Below are positions 1 to 64,000 of a DNA stretch of 64,000 bases, piece after piece. Below the pieces are notes generated by a model. That model was not told the origin of the DNA. It saw only the letters and a list, made by a program, of their open reading frames with translations, and did not search any database. How positions within the stretch are numbered: the first letter of the stretch is position 1; the number at the start of each line of letters is the position of its first letter. Both the position numbers and the translations under genes were made by a program. Source of the stretch: Leeuwenhoekiella nanhaiensis (GTDB lineage Bacteria; Bacteroidota; Bacteroidia; Flavobacteriales; Flavobacteriaceae); the NCBI RefSeq assembly GCF_002744755.1, contig NZ_KZ319288.1, forward strand, positions 434,001-498,000. The letters run 5' to 3'.

Positions 1-48
1 TAATTTTAGGGGTGAAAAGTCAACAACCTCCTCAACACTAATCAAATT

Positions 49-1503
49 CTAGTTCCAGCCACCACCTAGTGCCTGATACAACTGTACATAGGCATTAAGC
101 TGGGCGACTTTGGTCTCGACCAAATCAAAATTGGATTCTAAAGCATCGCGCTGGGTCATCAGCACTTCCATATAATCTGCCCGGGCAGATCCAAAAAGCT
201 GTCCCGCGATATCCACCGAGCGGTTAAGCGCTTCTACCTGCTGCGTCTTTAAATCATAGCTTTTTTCCAGATTGGAAACTTTTGCAAGCTGATTGGCCAC
301 CTCGATATAGGCATTCAACACGGTTTGCTCATACTCGTAAACCGCCTGAACCTGCTTCGCATTGGCACCTATATAGGCAGCCTTAATCTCGTTCCGGTTG
401 ATCAACGGAGCGGTGAGTTCGCCTGCTATCGAGTATAACAGCGACTCGGGCGAATTCAACAAAAACTTGGGTTTAAAGGCTTCGAAGCCCACACCTGCCG
501 AAATACCCAAAGAAGGATAAAACCGAGCCTTGGCAACCTTAACATCGAGTTTAGCCGCTTGTAAAGCGAGTTCGGCCTGTTTTACATCGGTTCGGTTTTC
601 GAGCAATTGAGCCGGAATCCCGGCGTTTAGCATCGCCGGCCTGATGTCCATAAATGAAACCGCAGTACGCTCCACAGGTTGTGGAAAACGGCCTACCAGA
701 AAATTGATTCGGTTTTCCGTTTCGGTAATTTTTTGCTGAATTTCATACTGCAGACTGCGTGTGTAAAGCACCTCAGCTTCAAACTTACTTACGGCAAGTC
801 CGGTCGCTTTTGCCGCTTCCTTCTGAAGTTTTACAATACGAAAGGCATTGCCCTGAATCTCGATGTTTCGGTTTACGATAGCCAACTGATTATCCAACGC
901 CAGCAGCTCGTAATACGACTGCGCGATCTCCCCTACCAGTTGGGTAACCATAAAGTTTCGACCTTCAACACTCGACAGGTAATTGAGTACCGCCGCTTTT
1001 TTCGCATTGCGCAACTTACCCCAGATATCCAATTCCCAGGTCGCCTGAAGCCCAAATTTATAATTAGGCAAAGGCTCCGGAAACTCCACACCTTCTTTGA
1101 TCTCAGTATTGGCGTCATTAGCGCCCTGACTGGTATAGCGACCTACTTTTTCCGTTTCGGCGGCTGCTCCAAAACCTACAAAAGGCAGGTATTCTCCTTT
1201 TTTGGCCCGAATTTCAGACTTCGAAATCGCGATTTCCTGAAGCATCATATTCAGTTCCTGATTGTGTACCAAAGCAGAATCAATCAGCTTCGCCAAATAC
1301 GGATCGGTAAAATAATCCTTCCAGTTTATAAGCGCAGTATTGGTCGTATCCCGCTGCATTTTCCCGGCGTATTGTTTGGGAAGCGCGCTCAGATCAACGT
1401 CTTTTTCTATCAGTCCCGGAGCTTTACAGCTTGAAAAAGCTAAAATTAAAAGCAGGATGGGAACGTATAGGGATTTATAACGATTACTTATCATAATTAT
1501 CAT
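49..1503 (-). CDS. RND efflux outer-membrane channel lipoprotein (TolC/NodT family)
   Basis: Forms the outer-membrane exit duct of a tripartite RND drug/solute efflux pump. The 484-residue length fits NodT-type factors. The N terminus is a lipoprotein signal: basic residues, a hydrophobic run, then a lipobox ending FSSC with the lipidated Cys at about residue 26. The rest is two long helical halves rich in Ala, Gln and Leu, typical of two outer-membrane-efflux (OEP) repeats, with a conserved ELDIWGK segment near residue 155. It starts inside the last codons of the upstream pump gene (20 bp overlap; a second Met three codons in still overlaps), so the two are translationally coupled. Family assignment is firm; the exported substrate cannot be read from sequence. 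Confidence 0.93.
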   Translation of the reverse strand: MIIMISNRYKSLYVPILLLILAFSSCKAPGLIEKDVDLSALPKQYAGKMQRDTTNTALINWKDYFTDPYLAKLIDSALVHNQELNMMLQEIAISKSEIRAKKGEYLPFVGFGAAAETEKVGRYTSQGANDANTEIKEGVEFPEPLPNYKFGLQATWELDIWGKLRNAKKAAVLNYLSSVEGRNFMVTQLVGEIAQSYYELLALDNQLAIVNRNIEIQGNAFRIVKLQKEAAKATGLAVSKFEAEVLYTRSLQYEIQQKITETENRINFLVGRFPQPVERTAVSFMDIRPAMLNAGIPAQLLENRTDVKQAELALQAAKLDVKVAKARFYPSLGISAGVGFEAFKPKFLLNSPESLLYSIAGELTAPLINRNEIKAAYIGANAKQVQAVYEYEQTVLNAYIEVANQLAKVSNLEKSYDLKTQQVEALNRSVDIAGQLFGSARADYMEVLMTQRDALESNFDLVETKVAQLNAYVQLYQALGGGWN

Positions 1504-4500
1504 CTTCAGATTTTGTGAATGTGTCTATTTCGTGAACGAAACCTTCGGTAAGCGAATGATCTTCTTCATCTCTGATGAGTTTTCGCCCGTCGGCAAGAGA
1601 GGCAAAAATGAAATACAATCCGGGAACGATAATGACCCCGAAAATAGTTCCAAACAGCATCCCTCCCAAAGCTGAAGCCCCGATGGTATGGTTACCTATC
1701 GCTCCGGCTCCACTTGCCAAAATAAGCGGAATCAACCCGGCGATAAACGCAAACGAAGTCATCAAAATAGGTCTGAAACGCACCCGGGCTCCTTCGATGG
1801 CTGCTTCCAGTATCGAAGCACCTTCCGAACGTTTCAGCACTGCAAATTCCACGATAAGCACCGCGTTTTTACCCAGCAGACCTACCAGCATGATAAGACC
1901 GATTTGTGCATAAATGTCATTTTCAAGTCCCATCAATTTCAGCAATAAGAACGAACCAAAAACTCCCACAGGCAACGAGAACACCACCGCCATCGGGATG
2001 ATAAAACTCTCGTATTGTGCTGCCAGTACAAAGTACACAAACACCAGTACGATGAGGAATATGAACACCGACTCATTACCGCGGCCGGCCTCATCGTACG
2101 ACAAACCTTCCCAGGCGATGTCATAACCTCTGGGCAGGCTGGTTGCCGCCACTTCTTTGATCGCGTCAATCGCATCTGCGGTAGAATAGCCTTTGGCTGG
2201 CAAACCTCTGATTGCGGCTGAATTGTACATATTGTATCGGGTAACCTCGTTAGGTCCCTGAGTCTTTTTCAGCTTCATAAACGCCGAATACGGAACCATC
2301 TCGCCCTCATCATTTTTCACATACATATTGAGTACATCGCTGGGCAATCTTCGATACTGAGGATCAGATTGCACGTATACCTTAAAGAAGCGGTTGAACT
2401 TGATGAAACCCTGCTCATAAGTACTACCAATCATGATATCCAGATTCTCCATCGCCTTACCAATGGTCACCCCTTTTTGCATAGCAAGGTCGTTGTCTAC
2501 CTCGAGTTCGTATTGAGGATAGTTTGCTGCGAAAAAGGTAAACAGACCGGTCAATTCAGGACGGGCTTTTAAATCGTCTAGGAACTTCTGGTTCACCTTA
2601 TCAAAGTCCTGATAATCGGTTTCAGTGTTTTTATCTAAAAGACGAAGTGAGAAACCACCCGATGAACCAAAACCGGGAATCGCGGGGGGTTCAAAAAACT
2701 CGATTACCGCTCCCAGACCTTTTGTTTTTTCTTCGAGCTCTTCCATGATTTCTTTTACGTCGTGTTCGCGATCGTGCCATGGTTTGAGGTTGATCAAACA
2801 GGTACCGGCGTTAGAACCGCGACCTTCGGTCATAATCTCATAACCTGCAAGGGATGATACCGACTCTACGCCTTCAATCTCCTCGCAGATTTTCTGAAGC
2901 TCCTGAGAAACCTTGTTGGTTCGCTCTAAAGTCGCTCCGGGAGGGGTTTGAATAATCGCATAGATTGTACCCTGATCTTCACTTGGTATAAAACCGGAAG
3001 GCAATACCTGACTCTGCCAGTAAATTCCCGCACAAAAGATTAGAAGCACCGCAAAAGTGAGCCATCTCAGGCTTACAATTCGGCGGAGTAAAGCCACATA
3101 CTTTCCGGTAAGTTTGTCAAACACGTGGTTGAACTTGTCAAGCGAACGGGTGAGTATATTCTGTTTATGCGGCTTTGCATGGTGGTTTTTAAGCAACATT
3201 GCACACAATACCGGAGTAAGCGTCAACGCAATCAATGCCGAAATAACAATCGAACTCGCCATCGTGATTGAGAACTGCCTGTAAAAGGTTCCCACAGGGC
3301 CAGACATAAACGAAATGGGCAAGAATACCGAAACCATCACCCCGGTAATTGCGATAATCGCACCGGTGATTTCGCCCAAAACCCGCTTCACCGCCTGATA
3401 GGGCGTAATTGTTGGGTACTGCTCAAACTTGGCGTGCACCGCCTCTACCACCACAATCGCATCATCTACCACAATACCAATAGCGAGTACCAAAGCAAAC
3501 AGGGTCACCAGGTTTATGGAGAGTCCAAAAAACTGAATCACAAAAAAGGCCCCGATAAGCGATACGGGCACGGCGATAATTGGAATCAAGGTCGAACGCC
3601 AATCACCCAAAAATATAAATACTACCAAAGCAACCAGAATAAACGCGTCACGCAGGGTATCTACCACCTGCTCTATCGAAGAATCAAGGAATTTGGATAC
3701 GTCATAACTGATGCTGTATTCCATTCCGGGAGGGAAATCGGCTTCAAGTTCCTTCAGTTTTTCCTTTACCTCTTCAATAACTTCACTCGCGTTACTGCCG
3801 TAGTTTTGTTTCAATACAATAGCTGCGGAAGGATGCCCGTCCTGATTCGAATAAATATCGAAGAATTCGCTACCCAGAGCTACAGTACCTACATCTTTTA
3901 AACGAATACTTTCTCCTTCGGCATTGGCTCTTAAAATGATATTCTCGTATTCTTCGGGCTCGTTGAAACGTCCTTTATAGGTCAATACATATTCTAAAGA
4001 CTGGGCATCAATACCCGAACTCTGCCCCAATCGTCCGGGACGCCCCACCACGCTTTGCTCTTGCACGGCTTCCATTACATCTTCCACCGAAATATTATAA
4101 GCCCGCATACGGTCTGGGTTTAACCAAACCCGCATCGCATAACGACGGCTACCTAAAATCTGTGAACGCGCGATCCCTTTAAGACGGTTGATCTCCGGGA
4201 TCATCTTCACATCAGCATAGTTGTAGAGAAATTTTTCATCCATACTCTTGTCTTTAGAGTACAGGTTTACGTACATCAACATACTGGGTTGAATGGGCGT
4301 AATGATCACCCCTTCGCGCTGCACCAGTTCGGGCAGCAAAGGCATAACCTGATCAACCCGGGTTTTCACGCGAACCACCGCATCGTTGGGGTCTACGCCG
4401 GGTTCAAAAATGATACGGAGGGTGGCTTCACCGGCACTGGTCGCATCGGTAGCCATATAGCGCATATCCTGCACCCCGTTGATCGCATTTTCGAGGGTAA

Positions 4501-4687
4501 TAAGTGTTGATTTTACCAGTACATCTGCACTCGCACCGGGATAGGCGATAAAGATGTTTACGGTGGTAGGGGCAATCTGCGGAAACTGCGAAATAGGCAG
4601 TTGCTTTATTGATAACGCACCTACAAAGACGATCATAATCGAGATTACGATCGCAAATACAGGTCGCTTTATGAATTTACTAAACAT
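1484..4687 (-). CDS. RND efflux transporter permease (HAE1/AcrB family)
   Basis: Inner-membrane proton-driven pump of the same efflux system. The 1067-residue length, the N-terminal MFSKFIKRPVFAIVISI, two large periplasmic loops and two sets of six membrane helices match AcrB-type HAE1 pumps. The proton-relay aspartate pair is visible in GIVVDDAIVVVEA near residue 410, and the GGFSLRLLD and GYSTADAIDA segments belong to the porter domains. It lies between the adaptor gene (22 bp upstream) and the channel gene (overlapping), the usual adaptor-pump-channel order. Hydrophobic and amphiphilic compounds are the usual HAE1 substrates; the actual substrate is unknown. Confidence 0.96.
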   Translation of the reverse strand: MFSKFIKRPVFAIVISIMIVFVGALSIKQLPISQFPQIAPTTVNIFIAYPGASADVLVKSTLITLENAINGVQDMRYMATDATSAGEATLRIIFEPGVDPNDAVVRVKTRVDQVMPLLPELVQREGVIITPIQPSMLMYVNLYSKDKSMDEKFLYNYADVKMIPEINRLKGIARSQILGSRRYAMRVWLNPDRMRAYNISVEDVMEAVQEQSVVGRPGRLGQSSGIDAQSLEYVLTYKGRFNEPEEYENIILRANAEGESIRLKDVGTVALGSEFFDIYSNQDGHPSAAIVLKQNYGSNASEVIEEVKEKLKELEADFPPGMEYSISYDVSKFLDSSIEQVVDTLRDAFILVALVVFIFLGDWRSTLIPIIAVPVSLIGAFFVIQFFGLSINLVTLFALVLAIGIVVDDAIVVVEAVHAKFEQYPTITPYQAVKRVLGEITGAIIAITGVMVSVFLPISFMSGPVGTFYRQFSITMASSIVISALIALTLTPVLCAMLLKNHHAKPHKQNILTRSLDKFNHVFDKLTGKYVALLRRIVSLRWLTFAVLLIFCAGIYWQSQVLPSGFIPSEDQGTIYAIIQTPPGATLERTNKVSQELQKICEEIEGVESVSSLAGYEIMTEGRGSNAGTCLINLKPWHDREHDVKEIMEELEEKTKGLGAVIEFFEPPAIPGFGSSGGFSLRLLDKNTETDYQDFDKVNQKFLDDLKARPELTGLFTFFAANYPQYELEVDNDLAMQKGVTIGKAMENLDIMIGSTYEQGFIKFNRFFKVYVQSDPQYRRLPSDVLNMYVKNDEGEMVPYSAFMKLKKTQGPNEVTRYNMYNSAAIRGLPAKGYSTADAIDAIKEVAATSLPRGYDIAWEGLSYDEAGRGNESVFIFLIVLVFVYFVLAAQYESFIIPMAVVFSLPVGVFGSFLLLKLMGLENDIYAQIGLIMLVGLLGKNAVLIVEFAVLKRSEGASILEAAIEGARVRFRPILMTSFAFIAGLIPLILASGAGAIGNHTIGASALGGMLFGTIFGVIIVPGLYFIFASLADGRKLIRDEEDHSLTEGFVHEIDTFTKSEDDNYDK

Positions 4688-4709
4688 GTTTTGTGTTTTT
4701 GGGGTGAGA

Positions 4710-5792
4710 TTACTCGGCGTATAGATCTAAATCGGAAATGACCGCTTTAGGGTCTTTTACCTCAAATATTATCTGCTCATTTTCACGTACCAGTCTTAAG
4801 CCTTCCAGCAGGATTTTGTCTTTGGGAGAAAGACCGGAAGCAATTGCATAGAGATGCGGCATTTCGTTAGCGATCTGCACTTCCCGTGATTTCACGATGC
4901 CTTCATCGGTTATCACAAAAACATATTTTTTATCGAGTACCTCAAAGGTGGATTTCTGCGGAATTAATAGCGCATCTTTAAGAGGAATGGTCACGTGCAC
5001 ATTACCGGTTTCCCCATGTCTTAGCAGACCTTCAGGATTTGGGAAGGTCGCCCTAAACGGAATGTTTCCGGTTTCGTTATTGAAATCCGCTTCAATGGTT
5101 TCTACGATTCCGGGGTGTTTAAAGTAGGCATTGTTAGCCATCAAAAGCTTAACCTCGGGCTTTTCAGCAGTGGTTAAATTACTCTGATAATCCAGATATT
5201 CGGCTTCGGGAACATTATAATAGACCCACATAATATTATTGTCAGAAAGACTTGTAAGCAATTCGCCTTCATCTACCAGACTTCCCAGTCTTACGTGAAA
5301 CCGGTCTACGATACCGTCAAAAGGTGCTCTGATTTGGGTAAACTCAAGGTGCACCTGAGACAGGGACAATTCGGCATTGGCCTTTTGCAGTTTGGCTTTG
5401 GCCATTGCCAGTTCGTTTGGCGCAACAATATTGCTGTCTGCAAGCTTTTTGGTGTTTTCATATTCTATTTCTGCGAAACGCGCTTCGGCTTTTGCTTTTT
5501 GCATTTCGGCTTCATACAATTTGGGCATAATTTGAAACAGCAACTGCCCTTTTTTAACAGCCTGACCTTCATCTACAAATATTTTCTGAAGGTAACCGCG
5601 CTCCTGAGCACGCAGTTCGATATGGCGGCTTGATTGTATTTGCGCTACGTAATCTTTGGTGATTACCGTATCTAATTTAATGGGGTTGGTGACTAAAAAA
5701 GTGGTTTTTTCTTCTTCTTTGTGGTGTTCAGTTTTGCAGCTTATGTGCAACAAAAGCGCACCCAGGCCTAGCATCATGAGAATTTTTTTCAT
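4710..5792 (-). CDS. RND efflux periplasmic adaptor (membrane fusion protein)
   Basis: Links the inner-membrane pump to the outer-membrane channel. The 360-residue protein begins with a lipoprotein signal ending HISC (Cys at about residue 20). The lipoyl half-motifs are recognisable (ERGYLQKIFVDEGQAVKKGQLL near residue 70 and IRAPFDGIVDR near residue 155), flanking a short alpha-hairpin rich in Ala, Lys and Glu, followed by beta-barrel and membrane-proximal segments. It is the first gene of the three-gene pump operon. An anchored lipoprotein adaptor is usual for this family. Confidence 0.95.
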   Translation of the reverse strand: MKKILMMLGLGALLLHISCKTEHHKEEEKTTFLVTNPIKLDTVITKDYVAQIQSSRHIELRAQERGYLQKIFVDEGQAVKKGQLLFQIMPKLYEAEMQKAKAEARFAEIEYENTKKLADSNIVAPNELAMAKAKLQKANAELSLSQVHLEFTQIRAPFDGIVDRFHVRLGSLVDEGELLTSLSDNNIMWVYYNVPEAEYLDYQSNLTTAEKPEVKLLMANNAYFKHPGIVETIEADFNNETGNIPFRATFPNPEGLLRHGETGNVHVTIPLKDALLIPQKSTFEVLDKKYVFVITDEGIVKSREVQIANEMPHLYAIASGLSPKDKILLEGLRLVRENEQIIFEVKDPKAVISDLDLYAE

Positions 5793-5940
5793 GTGTTTGA
5801 ATTTTACGATAAATGATTTGATGTGAGGTGCTCTTCCGGGATGGAAAAGACACAGAATTCCCTGCCTGGTCTGCTATAGTGTGAGGTAAACCAGCTACAG
5901 GAAATGCGTTTAGCCCGCGAGTGCGAGCTTAAGTTTTAAA

Positions 5941-6327
5941 TCAAAGTCTGAATACCTGAAAAAGGATATACGGCTTGACGGCACCGGCAAGGTTTGCACG
6001 GGCCTGTGTTGGAGTAAACGGAAGGTTTAGATGAAAATTACAAACCCCTTCCAATTGAGCACCGGTAATAACCGGTTGCGTTAATTGTTCCTGTCTGGAT
6101 CGGGATAGTTTCTCTGAATCTTCCTCGATCTCAAACTCAGCAACTTTAAACTCAGTATGTTCTTTATGATTGGGGGTTAACTGAAATCCCGAATCATAAA
6201 GTTGAATAGCAAGCTGCTCTTCAAATGTACAGGATGAATCTGATGCTTGTTGAGGTGTAAGCGCCCATCCGGAAATATTTAAAATCCCGGCCAGAAGTAA
6301 ACTGAAAATAGAAAGGGCTACCTTCAT
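5941..6327 (-). CDS. small exported protein of unknown function
   Basis: 128 residues when started at the ATG at 6327, which puts a clean signal peptide (MKVALSIFSLLLAGILNISG) at the N terminus; an in-frame Met eight codons earlier would put charged residues before it, so it was not preferred. The mature part is polar and acidic, has two Cys (in SSCTFEE and GVCNFHL), and ends YILFQVFRL, a hydrophobic terminus. It lies about 150 bp upstream of the RND adaptor gene on the same strand and may be cotranscribed with it. No family was recognised. A role connected with efflux or envelope stress is only a guess from position. Confidence 0.6.
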   Translation of the reverse strand: MKVALSIFSLLLAGILNISGWALTPQQASDSSCTFEEQLAIQLYDSGFQLTPNHKEHTEFKVAEFEIEEDSEKLSRSRQEQLTQPVITGAQLEGVCNFHLNLPFTPTQARANLAGAVKPYILFQVFRL

Positions 6328-6477
6328 AATATCTTGAAAAAGATGCAGCAAAAGTATGGGAAGGAATAATCTCCCACAACGAATAGACTAAAAAAGTTTA
6401 TCGATTTAGTTGGCTGAGTAGCATTTTTATTAAAGAAACAAAATACACCGATTCAAATTGACAAAAGCACAAAATAA

Positions 6478-6509
6478 AACAGGCCTTTTCGATAATAAAA
6501 AGGGCTGTT
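6478..6509 (-). terminator. terminator of the arginine operon
   Basis: Read on the minus strand, a 12-bp stem with one mismatch (AACAGcCCTTTT with AAAAGGcCTGTT) and an 8-nt loop is followed by TTATTTT. It lies about 40 bp after the argH stop codon, the last gene of the long arg operon. Confidence 0.65.
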
Positions 6510-6547
6510 AAAGAATTTATTGAATTATCTGTGACAGCGACTTCCGC

Positions 6548-7846
6548 CTATTTGATATTCAAAGCGGTTGAAACCTTCCGCATTTTTGCCCTGATTTCAT
6601 CGAAACCGGGGTTGTGAATGCTCCCCAGGTGCGTATGTTTTTTGCCCGGCTCTGGCTTATACGTACCGGCCTGTACCTGCCCTCCTATTTCCTGATAGGC
6701 TTCTCGGAACGACTTGCCTTCAACTACCAGATCGTTGATGCTGTCTACGGTAAACAGGTATTTGTACTTCTCGTCATTCAGGTCAATCTCTTTAACCTGC
6801 ACCTGACTGATTGCATAATCAAAGATTTCGAGAATGTCTTTCATAGACTCCACCGCATTGATGGTGTTTTCTTTTAGCAACTGATAATCGCGATGGTAAC
6901 CGCTGGGCAGGTTGTTTGTAATCAAAATCATTTCGGTACTCAATGCCTGAATTTTATTGCACTTACCGCGTATCAATTCAAACACATCGGGATTTTTCTT
7001 GTGCGGCATAATGCTGCTGCCGGTAGTTAACTGCTCGGGGAAGCTTACAAAGCCAAAATTCTGGCTCATATACAGGCATACATCCATCGCAAAGCGCGAA
7101 AGCGTGTTGGCCAGACTTCCTAAGGTAGAAGCCAGCGTACGCTCGCTTTTACCACGTGCCATTTGAGCGGCAACCACATTGTATTTCATCGTGGCAAAGC
7201 CCAATTCTTTGGTGGTCATCTCACGGTCTATGGGAAACGAACTTCCGTATCCCGCCGCAGAACCCAGAGGATTTTGATCTACAATATCCTGCGTGGCATT
7301 GATGAGGATGGTATCGTCGATAAGCAATTCGGCATAAGCGCTAAACCAAAGTCCGAAACTGCTGGGCATCGCCACCTGCAGATGCGTATATCCCGGAAGC
7401 AATTGATCTTTGTGCTTTTCGCCCAGATGCATCAGCGTTTCAAAAAGCGAAACCGTACGCGCCTTGATTTGCTGCAACTGCTCTTTGTAATACAATTGCA
7501 GAGCCACCAGCACCTGATCGTTACGTGAGCGTGCCGTATGTACTTTTTTCCCGGTTTCGCCCAGAATAAGCGTTAATTCGGCCTCCAGCTTCGAGTGAAT
7601 ATCCTCGTATTCCGGTTCGATAAAGAAATCGGGGTTTTGCGTATGTGCCTCCAGAATATCGAGCTGGGGCAACAAATCTTTAAGCTCCTGATCAGTCAGA
7701 ATGCCAATTTTATTCAGCATTTTCACGTGTGCACGTGATGCCTGTACATCGTATTTCGCAATATGCGTATCGATTTCCCGGTCATTACCTACCGTAAAAC
7801 GGATGATCTTATCGTCTATGTTTGCTCCTTTATCCCAAAGTTTCAT
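6548..7846 (-). CDS. argH: argininosuccinate lyase
   Basis: Splits argininosuccinate into arginine and fumarate, the last step of arginine synthesis, in the cytoplasm. The 432-residue protein has the family signature GSSIMPHKKNPD near residue 275, on the flexible loop carrying the catalytic Ser, plus the HTARSRNDQ segment near residue 100 that binds substrate. It is somewhat shorter than the roughly 460 residues common elsewhere. It is the last gene of the minus-strand arg operon, followed by a terminator. The 125-bp gap to argE holds GC-rich palindromes and a 22-bp perfect palindrome. Confidence 0.97.
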   Translation of the reverse strand: MKLWDKGANIDDKIIRFTVGNDREIDTHIAKYDVQASRAHVKMLNKIGILTDQELKDLLPQLDILEAHTQNPDFFIEPEYEDIHSKLEAELTLILGETGKKVHTARSRNDQVLVALQLYYKEQLQQIKARTVSLFETLMHLGEKHKDQLLPGYTHLQVAMPSSFGLWFSAYAELLIDDTILINATQDIVDQNPLGSAAGYGSSFPIDREMTTKELGFATMKYNVVAAQMARGKSERTLASTLGSLANTLSRFAMDVCLYMSQNFGFVSFPEQLTTGSSIMPHKKNPDVFELIRGKCNKIQALSTEMILITNNLPSGYHRDYQLLKENTINAVESMKDILEIFDYAISQVQVKEIDLNDEKYKYLFTVDSINDLVVEGKSFREAYQEIGGQVQAGTYKPEPGKKHTHLGSIHNPGFDEIRAKMRKVSTALNIK

Positions 7847-7975
7847 TGTCCTCCCCTGACCCCTCCCAAGGAGGGGAACCTTTATTTAGTGAAATTAAAA
7901 TCGCTAGCGATTTTAAGGTTGTTAGTATTATTTTCTTTCCCCATTCATTCCCCCTTCGGGGGCTAGGGGGCTCAC
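7846..7975. repeat. two GC-rich palindromic repeat units and a 22-bp palindrome between argE and argH
   Basis: The gap contains CCCCTCCCAAGGAGGGG (7860-7876) preceded by CCTCCCCTGA, and CCCCCTTCGGGGGCTAGGGGG (7950-7970). Between them, 7895-7916 is a perfect palindrome centred on CGCTAGCG with A/T-rich arms. The GC-rich units belong to the same short family found in the argB start and at 11311, 13349, 13439 and 13496. Confidence 0.75.
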
Positions 7976-9036
7976 AGAATGCTTTTCAGCAAATCTATAT
8001 AAATCTGAATGCCTTCTTCAATCTCTGCGACGTAAATAAATTCGTTTGCGCTGTGCGAGCGCGTGCTGTCGCCGGGCCCGAGTTTGAGTGACGGACAGCT
8101 CAAAACCGCCTGATCGCTCAAAGTTGGCGAACCGTAAGTGCTTCTACCCAAAGCGATGCCGGCTTTTACGAGTTCGTGATCTTTTGGTATTGAAGAGGAA
8201 TTCAACCGCAGACTGCGCGGTACAATCGAATCGCAAGGCGCTTCGGCCTGTAGCAAATCGGCTATTTCCTGATTGCTGTATTGATCGTTAACCCGAACAT
8301 CAATAACCAGTTCCACATCTGCCGGAACCGCGTTGTGCTGTTTTCCGGCTTTGATCTGCGTCACAGTCATTTTTACCGCTCCCAGGGCTTCGGAGACTTT
8401 TTCAAAAGTATACTCTTTAAACCACTGTAACACGGGGATGCAATTGTAAATCGCATTGTTTTCGTTAGGATGTGCGGCGTGTGACGGAGTACCCAGCACT
8501 TTCGCATCAAATACCACCAAACCTTTTTCGGCGATAGCCAAATTCATCAAGGTAGGTTCGCCGACAATTGCCACATCAACAGGAGGAATCACATTAAGCA
8601 TACTGTTGAGCCCATTAGGTCCGCTGCTTTCTTCCTCGCCACTGGCAACGATAATCAGATTGTACTTTGGGTTTTCCTCAGCGTAGAAATACGTAAACGT
8701 TGCAATTAGCGAAACCAAACATCCTCCCGCATCATTGCTGCCTAGCCCATACAACTTGCCGTCTTCTACATCCGGACTGTAGGGATCGCGGGTATAGCCG
8801 TTATTTGGTTGCACGGTATCGTGATGGCTATTTAGTAAAAGTGTTGTTTTACCTTCCGTAAAATGCTTGTTGGTCGCCCAGATGTTATTTGCCTGGCGCT
8901 TAAAGGGTATGTCGTGCGCTTTAAACCAGTTTTCAATAAGTGCAGCCGTTCCTTCTTCTTCTGAAGAAAAAGACTGTGTTGAAATCAGGTTTTTTAATAA
9001 TGCTATCGCCTCTTGCGTAAGTGTTTCTATAGTCAT
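7972..9036 (-). CDS. argE: M20-family N-acyl-ornithine deacylase (ArgE-type)
   Basis: Removes the N-acyl group in the linear arginine pathway used here, where the carbamoyltransferase acts on N-acyl-ornithine; it therefore probably acts on N-acyl-citrulline as well as, or rather than, N-acyl-ornithine. The 354 residues show the M20 metallopeptidase layout: LLNSHHDTV near residue 70 (metal His and Asp), GLGSNDAGG near residue 97 (bridging Asp), SGEEESSG near residue 132 (catalytic Glu) and the metal His in STRSHSANEF near the C terminus. It sits inside the arg operon between the NTF2-like gene and argH. Whether the acyl group is acetyl or succinyl is not decided by the sequence. Confidence 0.9.
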   Translation of the reverse strand: MTIETLTQEAIALLKNLISTQSFSSEEEGTAALIENWFKAHDIPFKRQANNIWATNKHFTEGKTTLLLNSHHDTVQPNNGYTRDPYSPDVEDGKLYGLGSNDAGGCLVSLIATFTYFYAEENPKYNLIIVASGEEESSGPNGLNSMLNVIPPVDVAIVGEPTLMNLAIAEKGLVVFDAKVLGTPSHAAHPNENNAIYNCIPVLQWFKEYTFEKVSEALGAVKMTVTQIKAGKQHNAVPADVELVIDVRVNDQYSNQEIADLLQAEAPCDSIVPRSLRLNSSSIPKDHELVKAGIALGRSTYGSPTLSDQAVLSCPSLKLGPGDSTRSHSANEFIYVAEIEEGIQIYIDLLKSIL

Positions 9037-9067
9037 AGACCAGTCTGTTTTAATCTGTCCGTTTTTA

Positions 9068-9448
9068 TCAATACGCTATTTCTATAATGTATGAAGTTAA
9101 AGCTTTGATTTTAGCCCCCTTTGCACTACTGAATATGTAAAAATCTGCAAAGGCATATTTTTTACCATTTTCCATTTTGATAATCCCATTAGCGGCACCT
9201 TCTTTTCCGTGACTTAAAATTTGATGTAAATGAAGACTGCTTATCTGCTGTTGCATAAGCTCTAATTCCTTTTTAAATGCCTCGTTTCCCTCAATTTTTT
9301 TATCACCTACAATGTTCCAGATAACATCATCGGTAATACTATCCAGAATAAATTTAAAATCCTGCCTGGCAAAAGCAATGTTGAACGCCTTTATGAATTC
9401 ACGCTTCGGTGAATTTCCGCAATCGGTATCAACGTGAATTTCAGTCAT
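9068..9448 (-). CDS. NTF2-like (SnoaL-type) protein
   Basis: A 126-residue cone-fold protein: an N-terminal helical region (FIKAFNIAFARQDFKFILD), TDDVIWNIVGDKKIEG and a C-terminal beta-strand set (KKYAFADFYIFSS, IKALTSYIIEI) fit the SnoaL/NTF2 superfamily. Such proteins often guard against small reactive molecules or are catalytically silent. It is inserted between argB and argE and cotranscribed with them (15-bp gap to argB, about 30 bp to argE). No link to arginine synthesis is known to me, so its place in the operon is unexplained. Confidence 0.75.
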   Translation of the reverse strand: MTEIHVDTDCGNSPKREFIKAFNIAFARQDFKFILDSITDDVIWNIVGDKKIEGNEAFKKELELMQQQISSLHLHQILSHGKEGAANGIIKMENGKKYAFADFYIFSSAKGAKIKALTSYIIEIAY

Positions 9449-9463
9449 TTTAAAGTTGGTTTA

Positions 9464-10276
9464 TTACAGAGTTAAGGTTGTATGGTTTACGTCCTTTTTA
9501 CCTAACATCTCCGGCTTGCCCAGTTGCACTTTGTGAACGCCGCCTTTCAGTGCATAAAAGCAGTTTTCCAGTTTAGGCAGCATGCCGTCTGCGATAATGC
9601 CGTCTTTCAGCAAGTCGGCATATTTCTTCGTGTCAATCTCTTTAACAACCGAGTTTTCGTCCTGAATATCCAGTAAAACACCTGCTTTTTCGAAGCAATA
9701 ATTGAGCGTTACCTCATAATATTCAGACAGACCGATTGCGAGTTCACAGGCAATGGTATCGGCATTGGTATTGAGCAGCTGTCCTTTGCCATCGTGCGTT
9801 ATGGCGCAGAAAACGGGGGTAATCCCTATTTGGGTGAGCTCATGAATTAGTTTGGCATTTACGCCTACCACATCACCCACAAAGCCAAAATCTACCTCTT
9901 TAACCGGCCGCTTAACCGAGAGAATCGTATTTCCATCAGCGCCCGAAAATCCAATCGCATTGCAATCCCGCGCCTGCAGGCCGGCTACGATGCTTTTATT
10001 GACTTTACCACCGTAAACCATGGTAATGACCTCAACCGTCTCGGCATCGGTAATGCGACGCCCGTTAATCATTTGTACCGGGATCTCGAGACGCTCCGCC
10101 AGTTGGGTAGCTAACTTTCCACCGCCGTGAACCAAAATTTTAGGTTCAGGCAAAGCCGAAAACGCATCCAAAAAAGCCTGTAAATCTTCTTCTTTCTCGA
10201 TGATGTTTCCGCCTACTTTGACGACGTGGAGCCCTGCCCCCCTATCCCCCGAAGGGGAAATCTGTTTAGTACTCAT
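9464..10276 (-). CDS. argB: N-acetylglutamate kinase with repeat-encoded N-terminal extension
   Basis: Phosphorylates N-acyl-glutamate, the second step of arginine synthesis. The 270 residues carry the amino-acid-kinase fold: VVKVGGNIIE (residues 18-27), VHGGGK near residue 50, and NGRRITDAETVE near residue 73. Typical ArgB starts directly at the VVKVGG strand. Here about 17 residues precede it, and residues 6-15 (ISPSGDRGAG) are encoded by a GC-rich palindromic repeat unit also found between other arg genes. The ATG at 10276 overlaps the argF' stop by 11 bp, which supports this start; no later in-frame ATG precedes VVKVGG. Confidence 0.94.
   Translation of the reverse strand: MSTKQISPSGDRGAGLHVVKVGGNIIEKEEDLQAFLDAFSALPEPKILVHGGGKLATQLAERLEIPVQMINGRRITDAETVEVITMVYGGKVNKSIVAGLQARDCNAIGFSGADGNTILSVKRPVKEVDFGFVGDVVGVNAKLIHELTQIGITPVFCAITHDGKGQLLNTNADTIACELAIGLSEYYEVTLNYCFEKAGVLLDIQDENSVVKEIDTKKYADLLKDGIIADGMLPKLENCFYALKGGVHKVQLGKPEMLGKKDVNHTTLTL
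10231..10261. repeat. GC-rich palindromic repeat unit inside the argB reading frame
   Basis: The plus strand reads TGCCCCCCTATCCCCCGAAG followed by GGGAAA, the reverse-complement form of the unit at 7950-7973 (CCCCTTCGGGGG, one base, TAGGGGG). It encodes residues 6-15 of argB without breaking the frame. Confidence 0.75.
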
Positions 10277-11261
10277 AACGACTACTTTCTAACTTCTCCT
10301 TTTGGGATTTGGAAGCTAAATTTTCCAATATCCTCTTCAGTACCACCTGTGCCGAAAACGTACGGTTGTTGGCCTGCTCAATAACCACCGACTGGTCGCC
10401 ATCCAAAACCTCATCAGCCACAATAACATTGCGACGCACCGGCAGGCAATGCATAAATTGCGCAGTTCCCAATTTTTCGGAAGTGACCATCCAGTCCGAA
10501 TGGGTTTCCGGGGTGGCAATAACTTTTCCGTATTCTTTATAATTACTCCAGTTTTTTACGTAAACGAAATCGGCATCTTTCAAAGCTTCATCCTGATCGT
10601 AAACCACTTTAGAATTCTTAACCACATCAGCACTCAACTCATAACCTTTGGGATGTGTGATGGTAAAATCCACGTCCATCTTCTGCATCATCCCTATAAA
10701 GGAATTGGCCACCGCGTGCGGCAAGGCCTTGGGATGTGGCGCCCAGCTGAGGACCACTTTAGGTTTGGATTGCTGCGAAAGTTCGGTTATCGTAATCGCA
10801 TCGGCCAGCGCCTGAAGCGGGTGAGCCGTGGCACTTTCCATATTGACAACAGGCACCGAAGCATATTTTTCAAAACTTGAAATCACATACTCGCTTTCGT
10901 CCTTGGCCTTATCGGTAAGGGTTGGAAAGGCGCGCACTGCGATCACATCCCCGTATTGGGAAATGACCTGTGCGGCTTCTTTGATGTGCTCGGAGGTGTC
11001 TGCGTTCATTACGGTACCGTCTTCAAACTCGAGCTTCCAGGCATCGCTGTTAAAGTTCATCACCGTAACATCCATCCCAAGATTGCAGGCGGCTTTCTCT
11101 GTACTGAGGCGCGTGCGCAAACTGGAATTGAAAAACAACATTACTAAGCGTTTGCGTTTTCCTAAATGCTCAAAAGCATAGGGGTTTTTCTTGATTTCGC
11201 GGGCTTCCGCGATTAATTCTTTTAGATCTGTAATGTCGTCTAATCCGGTGTATTTTTTCAT
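10266..11261 (-). CDS. argF': N-acyl-ornithine carbamoyltransferase (acetyl or succinyl type)
   Basis: Transfers the carbamoyl group to N-acyl-ornithine, giving N-acyl-citrulline. This replaces ordinary ornithine carbamoyltransferase in Bacteroidota and Xanthomonadales. The 331 residues contain the carbamoyl-phosphate loop SSLRTR (46-51), MESATAHPLQ near residue 140, the WAPHPKALP segment typical of this branch, and HCLPVRR near residue 275. In the specificity loop (MNADTSEHIKE) the residue matching Pro90 of the succinyl enzyme of Bacteroides fragilis and Glu92 of the acetyl enzyme of Xanthomonas is Ser90 here, so neither known determinant is present. It overlaps argB by 11 bp. Confidence 0.92.
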   Translation of the reverse strand: MKKYTGLDDITDLKELIAEAREIKKNPYAFEHLGKRKRLVMLFFNSSLRTRLSTEKAACNLGMDVTVMNFNSDAWKLEFEDGTVMNADTSEHIKEAAQVISQYGDVIAVRAFPTLTDKAKDESEYVISSFEKYASVPVVNMESATAHPLQALADAITITELSQQSKPKVVLSWAPHPKALPHAVANSFIGMMQKMDVDFTITHPKGYELSADVVKNSKVVYDQDEALKDADFVYVKNWSNYKEYGKVIATPETHSDWMVTSEKLGTAQFMHCLPVRRNVIVADEVLDGDQSVVIEQANNRTFSAQVVLKRILENLASKSQKEKLESSRYEY

Positions 11262-11310
11262 TTGTTGATTCCTGTCAGGTTTATAATGTGCAGCCGAAAT
11301 CTCTGCTTTG

Positions 11311-11345
11311 TCCTCTCCCCAGCCCTCTCCAAAAGAGAGGGGGTT
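11311..11345. repeat. GC-rich palindromic repeat unit between argD and argF'
   Basis: Reads CCTCTCCCCAGCCC then CTCTCCAAAAGAGAG then GGGG: a short hairpin (CTCTCC/AGAGAG) plus flanking C and G runs. It is nearly identical to the unit at 13349-13388. Confidence 0.8.
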
Positions 11346-11412
11346 TGAGTAGTACTATGTTCTATTCTTTTGTCAAACTGTCCCGATCCCTCGGGACAGA
11401 CTGACGTTCTAT

Positions 11413-12546
11413 TTACATTTTATCCAATTCTATTTTTAATGCTTCAAAAAACTGATCGATTTGTTCGTTTTGAATCGTCAATGGCGGTAGAATACGAATC
11501 AGGTTTTTGTTTTTAGCGCTTCCGGTAAAAATATGCTGATCGTAAATCAGTTTTTTGCGGATGGCAGCCGTATCAAAATCAAATTCCAGACCCAGCATCA
11601 GGCCGCGGCCTTTTACGTTTTTTATCTGCGGAATATCTAAGGTTTTGGCCTTAAAATGATCGGAAACACTCAGGGCGTTAGCCATCAGATTTTCTTCTTC
11701 CAATACTTCAAGCACAGTCAAAGCTGCGGCACAGGCCAGGTGATTTCCGCCAAAAGTGGTACCCAGCATTCCGTATTCTGCCTTTATCGAAGGATGAATC
11801 AAAATCCCTCCTACCGGAAAGCCATTACCCATACCTTTGGCCATTGAGATCAGCTCCGGCTTTACGTTGTATTCCTGAAAAGCAAAGAACTTCCCGGTAC
11901 GGCCAAAACCGGCCTGTACTTCATCTGCAATGAGGCAGGTTCCGGTTTGTTTACACAATTCATCAACACCTTCATAGAATTCAGCCGTGCTGATATCAAG
12001 ACCGCCTACGCCCTGAATAAACTCCACAATCACCGCACACACATCTTCCTTAGCCAAAACCGCTGCCAAAGCATCCAGATCTCCCAGGGGTAGAAATTCG
12101 ACCTCCTGCTGCGCGTTTATAGGCGCTACAATTTTAGGATTATCGGTGGCTGCGACGGCTGCCGACGTTCTTCCGTGAAAGCTGTTGTTAAAGGCGACAA
12201 CTTTTTTTCTTCCGGTAACGAAAGAGGCCATTTTCAGGGCATTCTCGTTCGCTTCTGCCCCACTGCTGCACATAAACAACTGATAGCCGGGTGTATTTGC
12301 CTGAGCGGGTAGTTTTTCGCCTAAAGCCTCCTGCAACGGATTGTGAACCGCGTTGCTGTAAAAACCAATATCGTGCAGTTGTTTGGTAAGATTCTCAATG
12401 TATTTGGGATGCCCGTGACCAATCGAAATCACCGCGTGCCCCCCGTATAAATCCAGATACTTAGTGGGTGTGGCATCATAAACCCAAACGTCCTGAGCCT
12501 TAACCGGCGTCACGTCGTATAACGGATAAACATCAAATAAACTCAT
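11413..12546 (-). CDS. argD: N-acetylornithine aminotransferase (class III, PLP)
   Basis: Converts N-acyl-glutamate semialdehyde to N-acyl-ornithine using glutamate as amino donor. The 377 residues show the class III aminotransferase pattern: SSGAEANENALK (94-105), the PLP-facing LIADEVQAGFGRTG (205-218) and the Schiff-base Lys in SMAKGMGNGFP (Lys237). It starts at an ATG whose last base touches the proC stop (1-bp overlap), so it is coupled to proC. The roughly 150-bp gap downstream to argF' holds one palindromic repeat. Confidence 0.95.
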   Translation of the reverse strand: MSLFDVYPLYDVTPVKAQDVWVYDATPTKYLDLYGGHAVISIGHGHPKYIENLTKQLHDIGFYSNAVHNPLQEALGEKLPAQANTPGYQLFMCSSGAEANENALKMASFVTGRKKVVAFNNSFHGRTSAAVAATDNPKIVAPINAQQEVEFLPLGDLDALAAVLAKEDVCAVIVEFIQGVGGLDISTAEFYEGVDELCKQTGTCLIADEVQAGFGRTGKFFAFQEYNVKPELISMAKGMGNGFPVGGILIHPSIKAEYGMLGTTFGGNHLACAAALTVLEVLEEENLMANALSVSDHFKAKTLDIPQIKNVKGRGLMLGLEFDFDTAAIRKKLIYDQHIFTGSAKNKNLIRILPPLTIQNEQIDQFFEALKIELDKM

Positions 12547-13346
12547 TATTTCTGGTCGGTTTTAATCACGTTAATTTTATTGAATGAGGCCACCATTCCC
12601 TGAATGAGTGATGAACTGAGGCCTTTATGTTCCATCTCGTTAAGTCCTTCTATCGTACAGCCTTTTGGAGTGGTTACACGGTCTATCTCTTCTTCCGGGT
12701 GGTTACCCGATTCGATTAACAGTTTTGAGGCACCGTTACAGGTGTGCATCGCCAGTTCCTGAGCTTCGTGCGCATCAAAGCCTAATTGAATCGCAGCCTG
12801 GGTCGTTGCGCGTATAAGGCGCATCCAGAAGGCAATTCCGCTTGCGCAAACCACAGTCGCGGCCTGCATTTGATTTTCGGGAATGATCAGACTGTTTCCG
12901 AGACGATTAAAAATCGCTTCAGCTACTTTTATGCGTTTCATTCCCTTTTCATTACTGGCCAGGCAGGTCATCGAGGCTCCAACAGCAATCGCGGTATTCG
13001 GCATTGCTCTGATAATAAACTGATCGGTCCCCACTATGGCTTCAATCTGCGAAATCGCGTAGCCGGTAATGGTCGAAATCAGCACGTGCTTATCGGTAAG
13101 TTCGTCTTTAATATCATTAAGAATATTTGCCAATTGTGCCGGTTGCACTGCAAAAATGAGTATGTCTGACTTCTGTACCGCCTCTACGTTATCTGAAGTC
13201 ACAAATACATTCTTATACTCGGCATACGACTCAATCGCCGACGGATTACGCCGGGTCATATACAGCGTGGTGATCGCGTTATTGGTAATTAAACCTTTGG
13301 CTATTGCCAAACCTAGGTTACCGGTTCCTATAATTGCTATTTTCAT
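12546..13346 (-). CDS. proC: pyrroline-5-carboxylate reductase
   Basis: Reduces pyrroline-5-carboxylate to proline with NAD(P)H. The Rossmann motif GTGNLGLAIAKG lies at the N terminus, and the C-terminal dimerisation region has the family pattern TPKGCTIEGLNEMEHKG. The ATG at 13346 is preferred over a GTG three codons upstream (13355) because it lies directly before KIAIIGTG. Length 266 residues is normal. Its place between argC and argD makes sense because glutamate semialdehyde links the proline and arginine routes. Confidence 0.94.
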   Translation of the reverse strand: MKIAIIGTGNLGLAIAKGLITNNAITTLYMTRRNPSAIESYAEYKNVFVTSDNVEAVQKSDILIFAVQPAQLANILNDIKDELTDKHVLISTITGYAISQIEAIVGTDQFIIRAMPNTAIAVGASMTCLASNEKGMKRIKVAEAIFNRLGNSLIIPENQMQAATVVCASGIAFWMRLIRATTQAAIQLGFDAHEAQELAMHTCNGASKLLIESGNHPEEEIDRVTTPKGCTIEGLNEMEHKGLSSSLIQGMVASFNKINVIKTDQK

Positions 13347-13348
13347 AA

Positions 13349-13520
13349 TCCTCACCCCCAGCCCCTCTCCAAAAGAGAGGGGAGTTGGATTTATTTTTAA
13401 AATTTTATTTTCATTTCCGTGAAGACGGAAATCTTTTGTCCTCCCCCCTAACTCCTATTCGAAGGAGAGGGGAGTTTGAATAATTTCTCATTAAAATCCC
13501 CTTTTGGGGGTTTGGGGACC
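13349..13520. repeat. cluster of three GC-rich palindromic repeat units between argC and proC
   Basis: Three units lie in the 170-bp gap: 13349-13388 (CTCACCCCCAGCCCCTCTCC, then AAAAGAGAGGGG), 13439-13475 (CTCCCCCCTAACTCC with GAAGGAGAGGGG) and 13496-13518 (CCCCTTTTGGGGG with TTTGGGG), the last abutting the argC stop. Between the first two, TTTCCGT-GAAG-ACGGAAA forms a perfect hairpin. They resemble the dispersed intergenic palindromes common in Bacteroidota genomes. Confidence 0.8.
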
Positions 13521-14497
13521 TAAAAATAACTCCCTTTTAAATTAAGGCCTTCGGTTTGCGGAAGGCCAAAAATCAAATTCATATTTTCTACCGCCTGTCC
13601 TGATGCTCCTTTAAGCAGGTTATCAATGCAGCTCGTGATGAGCAACTGATTGCCGTGCTTGTGCAGGTGAATCAGACACTTGTTTGTATTCACCACCTGT
13701 TTCATATGTACTTCAGAATCTGAAATAAAGGTGAATGGTGCTTCAGCATAAAAATCCTCGTAGATCTTTTTCGCTTCAGCCAGATCGCCCTCAAAAGGGG
13801 TGTATGCCGTTGCGAAAATCCCACGTGAAAAATTACCGCGATTCGGCAAAAAGAAAATTTCGTTATCAAACGCTCCCTGTAACTGCTTTACCGTCTGGTT
13901 GATTTCGCCCATATGCTGATGCGTAAAAGGCTTATAATACGAAAAGTTGTTATCACGCCAGGTATAATGCGTAGTTGCCGAAAGCGAAGTTCCTGCCCCG
14001 GTGGCACCGGTTACCGCATTGATGTGCACGTTTGACTTTATTTTTTTGGCATCGGCCAAAGGAAGCAAAGCCAACTGAATAGCCGTTGCAAAACAACCCG
14101 GATTTGCGATAGAACCGGCCTGCTTTATGGCATCGCGGTTTAATTCGGTGAGACCGTAAACGAACTCGCGTCCCTGAAACTCCGCATCGGGTTTGAGGCG
14201 AAAATCATTGCTTAAATCAATGATGATGGTGCTTTCGGTAAACAGGTTTTCTTCTAAAAAAGCTTTCGAATTTCCGTGACCCAGGCATAAAAAAACAACA
14301 TCCACGTCAAAATCAATAGTTCCCGAAAAACGCAGGTGCGTACTTCCCAGTAAATCCTGATGCACGTCACTCAACAGATTTCCTGCATTTGAGGTGCTGT
14401 AGACAAAGCTCAATTCAACATACTGATGGTTTAACAAAATACGCAGCAGTTCTCCTGCAGTGTATCCGGCTCCTCCAACTATTCCGGCTTTGATCAT
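13520..14497 (-). CDS. argC: N-acetyl-gamma-glutamyl-phosphate reductase
   Basis: NADPH-dependent reduction of N-acyl-glutamyl phosphate to the semialdehyde, third step of arginine synthesis. The 325 residues start with the Rossmann motif GIVGGAGYTAGELLR; the catalytic Cys is in SIANPGCFAT (Cys135). A conserved His region follows (TTHYTWRDNN, FTHQHMGEI). The ATG overlaps the argG stop by 4 bp (ATGA), indicating translational coupling. The C terminus (LKGSYF) ends directly at a palindromic repeat. Confidence 0.96.
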   Translation of the reverse strand: MIKAGIVGGAGYTAGELLRILLNHQYVELSFVYSTSNAGNLLSDVHQDLLGSTHLRFSGTIDFDVDVVFLCLGHGNSKAFLEENLFTESTIIIDLSNDFRLKPDAEFQGREFVYGLTELNRDAIKQAGSIANPGCFATAIQLALLPLADAKKIKSNVHINAVTGATGAGTSLSATTHYTWRDNNFSYYKPFTHQHMGEINQTVKQLQGAFDNEIFFLPNRGNFSRGIFATAYTPFEGDLAEAKKIYEDFYAEAPFTFISDSEVHMKQVVNTNKCLIHLHKHGNQLLITSCIDNLLKGASGQAVENMNLIFGLPQTEGLNLKGSYF

Positions 14498-15741
14498 GAG
14501 TTTCCGTTTACGTGGTTGTAAATCTTATTCTGGTTACCGGTGATTTTGATAAAGCCTTTGGCATCTTCGGCGGTCCAGCCTTTGTTCATTTCGCCGTAGG
14601 CTCCAAAAGAAGCGTTCATCAAATCGTGCTTAGACTGAATACCTTCCAGCGTAAAGCGATACGGCTGCAGGGTTACGTACACCTCACCGGATACATTTTT
14701 CTGGCTATCGGTCAAAAAGGCTTCCATATTGCGCATTGCAGGATCGAGATACTGCCCTTCGTGCAGGTGCATTCCGTAGAAATTAGATAAATAGTCTTTA
14801 TGCTGCATTTGCCATTTGGTAAGCGTGTGCTTCTCCAACAAATGATGCGCTTTGATGATGATCAGGGGCGCAGCAGCTTCAAAACCTACCCGACCTTTGA
14901 TCCCGATAATGGTATCGCCTACGTGAATATCGCGGCCAATTCCATAAGGAGCAGCAAGTTTTTGAAGGGCTTCAATATTTTCTACCGGAGTGCTGGTCTT
15001 GCCATTTACGGCTTTGAGTTCGCCTTTTTCAAAAGTCAGAGTCACCTGCTCAGCTTCACTTTTTTGAACTTGTGAAGGATAAGCCGATTCCGGCAGACCC
15101 TTGTGTGAAGTCAGGGTTTCACTACCGCCAACGCTGGTTCCCCAAAGTCCGCGATTTACCGAATACTTGGCTTTCTCCCAGGCCATTTCTACGCCGTGAC
15201 TTTTTAAGTATTCTATTTCCGCTTCGCGCGAAAGCTGTAAATCCCGTATTGGGGTGATGATTTCTATTTTGGGGGCCAAAGTTTGAAAGATCATATCAAA
15301 ACGCACCTGATCGTTACCCGCGCCGGTACTGCCGTGTGCCACATATTTGGCACCGATTGATTTGGCATAATTGATAATCTCAACTGCCTGAATGATACGC
15401 TCAGCACTTACCGAAAGCGGATAGGTATTGTTTTTAAGGATGTTTCCATAAATCAAATACTTCACTACCTTATCGTAAAAGCGGTCAACCGCCTGAATAT
15501 TTTTATAGGTCTTAGCTCCGATTTTTAGAGCCTTTGATTCGATTTCGTTAATTTCTTCCTGCGAAAAGCCTCCAGTATTGATGCTCACGGCGTGTACTTC
15601 GTAGCCTTTATCGGCAGAAAGGTATTTGGCGCAATAACTGGTATCAAGACCACCGCTGTAGGCCAGTACGAGTTTTGCTCCGGCAGGGTTTGCCGCCGGT
15701 ATTTTTGTATCTGTAGTTTGTGAATGCGTTGTTGAATCCAA
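14494..15741 (-). CDS. argG: argininosuccinate synthase
   Basis: ATP-dependent joining of citrulline and aspartate. The PP-loop AYSGGLDTS lies at about residues 28-36 after a low-complexity Ser/Thr/Ala N-terminal extension of some 20 residues. AHGSTGAGNDQVRFD near residue 135 and the NRGLWGTSVGG segment match the family, and the 415-residue length is normal. It is the second gene of the operon, 44 bp after the GNAT gene and overlapping argC by 4 bp. Whether the extension is translated is not certain, as no nearby downstream ATG offers a better start. Confidence 0.95.
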   Translation of the reverse strand: MDSTTHSQTTDTKIPAANPAGAKLVLAYSGGLDTSYCAKYLSADKGYEVHAVSINTGGFSQEEINEIESKALKIGAKTYKNIQAVDRFYDKVVKYLIYGNILKNNTYPLSVSAERIIQAVEIINYAKSIGAKYVAHGSTGAGNDQVRFDMIFQTLAPKIEIITPIRDLQLSREAEIEYLKSHGVEMAWEKAKYSVNRGLWGTSVGGSETLTSHKGLPESAYPSQVQKSEAEQVTLTFEKGELKAVNGKTSTPVENIEALQKLAAPYGIGRDIHVGDTIIGIKGRVGFEAAAPLIIIKAHHLLEKHTLTKWQMQHKDYLSNFYGMHLHEGQYLDPAMRNMEAFLTDSQKNVSGEVYVTLQPYRFTLEGIQSKHDLMNASFGAYGEMNKGWTAEDAKGFIKITGNQNKIYNHVNGNS

Positions 15742-15785
15742 AACGTATTAATTTGAGGTTTTTAACGTGTTGCGTAAAAACCGGG

Positions 15786-16442
15786 TTAATGGTGTTCCTT
15801 TTTTTCTTTTCTCAAAAAGAGATGTTCCTTGATGCTTTTGAGACGTGTAAAAGCCTTCGGATTTAGTTTTTTGTCTTTTTTTTTAAGCTCTTCCGGATTT
15901 TCTGCTTTCTTCTTTTCCTCCTTGGCCGGATCGTAAAGCATCCCGGTGCAAAGACACATCTTCTGCTCGGTTCGCTGTAAAATGTCGTAATTACGACAGG
16001 TTTGACAGCCTTTCCAGAAGGTAGGGTCATCGGTAAGCTCTGAGAACGTAACCGGTTTGTAACCCAGTTCTGAATTGATTTTCATCACTGCAAGACCGGT
16101 AGTGATCCCAAAAACTTTGGCATCGGGATATTTTGTGCGCGAATGTTTAAAAATGGCTTCTTTAATCTGCCGGGCAAGACCGCTGCCCCGGTAATCAGGA
16201 TGTACGATAAGACCGCTATTGGCTACAAATTTACCGTGTCCCCAGGCCTCGATGTAGCAAAAACCGGCAAACTTGTCGCCGTCTAAAGCGATAACCGCAT
16301 TACCGTTTTCCATTTTGGTAATTACATATTCTGGAGTGCGCTTGGCGATACCGGTACCGCGTACTTTAGCAGATTCTGCGATCGTGTCGCAAATGTATTG
16401 TGCATATCCCGCATGGGATTTGTTAGCAATGGTAATTTCCAT
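15786..16442 (-). CDS. GNAT acetyltransferase, probable N-acyl-glutamate synthase of the arg operon
   Basis: A 218-residue GNAT protein with the acetyl-CoA loop in HPDYRGSGLARQIKEA (near residue 85). As first gene of an arg operon that lacks argA and argJ, it is the best candidate for acylating glutamate in the first step. This is inference from position and family, not a recognised ArgA signature. A cysteine cluster (CQTC, then CLC about 20 residues on) after the GNAT core could bind a metal. The C terminus is a long Lys/Glu-rich tail (PAKEEKKKAENPEELKKKDK). The gene follows an arginine-rich leader ORF. Confidence 0.8.
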   Translation of the reverse strand: MEITIANKSHAGYAQYICDTIAESAKVRGTGIAKRTPEYVITKMENGNAVIALDGDKFAGFCYIEAWGHGKFVANSGLIVHPDYRGSGLARQIKEAIFKHSRTKYPDAKVFGITTGLAVMKINSELGYKPVTFSELTDDPTFWKGCQTCRNYDILQRTEQKMCLCTGMLYDPAKEEKKKAENPEELKKKDKKLNPKAFTRLKSIKEHLFLRKEKKEHH

Positions 16443-16532
16443 ATTCTTTAGAATTGGAAGTTAGAAAAAAAGTGAAAATGAAATTTGATTTGAAGACGGA
16501 ACCGGACTCACCTAAGTTCCCAATAAAACTGC

Positions 16533-16594
16533 ACCCACTAGGGGCGGCGACGCTCATGGCGACGTACGGGGATAAATACTAAAGAATTGTGGGT
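16533..16594 (-). promoter_or_regulatory. leader RNA pairing segments of the putative arg attenuator
   Basis: ACCCAC (within the leader ORF) and GTGGGT (at its stop codon) can form a 6-bp stem in the transcript. Further downstream GGAAC and GTTCC (about 16503-16525) can form a second 5-bp stem. CACTTTTTTT lies about 45 nt later, before the first gene. Confidence 0.45.
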
Positions 16595-16678
16595 CTCTCT
16601 AGCAACAGGATATAAAGAATGGAACAAGGCACTTACGGCTTGTTTAAATTCTTCCATATGTATTGTTATTCCCTTCAT
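16538..16678 (-). CDS. arginine-rich leader peptide upstream of the arg operon
   Basis: A 46-codon ORF between the probable arg promoter and the first arg gene. It begins MKGITIHMEEF (a second in-frame ATG at 16657 gives 39 codons) and ends VRRHERRRP before TAG, so five of the last eight codons are Arg (CGT, CGC, CGT, CGC, CGC); one more Arg (AGA) lies upstream. The RNA segment ACCCAC inside the ORF (16589-16594) is complementary to GTGGGT directly around the stop codon (16533-16538), so ribosome position would decide this pairing. This resembles leader peptides of ribosome-mediated attenuators. No strong U-tailed terminator was found in the 95 bp before the GNAT start, so the output step is unproven. 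Confidence 0.65.
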   Translation of the reverse strand: MKGITIHMEEFKQAVSALFHSLYPVARETHNSLVFIPVRRHERRRP

Positions 16679-16694
16679 TTGTTGTGCTAAAATA

Positions 16695-16752
16695 CAAAGT
16701 AGATTTAAATGACACTCCCTTTTTAAAGGTAAATATCACATAAATCTACTTT
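16695..16752 (-). promoter_or_regulatory. arg promoter region with 12-bp perfect inverted repeat
   Basis: AAAGTAGATTTA (16696-16707) and TAAATCTACTTT (16741-16752) are perfect inverted repeats with a 33-bp spacer. On the minus strand the arm nearest the leader ORF contains TACTTTG, a shortened match to the Bacteroidota -7 element TAnnTTTG, ending 17 bp before the leader ATG. The arrangement fits an operator overlapping the promoter; the binding protein is unknown. A smaller CCTTT/AAAGG repeat lies inside the spacer. Confidence 0.5.
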
Positions 16753-16830
16753 TTTATGATTTCTTCAGAATTTCGTCCAAATTTCAATAATCACTGCTAA
16801 TTTATTAATCAATCTTCCCGGAATACCGAA

Positions 16831-18426
16831 TTACAATAAGTAATCGGTACTCACAAAATTTGATTTTTTAGTATCTAAAAGTTCATTTAAAATGGCATTG
16901 TTATAGGCGTTGTCTTTTGAAGCCACAAAGGTGCGTATCGAAAACGAACGCAAGGCATCGTGAACGCTCAGGGTTCCTACTGCAGAATCCTTTCTTCCGG
17001 TAAACGGATATACATCGGGACCACGCTGACAGGAGCTGTTGAGATTTACGCGACATACCAGGTTCACCAGCGTATCTATAAGCGGCGCAAGTGCTTTGAC
17101 CTCTTTACCAAACAGACTCACCTGCTGCCCGTAATTAGACTCTGCCATATCATCAAGCGGTTCATCAATATGCTTAAAGGTAAGCACAGGGATTACCGGA
17201 CCAAACTGCTCTTCAGTATACACTTCCATATCCTTGGTTACCGGAAATAAAACCGCAGGCCAGATAAAATTCTCGGAATGCGTACCGCCTTTTTCATTTA
17301 AGATGGAAGCGCCTTTAGCTTTTGCATCGTCAATCAATCCCTGAATATAAGCCGGTTTTGAAGGCTCCGGAAGCGGAGTAAGACTTACTCTCTCCTCCCA
17401 GGGTAAACCAAATTTCAACGCATCTACTGCCTGTGCAAACTTACGGTTGAAGGTTTCCGCGATATTTTCATGTACATAAATAACTTTAAGCGCCGTACAA
17501 CGTTGTCCGTTAAAGGAAAGCGTTCCCGCGATACACTCTGCCACTGCAAGGTCCAAATCAGCATCGGGAAGAATAATCGCCGGGTTTTTAGCTTCCAAAC
17601 CTAAAACCAAACGCAGTCGGTTTTGTTTGGGATGCAATGCCTGTAGCGCGTTTGCAGACGAACTGTGACCAATTAAAGCCAGTACATTTACTTTTCCGGT
17701 TTTCATGATGGGGGTAGCTACTGCCCTGCCTCTTCCAAATAAAATATTTACAACGCCCGGAGGAAAACTTTCCTGGAAGGCTTCGAGTAGCGGCGTGATC
17801 AACAAAACCCCGTGTTTTGCAGGTTTAAATACCGCCGTATTTCCCATAATCAGGGCCGGAATTAGCAAACAAAAGGTTTCGTTTAGCGGATAATTATAAG
17901 GCCCTAAACACAGCACCACGCCCAAGGGCCCGCGGCGAATGTGCGCGTGAATACCGGCTTCCTTGTGGAATTTGGCACTGTCGCGATCCATATCCTTATA
18001 GTCTTCGATAGTATCGAGAATGTATTCTACCGTACGGTCAAACTCCTTTTGAGAATCAGGATGGTTTTTACCTATTTCCCACATCAGCAGTTTTACGATC
18101 AGCTCGCGCTTTTCTTTCATTTTGGTAACAAAAGTCTGCATACAACTGATGCGGTCTGCGACTTTCATGGTTGGCCAAAGCCCCTGCCCGCGTTCATACG
18201 CCTGATGCGCTGCATCTACTGCGGCGACAGCCTCTGCCTCCCCAAGACTTGGGATGGATCCCAGACGGGTAGGTTTACGCTCGCCGTCAACTTCGGTATG
18301 AATACTTGAAAACACATCTGCTGTCTCCCCTTCCCAGTTGAGCAGCTTTCCGTTGATGAGATAGGCTTTTTGTTCTATGGGCTGCACGCTAAACTGTGCA
18401 GGTATTTCTGTAGTTAATGGTTTCAT
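16831..18426 (-). CDS. gapN: NADP-dependent glyceraldehyde-3-phosphate dehydrogenase (non-phosphorylating, GapN type)
   Basis: An aldehyde dehydrogenase that oxidises glyceraldehyde-3-phosphate directly to 3-phosphoglycerate with NADP. Visible are the cofactor segment GPYNYPLNE, the general-base Glu in [11 protein letters not shown], the catalytic Cys in [10 protein letters not shown], and the [20 protein letters not shown] segment typical of GapN. The ATG at 18426 is chosen; a TTG six codons upstream (18444) is possible. It follows ilvA by about 26 bp on the same strand and is probably the last gene of the ilv operon, an unexpected partner that would supply NADPH and 3-phosphoglycerate. Confidence 0.88.
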
Positions 18427-18452
18427 GGTTAGGTTGGTTATCAAACGAACTA

Positions 18453-19718
18453 TCAGATTAAAAATTCAAACAAGTCGGGTTTATCATTTAAGTATTCCCC
18501 AAAAAAGTTGCGCTTTTTCATGCGCGCGATCAAAGGATCGAGGTCTGCACGGTCTTTGATCTCAATACCTACGACGGCAGGACCATCTTCGCGTGAGGTC
18601 TTTTTCTTGTATTCAAAAAAGGTAATATCATCCTCAGGCCCTAAAATCTCATTCAAAAACTCCCGCAAGGCGCCCGCGCGCTGCGGGAAGCGAATAATAA
18701 AATAATGTTTTAGGCCGCGGTATAAGAGCGCACGCTCCTTGATCTCTGCGGTACGGGTGATATCGTTGTTGCTTCCGCTTACGATACACACCACATTTTT
18801 ACCTTTAATTTCGTCAGCAAACTGATCTAAAACCGAAAGGGTCAACGCCCCAGCGGGTTCTACCACTATCGCGTCTTTATTGTATAAATCTAAGATGGTC
18901 TGGCACACTTTACCTTCGGGCACCGTTACCATTTTATGAAGGTTTTCTTTACAAATTGCAAAGTTGCGATCCCCTACGCGTTGTACAGCTGCGCCGTCTA
19001 CAAATTTTTCGATTAACGAAAGTGTAGTATTTTCTTTATTGAAGATCGAAGTACTCATCGAAGGCGCACCTTCGGGCTCTACCCCGATTACTTTAGTATT
19101 AGGCGATAACAAGCTAAAAACCGTACTCAGGCCGGAAGCCAATCCGCCTCCGCCCACAGGAACAAAAACATAATCAATCTCTTCGGCAGCCTGCTCAATA
19201 ATCTCCAGTCCCACGGTAGCCTGCCCTTCGATGATTTTTTCGTCATCAAAAGGATGTACAAAGACCTTACCCAACGCATCACACTCAATTTTTGAGGCTT
19301 TATACGCATCATCAAAAGTGTCACCGGTAAGCACGATCTTGGCATAATCACCACCAAACATCTCAACCTGCTCAATCTTTTGCTTAGGTGTAGGCGCAGG
19401 CATAAAAATAGTCCCGTTTATTTTAAGTTTCGCACAGGCGAAAGCTACGCCCTGAGCGTGATTCCCGGCGCTGGCACAAACGATTCCTTTGGCGCGGTCT
19501 TCTTCGCTTAACGAACTAATCTTATTGAAAGCACCCCGTATTTTGTAGGATCGCACCTGCTGCAAATCTTCACGCTTGAGCAGGATGTTTGCCCCGAGTT
19601 TTTTAGAATAACTCAGGCTGGGTAATAAAGGCGTTAAGGCTGCAACACCCTTAAGGGTTTGTGCAGCCTTTTTAACGTCTTCTAAACTGGGGAAATAGGT
19701 GGTTTTTAAGTCGCTCAA
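18453..19718 (-). CDS. ilvA: threonine ammonia-lyase (threonine deaminase)
   Basis: PLP enzyme making 2-oxobutanoate from threonine, the entry step of isoleucine synthesis. The 421 residues include the PLP Lys in [11 protein letters not shown] (Lys59), the [10 protein letters not shown] motif near residue 85, the glycine-rich phosphate loop VGGGGLASG near residue 187, and a single C-terminal ACT-like domain from about residue 335 ([18 protein letters not shown]). It has one regulatory domain, unlike the two of Escherichia coli IlvA. It follows ilvC and precedes gapN. Confidence 0.95.
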
Positions 19719-19796
19719 AATGCATTTATTTTGATTGACTGCACGGGCTTCAGGGTTTTCACCAAAGCCCGGCAGTTAAACTCAGTTCTGGGTTGA

Positions 19797-21293
19797 TTAG
19801 GCAGTAACCTCTTCAGCGGCTACGGTCTTAATCTCCTTCATCGCAGTCATAGACTCACGCAACCAGGCACCCACTTCTTCTACAGTGTGTGAGCGGATAG
19901 CGTCATTAACAGCGATTAAGGTTTTGTTGTCTACGCCATTATCGGTAGCGTAAGCTTTACCGATTACGTTAGTATCTATTTTCTTCATAAAGTCGGTAAG
20001 CATAGGCTTACAGGCATGATCAAACAGGTAACATCCGTATTCAGCAGTGTCTGAAATCACACGGTTCATCTCAAACAATTTCTTACGTGCGATGGTGTTT
20101 GCGATAAGCGGAGTTTCGTGCAAGGATTCGTAGTACGCAGACTCCTCGATGATACCGGCTTCGGTCATGGTTTCAAAAGCAAGCTCAACCCCGGCTTTAA
20201 CCATTGCAACCATAAGTACCCCGTGATCGAAGTATTCCTGCTCGCTGATTTCCATACTTCCGGCAGGAGTTTTTTCAAAAGCAGTCTCTCCGGTTTCGGC
20301 ACGCCATTTTAATAGGTTGGCATCATCATTAGCCCAGTCTTCCATCATTGTTTTTGAGAAATGACCGGAGATGATGTCGTCCATATGCTTGTGGAACAGC
20401 GGACGGGTGATGTCTTTAATTTCTTCAGCCAGTTCAAAAGCTTTGATTTTAGACGGATTGTTCAGACGGTCCATCATATTGGTAATACCACCGTGCTTTA
20501 AAGCTTCGGTGATGGTTTCCCAACCGTACTGAATCAATTTTGAAGCATAGCCTTTGTCAATTCCTTTTTCAATCATTTTGTTGAAGCACAGGATCGAACC
20601 GGTTTGCAACATTCCGCAAAGAATGGTTTGCTCACCCATCAGGTCACTTTTCACTTCGGCAACAAATGAAGACTCTAAAACACCCGCGCGGTTACCTCCG
20701 GTTGCTACAGCATAAGCCTTAGCTTCCTCAAGACCTTTTCCTTGCGGATCGTTTTCCGGGTGAACCGCGATGAGGGTTGGTACACCAAACCCACGCTTGT
20801 ATTCCTCACGAACCTCAGAACCGGGACATTTAGGCGCACACATAATTACGGTAAGGTCTTTACGGATTTGCATGCCTTCCTCAACGATGTTAAAACCGTG
20901 GCTGTAGGCCAAAGTCGCTCCTTCTTTCATCAAAGGCATAATCGCGTTGATTACCGAAGTGTGCTGCTTGTCTGGTGTAAGGTTACATACCAGGTCTGCA
21001 GTTGGGATGAGTTCGTCGTAAGTACCTACATTAAATCCGTTATCTACCGCGTTCTTGTAGGAAGCGCGTTTTTCATTAATGGCACCTTCACGCAATGCGT
21101 ACGAAATATCCAGGCCGCTGTCGCGCATATTTAAACCCTGGTTCAAACCTTGTGCACCGCAACCCACGATAACTACTTTTTTATCGCGTAATGCTTCGAT
21201 CCCGTTTGAGAATTCATCAGACTCCATAAAACGGCATTTCGCCAGCTGAGCCAATTGCTCTCTAAGAGACAAGGTGTTAAAGTAATTTGACAT
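19797..21293 (-). CDS. ilvC: ketol-acid reductoisomerase (class II, long form)
   Basis: Mg- and NADPH-dependent isomeration and reduction of acetolactate or acetohydroxybutyrate in valine/isoleucine synthesis. At 498 residues it is the long class II enzyme with a duplicated C-terminal knotted domain, as in enterobacteria and plants. The Rossmann motif [21 protein letters not shown] lies near residue 35, and [20 protein letters not shown] near residue 150. It sits between ilvN (57 bp upstream) and ilvA. Confidence 0.97.
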
Positions 21294-21350
21294 TTTGATT
21301 CTGTTTTTATTGATTATGATTCGTTAATTTCTGTTGGATAGGGAATTGAT

Positions 21351-21878
21351 TTACTCTGCAAATTCTTTTAAGAGCGTAGAGATTTTCATTTCGTCTTTAG
21401 TCACGGCAATGCGGCCGCTACGCACAAACTGCATGATGCCGAAAGCACTGAGCTCGCGGTACAGCAATTCGATCTCACTACGACGCCCGGCTTTTTCCAA
21501 AACAAAAAACTCTTTGTTTACAGTAACAATGCGCGCATTGCTTTCTTTTATGATATTCTGAATCTGACGTTCTTCAAAAAGCAAGTCTGACTTGATTTTA
21601 AACAGACATGTTTCCAGAAAAATCGTCTCTTCATCAGTATGGTAAAACGCTTTGATCACTTCCACCTGCTTTTCAAGCTGGCCGATGATTTTTTTCATGC
21701 GCTCTTCAGTCAGGTTGATCACAATGGTAAAGCGCGACACCCCTTCAATCTCAGAGATCGAAGTGTTAAGGCTTTCGATATTGATTTTTCTACGCTGAAA
21801 TATGGCCGAAATACGGTTTAGCAAACCGATATTGTTTTCGGTATAAATAGATACGGTATAGGTTTTTATCTCGCTCAT
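21351..21878 (-). CDS. ilvN: acetolactate synthase small (regulatory) subunit
   Basis: Regulatory partner of IlvB. The N-terminal ACT domain (YTVSIYTENNIGLLNRISAIF, then RRKINIESLNTSISE) binds the feedback inhibitor in this family, and a C-terminal domain follows (KSDLLFEERQIQNIIKESNAR). Its 175 residues are in the usual 160-180 range. The start lies 2 bp after the ilvB stop, so it is coupled to the large subunit. Annotated as the IlvN/IlvH type; the suffix choice is by position. Confidence 0.94.
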   Translation of the reverse strand: MSEIKTYTVSIYTENNIGLLNRISAIFQRRKINIESLNTSISEIEGVSRFTIVINLTEERMKKIIGQLEKQVEVIKAFYHTDEETIFLETCLFKIKSDLLFEERQIQNIIKESNARIVTVNKEFFVLEKAGRRSEIELLYRELSAFGIMQFVRSGRIAVTKDEMKISTLLKEFAE

Positions 21879-21880
21879 CG

Positions 21881-23614
21881 CTATTCTAATCTTATGTCTG
21901 AAACGGATGCTCCTGTTGGGATCATCGGGAATACGTTATCTTCTTTTTCTACTTTAACCTCAAGGAAATACGGCCCTTCTGCAGCTATCATCTCTTCAAT
22001 AGCTCCGGTAAGTTCCTCACGTTTGGTCACGCGCTGGGCATCAATGTAGTACCCTTTTGCAATAGCCACAAAATCAGGGTTGATCAACTCTGTGGAAGCA
22101 TAACGACGATCAAAGAACAACTGTTGCCACTGGCGCACCATCCCTAAGAAATCGTTGTTTAACACCACAATTTTTACCGGAACTTTAGTCTGGAAAATAG
22201 TTCCCAATTCCTGAATGGTCATCTGGTAACCGCCATCCCCTATGATTGCAACCACAGGACGCTCTGGAGCTCCCATTTTTGCACCTATAGCTGCCGGAAG
22301 CGCAAAGCCCATAGTACCCAAACCTCCTGAGGTCACGTTACTTTTAGACTTGTTGAATTTGGCATAACGACAGGCGATCATTTGATGCTGACCCACGTCT
22401 GAAACGATAACCGCCTCACCTTTTGAAACCGTATTGATACCCTCAAGCACCTCACCCATGGTAAGACCTTCTTTTTCTGGTTTCAAATCGTTTTTGATGA
22501 TTTTATCGTATTCAATCTTATACATTTCCTTAAAGCGGTTGTGCCACTCCGGATATTCTTTTTGCTCCAATAAAGGGAGTAATGCAGCAAGGGTTTCTTT
22601 ACTATCGCCAAGAACAGCGATATCTGCATTTACGTTTTTATTTACCTCAGCAGGGTCGATCTCAAAGTGTATCACTTTAGCCTGCTTCGCATAGGTCGCG
22701 AGATTCCCGGTCACCCGGTCATCAAAACGCATCCCGATTGCGATCAACACATCGCATTCATTGGTCAGCATATTAGGCCCATAGTTTCCGTGCATGCCCA
22801 CCATACCCACGTTAAGCGGATGCTCGGTTGGGATTGCAGAAACACCAAGGATGGTCCATGCGGCAGGAATTCCTGATTTCTCAACAACTGCCTTAAACTC
22901 TTCTTCGGCTTTGCCTAAAATCACACCCTGACCCCAAACGATCATAGGTCTTTTTGCTGCGTTAATCATAGCTGCGGCAGCCTGTACCGACTCCGGATTC
23001 AACTTGGGAACCGGTTTGTAGCTGCGTACTGCAGTACATTTTTTATAAGCGAAATCAAACTCCTCAAACTGTGCATCTTTGGTGATGTCAATAAGAACCG
23101 GACCGGGACGACCGCTACGCGCGATGTAAAACGCCTTGGCCATCACTTCAGGAATTTCAGAAGCTTTGGTTATCTGGTAATTCCATTTAGTTACCGGAGT
23201 AGAAATACCGATGATATCGGTTTCCTGAAAGGCATCACTTCCTAACAAGTGCGAAGCTACCTGCCCGGTAATACATACCATAGGTGTAGAGTCTATTTGT
23301 GCATCGGCAATACCGGTAATCAGGTTGGTCGCACCGGGACCTGAAGTCGCGATCGCCACCCCTACTTTACCGCTTACGCGTGCATAACCCTGAGCTGCGT
23401 GAGTAGCTCCCTGCTCGTGGCGGGTAAGCACGTGATGCAACTGATCCTGGTATTTGTACAACTCGTCATAAACCGGCATAATTGCCCCTCCCGGGTAACC
23501 GTAAAGGGTATCAACGCCTTCTGCAAGCAGACACTTGATAATCGCCTCTTTACCAGTGATGCGCTGTGTAGCTTCTACAGCTGTGTCCTGCAATTTAATT
23601 GTTTGTGTATCCAT
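21881..23614 (-). CDS. ilvB: acetolactate synthase large (catalytic) subunit
   Basis: ThDP-dependent condensation of pyruvate with pyruvate or 2-oxobutanoate. The 577 residues contain GYPGGAIMPVYDEL near residue 40 and the catalytic Glu in RHEQGATHAAQGYAR near residue 63. The ThDP/Mg motif follows as GDGGYQMTIQELGT with NNDFLGMVRQWQ near residue 470-500. It lies 7 bp after ilvD, with ilvN directly downstream, in an ilvDBNCA order. Confidence 0.97.
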   Translation of the reverse strand: MDTQTIKLQDTAVEATQRITGKEAIIKCLLAEGVDTLYGYPGGAIMPVYDELYKYQDQLHHVLTRHEQGATHAAQGYARVSGKVGVAIATSGPGATNLITGIADAQIDSTPMVCITGQVASHLLGSDAFQETDIIGISTPVTKWNYQITKASEIPEVMAKAFYIARSGRPGPVLIDITKDAQFEEFDFAYKKCTAVRSYKPVPKLNPESVQAAAAMINAAKRPMIVWGQGVILGKAEEEFKAVVEKSGIPAAWTILGVSAIPTEHPLNVGMVGMHGNYGPNMLTNECDVLIAIGMRFDDRVTGNLATYAKQAKVIHFEIDPAEVNKNVNADIAVLGDSKETLAALLPLLEQKEYPEWHNRFKEMYKIEYDKIIKNDLKPEKEGLTMGEVLEGINTVSKGEAVIVSDVGQHQMIACRYAKFNKSKSNVTSGGLGTMGFALPAAIGAKMGAPERPVVAIIGDGGYQMTIQELGTIFQTKVPVKIVVLNNDFLGMVRQWQQLFFDRRYASTELINPDFVAIAKGYYIDAQRVTKREELTGAIEEMIAAEGPYFLEVKVEKEDNVFPMIPTGASVSDIRLE

Positions 23615-23621
23615 AAGCCTT

Positions 23622-25304
23622 CTACATTTCGTCTGTCACACAACCTTTAGAAGCTGACGAGACCGTTTTAGCATATTTATAAAGTGCCCCGCGCTCAAAT
23701 CTAAGTTTTGGAGCTGTCCATTTTGATCTTCTTTTTTCTAACTCTTCGTCAGAAATTTCAATATTGATTGTATTCTTAACTGCGTCGATGGCAATAATAT
23801 CACCATTCTCAACCAGTGCGATGTTACCGCCTACCTGAGCTTCGGGAGATACGTGCCCCACCACAAAACCGTGAGAACCACCGGAGAAACGACCATCGGT
23901 AATCAACGCCACGTCTTTACCTAAACCGGCTCCCATAATGGAAGAAGTAGGCTTCAGCATTTCGGGCATACCGGGTCCGCCTTTTGGCCCTTCGTAGCGA
24001 ATGATCACCACATCACCTTTTTTAACCTTCCCGTTTTTGATGCCTTCATTCACCGCTGCTTCACTGTCAAAAACATTGGCAGTCCCTCTAAACTCCAGAC
24101 CTTCTTTTCCAGTGATTTTAGCAACAGCACCTTCAGTAGCGAGGTTACCAAAAAGAATACGGATGTGACCGCAATCTTTTATTGGCTTGTCTAAAGTGCG
24201 TACGATGTCCTGACCGTCGATCAGATTGGGAACATCTTTCAGGTTTTCAGCCAAAGTCTTTCCGGTTACGGTAAGACAGTCGCCGTGCAGCATATCATTG
24301 TCCAGCATATACTTCAATACACCGGGAATTCCGCCTACTCCATGTAAATCTTCCATCGAGTATCTTCCGCTAGGCTTTAAGTCAGCCAAAAGCGGGGTGT
24401 TATCGCTGATTTTCTGGAAATCTTTCAGCGTAAATTCAACCTGTGCTGCTTTGGCTATTGCCAAAAAGTGAAGCACCGCGTTTGTAGAACCTCCCAAAAC
24501 AGTTACCAGTCTAAACGCATTTTCAAGCGATTTACGGGTAACGATATCTGAAGGTTTAATATCTTTTTCTAAAAGCAGTTTAAGCGCCTCACCAGCTTTT
24601 ACACATTCCTGCTCTTTAATATTACTATCTGTAACCGCAGGGTTTGAAGAGTTAAACGGAAGCGACATACCTAAAGCTTCAATCGCTGAAGCCATCGTGT
24701 TTGCCGTGTACATCCCGCCACAAGCACCCGCACCGGGGCAGGCTTTGTGTACCACTTCTTTATATTCGTTCTCGTCGATGGTTCCGGCTACTTTCTGACC
24801 ATAGGCTTCAAAAGCAGAAATGATATCGAGTTTTTTCCCATTATGACAACCGGAAGCGATGGTACCACCGTACACCAATATCGACGGACGGTTTAATCGC
24901 AACTGCGCCATCAGGGCACCCGGCATATTCTTGTCGCAACCCACCACAGTCACCAGACCGTCATAGCTCATCGCCTGCATCACGGTCTCAATAGAGTCTG
25001 CAATGATGTCGCGCGAAGGCAGCGAAAAACGCATTCCCGGAGTTCCGTTAGAGATCCCGTCGCTTACGCCAATGGTATTAAAAATTAAACCCACCATATC
25101 GGCCTGCTCAGCGCCTTTTTTGACGTAAGTAGCCAAATCATTGAGGTGCATATTACAGGGGTTACCTTCGTAACCCGTACTTGCAATGCCTATAAAAGGT
25201 TTCTTCAAATCTTCATCGGTCAGACCGATTGCGTGTAGCATTGCCTGTGCTGCCGGCAATGTGGGATCCTGAGTGACAGTTTTACTGTATTTGTTCAATT
25301 CCAT
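23622..25304 (-). CDS. ilvD: dihydroxy-acid dehydratase
   Basis: Iron-sulfur enzyme dehydrating dihydroxy acids in valine/isoleucine synthesis. The cluster cysteines are seen in [10 protein letters not shown] (near residue 50), [11 protein letters not shown] (near 120) and [16 protein letters not shown] (near 190). The C-terminal [19 protein letters not shown] is also family-typical. At 560 residues its length is normal. It is the first structural gene of the ilv operon, about 185 bp downstream of an intrinsic terminator that follows a Val/Ile-rich leader ORF. Confidence 0.97.
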
Positions 25305-25487
25305 TAGTATAATTCTAAGTCTAAATTAGTTATTCATTCATGTTTACCGATTTAGTCTTAAAAACCTTTGGATATACCAAAAAATCTCAAAAACTAAATA
25401 AAATACTGATTTGCAGATATTTGAATGTAAAATACTACTACGTTCAATACTGCAAAAAAGCTTGTTTTGGTTTGAAAAAAAGCGGTC

Positions 25488-25519
25488 AAAAAAAAACCTC
25501 CCGGCCAGCGGAAGGTTTT
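25488..25519 (-). terminator. attenuator terminator of the ilv operon
   Basis: On the minus strand a 10-bp stem (AAAACCTTCC with GGGAGGTTTT, one U-G pair, 7-nt loop) runs into nine T residues. It lies between the leader ORF and ilvD, where it would stop transcription of the operon. The 5' arm (TTCCGC) can instead pair with GCGGAA at 25536-25541. Confidence 0.85.
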
Positions 25520-25532
25520 GAGTTATTGTATA

Positions 25533-25573
25533 CCGTTCCGCATCAAGCTTGCCTGATGACACGAATAGAACGG
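25533..25573 (-). promoter_or_regulatory. alternative pairing segments of the ilv attenuator
   Basis: In transcript order: segment 1 CCGTTC (25568-25573, inside the leader ORF), segment 2 GCGGAACGG (25541-25533, just after its stop), segment 3 CCTTCCGC (25515-25508), segment 4 GGGAGG (25502-25497). Pairings 1:2 and 3:4 exclude 2:3. A ribosome stalled on the Val/Ile codons covers segment 1 and frees 2 to pair with 3, which prevents the terminator. Confidence 0.8.
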
Positions 25574-25596
25574 ATGATTACCACTTGTTTTTTCAT
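25543..25596 (-). CDS. Val/Ile-rich leader peptide of the ilv operon
   Basis: A 17-residue ORF, MKKQVVIIRSIRVIRQA, followed by TGA. Seven of 17 codons are Val or Ile (GTG GTA ATC ATC, ATT, GTC ATC); there is no Leu codon, which fits an operon for isoleucine and valine only. Its stop lies directly before pairing segment 2 and an intrinsic terminator. The size, codon content, position and RNA layout match classical ilv attenuator leaders. It is too short to be found by usual gene callers. Confidence 0.85.
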   Translation of the reverse strand: MKKQVVIIRSIRVIRQA

Positions 25597-25765
25597 ACCC
25601 TGTAAAACTATTTATTAATTGGCGGTTAGCCTTAGCAAAAGCTGAAAAAGAGCCGGATTGCGGCAATTTTTCAAAATCCACTATTTTAAGACCGCTTTAA
25701 GAGGATTCTGTTAGCAGAACTGAAGTGGTTTCGTAATTTTAATGCAAATTTTAAAACACATTTTT

Positions 25766-26752
25766 ATGAACTATCGCACTTTAGGCAAAACCAACCTTAA
25801 AATTTCTGAACTATCATTGGGTACGTGGCAGGTTGGCGGCAAATGGGGCTCGGGTTTTGACGACGCTCACGCTGAAAAAATAATCCATAGTGCAATCGAT
25901 AGCGGAGTGAATTTTATTGACACGGCAGATGTATATGAAAACGGAATGAGCGAAGCAGCTGTAGGCCGTGTGGTTCGCAGCAGAAAAGAAAACGTTTATG
26001 TGGCAACCAAGTGCGGGCGGCAGATCAATCCGCACTTGGATGCAGGCTATACGCCAAAAGCGCTACGCAAATTTGTGGAAGACAGCCTTAAAAATACGGG
26101 GCTGGAACGTCTCGATCTCATACAACTGCACTGCCCTCCTACCGACACCTATTACAGACCGGAGATTTTCGGACTTTTTGACGATTTGAAAAAAGAGGGA
26201 AAAATTGCAAACCTGGGCGTTAGCGTTGAGAAAGTAGAAGAAGGTATCAAAGCGATGCAATACGACAACGTCACCACCGTACAAATCATCTTTAACCTGT
26301 TTAGACAGCGTCCGGCTGAGTTATTTTTTTGCGAGGCGGAAAAAAATAATGTAGGTGTGATTGTGCGGGTGCCTCTCGCCAGCGGTCTCCTTACCGGAAA
26401 GTTTGATAAAAACACTTCCTTTGATGCGGAAGACCACCGTAATTTCAACCGGGATGGCGAAGCTTTTGATAAAGGCGAAACCTTTTCAGGTGTTGACTAT
26501 GAAAAAGGCATCGAAGCGGTGAATGAATTGAAACAACTTTTTCCCGATACTGACAATCTCGCTCCTGTCGCATTGCAATGGATTTTACAATATCCGGAAG
26601 TAAGCACCATCATCCCCGGTGCCTCCAAAGAAGCGCATTTGATGTCTAACCTTTCTGCTCTCGACCGAAAAAAATTGACTCAGGTGCAAATCAAAAAGAT
26701 GAATGCGATTTATAAAGAGTATATCAAAGCTGATGTGCATCAGAGGTGGTAA
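25766..26752 (+). CDS. aldo/keto reductase
   Basis: NADPH-dependent oxidoreductase of the AKR superfamily. The catalytic residues are visible: Asp in NFIDTADVYENG (Asp52, Tyr57), Lys in VYVATKCGRQ (near residue 77) and His in IQLHCPP. The cofactor-binding end IIPGASKEAHLMSNLSAL lies near residue 285. The ATG at 25766 (MNYRTLGKTNLKISEL) is chosen over one eight codons earlier because AKR proteins start directly at this strand. It is transcribed away from the ilv operon, sharing a 170-bp intergenic region with its leader. Substrate unknown. Confidence 0.92.
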   Translation: MNYRTLGKTNLKISELSLGTWQVGGKWGSGFDDAHAEKIIHSAIDSGVNFIDTADVYENGMSEAAVGRVVRSRKENVYVATKCGRQINPHLDAGYTPKALRKFVEDSLKNTGLERLDLIQLHCPPTDTYYRPEIFGLFDDLKKEGKIANLGVSVEKVEEGIKAMQYDNVTTVQIIFNLFRQRPAELFFCEAEKNNVGVIVRVPLASGLLTGKFDKNTSFDAEDHRNFNRDGEAFDKGETFSGVDYEKGIEAVNELKQLFPDTDNLAPVALQWILQYPEVSTIIPGASKEAHLMSNLSALDRKKLTQVQIKKMNAIYKEYIKADVHQRW

Positions 26753-26869
26753 ATTCAAATATTATTATTTCTATTTTTATTGTTATTAGGTTTAAAGCTG
26801 AAGTTTGAATAGTTGGAAGGTGGACAAATAAATGCATTGTTTATTGTTCTCAATTCTCAAAACAACTCC

Positions 26870-26886
26870 GTATTTCTAATTTCGTA
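26870..26886. repeat. short dispersed repeat, copy 1
   Basis: GTATTTCTAATTTCGTA occurs here and, identically, at 38496-38512. Both copies lie in gaps downstream of genes and are followed by similar T/C-rich sequence. Confidence 0.6.
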
Positions 26887-26897
26887 TTTCCGATTTT

Positions 26898-27371
26898 TTA
26901 CTCCAGGATTTTCCCATATTTGGTTAAATCAGGAGAAAAGCCCAGAGACTTGTAGAGTTTTCGGGCTTTTTTGTTGTCATCAAAGACGTTAAGCGTAAGC
27001 AGTTTGTAACCGCAGTCTTTGGTCCATTCTTCGGCTTTTGCCATTAGCATTTTACCAATTCCACGACCACGGGCGTCAGGCGAAACGATGATGTCTGCGA
27101 TATGACCGTGGGGCTCGCGATGGTAATAGTCGGTGCCTATTTCCAGAAAGATAAAACCGAGTTGCTGTTTGGTTTCAACATCTTCAGCAATAAAAATGGC
27201 ATTGTCTTCACTCCCGTCGTGAATCTCCGATTTTAAAATACGCTGATCAATATCAAGCATCACATCGGGATCGCGCCAATGCGGCAGCTCAGGGTCTGCC
27301 AGGCTTGGCAATAAATTCAGGATGAAATCGGTGTCACTTTTTTTTACGCGGCGAATGTTGATATCGGGCAT
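26898..27371 (-). CDS. GNAT-family N-acetyltransferase
   Basis: A 157-residue single-domain acetyltransferase. The acetyl-CoA loop is in VSPDARGRGIGKMLMAKAEEW near residue 95, followed by the typical C-terminal strand-helix LLTLNVFDDNKKARKLYKSLGF. The N terminus (INIRRVKKSDTDFILNLL) fits the first strand and helix. The substrate could be a small amine or a protein; nothing near it helps. It lies alone on the minus strand after the semialdehyde dehydrogenase gene, separated from it by a heptanucleotide tandem repeat. Confidence 0.88.
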   Translation of the reverse strand: MPDINIRRVKKSDTDFILNLLPSLADPELPHWRDPDVMLDIDQRILKSEIHDGSEDNAIFIAEDVETKQQLGFIFLEIGTDYYHREPHGHIADIIVSPDARGRGIGKMLMAKAEEWTKDCGYKLLTLNVFDDNKKARKLYKSLGFSPDLTKYGKILE

Positions 27372-27460
27372 GCTTTTCAGGTTTAGGGTGTTTAATGATT
27401 AAAAGATATACTTTTTAGAGAAGAGTTAAAAGGTGGAATCGTTGAATCGTAAGAAATGAA

Positions 27461-27588
27461 TTCCTTATTCCTTATTCCTTATTCCTTATTCCTTATTCCT
27501 TATTCCTTATTCCTTATTCCTTATTCTTTATTCTTTATTCTTTATTCTTTATTCTTTATTCTTTATTCTTTATTCTTTATTCTTTATT
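27461..27588. repeat. heptanucleotide tandem repeat (about 18 units)
   Basis: About 60 bp of TTATTCC units pass directly into about 68 bp of TTATTCT units, one sharp switch with little other variation. On the minus strand it reads as GGAATAA and AGAATAA. Its end supplies the TAA stop codon (27584-27586) of the dehydrogenase gene. Confidence 0.92.
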
Positions 27589-28936
27589 TAAAATAAACCG
27601 TTTTCTTATTGACAAACTCCTGTATTCCGTCTGCGGAGAGTTCACGGCCATAGCCGGAAATCTTGGTGCCGCCAAAAGGTAAACGCGGATCACTTTTCAC
27701 GAGTTCGTTTACAAATACGGCCCCGTCTTCAAACTGAGGAACGAGTTTTTTAGCGCGTTTCTTATCTTCCGTAAAAATGGAAACACCCAGACCAAAAGCG
27801 GATTGATTGACAAGGTCTACCGCTTCTTCTTCGGTTTTAAAAGTGGTGATGCCTATAACCGGACCAAAGGTTTCCTCTTTAAACAAAGACATTTCAGGTG
27901 TGACATCGGTAACTACGGTAGGCTCAAAATAGGCTTTATCCCGTTTCCCACCAATGAGTATTTTAGCTCCGGCTTTAACGCTGGCCTGCAGTTGTTCTTC
28001 AAGTTCTTCGGCGAGATCGGGTCGCGCCATCACCCCGATAAAGGTATCTTCGGCCATTGGATCGCCGCTTTTGAGTTCGCGTACGGCTTTGACGTATTTT
28101 TCGGTAAATGCTTCGGCAATATTCTCGTGTACAATCAAGCGCTTACCGGCGATACAGCTTTGTCCCGTATTCTGGAAACGCGCCTGTACCGTGGTTTTCA
28201 GGGTTTCGTCCAGATCACAATCCTCAAAAACCACCAGGGCATTACTACCGCCAAGCTCAAGAACCGACTTCTTAATTTCGCTTCCGGCAGTTGCCGCAAC
28301 AGCGCTACCGGCCGGTTTACTTCCGGTAAGGGTAATCGCTTTAATCTTGGGATTTTTGATCACGTCTTCAATCTTCGAACTGCTTAAGGGCATATGCGTA
28401 AAACAACCTTTGGGGAAGCCCGCCCGCTCAAAGACCTTTTGAATATTATCTGCACTGCGCATCACATTACTGGCGTGTTTCAGCACCCCAATATTGCCTG
28501 CCATAAGAGCCGGAGCTGCAAAGCGGAAGACCTGCCAAAATGGATAATTCCAGGGCATTACGGCAAGCACAACACCTATGGGCGCATAACTTACATAGCT
28601 TTCTGAAGCATCCGTTTTAATGGTCTTGTCTGCCAGGTGACTTTCAGCGTGCTCGGCATAGTATTCACAAACCCAGGCGCATTTCTCAATCTCGGCGATT
28701 GACTGGCTGATGGGTTTTCCCATCTCGAGGGTCATGGTTTCAGCATATTCCTGTTTGTTCTTTTTGAGTTCGTCTGCCGCAGCCTGCATCAATTTACTGC
28801 GCTCAGAAAACGATGTCTTCCGCCAGGATAAGAACCGCTCGTGGGCGGCATCGATAGCATCGCTGGTTTGTTTTTTGGTGAATTCTTTGGTTTCAAATAC
28901 AACCTCATGATTGTATGGATTTATAGACTGAATCAT
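27584..28936 (-). CDS. succinate-semialdehyde dehydrogenase-type aldehyde dehydrogenase
   Basis: NAD(P)-dependent oxidation of an aldehyde, most like short (about 450-residue) succinate-semialdehyde dehydrogenases. It has the cofactor segment VMPWNYPFWQVFR (near 127), the Glu in LELGGSNALVV (Glu227) and the catalytic Cys in FQNTGQSCIAGKR (Cys261). The FGGTKISGYGRELS C-terminal segment is typical of the group. The last coding residues VYFK are followed by a TAA that is the first part of a 128-bp tandem repeat. There is no GABA transaminase beside it, so the substrate is inferred from family only. Confidence 0.88.
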   Translation of the reverse strand: MIQSINPYNHEVVFETKEFTKKQTSDAIDAAHERFLSWRKTSFSERSKLMQAAADELKKNKQEYAETMTLEMGKPISQSIAEIEKCAWVCEYYAEHAESHLADKTIKTDASESYVSYAPIGVVLAVMPWNYPFWQVFRFAAPALMAGNIGVLKHASNVMRSADNIQKVFERAGFPKGCFTHMPLSSSKIEDVIKNPKIKAITLTGSKPAGSAVAATAGSEIKKSVLELGGSNALVVFEDCDLDETLKTTVQARFQNTGQSCIAGKRLIVHENIAEAFTEKYVKAVRELKSGDPMAEDTFIGVMARPDLAEELEEQLQASVKAGAKILIGGKRDKAYFEPTVVTDVTPEMSLFKEETFGPVIGITTFKTEEEAVDLVNQSAFGLGVSIFTEDKKRAKKLVPQFEDGAVFVNELVKSDPRLPFGGTKISGYGRELSADGIQEFVNKKTVYFK

Positions 28937-29153
28937 AGTGTTTATGCGAATATTTTCCTTAAAGTTAGCAACCGCAGGCTAAAGCCGGGGGCGGATTAAG
29001 AGCACTTTAACGGAACATCCCATCCCGGCCTACACTTCAAAGGGAAGGAGATTGAATGTCAAGAAGGTTAGTTTGTTTATAAGTCGTTTACAACTCTTTT
29101 GGCATCGTACTTGAAGCGTTTGATATAATTGTAATTTTAGAAAACTTCACTTT

Positions 29154-29561
29154 ATGGAAACCCGGGATACCCAGTTACTTGCTTTAAGACCTTCAATTCC
29201 ATCGGCTCAGGTAAACGACTCGATGAGCGCTGACGAGCAATTTCAAAACGGTACACTCAGACCGGTGGTTAAATTGCAAAACGACCTGCTTCTGGAAGCT
29301 TTTCGCAACTACATCGCCAAGCATAAAAATGTGTTTTACAACCTGACCATTGAGCGCCGTATGAATTACATCGAAAATGCGATTCAGAAAGACATCAAGT
29401 TTAGAAACAGTTTAAAAGGAATGGTGATTGGCCAGTTCACGGTTGAGGAATACCGCAGGTATATTCAAAACTCCTCTGCGCTTAACAAACGTATGATGAA
29501 TCTGGTAAAGGAGCGTATTCAGAGTAATATTCAGTTGTTGGAACGAGAGCTGGCGGTGTAA
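29154..29561 (+). CDS. conserved small cytoplasmic protein, function unknown
   Basis: A 135-residue protein starting METRDTQLLALRPSIPS. There is no signal peptide or membrane helix. The first 40 residues are extended and polar, and the rest is helical and basic (LLLEAFRNYIAKHKNVFYNL, VKERIQSNIQLLEREL). I recall similar proteins as common in Flavobacteriaceae without a firm function. It stands alone between two minus-strand genes. Confidence 0.7.
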   Translation: METRDTQLLALRPSIPSAQVNDSMSADEQFQNGTLRPVVKLQNDLLLEAFRNYIAKHKNVFYNLTIERRMNYIENAIQKDIKFRNSLKGMVIGQFTVEEYRRYIQNSSALNKRMMNLVKERIQSNIQLLERELAV

Positions 29562-29608
29562 GGCGGTTTGGGGTTTTCAACTATAAGCTTTTGAAGAAAG
29601 TACAACCG

Positions 29609-30304
29609 CTAGTAGTCAAAGTATCCTTTTAAGTCATTTTTATTACCCGAATAGGAATTGAGAAACAAACCGATGTCAGGATATATTTGCTTCACCGGCT
29701 CAGTATGATCATGAATAATTCGGTAAACTGCACGATTGTCGTCAATAGTTATATAATTTCCGTCTTGCATATCTAAAATAACATAGAGTATCTTCTCCTT
29801 AAATTCTATATCAAAAGTGTTACCAAGGTCTAATAAGTCTATTTTTTTGTTGTTCAAATCTTTTAAAATTCTTCGTAACGTTTTCTCTGTTAGATTATTA
29901 TCGCCCTCAAAAAACTTCACATTTAAATGATCAACATTTATGTTTTTTAAATCAAGCACTTTTAAGGGGTTGTTATCAATATCCAGGTAAATTTTGCTTA
30001 TTAGGTTTTTAAAAACGACAAGTTTCACTTTTAGAAGACTATTAGTTTTTACATTATAAATCTGCAAGCCTGAAATTTTAAAATTTTGAAGTGCCTTATT
30101 TTCAACAAAGTCAAGACTACTTCTAGTAGCTTTTTTGCGCAAAAGCTGAATAAATTTTTCCTGATGATTGAAATAATAAGCTGCAGAAAGCTCCCCGTTT
30201 TTTTGATTTTCTAAAAGAAGTGGAAACTGCTCACCCAAAATGGTTACAAGCGATTTTTCCAATTCTCGAACATTTGCGATAAACCTCCTTTTCTTAAAAA
30301 ACAT
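29609..30304 (-). CDS. hypothetical protein, AT-rich
   Basis: A 231-residue protein from the ATG at 30304 (MFFKKRRF); a TTG four codons earlier is possible. It is rich in Lys, Asn, Ile and Leu, and its base composition is more AT-rich than that of the neighbouring metabolic genes. No signal peptide, membrane helix or known motif was recognised. The C-terminal half alternates beta-like segments (KEKILYVILDMQDGNYITID, AVYRIIHDHTEPVKQIYPD). It may be a recent acquisition or a fast-evolving lineage gene. Confidence 0.6.
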   Translation of the reverse strand: MFFKKRRFIANVRELEKSLVTILGEQFPLLLENQKNGELSAAYYFNHQEKFIQLLRKKATRSSLDFVENKALQNFKISGLQIYNVKTNSLLKVKLVVFKNLISKIYLDIDNNPLKVLDLKNINVDHLNVKFFEGDNNLTEKTLRRILKDLNNKKIDLLDLGNTFDIEFKEKILYVILDMQDGNYITIDDNRAVYRIIHDHTEPVKQIYPDIGLFLNSYSGNKNDLKGYFDY

Positions 30305-30368
30305 GAAAATTGGCAACTTTAAAGTTGTTACTAAAATGCCTAAAATATAGGGTATCGGTGCAATTGAT

Positions 30369-30902
30369 TTACTTAAGCTGATCCCGTACCTCCATCAACG
30401 CATAACCCAATAAATTTTGACCTTTCCAAAGATTTGGGTTCAAAGCCCGTTCATCATCCTGAGCTAAACCAATACCCCAAATGGTATCAACCGGACTGGC
30501 TTCTACTAAAATGCGGTCTTTCGTATTTATCAAAAAAGTTGAGAGCTCTTTGTTTTGAGAAAACTTATGGTAATTACCCTTTACCACTATATCAAGGCGA
30601 TTCTCTTCCCAGGCCTGCTGGTCAAAATTACGCACCTGCCGGCCTAGTTCTTTTACTTTACCCGGTTTAGAGCTGGAAATAATTTGGTTATAGATGTCGT
30701 GGTCCTTAAACAATAACGCCTTCTGCGCCATCATAAACTGCTCTGCATTATGATAGGTTACATCCTCGATCTCGAAAGAAACCTCATACCACTGACTAAA
30801 ACATGATTTGGTGACCGAATCGGATTTCTGATGTCTCCAGAAAAAGAGAAATTTGAGATTCTCACCAGAATCAAAACGTTTGATAAGTTGGGCGTTATTC
30901 AT
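30369..30902 (-). CDS. NADAR-family protein (YbiA-like)
   Basis: A 177-residue protein of the NADAR/YbiA family, whose members cleave N-glycosidic bonds in riboflavin intermediates or ADP-ribose derivatives. Family features include FLFFWRH near residue 18, FSQWYEVSF, YHNAEQFMMAQKALLF near residue 53, VKGNYHKFSQN near residue 112 and the C-terminal EASPVDTIWGIG and LWKGQNLLGYALM. Length is normal for the family. No riboflavin gene lies nearby, so the physiological substrate is open. Confidence 0.87.
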   Translation of the reverse strand: MNNAQLIKRFDSGENLKFLFFWRHQKSDSVTKSCFSQWYEVSFEIEDVTYHNAEQFMMAQKALLFKDHDIYNQIISSSKPGKVKELGRQVRNFDQQAWEENRLDIVVKGNYHKFSQNKELSTFLINTKDRILVEASPVDTIWGIGLAQDDERALNPNLWKGQNLLGYALMEVRDQLK

Positions 30903-30929
30903 TACTCAAAAAACTGAATCACTAAATAG

Positions 30930-31109
30930 TTATATCGAATGAATTAAAATCCCCCCAAACAATGCAAGTGCAAAAGCTCCGAAGGTTACTTTTTTCCATT
31001 TAACCGGAATCGTTTCACTTTTATAGACCCCATAAAGTCCAAGCGGCGGAATTAATATTAATAAGTATCCTACAATATATCGGTTGTACCATTTTTGCTT
31101 TGGTTCCAT
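30930..31109 (-). CDS. small two-helix membrane protein
   Basis: A 59-residue ORF upstream of the NADAR gene, ending 27 bp before its start. It begins MEPKQKWYNRYIVGYLLILI and has two predicted membrane segments (YIVGYLLILIPPLGLYGVY and FGAFALALFGGILIHSI) joined by a short charged loop (KSETIPVKWKK). The Pro-Pro and Gly-rich helix ends resemble small integral membrane proteins. It uses an ATG and ends TAA, and it fills a gap that otherwise has no gene. Function unknown; possibly cotranscribed with the NADAR gene. Confidence 0.6.
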   Translation of the reverse strand: MEPKQKWYNRYIVGYLLILIPPLGLYGVYKSETIPVKWKKVTFGAFALALFGGILIHSI

Positions 31110-31292
31110 ATCTCGCTATTTATTTTTCTATTACCTATAATCTAGGACTTTTCCGGAAATTAGTACTCCAGATGATGAAGTAATCTCAAATAACTTTTAT
31201 TTTCCCTTTAAAATTATTACTCAAAATAAGAATCGATAATCGGGAACAGGTAGAAAAAAAATTCATGATTCAACCTTTAAACGATTAAACAT

Positions 31293-31328
31293 AAAAAAAT
31301 CCCTCCGGCATTGCTACCAAAGGGATTC
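31293..31328 (-). terminator. terminator of ychF
   Basis: On the minus strand AATCCCT and AGGGATT flank an inner weak stem and are followed by TTTTT. It lies about 60 bp after the ychF stop. Confidence 0.75.
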
Positions 31329-31385
31329 TTCAATTTTTATCAATTTCAGTATACTGCCAACTGCGACTGCAGTCTGCAAACTGAA

Positions 31386-32480
31386 TTATACATTAAACAG
31401 GAAGTGCATTACATCGCCGTCCTTTACAATGTAATTCTTTCCTTCAACGCCCATTTTACCGGCTTCCTTTACTTTGGCTTCGCTACCGTATTTTACGTAA
31501 TCTTCATAGCCAATTACTTCGGCACGAATGAATCCCTTTTCAAAATCGGTATGAATCACTCCGGCTGCCTGTGGCGCGGTAGAACCGATGTTGATGGTCC
31601 AGGCCCGCACTTCTTTGACACCTGCGGTGAAATAAGTTTGTTGCTTTAGTAATTTATAAGCGGCACGAATGAGCTTTGCCGAACCCGGCTCCTCAAGACC
31701 GATATCCTGTAAAAACATCTGGCGCTCTTCGAAATCATCTAATTCGTTGATATCTGCTTCAGTACCCACCGCAAGTACTAAAACTTCAGCATTTTCTTCC
31801 TTAACCGCTTCGCGTACCTGCTCTACATAAGCGTTTCCGCTTACGGCCGAACCTTCATCTACATTACACACGTACATCACCGGCTTATCTGTGATAAACT
31901 GCAAGGGCTTTACGAAATCTGTGTAATCATCATCTGAAAACTCCAGCGCGCGAATGGATTTTCCCTGCTCCAGACCCTGCTTAATTTGGGTAAGAACGGC
32001 TTCTTCTTTCTGGGCATCTTTATTTCCGGTTCGGGAAGCTTTCTTAACTTTTTCAAGCTTTTTCTCTACGGTTTCCAGGTCTTTGAGCTGCAGCTCGATA
32101 TCGATGGTTTCTTTATCGCGAATGGGATTTACCTTTCCATCCACGTGAACAATATTGTCGTTATCAAAGCAACGCAATACGTGCAGGATAGCATCGGTCT
32201 CGCGTATGTTAGCCAAAAACTGGTTTCCCAGACCTTCTCCCTTGCTCGCTCCTTTTACAAGACCGGCAATATCTACGATCTCTACCGTGGCCGGAACCAC
32301 ACGCTCGGGTTTTACCAGATCTTCAAGCTTAGACAAACGAGGATCAGGCACATTTACCACCCCTACGTTAGGCTCAATGGTACAAAACGGAAAGTTTGCA
32401 CTCTGCGCTTTGGCATTAGACAAACAATTAAAAAGTGTTGATTTACCTACGTTAGGCAATCCTACGATACCTGCTTTCAT
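31386..32480 (-). CDS. ychF: redox-regulated ATPase YchF (Obg family)
   Basis: A conserved P-loop NTPase of the Obg family that prefers ATP and associates with ribosomes. The 364 residues begin with the Walker A motif [12 protein letters not shown] (residues 6-17), have the [20 protein letters not shown] switch region near residue 70, and a C-terminal TGS domain ([27 protein letters not shown]). Length is typical. It is a single-gene unit with its own -7 element about 20 bp upstream and a terminator. Confidence 0.97.
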
Positions 32481-32500
32481 GTCGCTCGATTTTTGAGGCG

Positions 32501-32508
32501 CAAATATA
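32501..32508 (-). promoter_or_regulatory. -7 promoter element of ychF
   Basis: TATATTTG on the minus strand matches TAnnTTTG exactly, 20 bp before the ATG. No good -33 TTG is seen at the usual spacing. Confidence 0.5.
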
Positions 32509-32733
32509 GGAAGCTTCGTTAAAACTCAGCCCTATTAATTAATAAGTGTTTTAAGAGGTTTGGAGTTGGATTTTGAGCAAGCTATTCGAAGATTTCGGTA
32601 TTTCAGGTTATGGTTTAAAACATCCCTATAAATCGCTCTCAACTCTTTCCTTTCAGTCAGAAGATACTATACCTGGTGTTACATATACGAACTCTGCTTA
32701 ATCCTTTAGATTTTGCTGTGCCTTCAGGCATAA

Positions 32734-32757
32734 AAAAACCCGATAAAACCGGGTTTT
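32734..32757 (-). terminator. terminator of the ferredoxin gene
   Basis: AAAACCCG and CGGGTTTT form an 8-bp stem followed by a T run on the minus strand. The rest of the gap to ychF (32509-32733) shows no gene; a TGCC-TTCA-GGCA mini-hairpin adjoins the terminator. Confidence 0.8.
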
Positions 32758-32779
32758 CGATATATTTTTTGAATACCTT

Positions 32780-33202
<423 letters not shown>

Positions 33203-33273
33203 CTAATAAATAGGCTTTAGCCTTTTTTCGGTGTGTAAAATTAAGACCTGAGTAGAACTCTACCAAACCATTT

Positions 33274-34332
33274 ATGGATTTAAAACAAAGAATTACCGCA
33301 TTCGCAAACCTCGGACAATTTTTAACTAGTTTTCTGTCAAAGGACGAAAAAACAGGGCTCAACTTAGCAGATTACAACCTGTTGACCGAAGAATTGGAGG
33401 CGGTAATTGATGCGGCTTACCGCGCAAATTCCTGGTTTACGCCAGAGCATATAAATCTCGCCTTACATTCCTGGGCAGATGCATTAAAGCAGAAAAACCT
33501 GAAGAACTGGCTCGAGCCTTATGCTATAAATACCCAAAATCCCAAAACTGTTGCCGTAATTATGGCCGGTAATCTGCCCTTGGTGGGTTTTCATGATTTT
33601 GTGAGCGTCTTGCTGAGCGGACATCACATTTTAGCCAAACTTTCAAGCGACGATAAGCTGCTGATGCCATTTCTGGCGAAAGTCTTAATTCAGCTTGAGC
33701 CGGGCTTTGCCGAAGCAATACGCTTTACCGATAAAAAACTCACCGATTACGACGCGGTTATCGCCACCGGAAGTAACAACTCTGCTCGCTATTTTGAATA
33801 TTACTTTAAAGACAAGCCCCACATCATCCGCAAAAACCGAAACGCCGTAGCCGTGCTTACCGGTAATGAGACTCACGAGCAGCTGGTAGCCTTGGGGAAT
33901 GACATTTTCACGTATTTTGGAATGGGATGTCGCAGTGTTTCCAAACTGTTTGTGCCAAAAGCGTATAACTTCGATGCCTTCTTTAAAGCGATGTATGAGC
34001 ATAGAGAAGTAATACAACATCACAAATACGCCAACAATTACGATTACAATAAAGCGGTGTATTTAATGAGCCTCTTCCCTATTCTGGACAATGAGTTTAT
34101 GGTTTTGAAGGAAGATGAAAATTTCTCTTCTCCCATCTCCGTAATCTTTTATGGATACTACGAATCAGAAGATGCGCTCAGAGCACATTTAAATGCCAAA
34201 TCCGAAGAAATACAGTGCGTTGTGGCTTCCGGTTTTGATGCCGGCGAAATTGCTTTTGGGCAGGCTCAAAAACCCAAACTTCACGATTATGCAGACGGTG
34301 TGGATACCGTTGCATTTTTATTAAAAATATAA
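33274..34332 (+). CDS. acyl-CoA reductase (LuxC-like)
   Basis: A 352-residue protein of the LuxC acyl-CoA reductase family, which reduces acyl-CoA or acyl-protein esters to aldehydes with NADPH. Visible are KTVAVIMAGNLPLVGFHDFVS (near 91), the ATGSNNSARYFEYYF cofactor region (near 164) and the probable nucleophile in YFGMGCRSVSK (Cys219). It is shorter than LuxC of luminous bacteria (about 480 residues), and no luxAB, luxD or luxE genes are in the window. It precedes serC on the same strand. Its substrate and role in non-luminous Flavobacteriia are unknown to me. Confidence 0.85.
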   Translation: MDLKQRITAFANLGQFLTSFLSKDEKTGLNLADYNLLTEELEAVIDAAYRANSWFTPEHINLALHSWADALKQKNLKNWLEPYAINTQNPKTVAVIMAGNLPLVGFHDFVSVLLSGHHILAKLSSDDKLLMPFLAKVLIQLEPGFAEAIRFTDKKLTDYDAVIATGSNNSARYFEYYFKDKPHIIRKNRNAVAVLTGNETHEQLVALGNDIFTYFGMGCRSVSKLFVPKAYNFDAFFKAMYEHREVIQHHKYANNYDYNKAVYLMSLFPILDNEFMVLKEDENFSSPISVIFYGYYESEDALRAHLNAKSEEIQCVVASGFDAGEIAFGQAQKPKLHDYADGVDTVAFLLKI

Positions 34333-34516
34333 TTGAATTACCTACATAATTTATTGATTTCTTAAGCTCTTTTGACAAGCTTTTCCACATCTTTGCATGG
34401 CTTTTTAAAACGCAGTTGCGTTTGCAGAGATTCCCTTGAAATTCTCACGCATTGTGTGCGAAAAGCCGTAATTTTTCGACCTGAAAACTAATTGGATCAG
34501 ACCAAATATTCAACCC

Positions 34517-35581
34517 ATGAAAAAACATAATTTCAGTGCCGGCCCAAGTATACTTCCACAGGAAGTTCTGAAGCAGGCCTCTGACGCCGTATTAAATTTT
34601 AACAACCTTAATCTTTCCCTTTTGGAAATCTCACACCGCAGCAAAGACTTTGTGGATGTGATGGAAGAAGCCCGCGAACTCGCTCTTGAGCTTATGGGTC
34701 TTGAAGGTAAAGGTTATAAAGCGCTTTTCTTACAGGGAGGTGCAAGTATGCAGTTTGTTATGGCTGCCTACAATCTTCTGGAAAATAAAGCCGGTTACCT
34801 GAACACAGGTACCTGGAGTGATAAAGCCATTAAAGAAGCTAAGCTTTTTGGCGAAGTGGTAGAAGTAGCGAGTTCAAAAGACAAAAACTTCAACTACATT
34901 CCTAAAAACTACAGCGTTCCTTCAGATTTAGATTATCTGCACGTAACGACTAACAACACCATTTTTGGTACCCAACTGAAAGAAATTCCACAGACAGATG
35001 TTCCTTTGATAGCCGATATGAGTAGTGATATTTTCTCACGCAACATCGACTTTTCAAAATTCGGAATCATTTACGCCGGGGCTCAGAAAAATATGGGGCC
35101 TGCAGGTACTACATTAGTTGTGATCAAGGAAGATCTTTTGGGTAAAGTAACCCGCCAGATCCCCAATATGCTTGATTATGCGCAGCACGTTTCTAAAGGA
35201 AGCATGTACAACACGCCTCCGGTTTTTGCCGTTTACACGTCTTTACTAACTATGCGTTGGTTAAAGAGCAAAGGTGGTATCAGCGCTATCGAAGAAGAAA
35301 ACGAGAAAAAAGCAACGCTTATCTATTCCGAAATTGATCTGAATCCGTTGTTTACCGGTTTTGCAGCTAAAGAGGACCGTTCTATAATGAACGCAACCTT
35401 TAATCTTTCTGAAGACAACCTGAAGGAAACCTTTGACGCGATGGTAAAAGAAGCCGGCATTAGTGGTGTTAACGGTCACCGTAGTGTAGGGGGTTACCGC
35501 GCTTCGATGTACAACGCGCTTCCCCTTAAGAGTGTAGGTGTTCTGGTAGATGTGATGAGCGAATTAGAGCGCAAAGCCTAA
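34517..35581 (+). CDS. serC: phosphoserine aminotransferase
   Basis: PLP enzyme converting 3-phosphohydroxypyruvate to phosphoserine, second step of serine synthesis; it also serves pyridoxine synthesis in some bacteria. The start HNFSAGPSILPQEVL, LFLQGGASMQF near residue 70, and the PLP Lys in YAGAQKNMGPAG (Lys191) match the family, as does NGHRSVGGYRASMYNAL near the C terminus. Length of 354 residues is normal. It lies 30 bp upstream of the phosphoglycerate dehydrogenase gene. Confidence 0.97.
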   Translation: MKKHNFSAGPSILPQEVLKQASDAVLNFNNLNLSLLEISHRSKDFVDVMEEARELALELMGLEGKGYKALFLQGGASMQFVMAAYNLLENKAGYLNTGTWSDKAIKEAKLFGEVVEVASSKDKNFNYIPKNYSVPSDLDYLHVTTNNTIFGTQLKEIPQTDVPLIADMSSDIFSRNIDFSKFGIIYAGAQKNMGPAGTTLVVIKEDLLGKVTRQIPNMLDYAQHVSKGSMYNTPPVFAVYTSLLTMRWLKSKGGISAIEEENEKKATLIYSEIDLNPLFTGFAAKEDRSIMNATFNLSEDNLKETFDAMVKEAGISGVNGHRSVGGYRASMYNALPLKSVGVLVDVMSELERKA

Positions 35582-35611
35582 AAACCAACTATTAAATTTC
35601 AAAATAAAAAC

Positions 35612-36565
35612 ATGAAAGTTTTAGCAAATGATGGGATTTCTCAATCTGGCGTAGATGCTCTGGAAGCAGCCGGTTTTGAAGTGATCACCACAAAAGTTGC
35701 TCAGGAGCAGCTGGAAAACTATATCAACGAGCATAACGTAGACGCGCTGCTGGTGCGTAGCGCTACCAAAGTGCGTAAAGATCTTATCGATGCCTGCCCA
35801 AGCCTGAAGTTAATAGGTCGTGGTGGTGTTGGTATGGATAATATTGACGTACAATACGCTAAAGACAAAGGATTGAGCGTGATCAATACGCCTGCCTCTT
35901 CTTCAGCTTCTGTAGCCGAACTTGTTTTTGCTCACTTGTACGGTGGGGTACGTTTCCTATACGATTCTAACCGCAACATGCCTTTAGAGGGTGAGTCTAA
36001 GTTTGGTGAACTTAAAAAAGCGTATGCAAACGGTGTTGAGCTTCGCGGAAAGACTTTAGGTGTTATTGGTTTTGGCCGAATTGGTCAGGCGACTGCCAAG
36101 GTGGCCTTAGGTGCCGGAATGAAGGTGATTTATTCTGACCCGTATATGGAAAAAGCCGAAGTAAAACTTGATTTCTTCGACGGACAGGAAGTGACTTTTA
36201 AATTTGAGAGCAAATCGAAAGAAGACGTTCTTAAGGAAGCTGACTTTATCACCCTTCACGTTCCTGCACAAAAGGAATATGTGATTGGCAAAGCCGAATT
36301 GGAACTGATGAAAGACGGCGCCGGTCTGGTAAATGCAGCCCGTGGTGGTGTGGTTGATGAGATTGCACTCATCGATGCATTAGACAGCGGTAAACTGGCC
36401 TTTGCTGCTTTAGATGTATTTGAAAGCGAACCCAAACCTGAAATTAGAATTCTGATGCATCCTAAAATTTCGTTATCTCCGCACATTGGTGCCGCGACAA
36501 ACGAAGCTCAGGATCGCATTGGTACCGAGCTTGCTGAACAGATCGCTTCGATCTTAAAAGACTAG
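35612..36565 (+). CDS. serA: D-2-hydroxyacid dehydrogenase, probable 3-phosphoglycerate dehydrogenase
   Basis: NAD-dependent oxidation of 3-phosphoglycerate, the first step of serine synthesis, inferred from linkage to serC. The 317-residue protein has the Rossmann motif GVIGFGRIGQATAKVALGAGM near residue 150, the substrate Arg in VNAARGGVVDE and the catalytic His in SPHIGAATNEAQ. It lacks the C-terminal ACT domain found in long SerA proteins, so direct serine feedback through that domain is not expected. It is followed by a strong terminator. Confidence 0.9.
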   Translation: MKVLANDGISQSGVDALEAAGFEVITTKVAQEQLENYINEHNVDALLVRSATKVRKDLIDACPSLKLIGRGGVGMDNIDVQYAKDKGLSVINTPASSSASVAELVFAHLYGGVRFLYDSNRNMPLEGESKFGELKKAYANGVELRGKTLGVIGFGRIGQATAKVALGAGMKVIYSDPYMEKAEVKLDFFDGQEVTFKFESKSKEDVLKEADFITLHVPAQKEYVIGKAELELMKDGAGLVNAARGGVVDEIALIDALDSGKLAFAALDVFESEPKPEIRILMHPKISLSPHIGAATNEAQDRIGTELAEQIASILKD

Positions 36566-36583
36566 TTCACAACATATAAAAAC

Positions 36584-36615
36584 AAAAAGCCGAATAGTTT
36601 TATTCGGCTTTTTTT
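36584..36615 (+). terminator. terminator of serC-serA
   Basis: AAAAGCCGAATA pairs with TATTCGGCTTTT around a 4-nt loop and is followed by TTT, 19 bp after the serA stop. Confidence 0.88.
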
Positions 36616-36683
36616 ATGCGCATCTGTTAATTTTTTAACGATTATAAGTATCTTTAAAACAGAAACTAAAACCAATCGAAAAC

Positions 36684-37319
36684 ATGTCAGGATTATTAGA
36701 TTTATTAAACAGCGATCTGGGTAAAAAGCTTATCAGTGGAGCAAGCGCAGAAACCGGCGCTTCCGAAAGTAAAACAGCAGACGTACTAAGCATGGCCCTG
36801 CCTGTATTACTGGGTGCCATGAAAAAAAATGCCTCTACTCAGGAGGGCGCTTCCGGACTTATGGGTGCGCTCAGTAAAAAACACGATGGCAGTATTCTGG
36901 ACAATCTGGGTAGTATTTTAGGCGGCGGAAGTGTAGACCGGGAGGTGATGCAGGACGGAGCCGGAATTTTAGGTCACGTTTTAGGCGGAAAACAACCCGT
37001 TGTAGAAAATACTCTAAGTCAAAAAACCGGATTAGATGCCGGCACAGTAGCTCAAATTTTGAAGATTGCAGCTCCGGTGCTTCTGGGAATAATCGGTAAA
37101 CAGACCAAACAGAATAATGTAAACGACTCAGACGGTCTTACTGGGATTCTGGGCAGTATGCTGGGAGGTCAGCCCCGCGAAAACCAAAGCCTTATTGAAA
37201 AACTCATAGATGCTGACGGCGATGGCAGTGTACAGGATGATGTAGCCGATATGGTATTGGGGTCTAATAAAAAGAAAGGCGGCCTGGGCGGTATGCTGGG
37301 CGGACTTTTCGGTAAATAA
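36684..37319 (+). CDS. DUF937 domain protein with EF-hand-like loop
   Basis: A 211-residue, Gly/Ala/Leu-rich helical protein of the DUF937 type (SGLLDLLNSDLGKKLISGASAE, ALPVLLGAMKKNA, ILKIAAPVLLGIIGKQ). Near residue 176 it has DADGDGSVQDDV, which fits a calcium-binding EF-hand or dockerin-like loop. The C terminus is a Gly-rich tail (GGLGGMLGGLFGK). There is no signal peptide. Function unknown; calcium binding is an inference from the loop alone. Confidence 0.75.
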   Translation: MSGLLDLLNSDLGKKLISGASAETGASESKTADVLSMALPVLLGAMKKNASTQEGASGLMGALSKKHDGSILDNLGSILGGGSVDREVMQDGAGILGHVLGGKQPVVENTLSQKTGLDAGTVAQILKIAAPVLLGIIGKQTKQNNVNDSDGLTGILGSMLGGQPRENQSLIEKLIDADGDGSVQDDVADMVLGSNKKKGGLGGMLGGLFGK

Positions 37320-37336
37320 AAAATCTGAATTATCAG

Positions 37337-37362
37337 AAGCCGCTCCAGTAGCGGCTTTTTTT
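37337..37362 (+). terminator. terminator after the DUF937 gene
   Basis: AAGCCGCT and AGCGGCTT form a perfect 8-bp stem with a 5-nt loop followed by a T run. Confidence 0.88.
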
Positions 37363-37409
37363 ATGCCTAGACTTTAAATCCAATTTTTGTACTTTTAAAA
37401 GAAAAAGAA

Positions 37410-37841
37410 ATGAGAACCTTTATATACTTCCTTGTAGTAGCAGCATTTGTGTACGGCTGTGCCAGTACCCAAAATGATAAACAAATGGGCTCTTCAGACC
37501 CTGTGGCAACTGCTAACGATACCGTGCGTATTGCCAACGACAGTTTAGAGTATGAAATCATTATTATAGAGCCCGGTTTCAACACCTTTCTCAACTCCAT
37601 TGCACGGCCGGAAGGCTATTATTCGCAATCCTATCTGGAGAACAAAAACCAGTTCCTCGTTACAGAATATAACCAGCGGGTACAGCAGCCTTTCCGCTTT
37701 GACCCGAACCTCTATCCGCAGCAAATTGACTACAACAGCCAGATTGACTATGGGTATGAAGTAAATTATAAACTCTACAATTACTTTGTGTATTTCAGCC
37801 GGCAATACAATCAGCGGTTTGGAGTTCCCACACGCATTTAG
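37410..37841 (+). CDS. DUF6146-family lipoprotein
   Basis: A 143-residue protein with a lipoprotein signal ending VYGC (Cys at about residue 17). The core (DTVRIANDSLEYEIIIIEPGFNTFLNSIARPEGYYSQ) matches, from memory, the flavobacterial family DUF6146. The C-terminal half is Tyr- and Gln-rich (YEVNYKLYNYFVYFSRQYNQR). It is likely attached to an outer or inner membrane face. Function unknown. It lies just upstream of another lineage gene on the same strand. Confidence 0.75.
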   Translation: MRTFIYFLVVAAFVYGCASTQNDKQMGSSDPVATANDTVRIANDSLEYEIIIIEPGFNTFLNSIARPEGYYSQSYLENKNQFLVTEYNQRVQQPFRFDPNLYPQQIDYNSQIDYGYEVNYKLYNYFVYFSRQYNQRFGVPTRI

Positions 37842-37878
37842 GCAAGGCTATTCAAAGACAGAATAGTATATTTGCCGC

Positions 37879-38391
37879 GTGAAAAAATTCAAAGAAAACT
37901 GGGAGATTACCCAAAACTGGCAACTCATTTATCCTGCGCTGGGCATCTTGCTAGCTTTAGGCTTTGGTTTACTGATCGCCACGCGTTTTGACGGCTTTTT
38001 GGTTGGCAAACCCGTTCAGCAAGGCATTTTTCTGGCCGCTGTTACCTTGATCCTAACCTATATCTTTATTGTAATCAGTCTTTTTTGTTTTAGAAAACTG
38101 AAAAACCGCTGGATTTTAGAATACCGCTGGCAGTTTATAGCTGTTTTCATGGTATTTGCCATAACCGGAAGCACTGCAGGCCGCATTTCAAGCCCCGTAA
38201 TGCAGTTCTTAGGATTGGGGAGTGATGCTATTTCGGGTTGGCTCTACTGGCCTCTGCGTATTTTATTGATTTTTCCGCTCTATCAAATACTCCTGCTCAT
38301 CGTAGCGTGGATTTTTGGGCAATACAAATTCTTCTACCAGTTTGAAAAGAAAATGCTCAGCCGTATGGGCCTTGGGTTTCTTTTTAAGTGA
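37879..38391 (+). CDS. DUF6787-type membrane protein
   Basis: A 170-residue integral membrane protein with four probable helices (LIYPALGILLALGFGLLIA, GIFLAAVTLILTYIFIVISLF, FIAVFMVFAITGSTAG and ILLIFPLYQILLLIVAWIF). The N terminus KENWEITQNWQLIYP and the SSPVMQFLGL segment resemble the flavobacterial family DUF6787 as I recall it. The start is a GTG only about 5 bp after a perfect -7 element (TATATTTG, 37867-37874), so the mRNA may have almost no leader. Function unknown. Confidence 0.75.
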   Translation: MKKFKENWEITQNWQLIYPALGILLALGFGLLIATRFDGFLVGKPVQQGIFLAAVTLILTYIFIVISLFCFRKLKNRWILEYRWQFIAVFMVFAITGSTAGRISSPVMQFLGLGSDAISGWLYWPLRILLIFPLYQILLLIVAWIFGQYKFFYQFEKKMLSRMGLGFLFK

Positions 38392-38495
38392 TTGAAGATT
38401 TCTTATTTATTATTCTGGTGTTGCTATTTTCAGATTGCGGTTTGTGGTTTGCGGTTTTCTGTTTACCGTTTTAAGCTTATAGTACATTTTGCTTT

Positions 38496-38512
38496 GTATT
38501 TCTAATTTCGTA
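38496..38512. repeat. short dispersed repeat, copy 2
   Basis: Identical 17 bp to 26870-26886 (GTATTTCTAATTTCGTA), in the gap between two convergent genes. The surrounding gap is low-complexity G/T-rich sequence with no terminator I could recognise. Confidence 0.6.
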
Positions 38513-38575
38513 CTTCGTATTTCAAACCTGCCCACTGCTACTGCCCACTGTATTTCACAATAAATCTCTTACTTC

Positions 38576-40105
38576 TCACTTCTTCCCCTGCTCGGGTTGC
38601 TCAAACAAATCAAGCACTGCTGCTCCAAGGAATTCAACAATTGTTCCAGCGGTTAGTGCTTCGTAGGCAGTATGATTTACAGCAAGATCTCCTGCTTTAC
38701 CGTGTAAGTAGGTGCCAAAAATAGCCGCGGTAAGCGGGTCGTATCCCTGAGCGATGAGTCCGGTGATTACGCCGGTAAGTACGTCGCCACTTCCACCAGT
38801 TGCCATCCCGGGATTGCCTGTGTTGTTCACGTAATAGTTACCCTCAAAAACCACGATGGTATGCGCGTCTTTACACACCAAAACACAATTGTATTCCGCA
38901 GAAAAAGCTTCGGCCTTCTCCAGTTTTTCAAAATCATCGTTCCACTCCCCAATCAGGCGCTCCAGTTCTTTAGGATGCGGAGTTAAAACAGAATATTTTG
39001 GCAGTAACTTCAGCAAATCACGATCTTTTGCCAGCATATTCAGGCCGTCAGCATCAACAACCAGAGGCGTTTTATTCGACTTTAAAAAGGCTTTGAACGC
39101 CTCTTGCGTGGCTTTCTCAGTTCCCAAACCGGGACCAATACCAATCACATCAGGCTCCAGATCAAACTTCAGCTCTTCTAAATAAGTGCCGTCGTGACGA
39201 TCGGTAACGACCATCACTTCAGGCAGTGCAGTTTGTAAAATGGGTAAGCCCTGGCGCGTGGTATAAGCCGTGGTGAGGCCGGCACCGGCGTGCAGGCAGG
39301 CTTTACTGCTCAGGACAGCTGCTCCCATTTTGCCATAGCTTCCGGCGACGATGAGTGCGTGACCGTAAGTCCCCTTATGGCTGAATTTCTGCCGCGGTCG
39401 GTACATTTGGCGGGCTTCGGTTTTATCGATCAATTGGGCTTTGGTCTTTACCGAATTGAGGTAATTTCGGTCTAAACCAATATCGAGCACATCCCAGTTA
39501 TTGATGTATTTTCCGCTTTGCGGAAGAAAAAACGCAAGCTTGGGTGTCTGAAAGCTGAGCACCACTGTGGGATGTACCATTGTATCTTCGGGAAACTGCC
39601 GATCTACTGCCATCCCGGAAGGCACATCAACAGACAACACATAAGCACCGCTGGTATTTATTTTCTGAAACAACTCCTGCACCCAGTCGTCTGCGGGACG
39701 GTTAAGACCAATCCCAAAAACACAATCCACAATCAGATCTTCACGAGCGATTTCGGGGAAATCATCGGCAGATTTGAGAACCTGCGGCCAGTTTTTAGTC
39801 TTTCCTTTTAAAGCTTCCAGCGCCTGCAAAAAATCTTTGCTGCGCTTGTCGCTGTAATTGACCACGTAAGTCGTAACGCTGTAGTTATGTTCAATGAGGT
39901 TACGGGCAATGACGAGACCATCTCCCCCGTTATTTCCTATTCCGCAAAAGATCTTGATGTTAACCGGCTGACCCTGCAAACGCTGGTGCAAATATTCAAA
40001 AGCATAGCCACCTGCGCGTTCCATCAAGTTAATTGACGGGATTGCTTCGGCTTCTATAGTTGCTTTATCGGCTTCATAAACCTGATCTTTACTCAGTATT
40101 TTCAT
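38576..40105 (-). CDS. nnr: bifunctional NAD(P)HX epimerase / ADP-dependent NAD(P)HX dehydratase
   Basis: Repairs damaged nicotinamide cofactors. The 509 residues combine an N-terminal YjeF epimerase domain (FCGIGNNGGDGLVIARNL near residue 53, DCVFGIGLNRP near 128) with a C-terminal ribokinase-like dehydratase (FSHKGTYGHALIVAGSYGKMGA near 240, VVDADGLNMLA near 347, NPGMATGGSGDVLTGVITG near 434). Length is normal for the fused form. It is convergent with the DUF6787 gene and divergent from the thr leader region. Confidence 0.96.
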   Translation of the reverse strand: MKILSKDQVYEADKATIEAEAIPSINLMERAGGYAFEYLHQRLQGQPVNIKIFCGIGNNGGDGLVIARNLIEHNYSVTTYVVNYSDKRSKDFLQALEALKGKTKNWPQVLKSADDFPEIAREDLIVDCVFGIGLNRPADDWVQELFQKINTSGAYVLSVDVPSGMAVDRQFPEDTMVHPTVVLSFQTPKLAFFLPQSGKYINNWDVLDIGLDRNYLNSVKTKAQLIDKTEARQMYRPRQKFSHKGTYGHALIVAGSYGKMGAAVLSSKACLHAGAGLTTAYTTRQGLPILQTALPEVMVVTDRHDGTYLEELKFDLEPDVIGIGPGLGTEKATQEAFKAFLKSNKTPLVVDADGLNMLAKDRDLLKLLPKYSVLTPHPKELERLIGEWNDDFEKLEKAEAFSAEYNCVLVCKDAHTIVVFEGNYYVNNTGNPGMATGGSGDVLTGVITGLIAQGYDPLTAAIFGTYLHGKAGDLAVNHTAYEALTAGTIVEFLGAAVLDLFEQPEQGKK

Positions 40106-40277
40106 TTATAAGATTTTATTAGGAACAGCTAATCTATTAACCACCTGATTCGGAATTTATAGAAAAGTGTGACGGATTAAAAATTTCGTAAGGATAAGCG
40201 GCAAGTCTGCATTTAATTACGGATTATTCGGTTTAAATGGATATCCTTGTAAAATCCCTAAAAATGACAGTTTAAGC

Positions 40278-40307
40278 TTGTGCTTACCCGTAAAAATAAT
40301 ACTTTTG
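40278..40307 (+). promoter_or_regulatory. thr operon promoter (Bacteroidota type)
   Basis: A TTG (40278-40280), a 19-bp spacer and TACTTTTG (40300-40307) match the TTG-N19-TAnnTTTG consensus for the primary sigma factor of Bacteroidota. It lies 20 bp before the leader ORF. Confidence 0.75.
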
Positions 40308-40327
40308 AAACCAACAGTTAAGCACTT

Positions 40328-40429
40328 ATGAAAGCAATTAACACAACGTTTACTTCTAACATCGCGGCCACCGGTCTTGCGATTGCTTTCATTATTATTA
40401 CCCCTTTGGGGTATCGTAATAACATATAA
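40328..40429 (+). CDS. Thr/Ile-rich leader peptide of the thr operon
   Basis: A 33-residue ORF starting MKAINTTFTSNIAATG and continuing LAIAFIIITPLGYRNNI. It has five Thr and seven Ile codons, including Thr-Thr-Phe-Thr and Ile-Ile-Ile-Thr clusters. It lies between a good promoter and thrA with a 65-bp gap. Thr plus Ile content is the hallmark of thr operon leader peptides in other bacteria. A perfect hairpin, TACCCC-TTT-GGGGTA (40399-40413), overlaps its Thr-Pro-Leu-Gly codons. A classical U-tailed terminator before thrA was not found, so the exact mechanism is open. Confidence 0.75.
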   Translation: MKAINTTFTSNIAATGLAIAFIIITPLGYRNNI

Positions 40430-40455
40430 CCTTCTCAACTGCTCGTGTTTACACG
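40399..40455 (+). promoter_or_regulatory. hairpins in the thr leader RNA
   Basis: TACCCC-TTT-GGGGTA lies within the leader ORF. After its stop, TCGTG-TTTA-CACGA (about 40442-40455) forms a second hairpin followed by a run of A, a CTC, then TTTTT. Their role in attenuation is inferred. Confidence 0.45.
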
Positions 40456-40494
40456 AAAAAAACTCATTTTTAAAACCTTTCAAACACAAAAGCC

Positions 40495-42933
40495 ATGCGT
40501 GTTTTAAAATTTGGCGGTACTTCTGTAGGAAGCGTCGCAAACATCAATCAAGTCATAAAAATCGTTTCGGAGGAAGCTAAAAACGACCGCATCTGTGTGG
40601 TTGTGTCTGCAGTAGGCGGCGTAACCGATATGCTTATGCAATGCGGCCTGCAGGCAGCTAAAAAAGAAAATTATAATCCGGTTTTTAAAGAACTTGAAGC
40701 CAAACATCTTCAGTTTGTAAGCGAACTCGTTCCCAACGACACCGAAGCTGTTGAAGAAACACAGGGACTTCTCAACGACCTGAACTCTTTATTGAACGGG
40801 ATTTACCTGATAAACGAATTATCTCCCAAAACGGTAGATAAACTTTTAGCCTACGGCGAAATTCTTTCATCATCGATCATTGCCCGCGCTATGTATGCGC
40901 AGGGTCTGGATGCTGCCCGTAAAGACAGCCGCGATTTGATCACCACAAACGACAAGCACACCAAAGCCGGTGTTAACTACAAAGTGACTAACAGTCAGCT
41001 GGAATACTATTTCGCAAAAGCGAAACAGCAAATCACCGTATTACCGGGGTTTATTGCAAGTTCGGCCAGCGGTGAGACCACTACCCTAGGCCGTGGAGGT
41101 TCTGACTTTACTGCAGCCATTGTTGCTGCTGCACTTGACGTAGATCAGGTAGAAATCTACACCGACGTTAGCGGCATGTACACCGCAAACCCAAAACTGG
41201 TAAAACAGGCCAAACCCATCGAAAGCATTTCGTATCACGAGGCGATGGAATTGTCGCATTTTGGGGCCAAAGTACTCTACCCGCCCACTATTGTGCCGGT
41301 AATGAGTAAAAACATTCCCATTCGCATTAAAAATACTATGGCTCCTGAAGATGCCGGAACTTTAATCCACAACAAGGAAGGCTTCAGCGACAACCCCATA
41401 AAAGGGCTCAGCAATATCAACAACATCGCCTTGCTTACGCTTGAAGGCGGCGGAATGGTAGGCATACCCGGAATCAGCAAGCGTTTGTTTGAAACCTTGA
41501 GCAATCAGGGCATCAACATCATCCTGATCACACAGGCCTCGAGCGAGCACAGCATTTGTCTGGGCGTCATGGAAGAAGACGCCGGGAAAGCCAAAAATGC
41601 CATTGACGAGGAGTTTCAGTATGAGATTTCACTCAATAAAATTGATCCTTTAAGCCTGGAAATCGGTTTGAGCATCATCGCATTGGTGGGTGACCAGATG
41701 AAAAGTCATCAGGGCATCAGCGGGAAGATGTTTAGTACCCTGGGCAAAAACAACGTAAACATACGCGCTATCGCGCAGGGAGCAAGTGAAAAGAACATCT
41801 CTGCGGTTATCGCGCAAAAAGACGTTAAAAAGGCTCTAAACAGCCTTCACGAGCGTTTCTTTGAGGCACAGCGCAAGCAGCTTAACCTGTTTATCACCGG
41901 TGTGGGTAATGTGGGCGAAAAATTGCTCAACCAGATCAACCAGCAACAGGAGTATTTAAAGAAACACCTTAACATCAATATGCGCGTGCTGGGGCTTAGC
42001 AACTCCCGAAAAATGCTTGTTGATGAAAACGGAATCGACCTGGACAACTGGAAAGCCCTACTGGAGGCGGGAGAACCTGCGACTTTAGATGGTTTTCACG
42101 AAGCTGTGGTTAACCAGAATCAGCGTAACAGTATTTTTGTAGACATCACCGCAAACGCAGATGTGGCCGATATGTACGGCAAATACCTGAAACAAAGTGT
42201 CGCTGTGGTGGCCTGCAACAAGATCGCTGCCTCGTCTGAATTCAGCAAGTACAGCGAACTCAAGCGTCTGAGCAAGGCGTATAACGCTCCGCTGCTGTTT
42301 GAAACCAACGTGGGTGCCGGTTTACCCATTATTGACACGCTAAATAACCTGATCGCTTCGGGTGACCGCGTCAATCGCATTCAGGCGGTGTTGTCCGGTA
42401 GTTTGAATTTTGTGTTCAACAACTTTAAGTCGGGCGAAAGCTTTCACGATGTGGTTCAGGCTGCAAAAGCGGAAGGATATACCGAACCCGATCCGCGTAT
42501 CGACCTGAGCGGTGTGGACGTTGCCCGAAAGATTTTGATCCTTGCACGCGAGAGCGGACTCAAAATAAATCTGGAAGATATTGCCAACGAACCTTTCTTA
42601 ACTGAAAAAAACCTAAACAGTACCGATGTTCCGCATTTCTTTGAAACGCTTAAGGAAGATGCCACGCATTTTGAAAAACTGGTTGCCGATGCCGAAGCCA
42701 AAAACCACCGCCTGAAATATGTGGCACAGCTTGATAATGGCAAAGCCAGCGTTGGTTTACAAAGTGTTCCTGAAGGACATCCGTTCTACGATCTGAAAGG
42801 GTCTGACAACATCGTATTGTTCTTTACAGACCGCTATCCCGAGCAACCTATGCAGATCAAAGGTGCAGGTGCCGGTGGCGACGTTACCGCATCAGGTTTG
42901 TTTGCAGACATCATCAGAACAGCTACTTATTAA
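40495..42933 (+). CDS. thrA: bifunctional aspartokinase / homoserine dehydrogenase
   Basis: Catalyses the first and third steps from aspartate to threonine. The 812 residues hold an aspartokinase domain (KFGGTSVGS at 5-13, then GRGGSDFTAAIVAAAL near residue 200), a central pair of ACT domains (about 310-460) for feedback control, and a homoserine dehydrogenase domain (LFITGVGNVGEKLL near 466, ETNVGAGLPIIDTLNNL near 603). It starts the thrABC operon behind a Thr/Ile leader ORF. Length matches ThrA of enterobacteria. Confidence 0.97.
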   Translation: MRVLKFGGTSVGSVANINQVIKIVSEEAKNDRICVVVSAVGGVTDMLMQCGLQAAKKENYNPVFKELEAKHLQFVSELVPNDTEAVEETQGLLNDLNSLLNGIYLINELSPKTVDKLLAYGEILSSSIIARAMYAQGLDAARKDSRDLITTNDKHTKAGVNYKVTNSQLEYYFAKAKQQITVLPGFIASSASGETTTLGRGGSDFTAAIVAAALDVDQVEIYTDVSGMYTANPKLVKQAKPIESISYHEAMELSHFGAKVLYPPTIVPVMSKNIPIRIKNTMAPEDAGTLIHNKEGFSDNPIKGLSNINNIALLTLEGGGMVGIPGISKRLFETLSNQGINIILITQASSEHSICLGVMEEDAGKAKNAIDEEFQYEISLNKIDPLSLEIGLSIIALVGDQMKSHQGISGKMFSTLGKNNVNIRAIAQGASEKNISAVIAQKDVKKALNSLHERFFEAQRKQLNLFITGVGNVGEKLLNQINQQQEYLKKHLNINMRVLGLSNSRKMLVDENGIDLDNWKALLEAGEPATLDGFHEAVVNQNQRNSIFVDITANADVADMYGKYLKQSVAVVACNKIAASSEFSKYSELKRLSKAYNAPLLFETNVGAGLPIIDTLNNLIASGDRVNRIQAVLSGSLNFVFNNFKSGESFHDVVQAAKAEGYTEPDPRIDLSGVDVARKILILARESGLKINLEDIANEPFLTEKNLNSTDVPHFFETLKEDATHFEKLVADAEAKNHRLKYVAQLDNGKASVGLQSVPEGHPFYDLKGSDNIVLFFTDRYPEQPMQIKGAGAGGDVTASGLFADIIRTATY

Positions 42934-43030
42934 AATCGGAAAAAACAAAATCAGAAGTACGAAGTCCTGCTAGTAGTACTTAATCATTGCTACGGACTTT
43001 AAATTTTGATTTTTCAATCTTGAATTAACA

Positions 43031-43960
43031 ATGAACGAAATACGTGTTTTTTCACCGGCAACGGTAGCCAATGTAAACTGTGGTTTTGATGTTTTGGGTT
43101 TTGCGCTGGACGGTCTGGGCGACGAGATGGTTTTAAGAAAAGTTCCGCAAAAAGGAATCACCATCACTAGGATTGAAGGCGCAGACTTGCCTTACGAAGC
43201 TAAAGAAAATGTTGTGGGTGTCGCCGGTCTTGCGATGATCGAAGCTTTAGATCTGGATTTTGGTTTTGAAATCGAAATTTACAAAAACATCAGATTGGGA
43301 AGCGGTGTGGGCAGCAGTGCCGCAAGTGCCGCCGGAATTGTTTTTGGGATCAATCAATTTTTAGAAAAACCACTTACCAATCTTGAACTGACTGCTTTTG
43401 GGATGAAAGGCGAAGCGGTTGCCAGCGGCAATGAGCACGCAGACAATGTGGCTCCGTGTATCTATGGTGGCTTTACCTTGATAACCGGTTATGAACCGCT
43501 TAAAATTGTTTCGCTTCCGGTGCCCGAAGAATTGTATGTAACCATCATTCACCCGCATATTACGATCAAGACCAAAGAAGCCCGGGCGATTTTGCCTAAA
43601 GAAGTTTCGCTTCAAAATGCGATCAAACAAACCGGAAATCTGGCCGGACTCATCGCCGGACTTTACGAAGCCGATTACGAATTGATCGGGAACAGTACGC
43701 AGGATTTTCTGGTAGAACCCTACCGTAAAAATCTGATTCCCGATTTTGATTTTTATAAGGTAACTGCCCTCAAAAACGGTGGTTTAGCTTTTGGAATCAG
43801 CGGCTCAGGACCTTCAATGTTTACCTTAAGCAAAGGAAAGGAAAATGCTGGTAATGTTGAACTTGCACTTAAAGAAGCTCTAAAAACTAAAAATATGGAA
43901 AGCGATAGTTATGTTTCACCGGTTTCTAAACACGGAAACCGAATTTTAGAACAAAACTAA
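43031..43960 (+). CDS. thrB: homoserine kinase
   Basis: GHMP-family kinase making O-phosphohomoserine. The N terminus (RVFSPATVANVNCGFDVLGFAL) is typical, the ATP loop is IRLGSGVGSSAASAAG near residue 85, and the C-terminal GLAFGISGSGPSMFTLS near residue 255 closes the fold. At 309 residues its length is normal. It lies 97 bp after thrA and 85 bp before thrC. Confidence 0.97.
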   Translation: MNEIRVFSPATVANVNCGFDVLGFALDGLGDEMVLRKVPQKGITITRIEGADLPYEAKENVVGVAGLAMIEALDLDFGFEIEIYKNIRLGSGVGSSAASAAGIVFGINQFLEKPLTNLELTAFGMKGEAVASGNEHADNVAPCIYGGFTLITGYEPLKIVSLPVPEELYVTIIHPHITIKTKEARAILPKEVSLQNAIKQTGNLAGLIAGLYEADYELIGNSTQDFLVEPYRKNLIPDFDFYKVTALKNGGLAFGISGSGPSMFTLSKGKENAGNVELALKEALKTKNMESDSYVSPVSKHGNRILEQN

Positions 43961-44045
43961 TCGCATTATTTTGTTGATTCGGAAAAATTCCTAGTTGTAG
44001 GAAAACCGATAAACAACAACCAAACAACCTGAATAATACAGCATC

Positions 44046-45344
44046 ATGAACTATTACAGTTTAAACGGAAAAGCCCCAAATGTAGGATTAGAAGAAGCCG
44101 TGGTTCGCGGTATCGCCCCTGATAAGGGATTGTACTTTCCTGAAGAAATTAAGCCCTTGCCGGCTTCCTTTTTTGAAAACATCGAGCAGCTTTCAAATAA
44201 CGAAATCGCCTTTGAAGCCATCAGACAGTTTGTAGCTGGTGCGATTCCTGACGAAGCCCTGAAAGACATCATCGCCGATGTGTTGTCTTTTGAGTTTCCG
44301 GTTGTAGAACTGGAAGAAAATGTAGCAACCTTAGAATTGTTTCATGGCCCTACAATGGCATTTAAAGACGTAGGTGCCCGTTTTATGGCACGCTGTCTGG
44401 GGTATTTCTCAGCGCAAAAAGAAACTCAGGAACCGGTTACCGTTTTGGTAGCGACCAGTGGCGATACCGGTGGCGCTGTTGCCCGTGGTTTTCTGAATGT
44501 GGAAGGTGTGGATGTAGTGATCCTCTACCCTACCGGAAAAGTGAGCGACATCCAGGAAAAGCAGTTAACCACGCTGGGCGCAAACATCACCGCTCTGGAA
44601 GTAGATGGCGTCTTTGACGATTGCCAGGCCATGGTAAAAACCGCTTTTCTGGATGAAGAAATCACTTCAAAACGCAAACTTACTTCTGCCAACTCAATAA
44701 ATATCGCGCGCTGGTTACCGCAATTGTTTTACTTCCTGTTTGCGTATAAACAAGCGAAATCAAAAGGAAAAGAACTTGTATTTTCGGTTCCCAGCGGGAA
44801 TTTTGGAAACATCTGCGCTGGGATGGTAGCCCATAAACTGGGGATGCCCGTTAAGCATTTTGTGGCTTCAGTAAACCGCAACGACATCGTACCCGAATAC
44901 CTGAAAACCGGAGAGTACAAGCCAAAACCTTCCGTAGCTACAATAAGCAACGCGATGGATGTGGGTGATCCTTCCAACTTTATCCGTATTCAAAAACTGT
45001 TTAACAACGATCTCGAAGCCCTTTCGCAGAAGTTATCTTCGTACTCGTATGATGACGAAGAAACTAAAGAGGCCATGAAAGCCATTTATAAAGAGACCGG
45101 CTATATCGCAGATCCGCACGGAGCGGTTGGTTATTTGGGGCTCAAAAACTACCTCAAAGACCATCCTGATGCTTACGGAATCTTTTTAGAAACTGCGCAT
45201 CCGGTTAAGTTTCTACCGGTTGTCAACCCCGTGATTGATGCGGAGATTGCCATTCCACCGCAAATTGAAGCCGTGATGCACAAAGAGAAACAGGCTATCG
45301 CAATTAAAAACTACGATGAATTTAAGGCCTTTTTAATAAGCTAG
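44046..45344 (+). CDS. thrC: threonine synthase
   Basis: PLP enzyme converting O-phosphohomoserine to threonine. The 432 residues include the PLP Lys in HGPTMAFKDVGARFM (Lys107), VATSGDTGGAVARGF near residue 140 and FSVPSGNFGNICAGMVA near residue 245. It is the last thr gene; a separate -7 element precedes the next gene, gcvT. This is the enterobacterial/yeast-type subgroup judged by the N-terminal YYSLNGKAP segment. Confidence 0.97.
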   Translation: MNYYSLNGKAPNVGLEEAVVRGIAPDKGLYFPEEIKPLPASFFENIEQLSNNEIAFEAIRQFVAGAIPDEALKDIIADVLSFEFPVVELEENVATLELFHGPTMAFKDVGARFMARCLGYFSAQKETQEPVTVLVATSGDTGGAVARGFLNVEGVDVVILYPTGKVSDIQEKQLTTLGANITALEVDGVFDDCQAMVKTAFLDEEITSKRKLTSANSINIARWLPQLFYFLFAYKQAKSKGKELVFSVPSGNFGNICAGMVAHKLGMPVKHFVASVNRNDIVPEYLKTGEYKPKPSVATISNAMDVGDPSNFIRIQKLFNNDLEALSQKLSSYSYDDEETKEAMKAIYKETGYIADPHGAVGYLGLKNYLKDHPDAYGIFLETAHPVKFLPVVNPVIDAEIAIPPQIEAVMHKEKQAIAIKNYDEFKAFLIS

Positions 45345-45371
45345 AACACTCGGTTTTCTGTGCAGTTTTGA

Positions 45372-45379
45372 TACATTTG
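45372..45379 (+). promoter_or_regulatory. -7 promoter element of gcvT
   Basis: TACATTTG matches TAnnTTTG, 18 bp before the gcvT ATG. A good -33 TTG is not seen at the usual spacing. Confidence 0.45.
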
Positions 45380-45397
45380 TGCTCCTAAAAAACAGAG

Positions 45398-46480
45398 ATG
45401 AAGACAACTGCACTTACCAAAATTCACGAAAGCCTTGGGGCTAAGATGGTTCCGTTCGCCGGGTACAACATGCCGGTTTCCTATGAAGGCGTAAATGCCG
45501 AACACGAAACCGTGCGCAAAGGCGTCGGGGTTTTTGACGTGTCACATATGGGTGAGTTTTTAGCCATTGGCGAAAAGGCGCTCGATCTGCTTCAAAAAGT
45601 ATGCAGCAACGACATTTCTAAGATTCAGGTAGGTGGTGCGCAGTATAATTGTATGCCTAATGCAGAAGGCGGTATTGTTGACGATTTAATTGTATATCGC
45701 ATTCGCGAAAACGAATATTTGCTGGTTGTAAATGCTTCCAATATTGAGAAAGACTGGGGTTGGATCAGCAGCCACAACAGCTTTGGGGTAGAACTGAAGA
45801 ATATTTCAGACAACTTTTCTCTTCTGGCTATTCAGGGACCAAAAGCCATTGAGGCGATGCAATCCCTTACTGACACCGATCTTTCAGCCATTAAATTTTA
45901 CAATTTTGAAGTCGCTCCGTTTGCTGGCATCGATCACGTGATCATCAGCGCCACCGGTTACACCGGAAGCGGCGGTTTTGAAATCTATTGCCATAACGAG
46001 TATGCAGAGCAGCTTTGGAACAAGGTATTTGAAGCCGGGAAAGATTTCGGCATTAAACCCATAGGTCTTGCCGCACGTGATACGTTACGTTTAGAAATGG
46101 GGTATTGCCTTTACGGAAACGATATCAATGATACAACTTCGCCAATAGAAGCCGGTCTGGGCTGGATTACCAAATTCACTAAAGATTTTATCAATTCTGA
46201 AGCTTTAAAAGCTGAAAAAGAAAACGGACCTGAGCGCAAACTGGTAGGTTTTGAACTTACCGAACGCGGTATTCCCCGTCACGATTATGAAATTGTAGAT
46301 GCAGAAGGCAACAACATAGGTATTGTAACTTCAGGAACCATGTCCCCTTCCCTTTCGAAAGGAATTGGTTTGGGTTACGTCAAAATTGCATACAGCAAGC
46401 CGGATAGCGACATTTTTATAAAAGTGCGCAACAAAAACATACCGGCTAAAGTGGTTAAACTTCCTTTTTATAAAGGATAA
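45398..46480 (+). CDS. gcvT: aminomethyltransferase, glycine cleavage T protein
   Basis: Transfers the methylene group of the glycine cleavage system to tetrahydrofolate. The 360 residues contain [15 protein letters not shown] near residue 17, [10 protein letters not shown] near 45, [20 protein letters not shown] near 85 and the folate-site [15 protein letters not shown] near 185. Length is normal. The gcvH and gcvP genes are not in the window. Its TAA stop lies in the same frame as, and directly before, the following epimerase-like coding region. Confidence 0.97.
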
Positions 46481-47326
46481 TCTTTAAAGTACATCGCACA
46501 GGCGCAATCACATAGAATCCTCATCCTGGGAGCCAGCGGCTTTCTGGGCGGTACCCTGTATAAAGAATTACACCGGTACTACGATACCTATGGCACCTAC
46601 CATACCGGTAAAATCTATTCAGATAACCAGCATTTCATACACTTTGATGTAACTCAGAACAGTATTTATGAGGTGTTGAACCAGGTACGTCCCACGGTAG
46701 TCATTTCCGCGTTGCGGGGTGATTTTGAGGGTCAGGTAGAAGCGCACGAAGATTTGTGTGATTTTGCTTTACGCACCGGGATTTTCGTAATTTACCTTTC
46801 TTCGGCAAATGTGTTTGATGCCTTCACCAATTATCCCAGCTATGAGTTTGATAAAACCCTTTCTGATAGTAAATACGGAAAGCTTAAAATTCGTTGCGAA
46901 AATTACTTTTTAAACTTTCTGCCCGAAACTCAATATGCCATTATCAGGCTTCCTATGGTTTTTGGGGCCAATTCGCCACGTGTTCGCGAAATCAAAAATG
47001 CATTGTTGCTTCACGCGCAGATTGAAGTTTTTCCGCATTTAATTATGAACACTACAACAGACAAAAAGCTGGGGCAACAAATACACTATATAATCAACCG
47101 GAAGCTGAGCGGTATTTTTCACCTGGGTAGTAATGACCTTATTCACCATCAGGAATTTATTCAGGAGATTGTGCGCAAAATCAATCTGAATATCAAACCC
47201 CAATACAAGATGGTGTATACTTCAAACTTTGACCGGTATCTGGCGGTTTTACCCAAAGACAACAAACTGCCGCAGCATCTAGCGATAACTAATGAAGAGG
47301 TGCTCGCAGAATCTCAGGTATTTTAA
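46481..47326 (+). CDS. NAD-dependent epimerase/dehydratase-like (extended SDR) without recognisable start codon
   Basis: The frame encodes an extended-SDR-type protein: RILILGASGFLGGTLYKEL with the GxxGxxG nucleotide motif at about 46529-46552, then a VVISALRG and FVIYLSSANVFD pattern and RLPMVFGANSP. It resembles sugar-nucleotide or dTDP-4-dehydrorhamnose reductase relatives. No ATG, GTG or TTG occurs between the gcvT stop (46480) and the Rossmann motif; the first in-frame ATG (46673) would delete the cofactor site. Possible explanations are a rare start (ATC, CTG), readthrough of the TAA from gcvT, or a start-codon mutation. Coordinates mark the open frame, not a proven start. Confidence 0.7.
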   Translation, partial: SLKYIAQAQSHRILILGASGFLGGTLYKELHRYYDTYGTYHTGKIYSDNQHFIHFDVTQNSIYEVLNQVRPTVVISALRGDFEGQVEAHEDLCDFALRTGIFVIYLSSANVFDAFTNYPSYEFDKTLSDSKYGKLKIRCENYFLNFLPETQYAIIRLPMVFGANSPRVREIKNALLLHAQIEVFPHLIMNTTTDKKLGQQIHYIINRKLSGIFHLGSNDLIHHQEFIQEIVRKINLNIKPQYKMVYTSNFDRYLAVLPKDNKLPQHLAITNEEVLAESQVF

Positions 47327-47336
47327 AATTTAGTTT

Positions 47337-48410
47337 ATGAAATTTAAAAAACCGGTACTTTACGTTCTTCTACTGATTTTTCAGATACTGGTTTTAAGGG
47401 TTATTGCCCGGTTTCCACAAGTTGTAGAAACCTGGTATAGCAATGGGATTTATCTGTACATCTCAAAGCTTTTCCGATTTAGTTTAGGCTGGATTCCTTT
47501 TTCTTTTGGAGATGTGATGTATGCGATTGTGATCGTTTACGCCTTTGTTTCCGTTTATAAGCTGATCAAAAACCGATTTAGAACCTTTTTGAATTTCCTG
47601 ACCAAAGCCCTGCTTTTTACCAATCTAATTTATTTCAGTTTTCACCTTTTATGGGGGTTGAATTATTACCGATTGCCTTTACACGAGGCACTTGAGATTG
47701 ATAAAGAGTATACAACTGAAGAACTCATCAGCCTTACCCAGCGATTGATTAAAGAATCGAATATACTTCACGCGCTATTGCAGGAAATTGACAGCCTGCC
47801 GGTGGAGTTTAGGTATTCACTTCACGAAATCTTTAAAAAGTCCCCGGAAGGTTATGCGATTGTGGAAGACAACTTCCCGAAACTGAACTACGCTCCTACC
47901 AGCATTAAAAACTCGCTTTTCAGGCTTCCACTTACCTATATGGGATTTGGCGGGTACCTCAACCCTATTACTCAGGAAGCTCAGGTTAACGGTATGCAAC
48001 CGGCGCACCGCTGGCCGCTTGTAAGTTGTCATGAAGAAGCCCATCAATTGGGTTTTGCCAAAGAAAACGAAGCCAATTTTATCGCTGTTATGGCCACAAC
48101 AAACCATCCGGATCCCTACTTTAAATACTCCGGGTATATTTTCGCTTTGCGCTATTGTTTAAGCGATGTGTATATGCGTAATCCCGATGCAGGAGAGCTC
48201 TTAAAAAATCAAATACGCCCTGGAATTCTCGCCAACTATCGACAGTCGAATGATTTTTGGCTTGCCTATCAGAATCCATTAGAGCCCATTTTGGCTGAAT
48301 TTTATGGAGGTTATTTAAAAGCCAATAATCAGCCCGGAGGTATGCAGAGTTATAGTTATGTGGTGGCTCTTTTGGTCAATTATTTTAAAAGTAAAAGTGA
48401 TTTACCGTAA
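47337..48410 (+). CDS. DUF3810-family membrane protein with HExxH zinc-protease motif
   Basis: A 357-residue protein with three N-terminal membrane helices (about 8-25, 57-78 and 90-108) and a large non-membrane C-terminal part. The segment LVSCHEEAHQLGFAKENEANF (from about residue 228) carries HEEAH (His232, Glu233, His236) with a downstream Glu, the pattern of a zinc metalloprotease. From memory this corresponds to family DUF3810. It starts 10 bp after the epimerase-like gene. Substrate unknown; protease activity is inferred from the motif. Confidence 0.82.
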   Translation: MKFKKPVLYVLLLIFQILVLRVIARFPQVVETWYSNGIYLYISKLFRFSLGWIPFSFGDVMYAIVIVYAFVSVYKLIKNRFRTFLNFLTKALLFTNLIYFSFHLLWGLNYYRLPLHEALEIDKEYTTEELISLTQRLIKESNILHALLQEIDSLPVEFRYSLHEIFKKSPEGYAIVEDNFPKLNYAPTSIKNSLFRLPLTYMGFGGYLNPITQEAQVNGMQPAHRWPLVSCHEEAHQLGFAKENEANFIAVMATTNHPDPYFKYSGYIFALRYCLSDVYMRNPDAGELLKNQIRPGILANYRQSNDFWLAYQNPLEPILAEFYGGYLKANNQPGGMQSYSYVVALLVNYFKSKSDLP

Positions 48411-48412
48411 AT

Positions 48413-48447
48413 AAAAAAGCAGGGACGCCACAAAGGCATCCCCGCTA
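48413..48447. terminator. bidirectional terminator between the DUF3810 gene and curlin gene 1
   Basis: AGCGGGGATGCC and GGCGTCCCTGCT (minus-strand reading) form a 12-bp stem with mismatches, flanked by A/T runs on both sides. Similar stems follow the other two curlin genes. Confidence 0.85.
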
Positions 48448-48481
48448 TATCAAAAAAACTATTCTTTATTTTCTCTTTGAA

Positions 48482-50011
48482 TTAGTTGCTTTGGGTTACA
48501 GTTGAAGTATTAGAGCTACCAACTTGATTAACCATACTCATATGTGTACTTCCAGTTTGAGAAACAGTACTCATATTCATCATACCATTCTGAAGCACAG
48601 TACTCACGTTGGTCATTCCATTTTGGCTAACGATACTTGTATTACCATCACCCGTCTGATCTACATCTGAGTTATTTGCATCTCCAGACTGACGTACTTC
48701 ACTTCTGTTGTCATCTCCTATTTGATCTACTGTAGATACGTGATTGTCATCAAACTGAGCCGTAAAGCTGTAGTTTCTATCCCCGGTCTGTACAACTGCG
48801 CTGGAATTAAAGTCAGACCCGTCACCTACAGGAGTGTATTGATCGGTACCATTCCAGTTATTATTTCCTGTTTGTGTAACACTACTCGTATTGTTATCAC
48901 TAGATGCTGTTATTGCATCAAATGGGGCTCCCTGATAATTATATGAAAAATTACCATTACCTGTTTGAAGAACGTCGCTATCATTATTAGTGCCATATTG
49001 CCAAACATTAGAACCATTAAAGTCACCTTGTTGCAAGGTAAAAGCATCGTTCAAATCACCTACCTGAGTAATAGTAGACTGACTGTTGTTACTGGCACCA
49101 CCACTAAATCTCCCATATTGGTCGGTGTGAGCTAAATTATTGTTACCGGTTTGTATTGTTGCGGAAGTATTGCTATCCCCAAAAACACCCTGATGGGTAT
49201 ACTGAATATTATCATCCCCTGTTTGAGCAGATGTACTCAAGTTATTATTTCCCCATTGGTCTACGTCAGAAAAATTGGAATTACCATCTTGTAAAACCGA
49301 ACTGCTATTGGAATTACCCCACTGGAAAGTATCAGAAAAATTCCCATCCCCAAATTGGTCAGTATCCGAGAAGTTGGTATTGCCTAATTGTTGTGAAAAA
49401 CCTGTGTTCTGGTTACCCTGCTGCTCTATTGAACCTCTGTTAGCGTCGCCATTTTGATTTATATCTGCATTATTATTATTTCCAAATTGAAGAATACCCC
49501 AATCCAAATAGGTTAGACGTGTAGCTATGTTATCATTACCTATCTGTGTAATACTAGCCGAGTTATCATTTCCTAACTGGTATGTTGCAGTACCGTTGTT
49601 ATTACCAGTTACAGTAGTTGTTGATTCATTATCTTGTCCATTTTGAAGTGTTCCCCAGGTATTTATAGGCGGTCCACCCCAATTGTCATTACCAGTTTGT
49701 GAAGCAGTAGATGTATTACCTGAACCCAGTTGAGTGGTGCGATATGCATTGCGCTCTCCTGATTGGTCAATTTCAGAACTTTGACTCGTTCCGTTCTGAT
49801 ACGTTGTAGCTGTATTATTTGCTCCTTCCTGATCTACGGCAGCATCATTTGAGGTTCCAAATTGATCTACATCCGAATTGTTAAGCGTACCTACTTGACT
49901 CACATCAGCGCTGTTTCCTGACCCCGATTGATTGACGTCACTTACGTTGGACTGTGCAAAAATCATTGCACCGCACATAAGTGCCCCAACAGTAAAAATC
50001 ATTTTTTTCAT
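48482..50011 (-). CDS. curlin-repeat (CsgA/CsgB-like) secreted protein 1
   Basis: A 509-residue exported protein. A signal peptide (MKKMIFTVGALMCGAMIFAQ) is followed by about 38 tandem units of roughly 11 residues with the pattern V-x-Q-x-G-x-x-N-x-S-x, as in VDQFGTSNDAA. This is the strand-turn unit of curlin repeats, which stack into amyloid fibres in curli. Some units carry longer loops containing Trp (GPPINTWG, LTYLDWGILQFG) at the same places as in the two paralogues. The C-terminal 45 residues are almost identical in all three and rich in Met (MTNVSTVLQNGMMNMSTVSQ). No csgE, csgF or csgG gene is in the window. Polymer formation is inferred. Confidence 0.88.
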   Translation of the reverse strand: MKKMIFTVGALMCGAMIFAQSNVSDVNQSGSGNSADVSQVGTLNNSDVDQFGTSNDAAVDQEGANNTATTYQNGTSQSSEIDQSGERNAYRTTQLGSGNTSTASQTGNDNWGGPPINTWGTLQNGQDNESTTTVTGNNNGTATYQLGNDNSASITQIGNDNIATRLTYLDWGILQFGNNNNADINQNGDANRGSIEQQGNQNTGFSQQLGNTNFSDTDQFGDGNFSDTFQWGNSNSSSVLQDGNSNFSDVDQWGNNNLSTSAQTGDDNIQYTHQGVFGDSNTSATIQTGNNNLAHTDQYGRFSGGASNNSQSTITQVGDLNDAFTLQQGDFNGSNVWQYGTNNDSDVLQTGNGNFSYNYQGAPFDAITASSDNNTSSVTQTGNNNWNGTDQYTPVGDGSDFNSSAVVQTGDRNYSFTAQFDDNHVSTVDQIGDDNRSEVRQSGDANNSDVDQTGDGNTSIVSQNGMTNVSTVLQNGMMNMSTVSQTGSTHMSMVNQVGSSNTSTVTQSN

Positions 50012-50637
50012 AATAATAGTGTTTAATTAATAATATATAATTGGTTAATAAATACATATTTAGTAGAGTACATGGATTACACGAAATCGATAGAAACGAT
50101 TTTGAAGAGCAAAATAAAAATCTTAATTTTTTGCAAAATCAAGAATCCAAATTACTTTTTATCAGACAGTTAAAGGTAGTTTAAATATTTGCCAAAAGCA
50201 CCTAAAACATTGCAGCGTTAGCTATTTGTATTATTAAACGCGAATGCGGCTATGTATTTAAGGATGTAAACCTTATTTTATCGATTAAATGCAATTTTGA
50301 CTGTAAATAAAGAATGTAATTTGATTAAAAAGGGGGAAAACACCCCCAAAATATTTATCATATGACATTTGTAAAAGTATCACGAAGAGTACATCCATCA
50401 GTCAAATACGTCTTAAAAACCAAATATAATATTTTGACCCTTCCAATACTGCTCTAGAGTTCCATTCACCGGTTTGCGATCAGCTCATTATGATTACTGT
50501 TCAGTAATCAAAAAATAAGCAGGGTGCTTTTTTGTGATGTCATTTGCATTCCCTAATATTTTAAAAGAAAAAAGCGAGGAAGCCATATAAGGCATCCCCG
50601 CTCTATCAAAAAAACCATTCTTGATTTTTCTATTTAA
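50012..50637 (-). promoter_or_regulatory. long upstream region of curlin gene 1
   Basis: Holds no gene. From the start codon outwards there is a conserved A/T-rich leader beginning TTGGTTAATAAATACA (plus strand), TAAAGGTA (50171-50178; minus strand TACCTTTA, one mismatch to TAnnTTTG), the box GGGGGAAAACACCCCC (50332-50347), and a perfect 9-bp-arm palindrome TGATTACTG-TT-CAGTAATCA (50491-50510). The leader and box recur upstream of the two paralogues. Confidence 0.6.
50567..50602 (-). terminator. terminator of curlin gene 2
   Basis: AGCGGGGATGCC-TTATAT-GGCTTCCTCGCT on the minus strand, followed by TTTTTTC. It is homologous to the terminators of the other two curlin genes. Confidence 0.88.
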
Positions 50638-51843
50638 TTAGTTGCTCTGTGTTACAGTTGAAGTATTAGAGCTACCAGCTTGAGTAACCATACTCATGTG
50701 TGTACTTCCTGTTTGAGAAACAGTACTCATATTCATCATACCGTTTTGAAGAACGGTGCTCATATTCATCATACCGTCCTGACTAACGCTGCTTGTATTA
50801 CCATCTCCTAGTTGATCTACATCAGACTCATTTAGAGTTCCTAGCTGAGAGACAGAACTAGTGTTAGCATCACCCAATTGATAGGTATCAGCCTGGTTTT
50901 GAGTTCCGTTTTGATACGTTGAACCGCTGTTACCATTTCCTATCTGAAGCAAATCAGAATTGTTATCATCACCTATTTGTTCTGTACCGTAGAGAAGTGG
51001 TGAAAGACCATTAGCGATATTACCATCACCTATTTGTTCAATAGTTGAAGTATTGCCTGTACCATTCTGATAGGTACCGCTGTTGTTATCATTACCAAAA
51101 GCATCATTAGTGGCATCGTTGTTATCTCCTCTTTGATTTATACCCCATCTTAAACTTGCTCCACCTCCTAAGTTACGGTCACCTTCCTGATAGGATTTAG
51201 CATAGTTATCGTTTCCTGCCTGATCTATTTCAAAATCGTTATCATTGCCCTGCTGTTCGATAGAAGCAGTGTTGGCGTTTCCAAATTGACCTATGTCGGC
51301 AGCATTACCATCACCAAACTGTAGAATACCCCAATTTAAAGTAGTTTGAAGGGTCGCAATGTTATCATTACCTACCTGAGTAATCATTGCCGTGTTATTA
51401 TTTCCTAACTGGTAAGTTGCTGTTCCATTATTGTTCCCTGTTACGGTAGTTGATGAGGTATTATCCTGTCCGTCTTGCAAGGTCCCCCAAGTAGTCGCTG
51501 GTGGCCCGGCATAGTTGCCAATACCATCCTGAGAGGCTGTTGAAGAGTTACCGGTGCCATATTGAGTTGTTCTATACGTATTATTCTCTCCAGATTGGTT
51601 GATAGATGAAGTTTGACTTCCACCATCCTGAAAAGTTACCGCAAAATTAGTTACCCCTGCCTGATCAACATCGGCATCATTTGAAGAGCCAAACTGATCG
51701 ACATCTGAATCATTAGCATTACCTGCCTGACTAACATCAGCACTGTGTCCTGATCCTGATTGATTTACATCACTTGTGTTGGATTGGGCAAAAATCATTG
51801 CACCGCACATCAGTGCTCCAACGGTTAAAAACATTTTTTTCAT
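50638..51843 (-). CDS. curlin-repeat (CsgA/CsgB-like) secreted protein 2
   Basis: A 401-residue paralogue of the preceding gene with the same signal peptide (MKKMFLTVGALMCGAMIFAQ) and about 31 of the 11-residue V/I-x-Q-x-G-x-x-N units. The N-terminal units, the Trp loops (GPPATTWGTLQ, LNWGILQFG) and the Met-rich C terminus align well with the other two, whereas the middle units differ in number and sequence. This is as expected when repeats are gained and lost by recombination. Exported by the general secretion route; a fibre or matrix role is inferred from the curlin pattern. Confidence 0.88.
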   Translation of the reverse strand: MKKMFLTVGALMCGAMIFAQSNTSDVNQSGSGHSADVSQAGNANDSDVDQFGSSNDADVDQAGVTNFAVTFQDGGSQTSSINQSGENNTYRTTQYGTGNSSTASQDGIGNYAGPPATTWGTLQDGQDNTSSTTVTGNNNGTATYQLGNNNTAMITQVGNDNIATLQTTLNWGILQFGDGNAADIGQFGNANTASIEQQGNDNDFEIDQAGNDNYAKSYQEGDRNLGGGASLRWGINQRGDNNDATNDAFGNDNNSGTYQNGTGNTSTIEQIGDGNIANGLSPLLYGTEQIGDDNNSDLLQIGNGNSGSTYQNGTQNQADTYQLGDANTSSVSQLGTLNESDVDQLGDGNTSSVSQDGMMNMSTVLQNGMMNMSTVSQTGSTHMSMVTQAGSSNTSTVTQSN

Positions 51844-52463
51844 AATAAAAGTGTTTAATTAATATATAATTGGTTAATAAATACAAATGAATAGATTGAT
51901 AGTTCTCAATCGTTTTCGCTGCTTGATCCAAGTTTAATTAAAATCTTAAAAAATAATAAAACTTAAAACACAACTAGCTTCTTTTCAGATAGTTAAATAT
52001 ACTAAATAAGATGAACGAAAAAATAGTTGTCAAGCTCCTTAAGACCACTCAGAAGTTCATTTGTACTAATCACAATCAAATTATGTAAGTAATTATGATG
52101 TAAATATCTTTTTTTTCGTCGAAGTTCAATCTGACAAAATGAAGAAGGGAAAAACTATATAAAAAAAGGGGAAAAATACCCTTAGCTATTTACCCTAAAA
52201 ACTTGAAATGTATTTTGTTATCACTCGCTTTAAAGAGCTGCAGCCGTAGAAATATCAAGTTGTATTTATTTGTTTTCCTCTATTTAAAATTAGTCCCTTA
52301 TATTGGATTAGACCATTATGAAAGAATTCTCTCCCATTTATAAACAACCCTGCTACACGCTCATTATTAGGAGCTGCACAAAGAGCTAATTAAAAAAAGC
52401 GAGGAAGCCTTTTACAGCATCCTCGCTCTATCAAAAAACCATTCTTGATATTTTCCTTTAAAC
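51844..52463 (-). promoter_or_regulatory. long upstream region of curlin gene 2 and terminator of curlin gene 3
   Basis: No gene. Contains the conserved A/T-rich leader (about 51844-51990), a -7-like TATATTTA on the minus strand (51994-52001), the box GGGGAAAAATACCC (52168-52181), and near the far end the terminator of gene 3 (52392-52428). Confidence 0.6.
52392..52428 (-). terminator. terminator of curlin gene 3
   Basis: AGCGAGGATGCT and GGCTTCCTCGCT on the minus strand flank a short loop and are followed by TTTTTTT. Confidence 0.88.
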
Positions 52464-53774
52464 TTAGTTGCTTTGGCTTACAACTGAAGTATTTGAGCTT
52501 CCAATTTGAGTGACGGTACTCACGTGAGTCATACCACTCTGATTAACAGTGCTCATATTCATCATACCATCTTGAAAAACAGTACTCATATTAGAAGTTC
52601 CAATCTGAGTAACATTTGAAGTGTTTCCATTACCCATTTGAGTTACTGCAGAGTTGTTTCCCTCTACTCTTTGAATCACTGTGCTGCTATTATTAGTTCC
52701 ATCCTGGTCTACATCACTTATACCGTTATTCTGAAACTGTTGATCAACAAAACTACTATTCCCAGCTCCATTTTGATCTACAACAGAATTATTGGTTAAT
52801 CCTATTTGATACGTAATAGCACTATTGTTATTGCCTATTTGATCAATATCGCTGAAGTTAGCTGTCCCATCCTGTCCAACTATAGCAGAATTATCATCAC
52901 CCATTTGATCAATATCACTCACGTGATCATTACCTCCTGCGCCAAAATAACCTTGTCTGGTCCAGGCAAAATTGCCATTTCCAGTAGAGGTAATGTCAGA
53001 GTCATTGTTACCTCCATTCTGGTCTGTGATCGCTTCGTTCATATCCCCGATTTGATCAACATCTGAATTATTTGACATACCAACCTGATCGGTATCAGAG
53101 GAATTACCATCTCCAGTTTGATCGGTATCAGAGAAGTTGCTGTCCCCAGCCTGATCGGTCTCTCCAACATTGGCATCACCTTGCTGTTCGATTGATGCTA
53201 CATTGAAATTTCCTGTTTGAGAAATAGCAGCATCATTATCAGAACCTTCCTGCTGAATACCCCAAAATAAACTAGTTTGTCCAATAGCAATGTTATTATT
53301 TCCAACCTGTGAAATTGAAGCGGAGTTATTATCTCCAACCTGAAGAGTTGCTGTACCATTATTATTACCTAAAACATTGGTTTCAGATGAGTTATCCATA
53401 CCACTTTGATAAGTTCCCCAAGTAGTTGTTGGTGGTCCTGCATAGTTATCATTACCATCCTGAGAAGCTGTTGAGGAGTTACCAGTACCAAACTGGGTTG
53501 TACGATAGGTGTTTCGCTCCCCTGACTGATCAATTGCAGAACTTTGACTTCCACCATCCTGATACGTTATAGCATTGTTAGTTGCACCCGCCTGATCAAC
53601 AGCAGCAGTGTTTGAAGTACCCATCTGATCTACGTCAGAATTATTTACCGTACCAACCTGATTGACAGCAGCACTGTGTCCTGTTCCTGATTGATTTACA
53701 TCACTGGTGTTGGATTGGGCAAAAATCATTGCACCGCACATTAGTGCTCCAACGGTTAAAATCATTTTTTTCAT
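52464..53774 (-). CDS. curlin-repeat (CsgA/CsgB-like) secreted protein 3
   Basis: A 436-residue paralogue with signal peptide MKKMILTVGALMCGAMIFAQ and about 34 units of 11 residues (for example VDQIGDMNEAI). It keeps the Trp loops (GPPTTTWGTYQ, LFWGIQQEG) and the Met-rich end (GMMNMSTVNQSGMTHVSTVTQ). A run of Asp-rich units in the middle (SDTDQTGDGNSSDTDQVG) makes it the most acidic of the three. It is the promoter-distal end of the tandem array relative to the amidohydrolase genes, which are divergent from it. Confidence 0.88.
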   Translation of the reverse strand: MKKMILTVGALMCGAMIFAQSNTSDVNQSGTGHSAAVNQVGTVNNSDVDQMGTSNTAAVDQAGATNNAITYQDGGSQSSAIDQSGERNTYRTTQFGTGNSSTASQDGNDNYAGPPTTTWGTYQSGMDNSSETNVLGNNNGTATLQVGDNNSASISQVGNNNIAIGQTSLFWGIQQEGSDNDAAISQTGNFNVASIEQQGDANVGETDQAGDSNFSDTDQTGDGNSSDTDQVGMSNNSDVDQIGDMNEAITDQNGGNNDSDITSTGNGNFAWTRQGYFGAGGNDHVSDIDQMGDDNSAIVGQDGTANFSDIDQIGNNNSAITYQIGLTNNSVVDQNGAGNSSFVDQQFQNNGISDVDQDGTNNSSTVIQRVEGNNSAVTQMGNGNTSNVTQIGTSNMSTVFQDGMMNMSTVNQSGMTHVSTVTQIGSSNTSVVSQSN

Positions 53775-54446
53775 AATAAAAGAGTTTAATTAATATATTA
53801 TTGGTTAATAAATACATATGGATGGATTGATTGTTCTCAATCGTTATCGCTGGCTAATCGAAGTTTAATTAAAATCTTAAAAAATACTAAAACTAAAAAC
53901 ACAACTAACTTCATTTCAGATATTTAAAGGTAATATAAAAACTGAATGAAAAATCATTGCCTAATTTACTCAGGAAACTAGAAAAGACGATTTGTACTAT
54001 TAACCAGAAAGTTTTGTCCGTAAATCAAGATGTGAGTGAGATTTAAATCGATAAAAATCATTATTAGCTTGGAAGGAAAAACAGCAATAATGCAAAAAAG
54101 GGGGAAAATACCCCCCTTTTTTTATAAATATCTCTCTGAAACCTGGGGTATTTTTTAAAAAAACTATTCTAAAAAATCGGCATTTCTATACGAAAGGTTT
54201 TTTCTCAGACTTATTTAATCCATTATAATCAATTTTCATTAATGAATAAACACAATCTAATATCTCAATTTGGCACTTGATAAACCTTATAGAAATCAAC
54301 AACTCTTGATCCGAATTATTAATGAAAATCTTCCTCAGAATAATGGGAAATAAGGATTTTCGTTAAACATTTCTTAAACAATCTTAAATTTTCTTAAAGA
54401 AACGTCATAACAGTTATTTTTAGGCAAAGTCTAAATTTAGCTAACT
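53775..54446. promoter_or_regulatory. divergent region between curlin gene 3 and the amidohydrolase operon
   Basis: No gene. Towards the curlin gene: conserved A/T-rich leader with the hairpin GATTG-TTCT-CAATC, a -7-like TACCTTTA (minus strand, 53925-53932), and the box GGGGGAAAATACCCCCC (54100-54116), which is also followed by a T run on the plus strand and so could end transcription. Towards the amidohydrolase gene: TTAAA units at 54363, 54374, 54384 and 54394, spaced 10-11 bp. Confidence 0.6.
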
Positions 54447-57425
54447 ATGAACAAAAAACTATTCCTAGCCGGATGGTTGTTCCTGATGTGTTTTACACTC
54501 GCCGCACAGGAATACTTCCCGGTAAATGACGGTGTAAAAACGGTCAATTCTAACTACACGCTTTTCAAGAATGCTACGCTGCATCCGGCTCCCGGAAAAA
54601 CCATCAATAATGGCAGTATGCTTATTAAAGATGGTAAAATCGTATCAGTAGGTAAATCAGTAAAAGAACCTGCAAATGCTGTGGTCATTGATTTAAAGGG
54701 TAAGCATGTTTATCCTTCTTTTATAGAAATGTATTCTTCATTTGGGGTTAAAAAGCCCGAACGCTCAAGTGGTGGCCGAAGTGGTGAGTATGAAGCTTCA
54801 CGTTCCGGTTATTATTGGAACGACCACGTACGTGCAGAAACCGATGCGCTTGCTGATTTTGATTACGATAGCAAGGCCGCTAAAGAACTCGTAGAGGCAG
54901 GTTTTGGTGCGGTAAACACGCATAAGGTCGATGCTATCGCGCGAGGAAACGGTATTCTTGTAGCCCTTAATACAGGTGGCAACACAGCAGATCGTCTTAT
55001 AGATACTAAATCAGCACAATTTTTCTCTTTTGACAAAAGTAACTTATCGGGGCAGGCTTACCCCTCTTCTAAAATGGGTGCTACTGCCTTAATCCGTCAA
55101 CTTTTTGAAGATGCAGACTGGTATGCAAAGGGTAATGTAGAAACCCGCGATCTTGCTTTAGAAGCTCTTAATGCCAATATGAGTCTACCTCAGATTTTTT
55201 ACGGGGAAGGTCTTTATGACGATTTACGCATCGCCAGTCTTTCCAAAGAAACCGGCGTACCCTTTATCATTGTTGGAGGGGGGGATGAATACAAGCGCAT
55301 AGACGAAGTGAAGGCAACCGGTGCTCAATATATACTTCCGGTGAATTTTCAGGACGCTTATGATGTTGAAGATCCCTACCAGGCAGATTATGTAAGCTTA
55401 AGTCAAATGCTTGAGTGGAATCAGGAACCCACCAATCCTGCCAAAATGCAGGAGGCCGGACTTACCTTCGCTCTTACAACCCATTCCTTAAAATCTCCAG
55501 AAAAGATGATGGACATGCTTAAAAAAGCATTTAAGTATGGTTTAAGTAAAGAAACAGCGCTCGAAGCATTGACAACAGTTCCTGCTCAACTTTTAGGTAA
55601 AAGTGACGAGCTGGGCTCCCTTAAAGAAAATGCCTGGGCCAATTTTCTGGTCACTTCAGGTGAATTGTTTGAAGAGGACACCATACTCTATGAGAATTGG
55701 GTGCAGGGCAATCAGCAGGTTATCAAAGATTCCAATGTTTTGGATATTGATGGTTCCTACGCATTGAGTCTGGGCGGTTCTACTTATGATGTCAGTATTT
55801 CCAAGTCAACGGAGAAACCTTCAGTAACCGTTAAGAGTGGTGATACTAAATTAGGTTCTAAAATTAATTACGATAACGGCTGGTTAAACCTGATGTTTAC
55901 TGCCAAAGATGCAGAAAGCAAAGACTTTACCCGGGTAGTAACTCAGGTTTCAGATGCGCAAATGTGGAGCGGTAAAGCTATTCAGCCTAACGGAAGTGAA
56001 ACTTCTTTTACTATGACCAAAAAAGAAGCGGATACAGCTGAAGACGAAGAAGATAAGGAAGACGATGAGAAAGAAGCAGATGAGCCTTTCGTAATGCCCC
56101 TTACCTACCCGAATATCGCTTATGGTTATGATGAAAAACCTAAACAGGAGACTATTCTGTTTAAAAATGCGACAGTATGGACCAATGAAGACGTTGGAAT
56201 CCTGGAAGAAACCGATGTATTGGTCAAAAACGGTAAAATCGCAGCTATTGGCAAAAATTTGAGTTCTGGTGGTGCCAAAGTAATTGACGCGACCGGAAAA
56301 CACCTTACCAGTGGTATAATTGATGAACATTCACATATTGCAGCTTTCTCAATCAATGAAGGAGGCCAGAACTCTTCTGCCGAAGTACGTATGAAAGATG
56401 TTGTGAATCCTGACGATATTGACATCTACCGCGATCTTGCAGGCGGTGTGACCACAATACAGTTACTTCACGGTTCAGCTAACCCAATTGGCGGGCAATC
56501 TGCTGTGATGAAACTCAAGTGGGGATCAAGTATTGATGAGATGGTTTTAGATGATACAAAATTCATCAAGTTTGCTTTGGGCGAAAACGTAAAGCAGTCC
56601 AACTGGGGCAGCTACAGCCGCTTCCCGCAAACACGTATGGGTGTACAACAAATGTATACCGATTATTTTCAGCGGGCACGTGAATACGAAAAAGCAAAGA
56701 ATAGCGGTGAACCCTATCGCAAAGATTACGAGATGGAAACACTAGTTGAAATTCTAAACGCAGATCGTTTTATCTCGTCACACTCTTATGTACAGAGTGA
56801 GATCAATATGCTGATGAAAGTGGCAGAAGATTTTGATTTCAGAATCAATACCTTCACACACATTCTTGAAGGGTATAAAGTAGCTGATAAAATGGCAGAG
56901 CACGGCGTGGCCGGTTCAACCTTTAGCGACTGGTGGGCGTATAAATATGAAGTAAATGACGCAATACCCTATAATGCCGCGATAATGTGGAGCGAGGGTG
57001 TACTTACAGGAATTAACAGTGATGATGCTGAAATGAGCCGCAGATTGAATCAAGAGGCTGCTAAAACCATGAAATATGGGGGAGTTCCTGAAGAAGAAGC
57101 CTGGAAGTTTGTAACGCTAAATCCAGCGAAGATGCTTCATTTAGATGATCGTACCGGTAGTATTAAAGAAGGCAAGGACGCTGATCTGGTACTCTGGTCT
57201 ACATACCCCATGTCTGTAAGCGCAATTGCAGAAAAAACACTGATTGAAGGTGCGGTCTATTTTGACCTTGAAAAAGATAAAGCGCTTCGCAAGAGTATAC
57301 AGGAAAAGAAAAATAAACTCAGTACGATGATGCTGAGAGATAAGAATAAAGGTCTGAAGACGCAGCCGGCTAAAAAAGAAGAGAAACAGCGTCTGGATTG
57401 TGACACCTTAGAAACACTTAATTAA
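54447..57425 (+). CDS. exported two-domain amidohydrolase-family protein
   Basis: A 992-residue protein with a signal peptide (MNKKLFLAGWLFLMCFTLAAQ) and two amidohydrolase-like halves. The first (about 30-480) has the beta-sandwich strand and KHVYPSFIEMYSSFG, but no HxH metal motif. An acidic linker follows (EEDKEDDEKEADE, near residue 535). The second half (about 560-960) keeps likely metal ligands: DEHSHIAAF, SSHSYVQSE, TFTHILEG and INSDDAEMS. It ends with the family GSIKEGKDADLVLW. It probably acts in the periplasm on a cyclic amide or peptide-like substrate. It is 2 bp upstream of a second such gene. Confidence 0.85.
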   Translation: MNKKLFLAGWLFLMCFTLAAQEYFPVNDGVKTVNSNYTLFKNATLHPAPGKTINNGSMLIKDGKIVSVGKSVKEPANAVVIDLKGKHVYPSFIEMYSSFGVKKPERSSGGRSGEYEASRSGYYWNDHVRAETDALADFDYDSKAAKELVEAGFGAVNTHKVDAIARGNGILVALNTGGNTADRLIDTKSAQFFSFDKSNLSGQAYPSSKMGATALIRQLFEDADWYAKGNVETRDLALEALNANMSLPQIFYGEGLYDDLRIASLSKETGVPFIIVGGGDEYKRIDEVKATGAQYILPVNFQDAYDVEDPYQADYVSLSQMLEWNQEPTNPAKMQEAGLTFALTTHSLKSPEKMMDMLKKAFKYGLSKETALEALTTVPAQLLGKSDELGSLKENAWANFLVTSGELFEEDTILYENWVQGNQQVIKDSNVLDIDGSYALSLGGSTYDVSISKSTEKPSVTVKSGDTKLGSKINYDNGWLNLMFTAKDAESKDFTRVVTQVSDAQMWSGKAIQPNGSETSFTMTKKEADTAEDEEDKEDDEKEADEPFVMPLTYPNIAYGYDEKPKQETILFKNATVWTNEDVGILEETDVLVKNGKIAAIGKNLSSGGAKVIDATGKHLTSGIIDEHSHIAAFSINEGGQNSSAEVRMKDVVNPDDIDIYRDLAGGVTTIQLLHGSANPIGGQSAVMKLKWGSSIDEMVLDDTKFIKFALGENVKQSNWGSYSRFPQTRMGVQQMYTDYFQRAREYEKAKNSGEPYRKDYEMETLVEILNADRFISSHSYVQSEINMLMKVAEDFDFRINTFTHILEGYKVADKMAEHGVAGSTFSDWWAYKYEVNDAIPYNAAIMWSEGVLTGINSDDAEMSRRLNQEAAKTMKYGGVPEEEAWKFVTLNPAKMLHLDDRTGSIKEGKDADLVLWSTYPMSVSAIAEKTLIEGAVYFDLEKDKALRKSIQEKKNKLSTMMLRDKNKGLKTQPAKKEEKQRLDCDTLETLN

Positions 57426-57427
57426 TT

Positions 57428-58726
57428 ATGAGAACACTTAAAAGCTTTTATATACTGTTTTTATTGCTAACAGTGAGTCTGCAGGCACAGCAAACACCCG
57501 CTCCTGCGGCTAGCGGTGAAATAACGCTTACCGGCGGTATTGCGCATATTGGCAATGGCGAGGTTATCGAAAACAGCCTTATTTTTATCAAAGACGGAAA
57601 AATAACCGGGGTTTACGACGCCTTAACCACCAAAAGACCTTTACGTGGAGAAATTATAAAAATTGACGGGCAGCACGTTTATCCGGGATTTATAGCCCTT
57701 GACACTACGCTTGGACTTGTTGAAATCGCGGCGGTTCGCGCCACAGAAGATCAGGATGAAATAGGCGAATACAATCCACATATCGAAGCTATTATTGCCT
57801 ACAATGCCGAGTCTAAGGTGGTAGAAAGTATGCGTCCCAATGGGGTTTTACTGGCTCAAACCGTACCTCAGGGTGGTACCATTTCAGGTGAGTCATCAGT
57901 GGTTCAATTAGATGCCTGGAACTGGGAAGATGCGGTGGTTAAACGCGGTGACGGTATTCATTTAAACTGGCCCAACAGTTTTAGACGTGGTCGCTGGTGG
58001 CTGGGTGAAGACCCGGGTTATAGCCCAAATAAAGACTATGCTTCTGATATTCTTGAAGTCAAAGATTTTATGAAGCAGGCTGGAGCTTTTGAAGGGGATT
58101 CGGAAGCCGTGATGAATTTACCCTATGCTGCAATGCAGGATGTTTTAAATGGTAGTCAAAATCTTTACGTACACGTAGATTCTGAAAAGGAAATTCTGGA
58201 TGTAATCAAGTTTAAGAAAGAGATGAATGTAGAGAACGTTGTACTGGTAGGTGCGTATCGCGGCTATAAAGTAGCCGACGAAATTGCGAAAGCACAAATT
58301 CCGGTGATCTTAACCCGTGTACACAGCCTTCCGGGTTCTGAAGATGATGATTACGACATCAGCTTTAAAATGGTGAAAGATCTTATGGATGCGGGAGTAA
58401 CAGTTGCTCTAGGTAATAGCGGTGAATACTGGCAGTCTCGTAATGTTCCCTTTTATGCAGGTCAAACTACTGCTCACGGTTTAAGCTTTGAACAGGCCCT
58501 TCAATTAATTACCCAAAATGCTGCTGTCATTTTAGGAGTTGAAGATCAGTTGGGTACTTTAGAAGCCGGAAAAGACGCTACATTATTTGTTAGTACCGGA
58601 AATGCTTTAGAGATGAAAGGAAACAACCTTACTAAAGCAATGATCTCAGGACGTGAAATAAGTCTTGAAAGTCATCAAACCGAACTCTGGAAGCGTTATA
58701 TGGAAAAATACGAGCGTACCGAATAA
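57428..58726 (+). CDS. exported amidohydrolase-like protein lacking the HxH motif
   Basis: A 432-residue protein with signal peptide (YILFLLLTVSLQAQ) and the amidohydrolase beta-sandwich and barrel (IKIDGQHVYPGFIALDTTLG, LEAGKDATLFVSTGNALEM). The usual metal-binding HxH after the PGFI strand is replaced by ALDTTLG, as in the first half of the upstream protein. It starts 2 bp after the upstream stop, so the two are coupled and may form a complex in which this protein is structural. Family assignment is sound; catalysis is doubtful. Confidence 0.82.
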   Translation: MRTLKSFYILFLLLTVSLQAQQTPAPAASGEITLTGGIAHIGNGEVIENSLIFIKDGKITGVYDALTTKRPLRGEIIKIDGQHVYPGFIALDTTLGLVEIAAVRATEDQDEIGEYNPHIEAIIAYNAESKVVESMRPNGVLLAQTVPQGGTISGESSVVQLDAWNWEDAVVKRGDGIHLNWPNSFRRGRWWLGEDPGYSPNKDYASDILEVKDFMKQAGAFEGDSEAVMNLPYAAMQDVLNGSQNLYVHVDSEKEILDVIKFKKEMNVENVVLVGAYRGYKVADEIAKAQIPVILTRVHSLPGSEDDDYDISFKMVKDLMDAGVTVALGNSGEYWQSRNVPFYAGQTTAHGLSFEQALQLITQNAAVILGVEDQLGTLEAGKDATLFVSTGNALEMKGNNLTKAMISGREISLESHQTELWKRYMEKYERTE

Positions 58727-58754
58727 TTCTAAATCTTTTAGTTTTAAGCATAAA

Positions 58755-58781
58755 AAAAGTCCGGTGATGAACCGGACTTTT
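58755..58781. terminator. bidirectional terminator between amidohydrolase and TPR genes
   Basis: AAAAGTCCGGT and ACCGGACTTTT form a perfect 11-bp stem with a 5-nt loop between convergent genes, with A and T runs on either side. Confidence 0.92.
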
Positions 58782-58801
58782 ACTTTTTATAAGGCTTTTG
58801 A

Positions 58802-60070
58802 TTATTTGCCTTCCATAGCATCTAACTGAGCTTTGTATTTATCAGCATCAGCAGTATTACCTAATTGAATGTGGATGTTGTACAAAGTACGCACAGCTTC
58901 GATATTAGGCTCATCACCTGCAATTGCTTTTTCTAAATAAGGAACTGCATCCTCATAAAGTTTAAGACGCTCTTTCTTCAACTCTTCATATTTAGCATTG
59001 TCTGATTTGGTATTCCCTAAAGAATTCATCTTCTCAATGATTTCTTTATCTTTTCCTAGCATCAAAGCAGCAATATTTAAGTTCGCAGCAGCATAATTTG
59101 GATCAATTTCCAAAGCTTTGTTATAATAACCCATTGCTTTTTCAGTATTTCCTGCTTTTGCCGCACCTACACCAAGATTGAAATACAATCCAGGATTATT
59201 AGGGTCTTTAGCAATTACTTTATCCATAGCAGCCTCATATTCTTCTGTCATATCCATTTTTAGATAAACATCAGCTGCAGAACGCAATAGTGCATCGTCA
59301 TCAGGATTTTCAGCAAGAGCATCTTGAATTGCAGTTACTGCTTTGTCATTTTCACCTTCCTGTACGTAGATCAAAGCGATGTTTTTTGCAATTTCACCTG
59401 CACGAGATTCGGTAACAACAACTTTAGGATCTTCGTGAGAACCTGCTTTTACAAATAAATCTCTTTGTTGCTTAGATGGGAAAGTTTCAACTTTACCATC
59501 TTCCTTATTCACTGCCGTGTATTGTGTTTCAATACCCGTATACCCCATGTCTTTTAACTGCGTGTAATAGTTAAGTGCAGTTGCATAATCCTGACCGTTT
59601 ACGGCGTTAGATGCCGCAAAATAAAGATAAGAGGTATCTTTAGGTGTAAGCGTATATAACGTATAAAGCTTATTTGCAGCCTCGCCATACTTTTCAGCAT
59701 TTTGGTCATCTACAGCAGAAGAAATAACAGCATTCATAGCTTGTTGCTTAAACTGCTTTGCTTCTTCTCCGTATTTATCACCGTCATTGAATTCATAAAC
59801 GGTTGTAAATGCTTCCATAGCCTTTAAAAGCTGATCGGCATTTTTATTATCCTCTCCACCAAGGTATGCTCTACCTTTAACGAAGTAATAATATTCCTTT
59901 TCTTTTTCGTCCATCTGACTCATCATCCCGGAAACCGCTTCAATTTCGGTTTGTGCCTGGGCATAACTTCCAGATTCAACGGCTTTTTCTGCAGACTTAA
60001 TTTCCTTTTTCTGCGCAAAGGTTACGGCTGTAAGGGAAAGCGCCGCAAAAACTATTGATTTAGTCTTCAT
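58802..60070 (-). CDS. exported tetratricopeptide-repeat protein
   Basis: A 422-residue protein with a signal peptide (MKTKSIVFAALSLTAVTFAQ). The body is TPR-like helices; the clearest repeats are around residues 260-340 (LLRSAADVYLKMDMTEEYEAAMDKVIA, NPGLYFNLGVGAAKAGNTEKAMGYYNKALEID, NYAAANLNIAALML). It probably holds together periplasmic or outer-membrane proteins; the partner is unknown. It lies 28 bp downstream of gyrA on the same strand and may be read from the gyrA promoter. Confidence 0.88.
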   Translation of the reverse strand: MKTKSIVFAALSLTAVTFAQKKEIKSAEKAVESGSYAQAQTEIEAVSGMMSQMDEKEKEYYYFVKGRAYLGGEDNKNADQLLKAMEAFTTVYEFNDGDKYGEEAKQFKQQAMNAVISSAVDDQNAEKYGEAANKLYTLYTLTPKDTSYLYFAASNAVNGQDYATALNYYTQLKDMGYTGIETQYTAVNKEDGKVETFPSKQQRDLFVKAGSHEDPKVVVTESRAGEIAKNIALIYVQEGENDKAVTAIQDALAENPDDDALLRSAADVYLKMDMTEEYEAAMDKVIAKDPNNPGLYFNLGVGAAKAGNTEKAMGYYNKALEIDPNYAAANLNIAALMLGKDKEIIEKMNSLGNTKSDNAKYEELKKERLKLYEDAVPYLEKAIAGDEPNIEAVRTLYNIHIQLGNTADADKYKAQLDAMEGK

Positions 60071-60098
60071 TATCTATTTAATTTATATTCAACTTTAT

Positions 60099-62633
60099 TT
60101 ATTCCTCTTCATCAGAAGAAGGCTTTTCAATATTTTGATTTTCTACTTTTTCATCTCCTTCAGCAACAATTCCATCTTCATCTTCAATATCGTCTTCATC
60201 TTTCTTCACTTTGGTCACTGCTGCAATGGTATCTCCATTTTTCAGATTAATAAGTCTGACACCCTGTGTGGCCCGACCCATTACCCGAAGTTCAGAAACT
60301 TCCATTCGGATAGCGATACCCGATTTATTAATGATCATTAAATCATCCTCATCGGTAACATTGTTAATAGAAACCAAGCTCCCGGTCTTTTCTGTAATGG
60401 AAATGGTTTTAACACCCTTACCACCCCGGTTTGTAACCCGGTAATCTTCAACCAGTGAACGCTTACCGTAACCGTTCTCTGAAACCACCAGTACATTAGA
60501 CTCCGGATCATTAACAGCTACCATTCCTATAACTTCATCATTATCATCTGCAAGAGTTATGCCACGAACCCCGGAAGCGTTTCTTCCCATTGGTCTGGTC
60601 TTCTCTTCCTCAAAGCGAATAGCCTTACCTGATTTAACAGCCAGCATTACCTGACTGTCGCCTGTGGTAAGCTTTGCAGCCAATAATTCGTCGCCATCTT
60701 TAATGGTTATCGCGTTGATACCATTAGTTCGTGGACGGGAATACTGCTCGAGTGAGGTTTTCTTGACCTGACCTTTTTTAGTTGCCATTATGACATATCG
60801 GGAATTTATGTATTCCTCATCTTTAAGGTCATTGGTGCAAATAAAGGCTTTGACTTTATCGTCTGGTTCAATAGCTATCAGATTCTGAATTGCTCTACCT
60901 TTTGAGGTTTTACTTCCTTCCGGAATTTCAAAAACCCGCATCCAGAAACATTTTCCTTTTTGGGTGAAGAAGATCAAATACTGGTGGTTGGTTCCCACAA
61001 ACAAGTGCTCCAGGAAATCTTCATTACGGGTTGTAGACCCTTTTTGACCAACACCTCCCCTATTTTGGGTTTTGTATTCCTGTAAGGAAGTACGCTTGAT
61101 ATACCCCGCGTGAGAAATCGTAAGAACTACTTTCTCATCAGGAATTAAATCGGTAATGGTAACATCTCCTCCGGCATAGTCTATATCGGTACGACGCTCA
61201 TCACCGTATTTATCACGCACTTCAATAAGCTCTTCTTTGATGATTTCCATTCTGCGTTCTTTCTTAGCCAGAATATCTTTTAAATCTTCAATTGTTTTTA
61301 ACAGCTCCTCGTATTCTTCGCGCAATTTATCCTGCTCCAGACCGGTAAGCTGACGTAAACGCATCTCTACGATTGCTCTTGCTTGAATTTCAGAAAGTTC
61401 AAAGCGTTCTATCAACTTACTTCGGGCTTCATCAGCGTTGCTACTGGCACGTATGAGTGCAATCACTTCGTCAATATTGTCTGAAGCGATAATAAGACCT
61501 TCTAAGATGTGTGCGCGCTCTTCCGCTTTTTTGAGCTCAAACTCCGTACGACGTACAACAACCTCATGGCGATGCTCCACAAAATGATGAATCATATCTT
61601 TTAGATTCAGCATTTCGGGTCTGCCATTAACAAGCGCAATATTGTTTACGCTAAATGAAGATTGAAGCGCAGTATACTTATATAAGGTATTGAGAACGAT
61701 GTTTGGAATAGCATCCCGTTTTAAAACGTAAACGATGCGCATTCCTTTTCTGTCAGACTCATCGCGTATAGACGCGATACCATCAATCTTTTTCTCGTTA
61801 ACAAGGTCTGCAGTTTTCTTGATCATATCAGCCTTATTCACCTGATATGGAATTTCGCTTACAATAATACACTCGCGACCTTTAACTTCCTCGATAGTGG
61901 CTTTAGCCCGCAAAACAACGCGACCACGACCTGTTTTAAATGCCTCACGAACACCCTCGTACCCGTAGATGGTTCCACCTGTAGGGAAATCTGGAGCTGT
62001 AACGTGCTGCATAAGCTCGTCTATTTCGATATCGTGGTTTTCGATATACGCGACAATACCATTAACCACTTCCGTAAGGTTGTGTGGTGGCATATTGGTC
62101 GCCATACCTACAGCAATACCGGAAGCACCATTAACCAATAACCCGGGAATACGGGTTGGAAGAACGGTGGGTTCCTTTAACGTATCGTCAAAATTGAGGG
62201 TATGATCTACTGTATCTTTATCGATATCTGCAAGCATCTCCTCAGAGATTTTACGCATCCGAGCCTCCGTATATCGCATTGCAGCAGGGCTGTCACCGTC
62301 AACAGAACCAAAGTTCCCCTGACCATCAACTAGCATATAGCGCAAACTCCACTCCTGAGCCATACGTACCATGGTATCGTAAACCGAAGTATCACCGTGA
62401 GGGTGATATTTACCCAAAACCTCTCCTACAATTCTCGCAGATTTCTTGTGAGCCGAATTGGAGCGAACTCCCAGCTCGTGCATACCAAACAAAACACGCC
62501 TGTGTACAGGCTTTAAACCGTCGCGTACGTCTGGTAAGGCACGTGACACGATGACCGACATTGAATAGTCAATGTAGGCTGATTTCATTTCATCTTCAAT
62601 GTTGATAGGAATTAACTTCTCTCCTTCAGCCAT
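60099..62633 (-). CDS. gyrA: DNA gyrase subunit A
   Basis: Breaks and rejoins DNA in the gyrase A2B2 complex. The 844 residues hold the winged-helix core with [13 protein letters not shown] (75-87) and the catalytic Tyr in [10 protein letters not shown] (Tyr121). The coiled-coil region follows (about 360-480), then a six-bladed C-terminal beta-pinwheel. The residue matching Ser83 of Escherichia coli is Thr82. The GyrA box position reads QNRGGVG (523-529) rather than Q(R/K)RGG(R/K)G. A long acidic tail ends the protein ([13 protein letters not shown] and SSDEEE). Annotation as GyrA rather than ParC is supported by length and the pinwheel. Confidence 0.95.
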
Positions 62634-62793
62634 ATGTATTTCTATTTAAATATTGGTTTAAACACTAAGGGGCAATATACGCATTTTGACAGTGTTTTCG
62701 GGCTATATGCTAACAGCCAACCTCAGTTTTTATTAACAAAAATTAGTTTTCGTTTTTGATAAGTATGCTTAACTTCCATTGTAGCTTTCAAAG

Positions 62794-62801
62794 TAATTTT
62801 G
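62794..62801 (+). promoter_or_regulatory. -7 promoter element of clpC
   Basis: TAATTTTG matches TAnnTTTG, about 78 bp upstream of the clpC ATG, in the 245-bp region shared with divergent gyrA. Confidence 0.45.
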
Positions 62802-62878
62802 TCAATTTACTAACAGCATTGCAAACGGAACGGTTTTTGACTTAATTATTGAAAACCTAAGAAAAGACAGGAGCGAAT

Positions 62879-64000
62879 ATGGATGATAATTTTTCACCCC
62901 GAGTTAAAGATGTAATCGCCTACAGCAAAGAAGAAGCTTTGCGACTGGGTCACGATTTTATAGGCACCGAGCATTTAATGCTTGGGCTTTTGCGTGATGG
63001 CAGTGGTAAGGCTATCGAAATACTTCAGGCACTTGACGTTGACCTTAATCATTTGCGTCGCAAGGTAGAAATACTGAGCCCCGCAAATCCGGGAACCGGA
63101 ATGGCCAGCAATGAAAAGAAAAATTTGCACCTCACCAGACAGGCCGAGCGTGCTCTAAAAACAACATTTTTAGAAGCTAAACTTTTTCAAAGTTCTTCTA
63201 TAAACACGGCGCATCTTCTGCTTTGCGTGTTACGTAATGAAAACGATCCTACGACTAAATTACTAAACAAGCTCAAAGTAGATTATGATAACGTAAAAGA
63301 TCAATTTAAGCTTATGATGACTAGTGATGACGACTATATAGAGCCTATAAAAGCAGAATCTTTTAGCGACGATGACAATACCGCAGACTCGCAAAAAGAG
63401 AATCCTTTTAATACGCCGGGAAATAAAGCCAATAAAAAATCTAAAACTCCGGTTTTAGATAACTTCGGTAGGGACCTAACTGCGCTGGCCGAAGAGGACA
63501 AATTAGATCCGGTGGTAGGCCGTGAAAAAGAAATAGAGCGCGTTTCTCAGATTTTGAGCAGACGTAAAAAGAATAACCCGCTACTAATAGGTGAACCCGG
63601 TGTTGGTAAATCTGCCATTGCCGAAGGTCTTGCTTTACGCATTGTAAAACGAAAAGTTTCCCGTATTCTTTTTGACAAGCGTGTTGTAACGCTTGATTTG
63701 GCCAGTCTTGTAGCAGGTACCAAGTATCGAGGTCAGTTTGAAGAGCGTATGAAAGCAGTGATGAATGAACTAGAGAAAAACTCTGACATCATTCTGTTTA
63801 TTGACGAGATTCATACTATAGTAGGTGCCGGAGGCGCTACAGGCTCTTTAGATGCCAGTAATATGTTTAAGCCGGCTCTTGCGCGTGGCGAAATTCAATG
63901 CATCGGTGCAACCACATTAGATGAATACAGACAGTACATCGAAAAGGATGGTGCTCTAGAGCGTCGTTTTCAAAAAGTTATTGTTGAACCTACTAATGAA
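62879..64000 (+). CDS. clpC: ATP-dependent Clp protease ATP-binding subunit ClpC (5' part, cut by window end)
   Basis: AAA+ unfoldase that feeds substrates to ClpP. The 374 codons present begin [20 protein letters not shown] and include the Clp N-domain ([12 protein letters not shown]), a linker, and the first AAA+ module with Walker [10 protein letters not shown] (near residue 240) and Walker [11 protein letters not shown] (near residue 305). The frame is open to the last base of the window, so the second AAA+ module is missing only because of the cut. The ATG is chosen by the canonical N-domain start. It is divergent from gyrA. Confidence 0.93.

Follow-up and report, generated by a model that had tools for sequence, protein, structure and literature searches.

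A conserved arginine-codon leader and two RNA hairpins precede the arg operon of Flavobacteriaceae: a candidate sensor of arginyl-tRNA charging

Introduction

In the trp, his and ilv attenuators the operon mRNA begins with a leader ORF rich in codons for the pathway product. TnaC, which ends Pro-stop, responds to tryptophan and SpeFL to ornithine, and the fungal arginine attenuator peptide senses arginine. The repressor ArgR controls arg genes in many bacteria.

The nearest described case found for the leader reported here, and the sole Arg-codon leader to stand out in the literature search, is Salmonella orf34-speF; in the parts of that report covered, consecutive Arg codons lie in the leader, pausing at low arginine alters folding of the downstream RNA, and Rho is involved (PMC6386406). 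Among the matches listed in the search, which took in few subscription papers and no supplements, there is no arginine leader of Bacteroidetes. Clues to leader-peptide attenuation before amino-acid operons have been described in Flavobacterium psychrophilum (PMC9723704), with arg unnamed in the parts covered, and the parts covered of a paper on leader genes in general mention neither arginine nor argG (PMC4833913).

Results

An Arg-rich leader ORF at the head of the arg operon

The window (the whole 64-kb stretch of Leeuwenhoekiella DNA that was analysed) contains a short leader ORF at the head of the arg biosynthetic operon, with 95 nt between it and the GNAT gene; the transcript start is placed by the promoter box only. 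The features are:

16687..16694, minus strand: TATTTTAG, the likely -7 box of the promoter, placed 16 nt ahead of the leader ATG and differing by one mismatch from TANNTTTG
16538..16678, minus strand: leader ORF ('ORF2' type), 46 codons, ATG to TAG, from sequence and comparison
16564-16559 and 16552-16544, minus strand: Arg codons of the leader ORF, whose 3′ end reads CGC CCC TAG
16532..16546, minus strand: hairpin P1, CGCCC-CTAGT-GGGTG, with the last Arg and Pro codons as 5′ arm and the stop codon in the loop
16521..16531, minus strand: linker between P1 and P2, 6 of 11 T in the window; U-rich and G-poor across 138 relatives
16498..16520, minus strand: hairpin P2, GGAACT-TA-GG-TGAGT-CC-GGTTCC, with a covarying stem and a strongly conserved core
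16443..16497, minus strand: A/U-rich, G-poor stretch before the GNAT start, by composition
15786..16442, minus strand: GNAT acetyltransferase, first gene of the operon
14494..15741, minus strand: argG, argininosuccinate synthase
13520..14497, minus strand: argC, N-acetyl-gamma-glutamyl-phosphate reductase
12546..13355, minus strand: proC, pyrroline-5-carboxylate reductase
11413..12546, minus strand: argD-type transaminase, scoring below curated cut-offs

The leader translates as MKGITIHMEEFKQAVSALFHSLYPVARETHNSLVFIPVRRHERRRP and its C-terminus, VRRHERRRP, is followed directly by TAG. The earlier note had given it 46 codons and five Arg among the last eight residues, both correctly, and it is alone in the window in having at least five Arg there (1 of 693 ORFs of 20–60 codons, taken from both strands with the first start codon). 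The GNAT protein at the operon head contains a number of Cys residues and ends in a Lys-rich tail; its similarity to curated families and to solved structures is no more than weak, and it may be the first enzyme of the arginine pathway, which is otherwise missing.

The reading preferred here, and judged probable from the sequence comparisons, is that ribosome stalling at the CGU/CGC codons would serve the arg operon as a sensor of arginyl-tRNA charging, acting through P1 and P2.

Distribution of the element and of ArgR

A covariance model of the leader 3′ part (R1) has matches in 167 of 249 family genomes at E<=0.01 and in 156 at E<=1e-5 (the latter counted by hand); there is one match in 156 of the 167 matched genomes and two in the other 11. 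The wider samples contain matches in 27 of 296 phylum and 26 of 196 order genomes, those with E below 1e-8 all being in Flavobacteriaceae and the remainder weak. At the strong-hit loci examined (n=43) argG is beside the hit in 43 and GNAT in 42, and neither is beside any of the 15 weak hits examined. Among the element-negative genomes outside genus g112 (18 sampled of 82), 17 are without GNAT. Genus g112, probably Flavobacterium, has a GNAT homologue in 10 of 11 sampled genomes, and no Arg-rich short ORF was found within 330 nt before GNAT in 10 g112 genomes and one genome of another genus. Five g112 genomes (L242-L246) have a common, different leader in these 330 nt, ACTTCTCCCGAAGTACGGA, with no Arg-rich short ORF, and three named Flavobacterium loci (L092-L094) have a related two-ORF layout with few Arg.

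A search for the ArgR N-terminal domain (PF01316) gave no match in the genome containing the window and matches in 2 of 249 family genomes, one of them just over the curated cut-off and both inside 312-residue frames; positive controls were detected in 9 of 14, Bacteroides among them. By this search, Flavobacteriaceae seem to be without the usual arginine repressor.

Conservation within Leeuwenhoekiella

At least five Arg are found in the last nine leader residues in 11 of 13 genus genomes. L012 and L013, which have the most divergent layouts, keep the P2 core in the 300 nt before GNAT, where the best tails that could be found contain 0 and 2 Arg, respectively; P2 may outlive the sensor. An alignment of nine sequences (the window and eight named Leeuwenhoekiella, leaving out the divergent L012/L022, L013 and L014 together with L007, although the separate Arg-tail count took all 13) contains ORFs of 44, 45 or 46 codons, always in frame. 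The variable columns at codon positions 1/2/3 number 0/1/7 in the last 11 codons and 10/10/12 in codons -12 to -25, indicating that the Arg end is kept and that the rest of the ORF is without codon-level constraint in this genus test. Absence of the ORF or its Arg codons from close relatives, which the earlier note named as counting against the proposal, thus applies to the two genomes with 0 and 2 Arg; the other 11 keep both, and the changes at the C-terminal end are at third positions.

Arg codons and reading frame across the family

Similar leaders with an RRP-stop end are located before GNAT-argG across Flavobacteriaceae, so the Arg-codon leader for a whole bacterial arg operon, put forward in the earlier note as an unusual arrangement, is kept in relatives and supported. 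A scan of GNAT genes took the best 80 of 93 loci, and AGGYGNGTCC is present before the GNAT start in 77 of the 80. The input set of 204 (the window plus 80, 43 and 80 loci) was reduced to 189 kept and 15 dropped, and to 138 non-redundant at 90%. The 189 were chosen by AGGYGNGTCC, a stem and a P1-like sequence, and the P2 stem and core counts are thus partly by construction. The 15 dropped are 12 strong model hits and the three divergent Flavobacterium loci L092-L094; seven of the 12 have variant cores (L142, L184, L186, L200, L205, L209 and L211) and five have the standard core and failed the stem/P1 filter.

Of the 138 leaders, 124 have a stop codon 21–28 nt ahead of the P2 core; the remaining 14 have no stop at P1 and read on, some with RRL or RRT replacing RRP. 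Pro precedes the stop in 120 of the 124 and Arg is at -3 in 113 (Arg at -2 is fixed by the anchor), and the last 11 codons contain from 1 to 6 Arg, most commonly 4. Outside P1, at codons -4 to -12, Arg is encoded at 286 of 1116 positions in frame versus 57 and 28 in the out-of-frame readings. Counted over 39 non-overlapping pairs, the last 10 codons (P1 included) have 29/27/55 substitutions at codon positions 1/2/3 and the preceding 20 codons have 120/119/116. Equal accumulation of synonymous and nonsynonymous change, the second observation that the earlier note set against the leader, is therefore seen in the upstream part of the ORF, whereas the last 10 codons are biased toward third positions.

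The Arg codons outside P1 are predominantly CGU/CGC (239 of 286, with 16 AGA), whereas in GNAT and the long downstream frames of 53 loci Arg is encoded by AGA (43%), CGU (19%) and CGC (11%), with CGU and CGC together at 30%; the comparison is descriptive, as related sequences are not independent. This preference favours sensing of codons, through one tRNA, over sensing of the peptide, although the bias could instead reflect optimal-codon use or RNA structure.

Sensing by the nascent peptide, in which free arginine (or a relative) would trap the ribosome at Arg-Arg-Pro-stop and the trapped ribosome would set the fate of P1 and P2, is considered quite unlikely. The prevalence of Pro before the stop (120/124) and of Arg at -3 (113/124) is consistent with it, as is the near-constant spacing from the stop to P2, but the RRP-stop is also dictated by P1, 14 of the 138 leaders have no stop at P1 and some of these have RRL or RRT, and the choice of CGU/CGC is strong. 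Moreover, the conserved residues along the exit tunnel that mark an arrest peptide are absent, the codons before the last 10 being free of codon-level constraint (120/119/116). The earlier note allowed for either codon stalling or sensing in the ribosome tunnel; the data fit codon stalling, and argue against a long tunnel-sensing arrest peptide.

Hairpins P1 and P2

P1 has a register with at least four contiguous pairs in all 124 leaders (a count without a control), and its loop usually contains the stop codon. P2 in the window begins 17 nt past that codon, which by the size of the ribosome footprint places it just downstream of a terminating ribosome. The P2 stem has at least five pairs in all 138 leaders and at least six in 123, compared with means of 78 and 47 and maxima of 88 and 63 when 3′ flanks are swapped, in a set pre-filtered for a stem of at least four pairs. 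Alignment A1 has 54 rows (the window and 53 of 57 non-redundant loci, with L029, L072, L083 and L087 left out by hand) and contains five pairs that change on both sides, one in P1 and four in P2, a number reached in 0 of 500 shuffles. Structures slid by 1–3 columns on A1 give 0 to 4 such pairs, with 21–58% of cells paired versus 91.8%. The outermost P1 pair is broken in 14 of the 54 rows. The inner G-C pair of P2 is replaced by A-U in L142, L186 and L200.

The P2 core is GG-UGNGU-CC, of which the UGNGU loop is the most constant part among the sequences compared and the A preceding GG is variable; it is held in 59 distinct stem flanks, and seven of the strong model hits outside the retained set have close variants of it. 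Unguided RNAalifold on A1 does not find P1 or P2 and proposes CGCC:GGUG instead; on the alignment of genomes with two leaders it finds P1, P2 and a further hairpin, P0 (below). The leader sequence folded by itself is no more stable than its shuffles (z -0.14), and the structure thus rests on comparison rather than on folding energy. With a ribosome masked in the folding, the P1 arm is paired at 0.93 with the ribosome at -8 and at 0.0 with it at -3; P2 formation is nearly constant across the modelled positions (mean 0.53–0.65), so this folding decides nothing about P2.

Several other pairings and functions were considered and rejected. The earlier note proposed pairing of ACCCAC with GTGGGT; both are present in the window (16594-16589 and 16538-16533), but ACCCAC is limited to the window and L015 among nine aligned Leeuwenhoekiella, and the conserved partner of GGGTG is the CGCCC of the Arg-Pro codons. 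Pairing of the CGCC of the Arg-Pro codons with the GGUG of the P2 core has a covariation term of 0, and Zunongwangia has a CGCAC/GTGCG P1 yet retains AGGTG. P2 is not followed directly by a T-run, as an intrinsic terminator would be. As a Shine-Dalgarno-like AGGUGA it would include the variable position, which is A in 105 of the 138 and otherwise in 33, and no suitably spaced start was seen by eye. A scan downstream found no strong intrinsic terminator; its one candidate was P1, with a weak tail, against 0.3 expected. The window also contains an ilv leader (25596-25488, minus strand; MKKQVVIIRSIRVIRQASLMRNGIQ) of classic appearance, followed by a GC-rich hairpin with T9 and a gene that is presumably ilvD-like; the likeness drawn earlier between the two leaders is not supported, no such terminator having been found after the arg leader.

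Rfam 15 has nothing at gathering scores and five chance-like matches at E<=5, none of them on P1 or P2, which therefore match no known Rfam family, riboswitch or T-box. The 'GUCCY-hairpin' of Bacteroidetes (PMC2864571) is set beside P2 by name alone, its consensus lying outside the parts covered. The P2 core pattern occurs five times in the genome containing the window (four besides the leader) versus 10 for the reversed pattern; one of these four, L098, has the same TTAGGTGAGTCC and falls within an unrelated long ORF. The strong P2 hits examined are all before the arg operon, and P2 offers a short, defined RNA with which to find the readout.

P1 and P2 might instead form an RNA that binds a ligand or a protein (riboswitch-like, or a repressor site), with the ORF merely clearing or timing them. 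This is judged improbable, although the P2 core is kept in all 138 leaders (which were selected on it) with close variants in seven further strong hits, the stem flanks are of 59 kinds, the bulge followed by GG-pentaloop-CC resembles a recognition hairpin, 156 of the 167 hit genomes have a single model match, and two genus genomes have P2 without the Arg-rich tail. However, a binding RNA leaves unexplained the in-frame Arg codons outside P1, the third-position wobble and the spacing of start codon and promoter.

Start codon, promoter and upstream repeat

Of the 124 leaders, 54 have a start codon at precisely 31 codons ahead of the stop; the counts at other distances are 24 at 9 (within the tail codons), 18 at 27, 15 at 30, 11 at 26 and fewer than 10 elsewhere. 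The sequence TANNTTTG, which we take to be the Bacteroidetes -7 element consensus, is located 13–17 nt before the ATG in 26 of the 68 leaders that have an ATG 20–50 codons before the stop, and there are two hits elsewhere within -60..+20; the reversed pattern has nine hits, none of them 13–17 nt before the ATG. By comparison, the leader is probably translated.

An inverted repeat with 28-nt arms, 75% complementary, is situated just upstream of the -7 box in the window (16696-16752). Its arms AAAGTAGATTTA and TAAATCTACTTT are invariant in the nine aligned Leeuwenhoekiella, and the only exact copies of AAAGTAGATTTANNTGA in the genome are the two within it. The operator-like form of this repeat suggests control by a transcription factor as well.

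A second leader in many genera

An earlier Arg-rich ORF (ORF1, with at least three Arg in its last nine residues) is present in 74 of the 138 non-redundant leaders versus 5 of 138 on the reverse strand. It is 17–25 codons long in 72 of the 74, CGC accounts for 196 of its 293 Arg codons, and a -7 box is located 11–14 nt before its ATG in 23 of 65, with six hits elsewhere. ORF1 lies ~230 nt before GNAT in L024-L091 and others (e.g. MITSLNKNERPTSLPTRRRRR), and a terminator-like helix with a U-tract is located before the main leader. Column covariation and folds suggest that this helix pairs the ORF1 start with the stretch just before the U-tract; it has at least six pairs in 42 of 66 two-leader sequences with a U-tract, compared with a mean of 29 and a maximum of 38 in 60 swaps, and together with the U-tract it resembles the terminator of an attenuator, placed upstream of the main leader. 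Hairpin P0, within the main leader, has seven pairs kept in 49–60 of 70 aligned sequences with many pair types. Leeuwenhoekiella showed no Arg-rich ORF1. In Sinomicrobium (L035 and L043) a hairpin and T-run, noted by eye, are located before the leader at the place of ORF1 in other genera. Lineages with one leader, those with two, and the pair of Leeuwenhoekiella genomes that have no Arg run provide natural variation with which the role of each part can be dissected.

It is very improbable that the RNA is regulatory and the Arg codons a mere by-product of CG-rich pairing, with the peptide irrelevant: P1 does force CGC-CC, and P0 other codons in two-leader genomes, but Arg is enriched outside P1 mainly in frame 0 (286 versus 57 and 28 of 1116) and a separate Arg-rich ORF is present upstream (74/138 versus 5/138).

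Discussion

The comparison supports the ORF, its Arg codons and frame, P1, P2 and the link to the arg operon. From these we infer translation of the leader, stalling as the signal, the sign of control and a readout, as follows. The preferred reading is that arginyl-tRNA would be measured by a leader ORF close to the start of the arg operon transcript. At low levels of charged tRNA-Arg, the ribosome would idle on the clustered CGU/CGC codons, chiefly at the near-universal Arg-Arg before the stop, and would keep P1 open, since the 5′ arm of P1 is formed by those codons. With ample arginine, the ribosome would complete the ORF and depart, P1 would close over the stop codon, and closed P1, the U-rich linker and P2 would lower expression of GNAT-argG-argC-proC-argD. 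The sign of control is not forced, because P1 would remain free to form with a ribosome held at the upstream Arg pair (-8/-7).

Four readouts are envisaged. P1 and the U-rich, G-poor linker might make a weak stop or pause site, and a transcriptional stop or pause at this place is possible but doubtful; much the same may be said of a factor or ligand bound to P2. Action through Rho is rather less to be expected, and so is action on GNAT translation.

A wider reading is offered tentatively, at somewhat short of even chances: in the ArgR-short Flavobacteriaceae the arg operon would be governed by a ribosome-read leader whose output passes through a new P1 and P2 element in place of a classic terminator, doubled in many genera. 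It would explain control of arginine synthesis in a large bacterial group apparently without ArgR.

Like the trp, his and ilv attenuators, the leader has clustered end-product codons ahead of the matching biosynthetic operon; unlike them, in the window it has no strong terminator that the scan could find after it, and has the conserved P2 core instead. Like TnaC, SpeFL and the fungal peptide it would act near the stop codon, but its upstream residues are unconstrained and its Arg codons are conserved with a choice of CGY. With Salmonella orf34 it shares a short leader ORF with consecutive Arg codons, although orf34 controls ornithine decarboxylase in a different bacterial group, and its readout, in the parts of that report covered, is through Rho, RBS unfolding and RNase G (PMC6386406); the two are compared here by their leaders. 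Set beside orf34, whose target in the parts covered is a polyamine gene, the leader described here would add a case in which Arg codons serve as the sensor for an entire arg operon.
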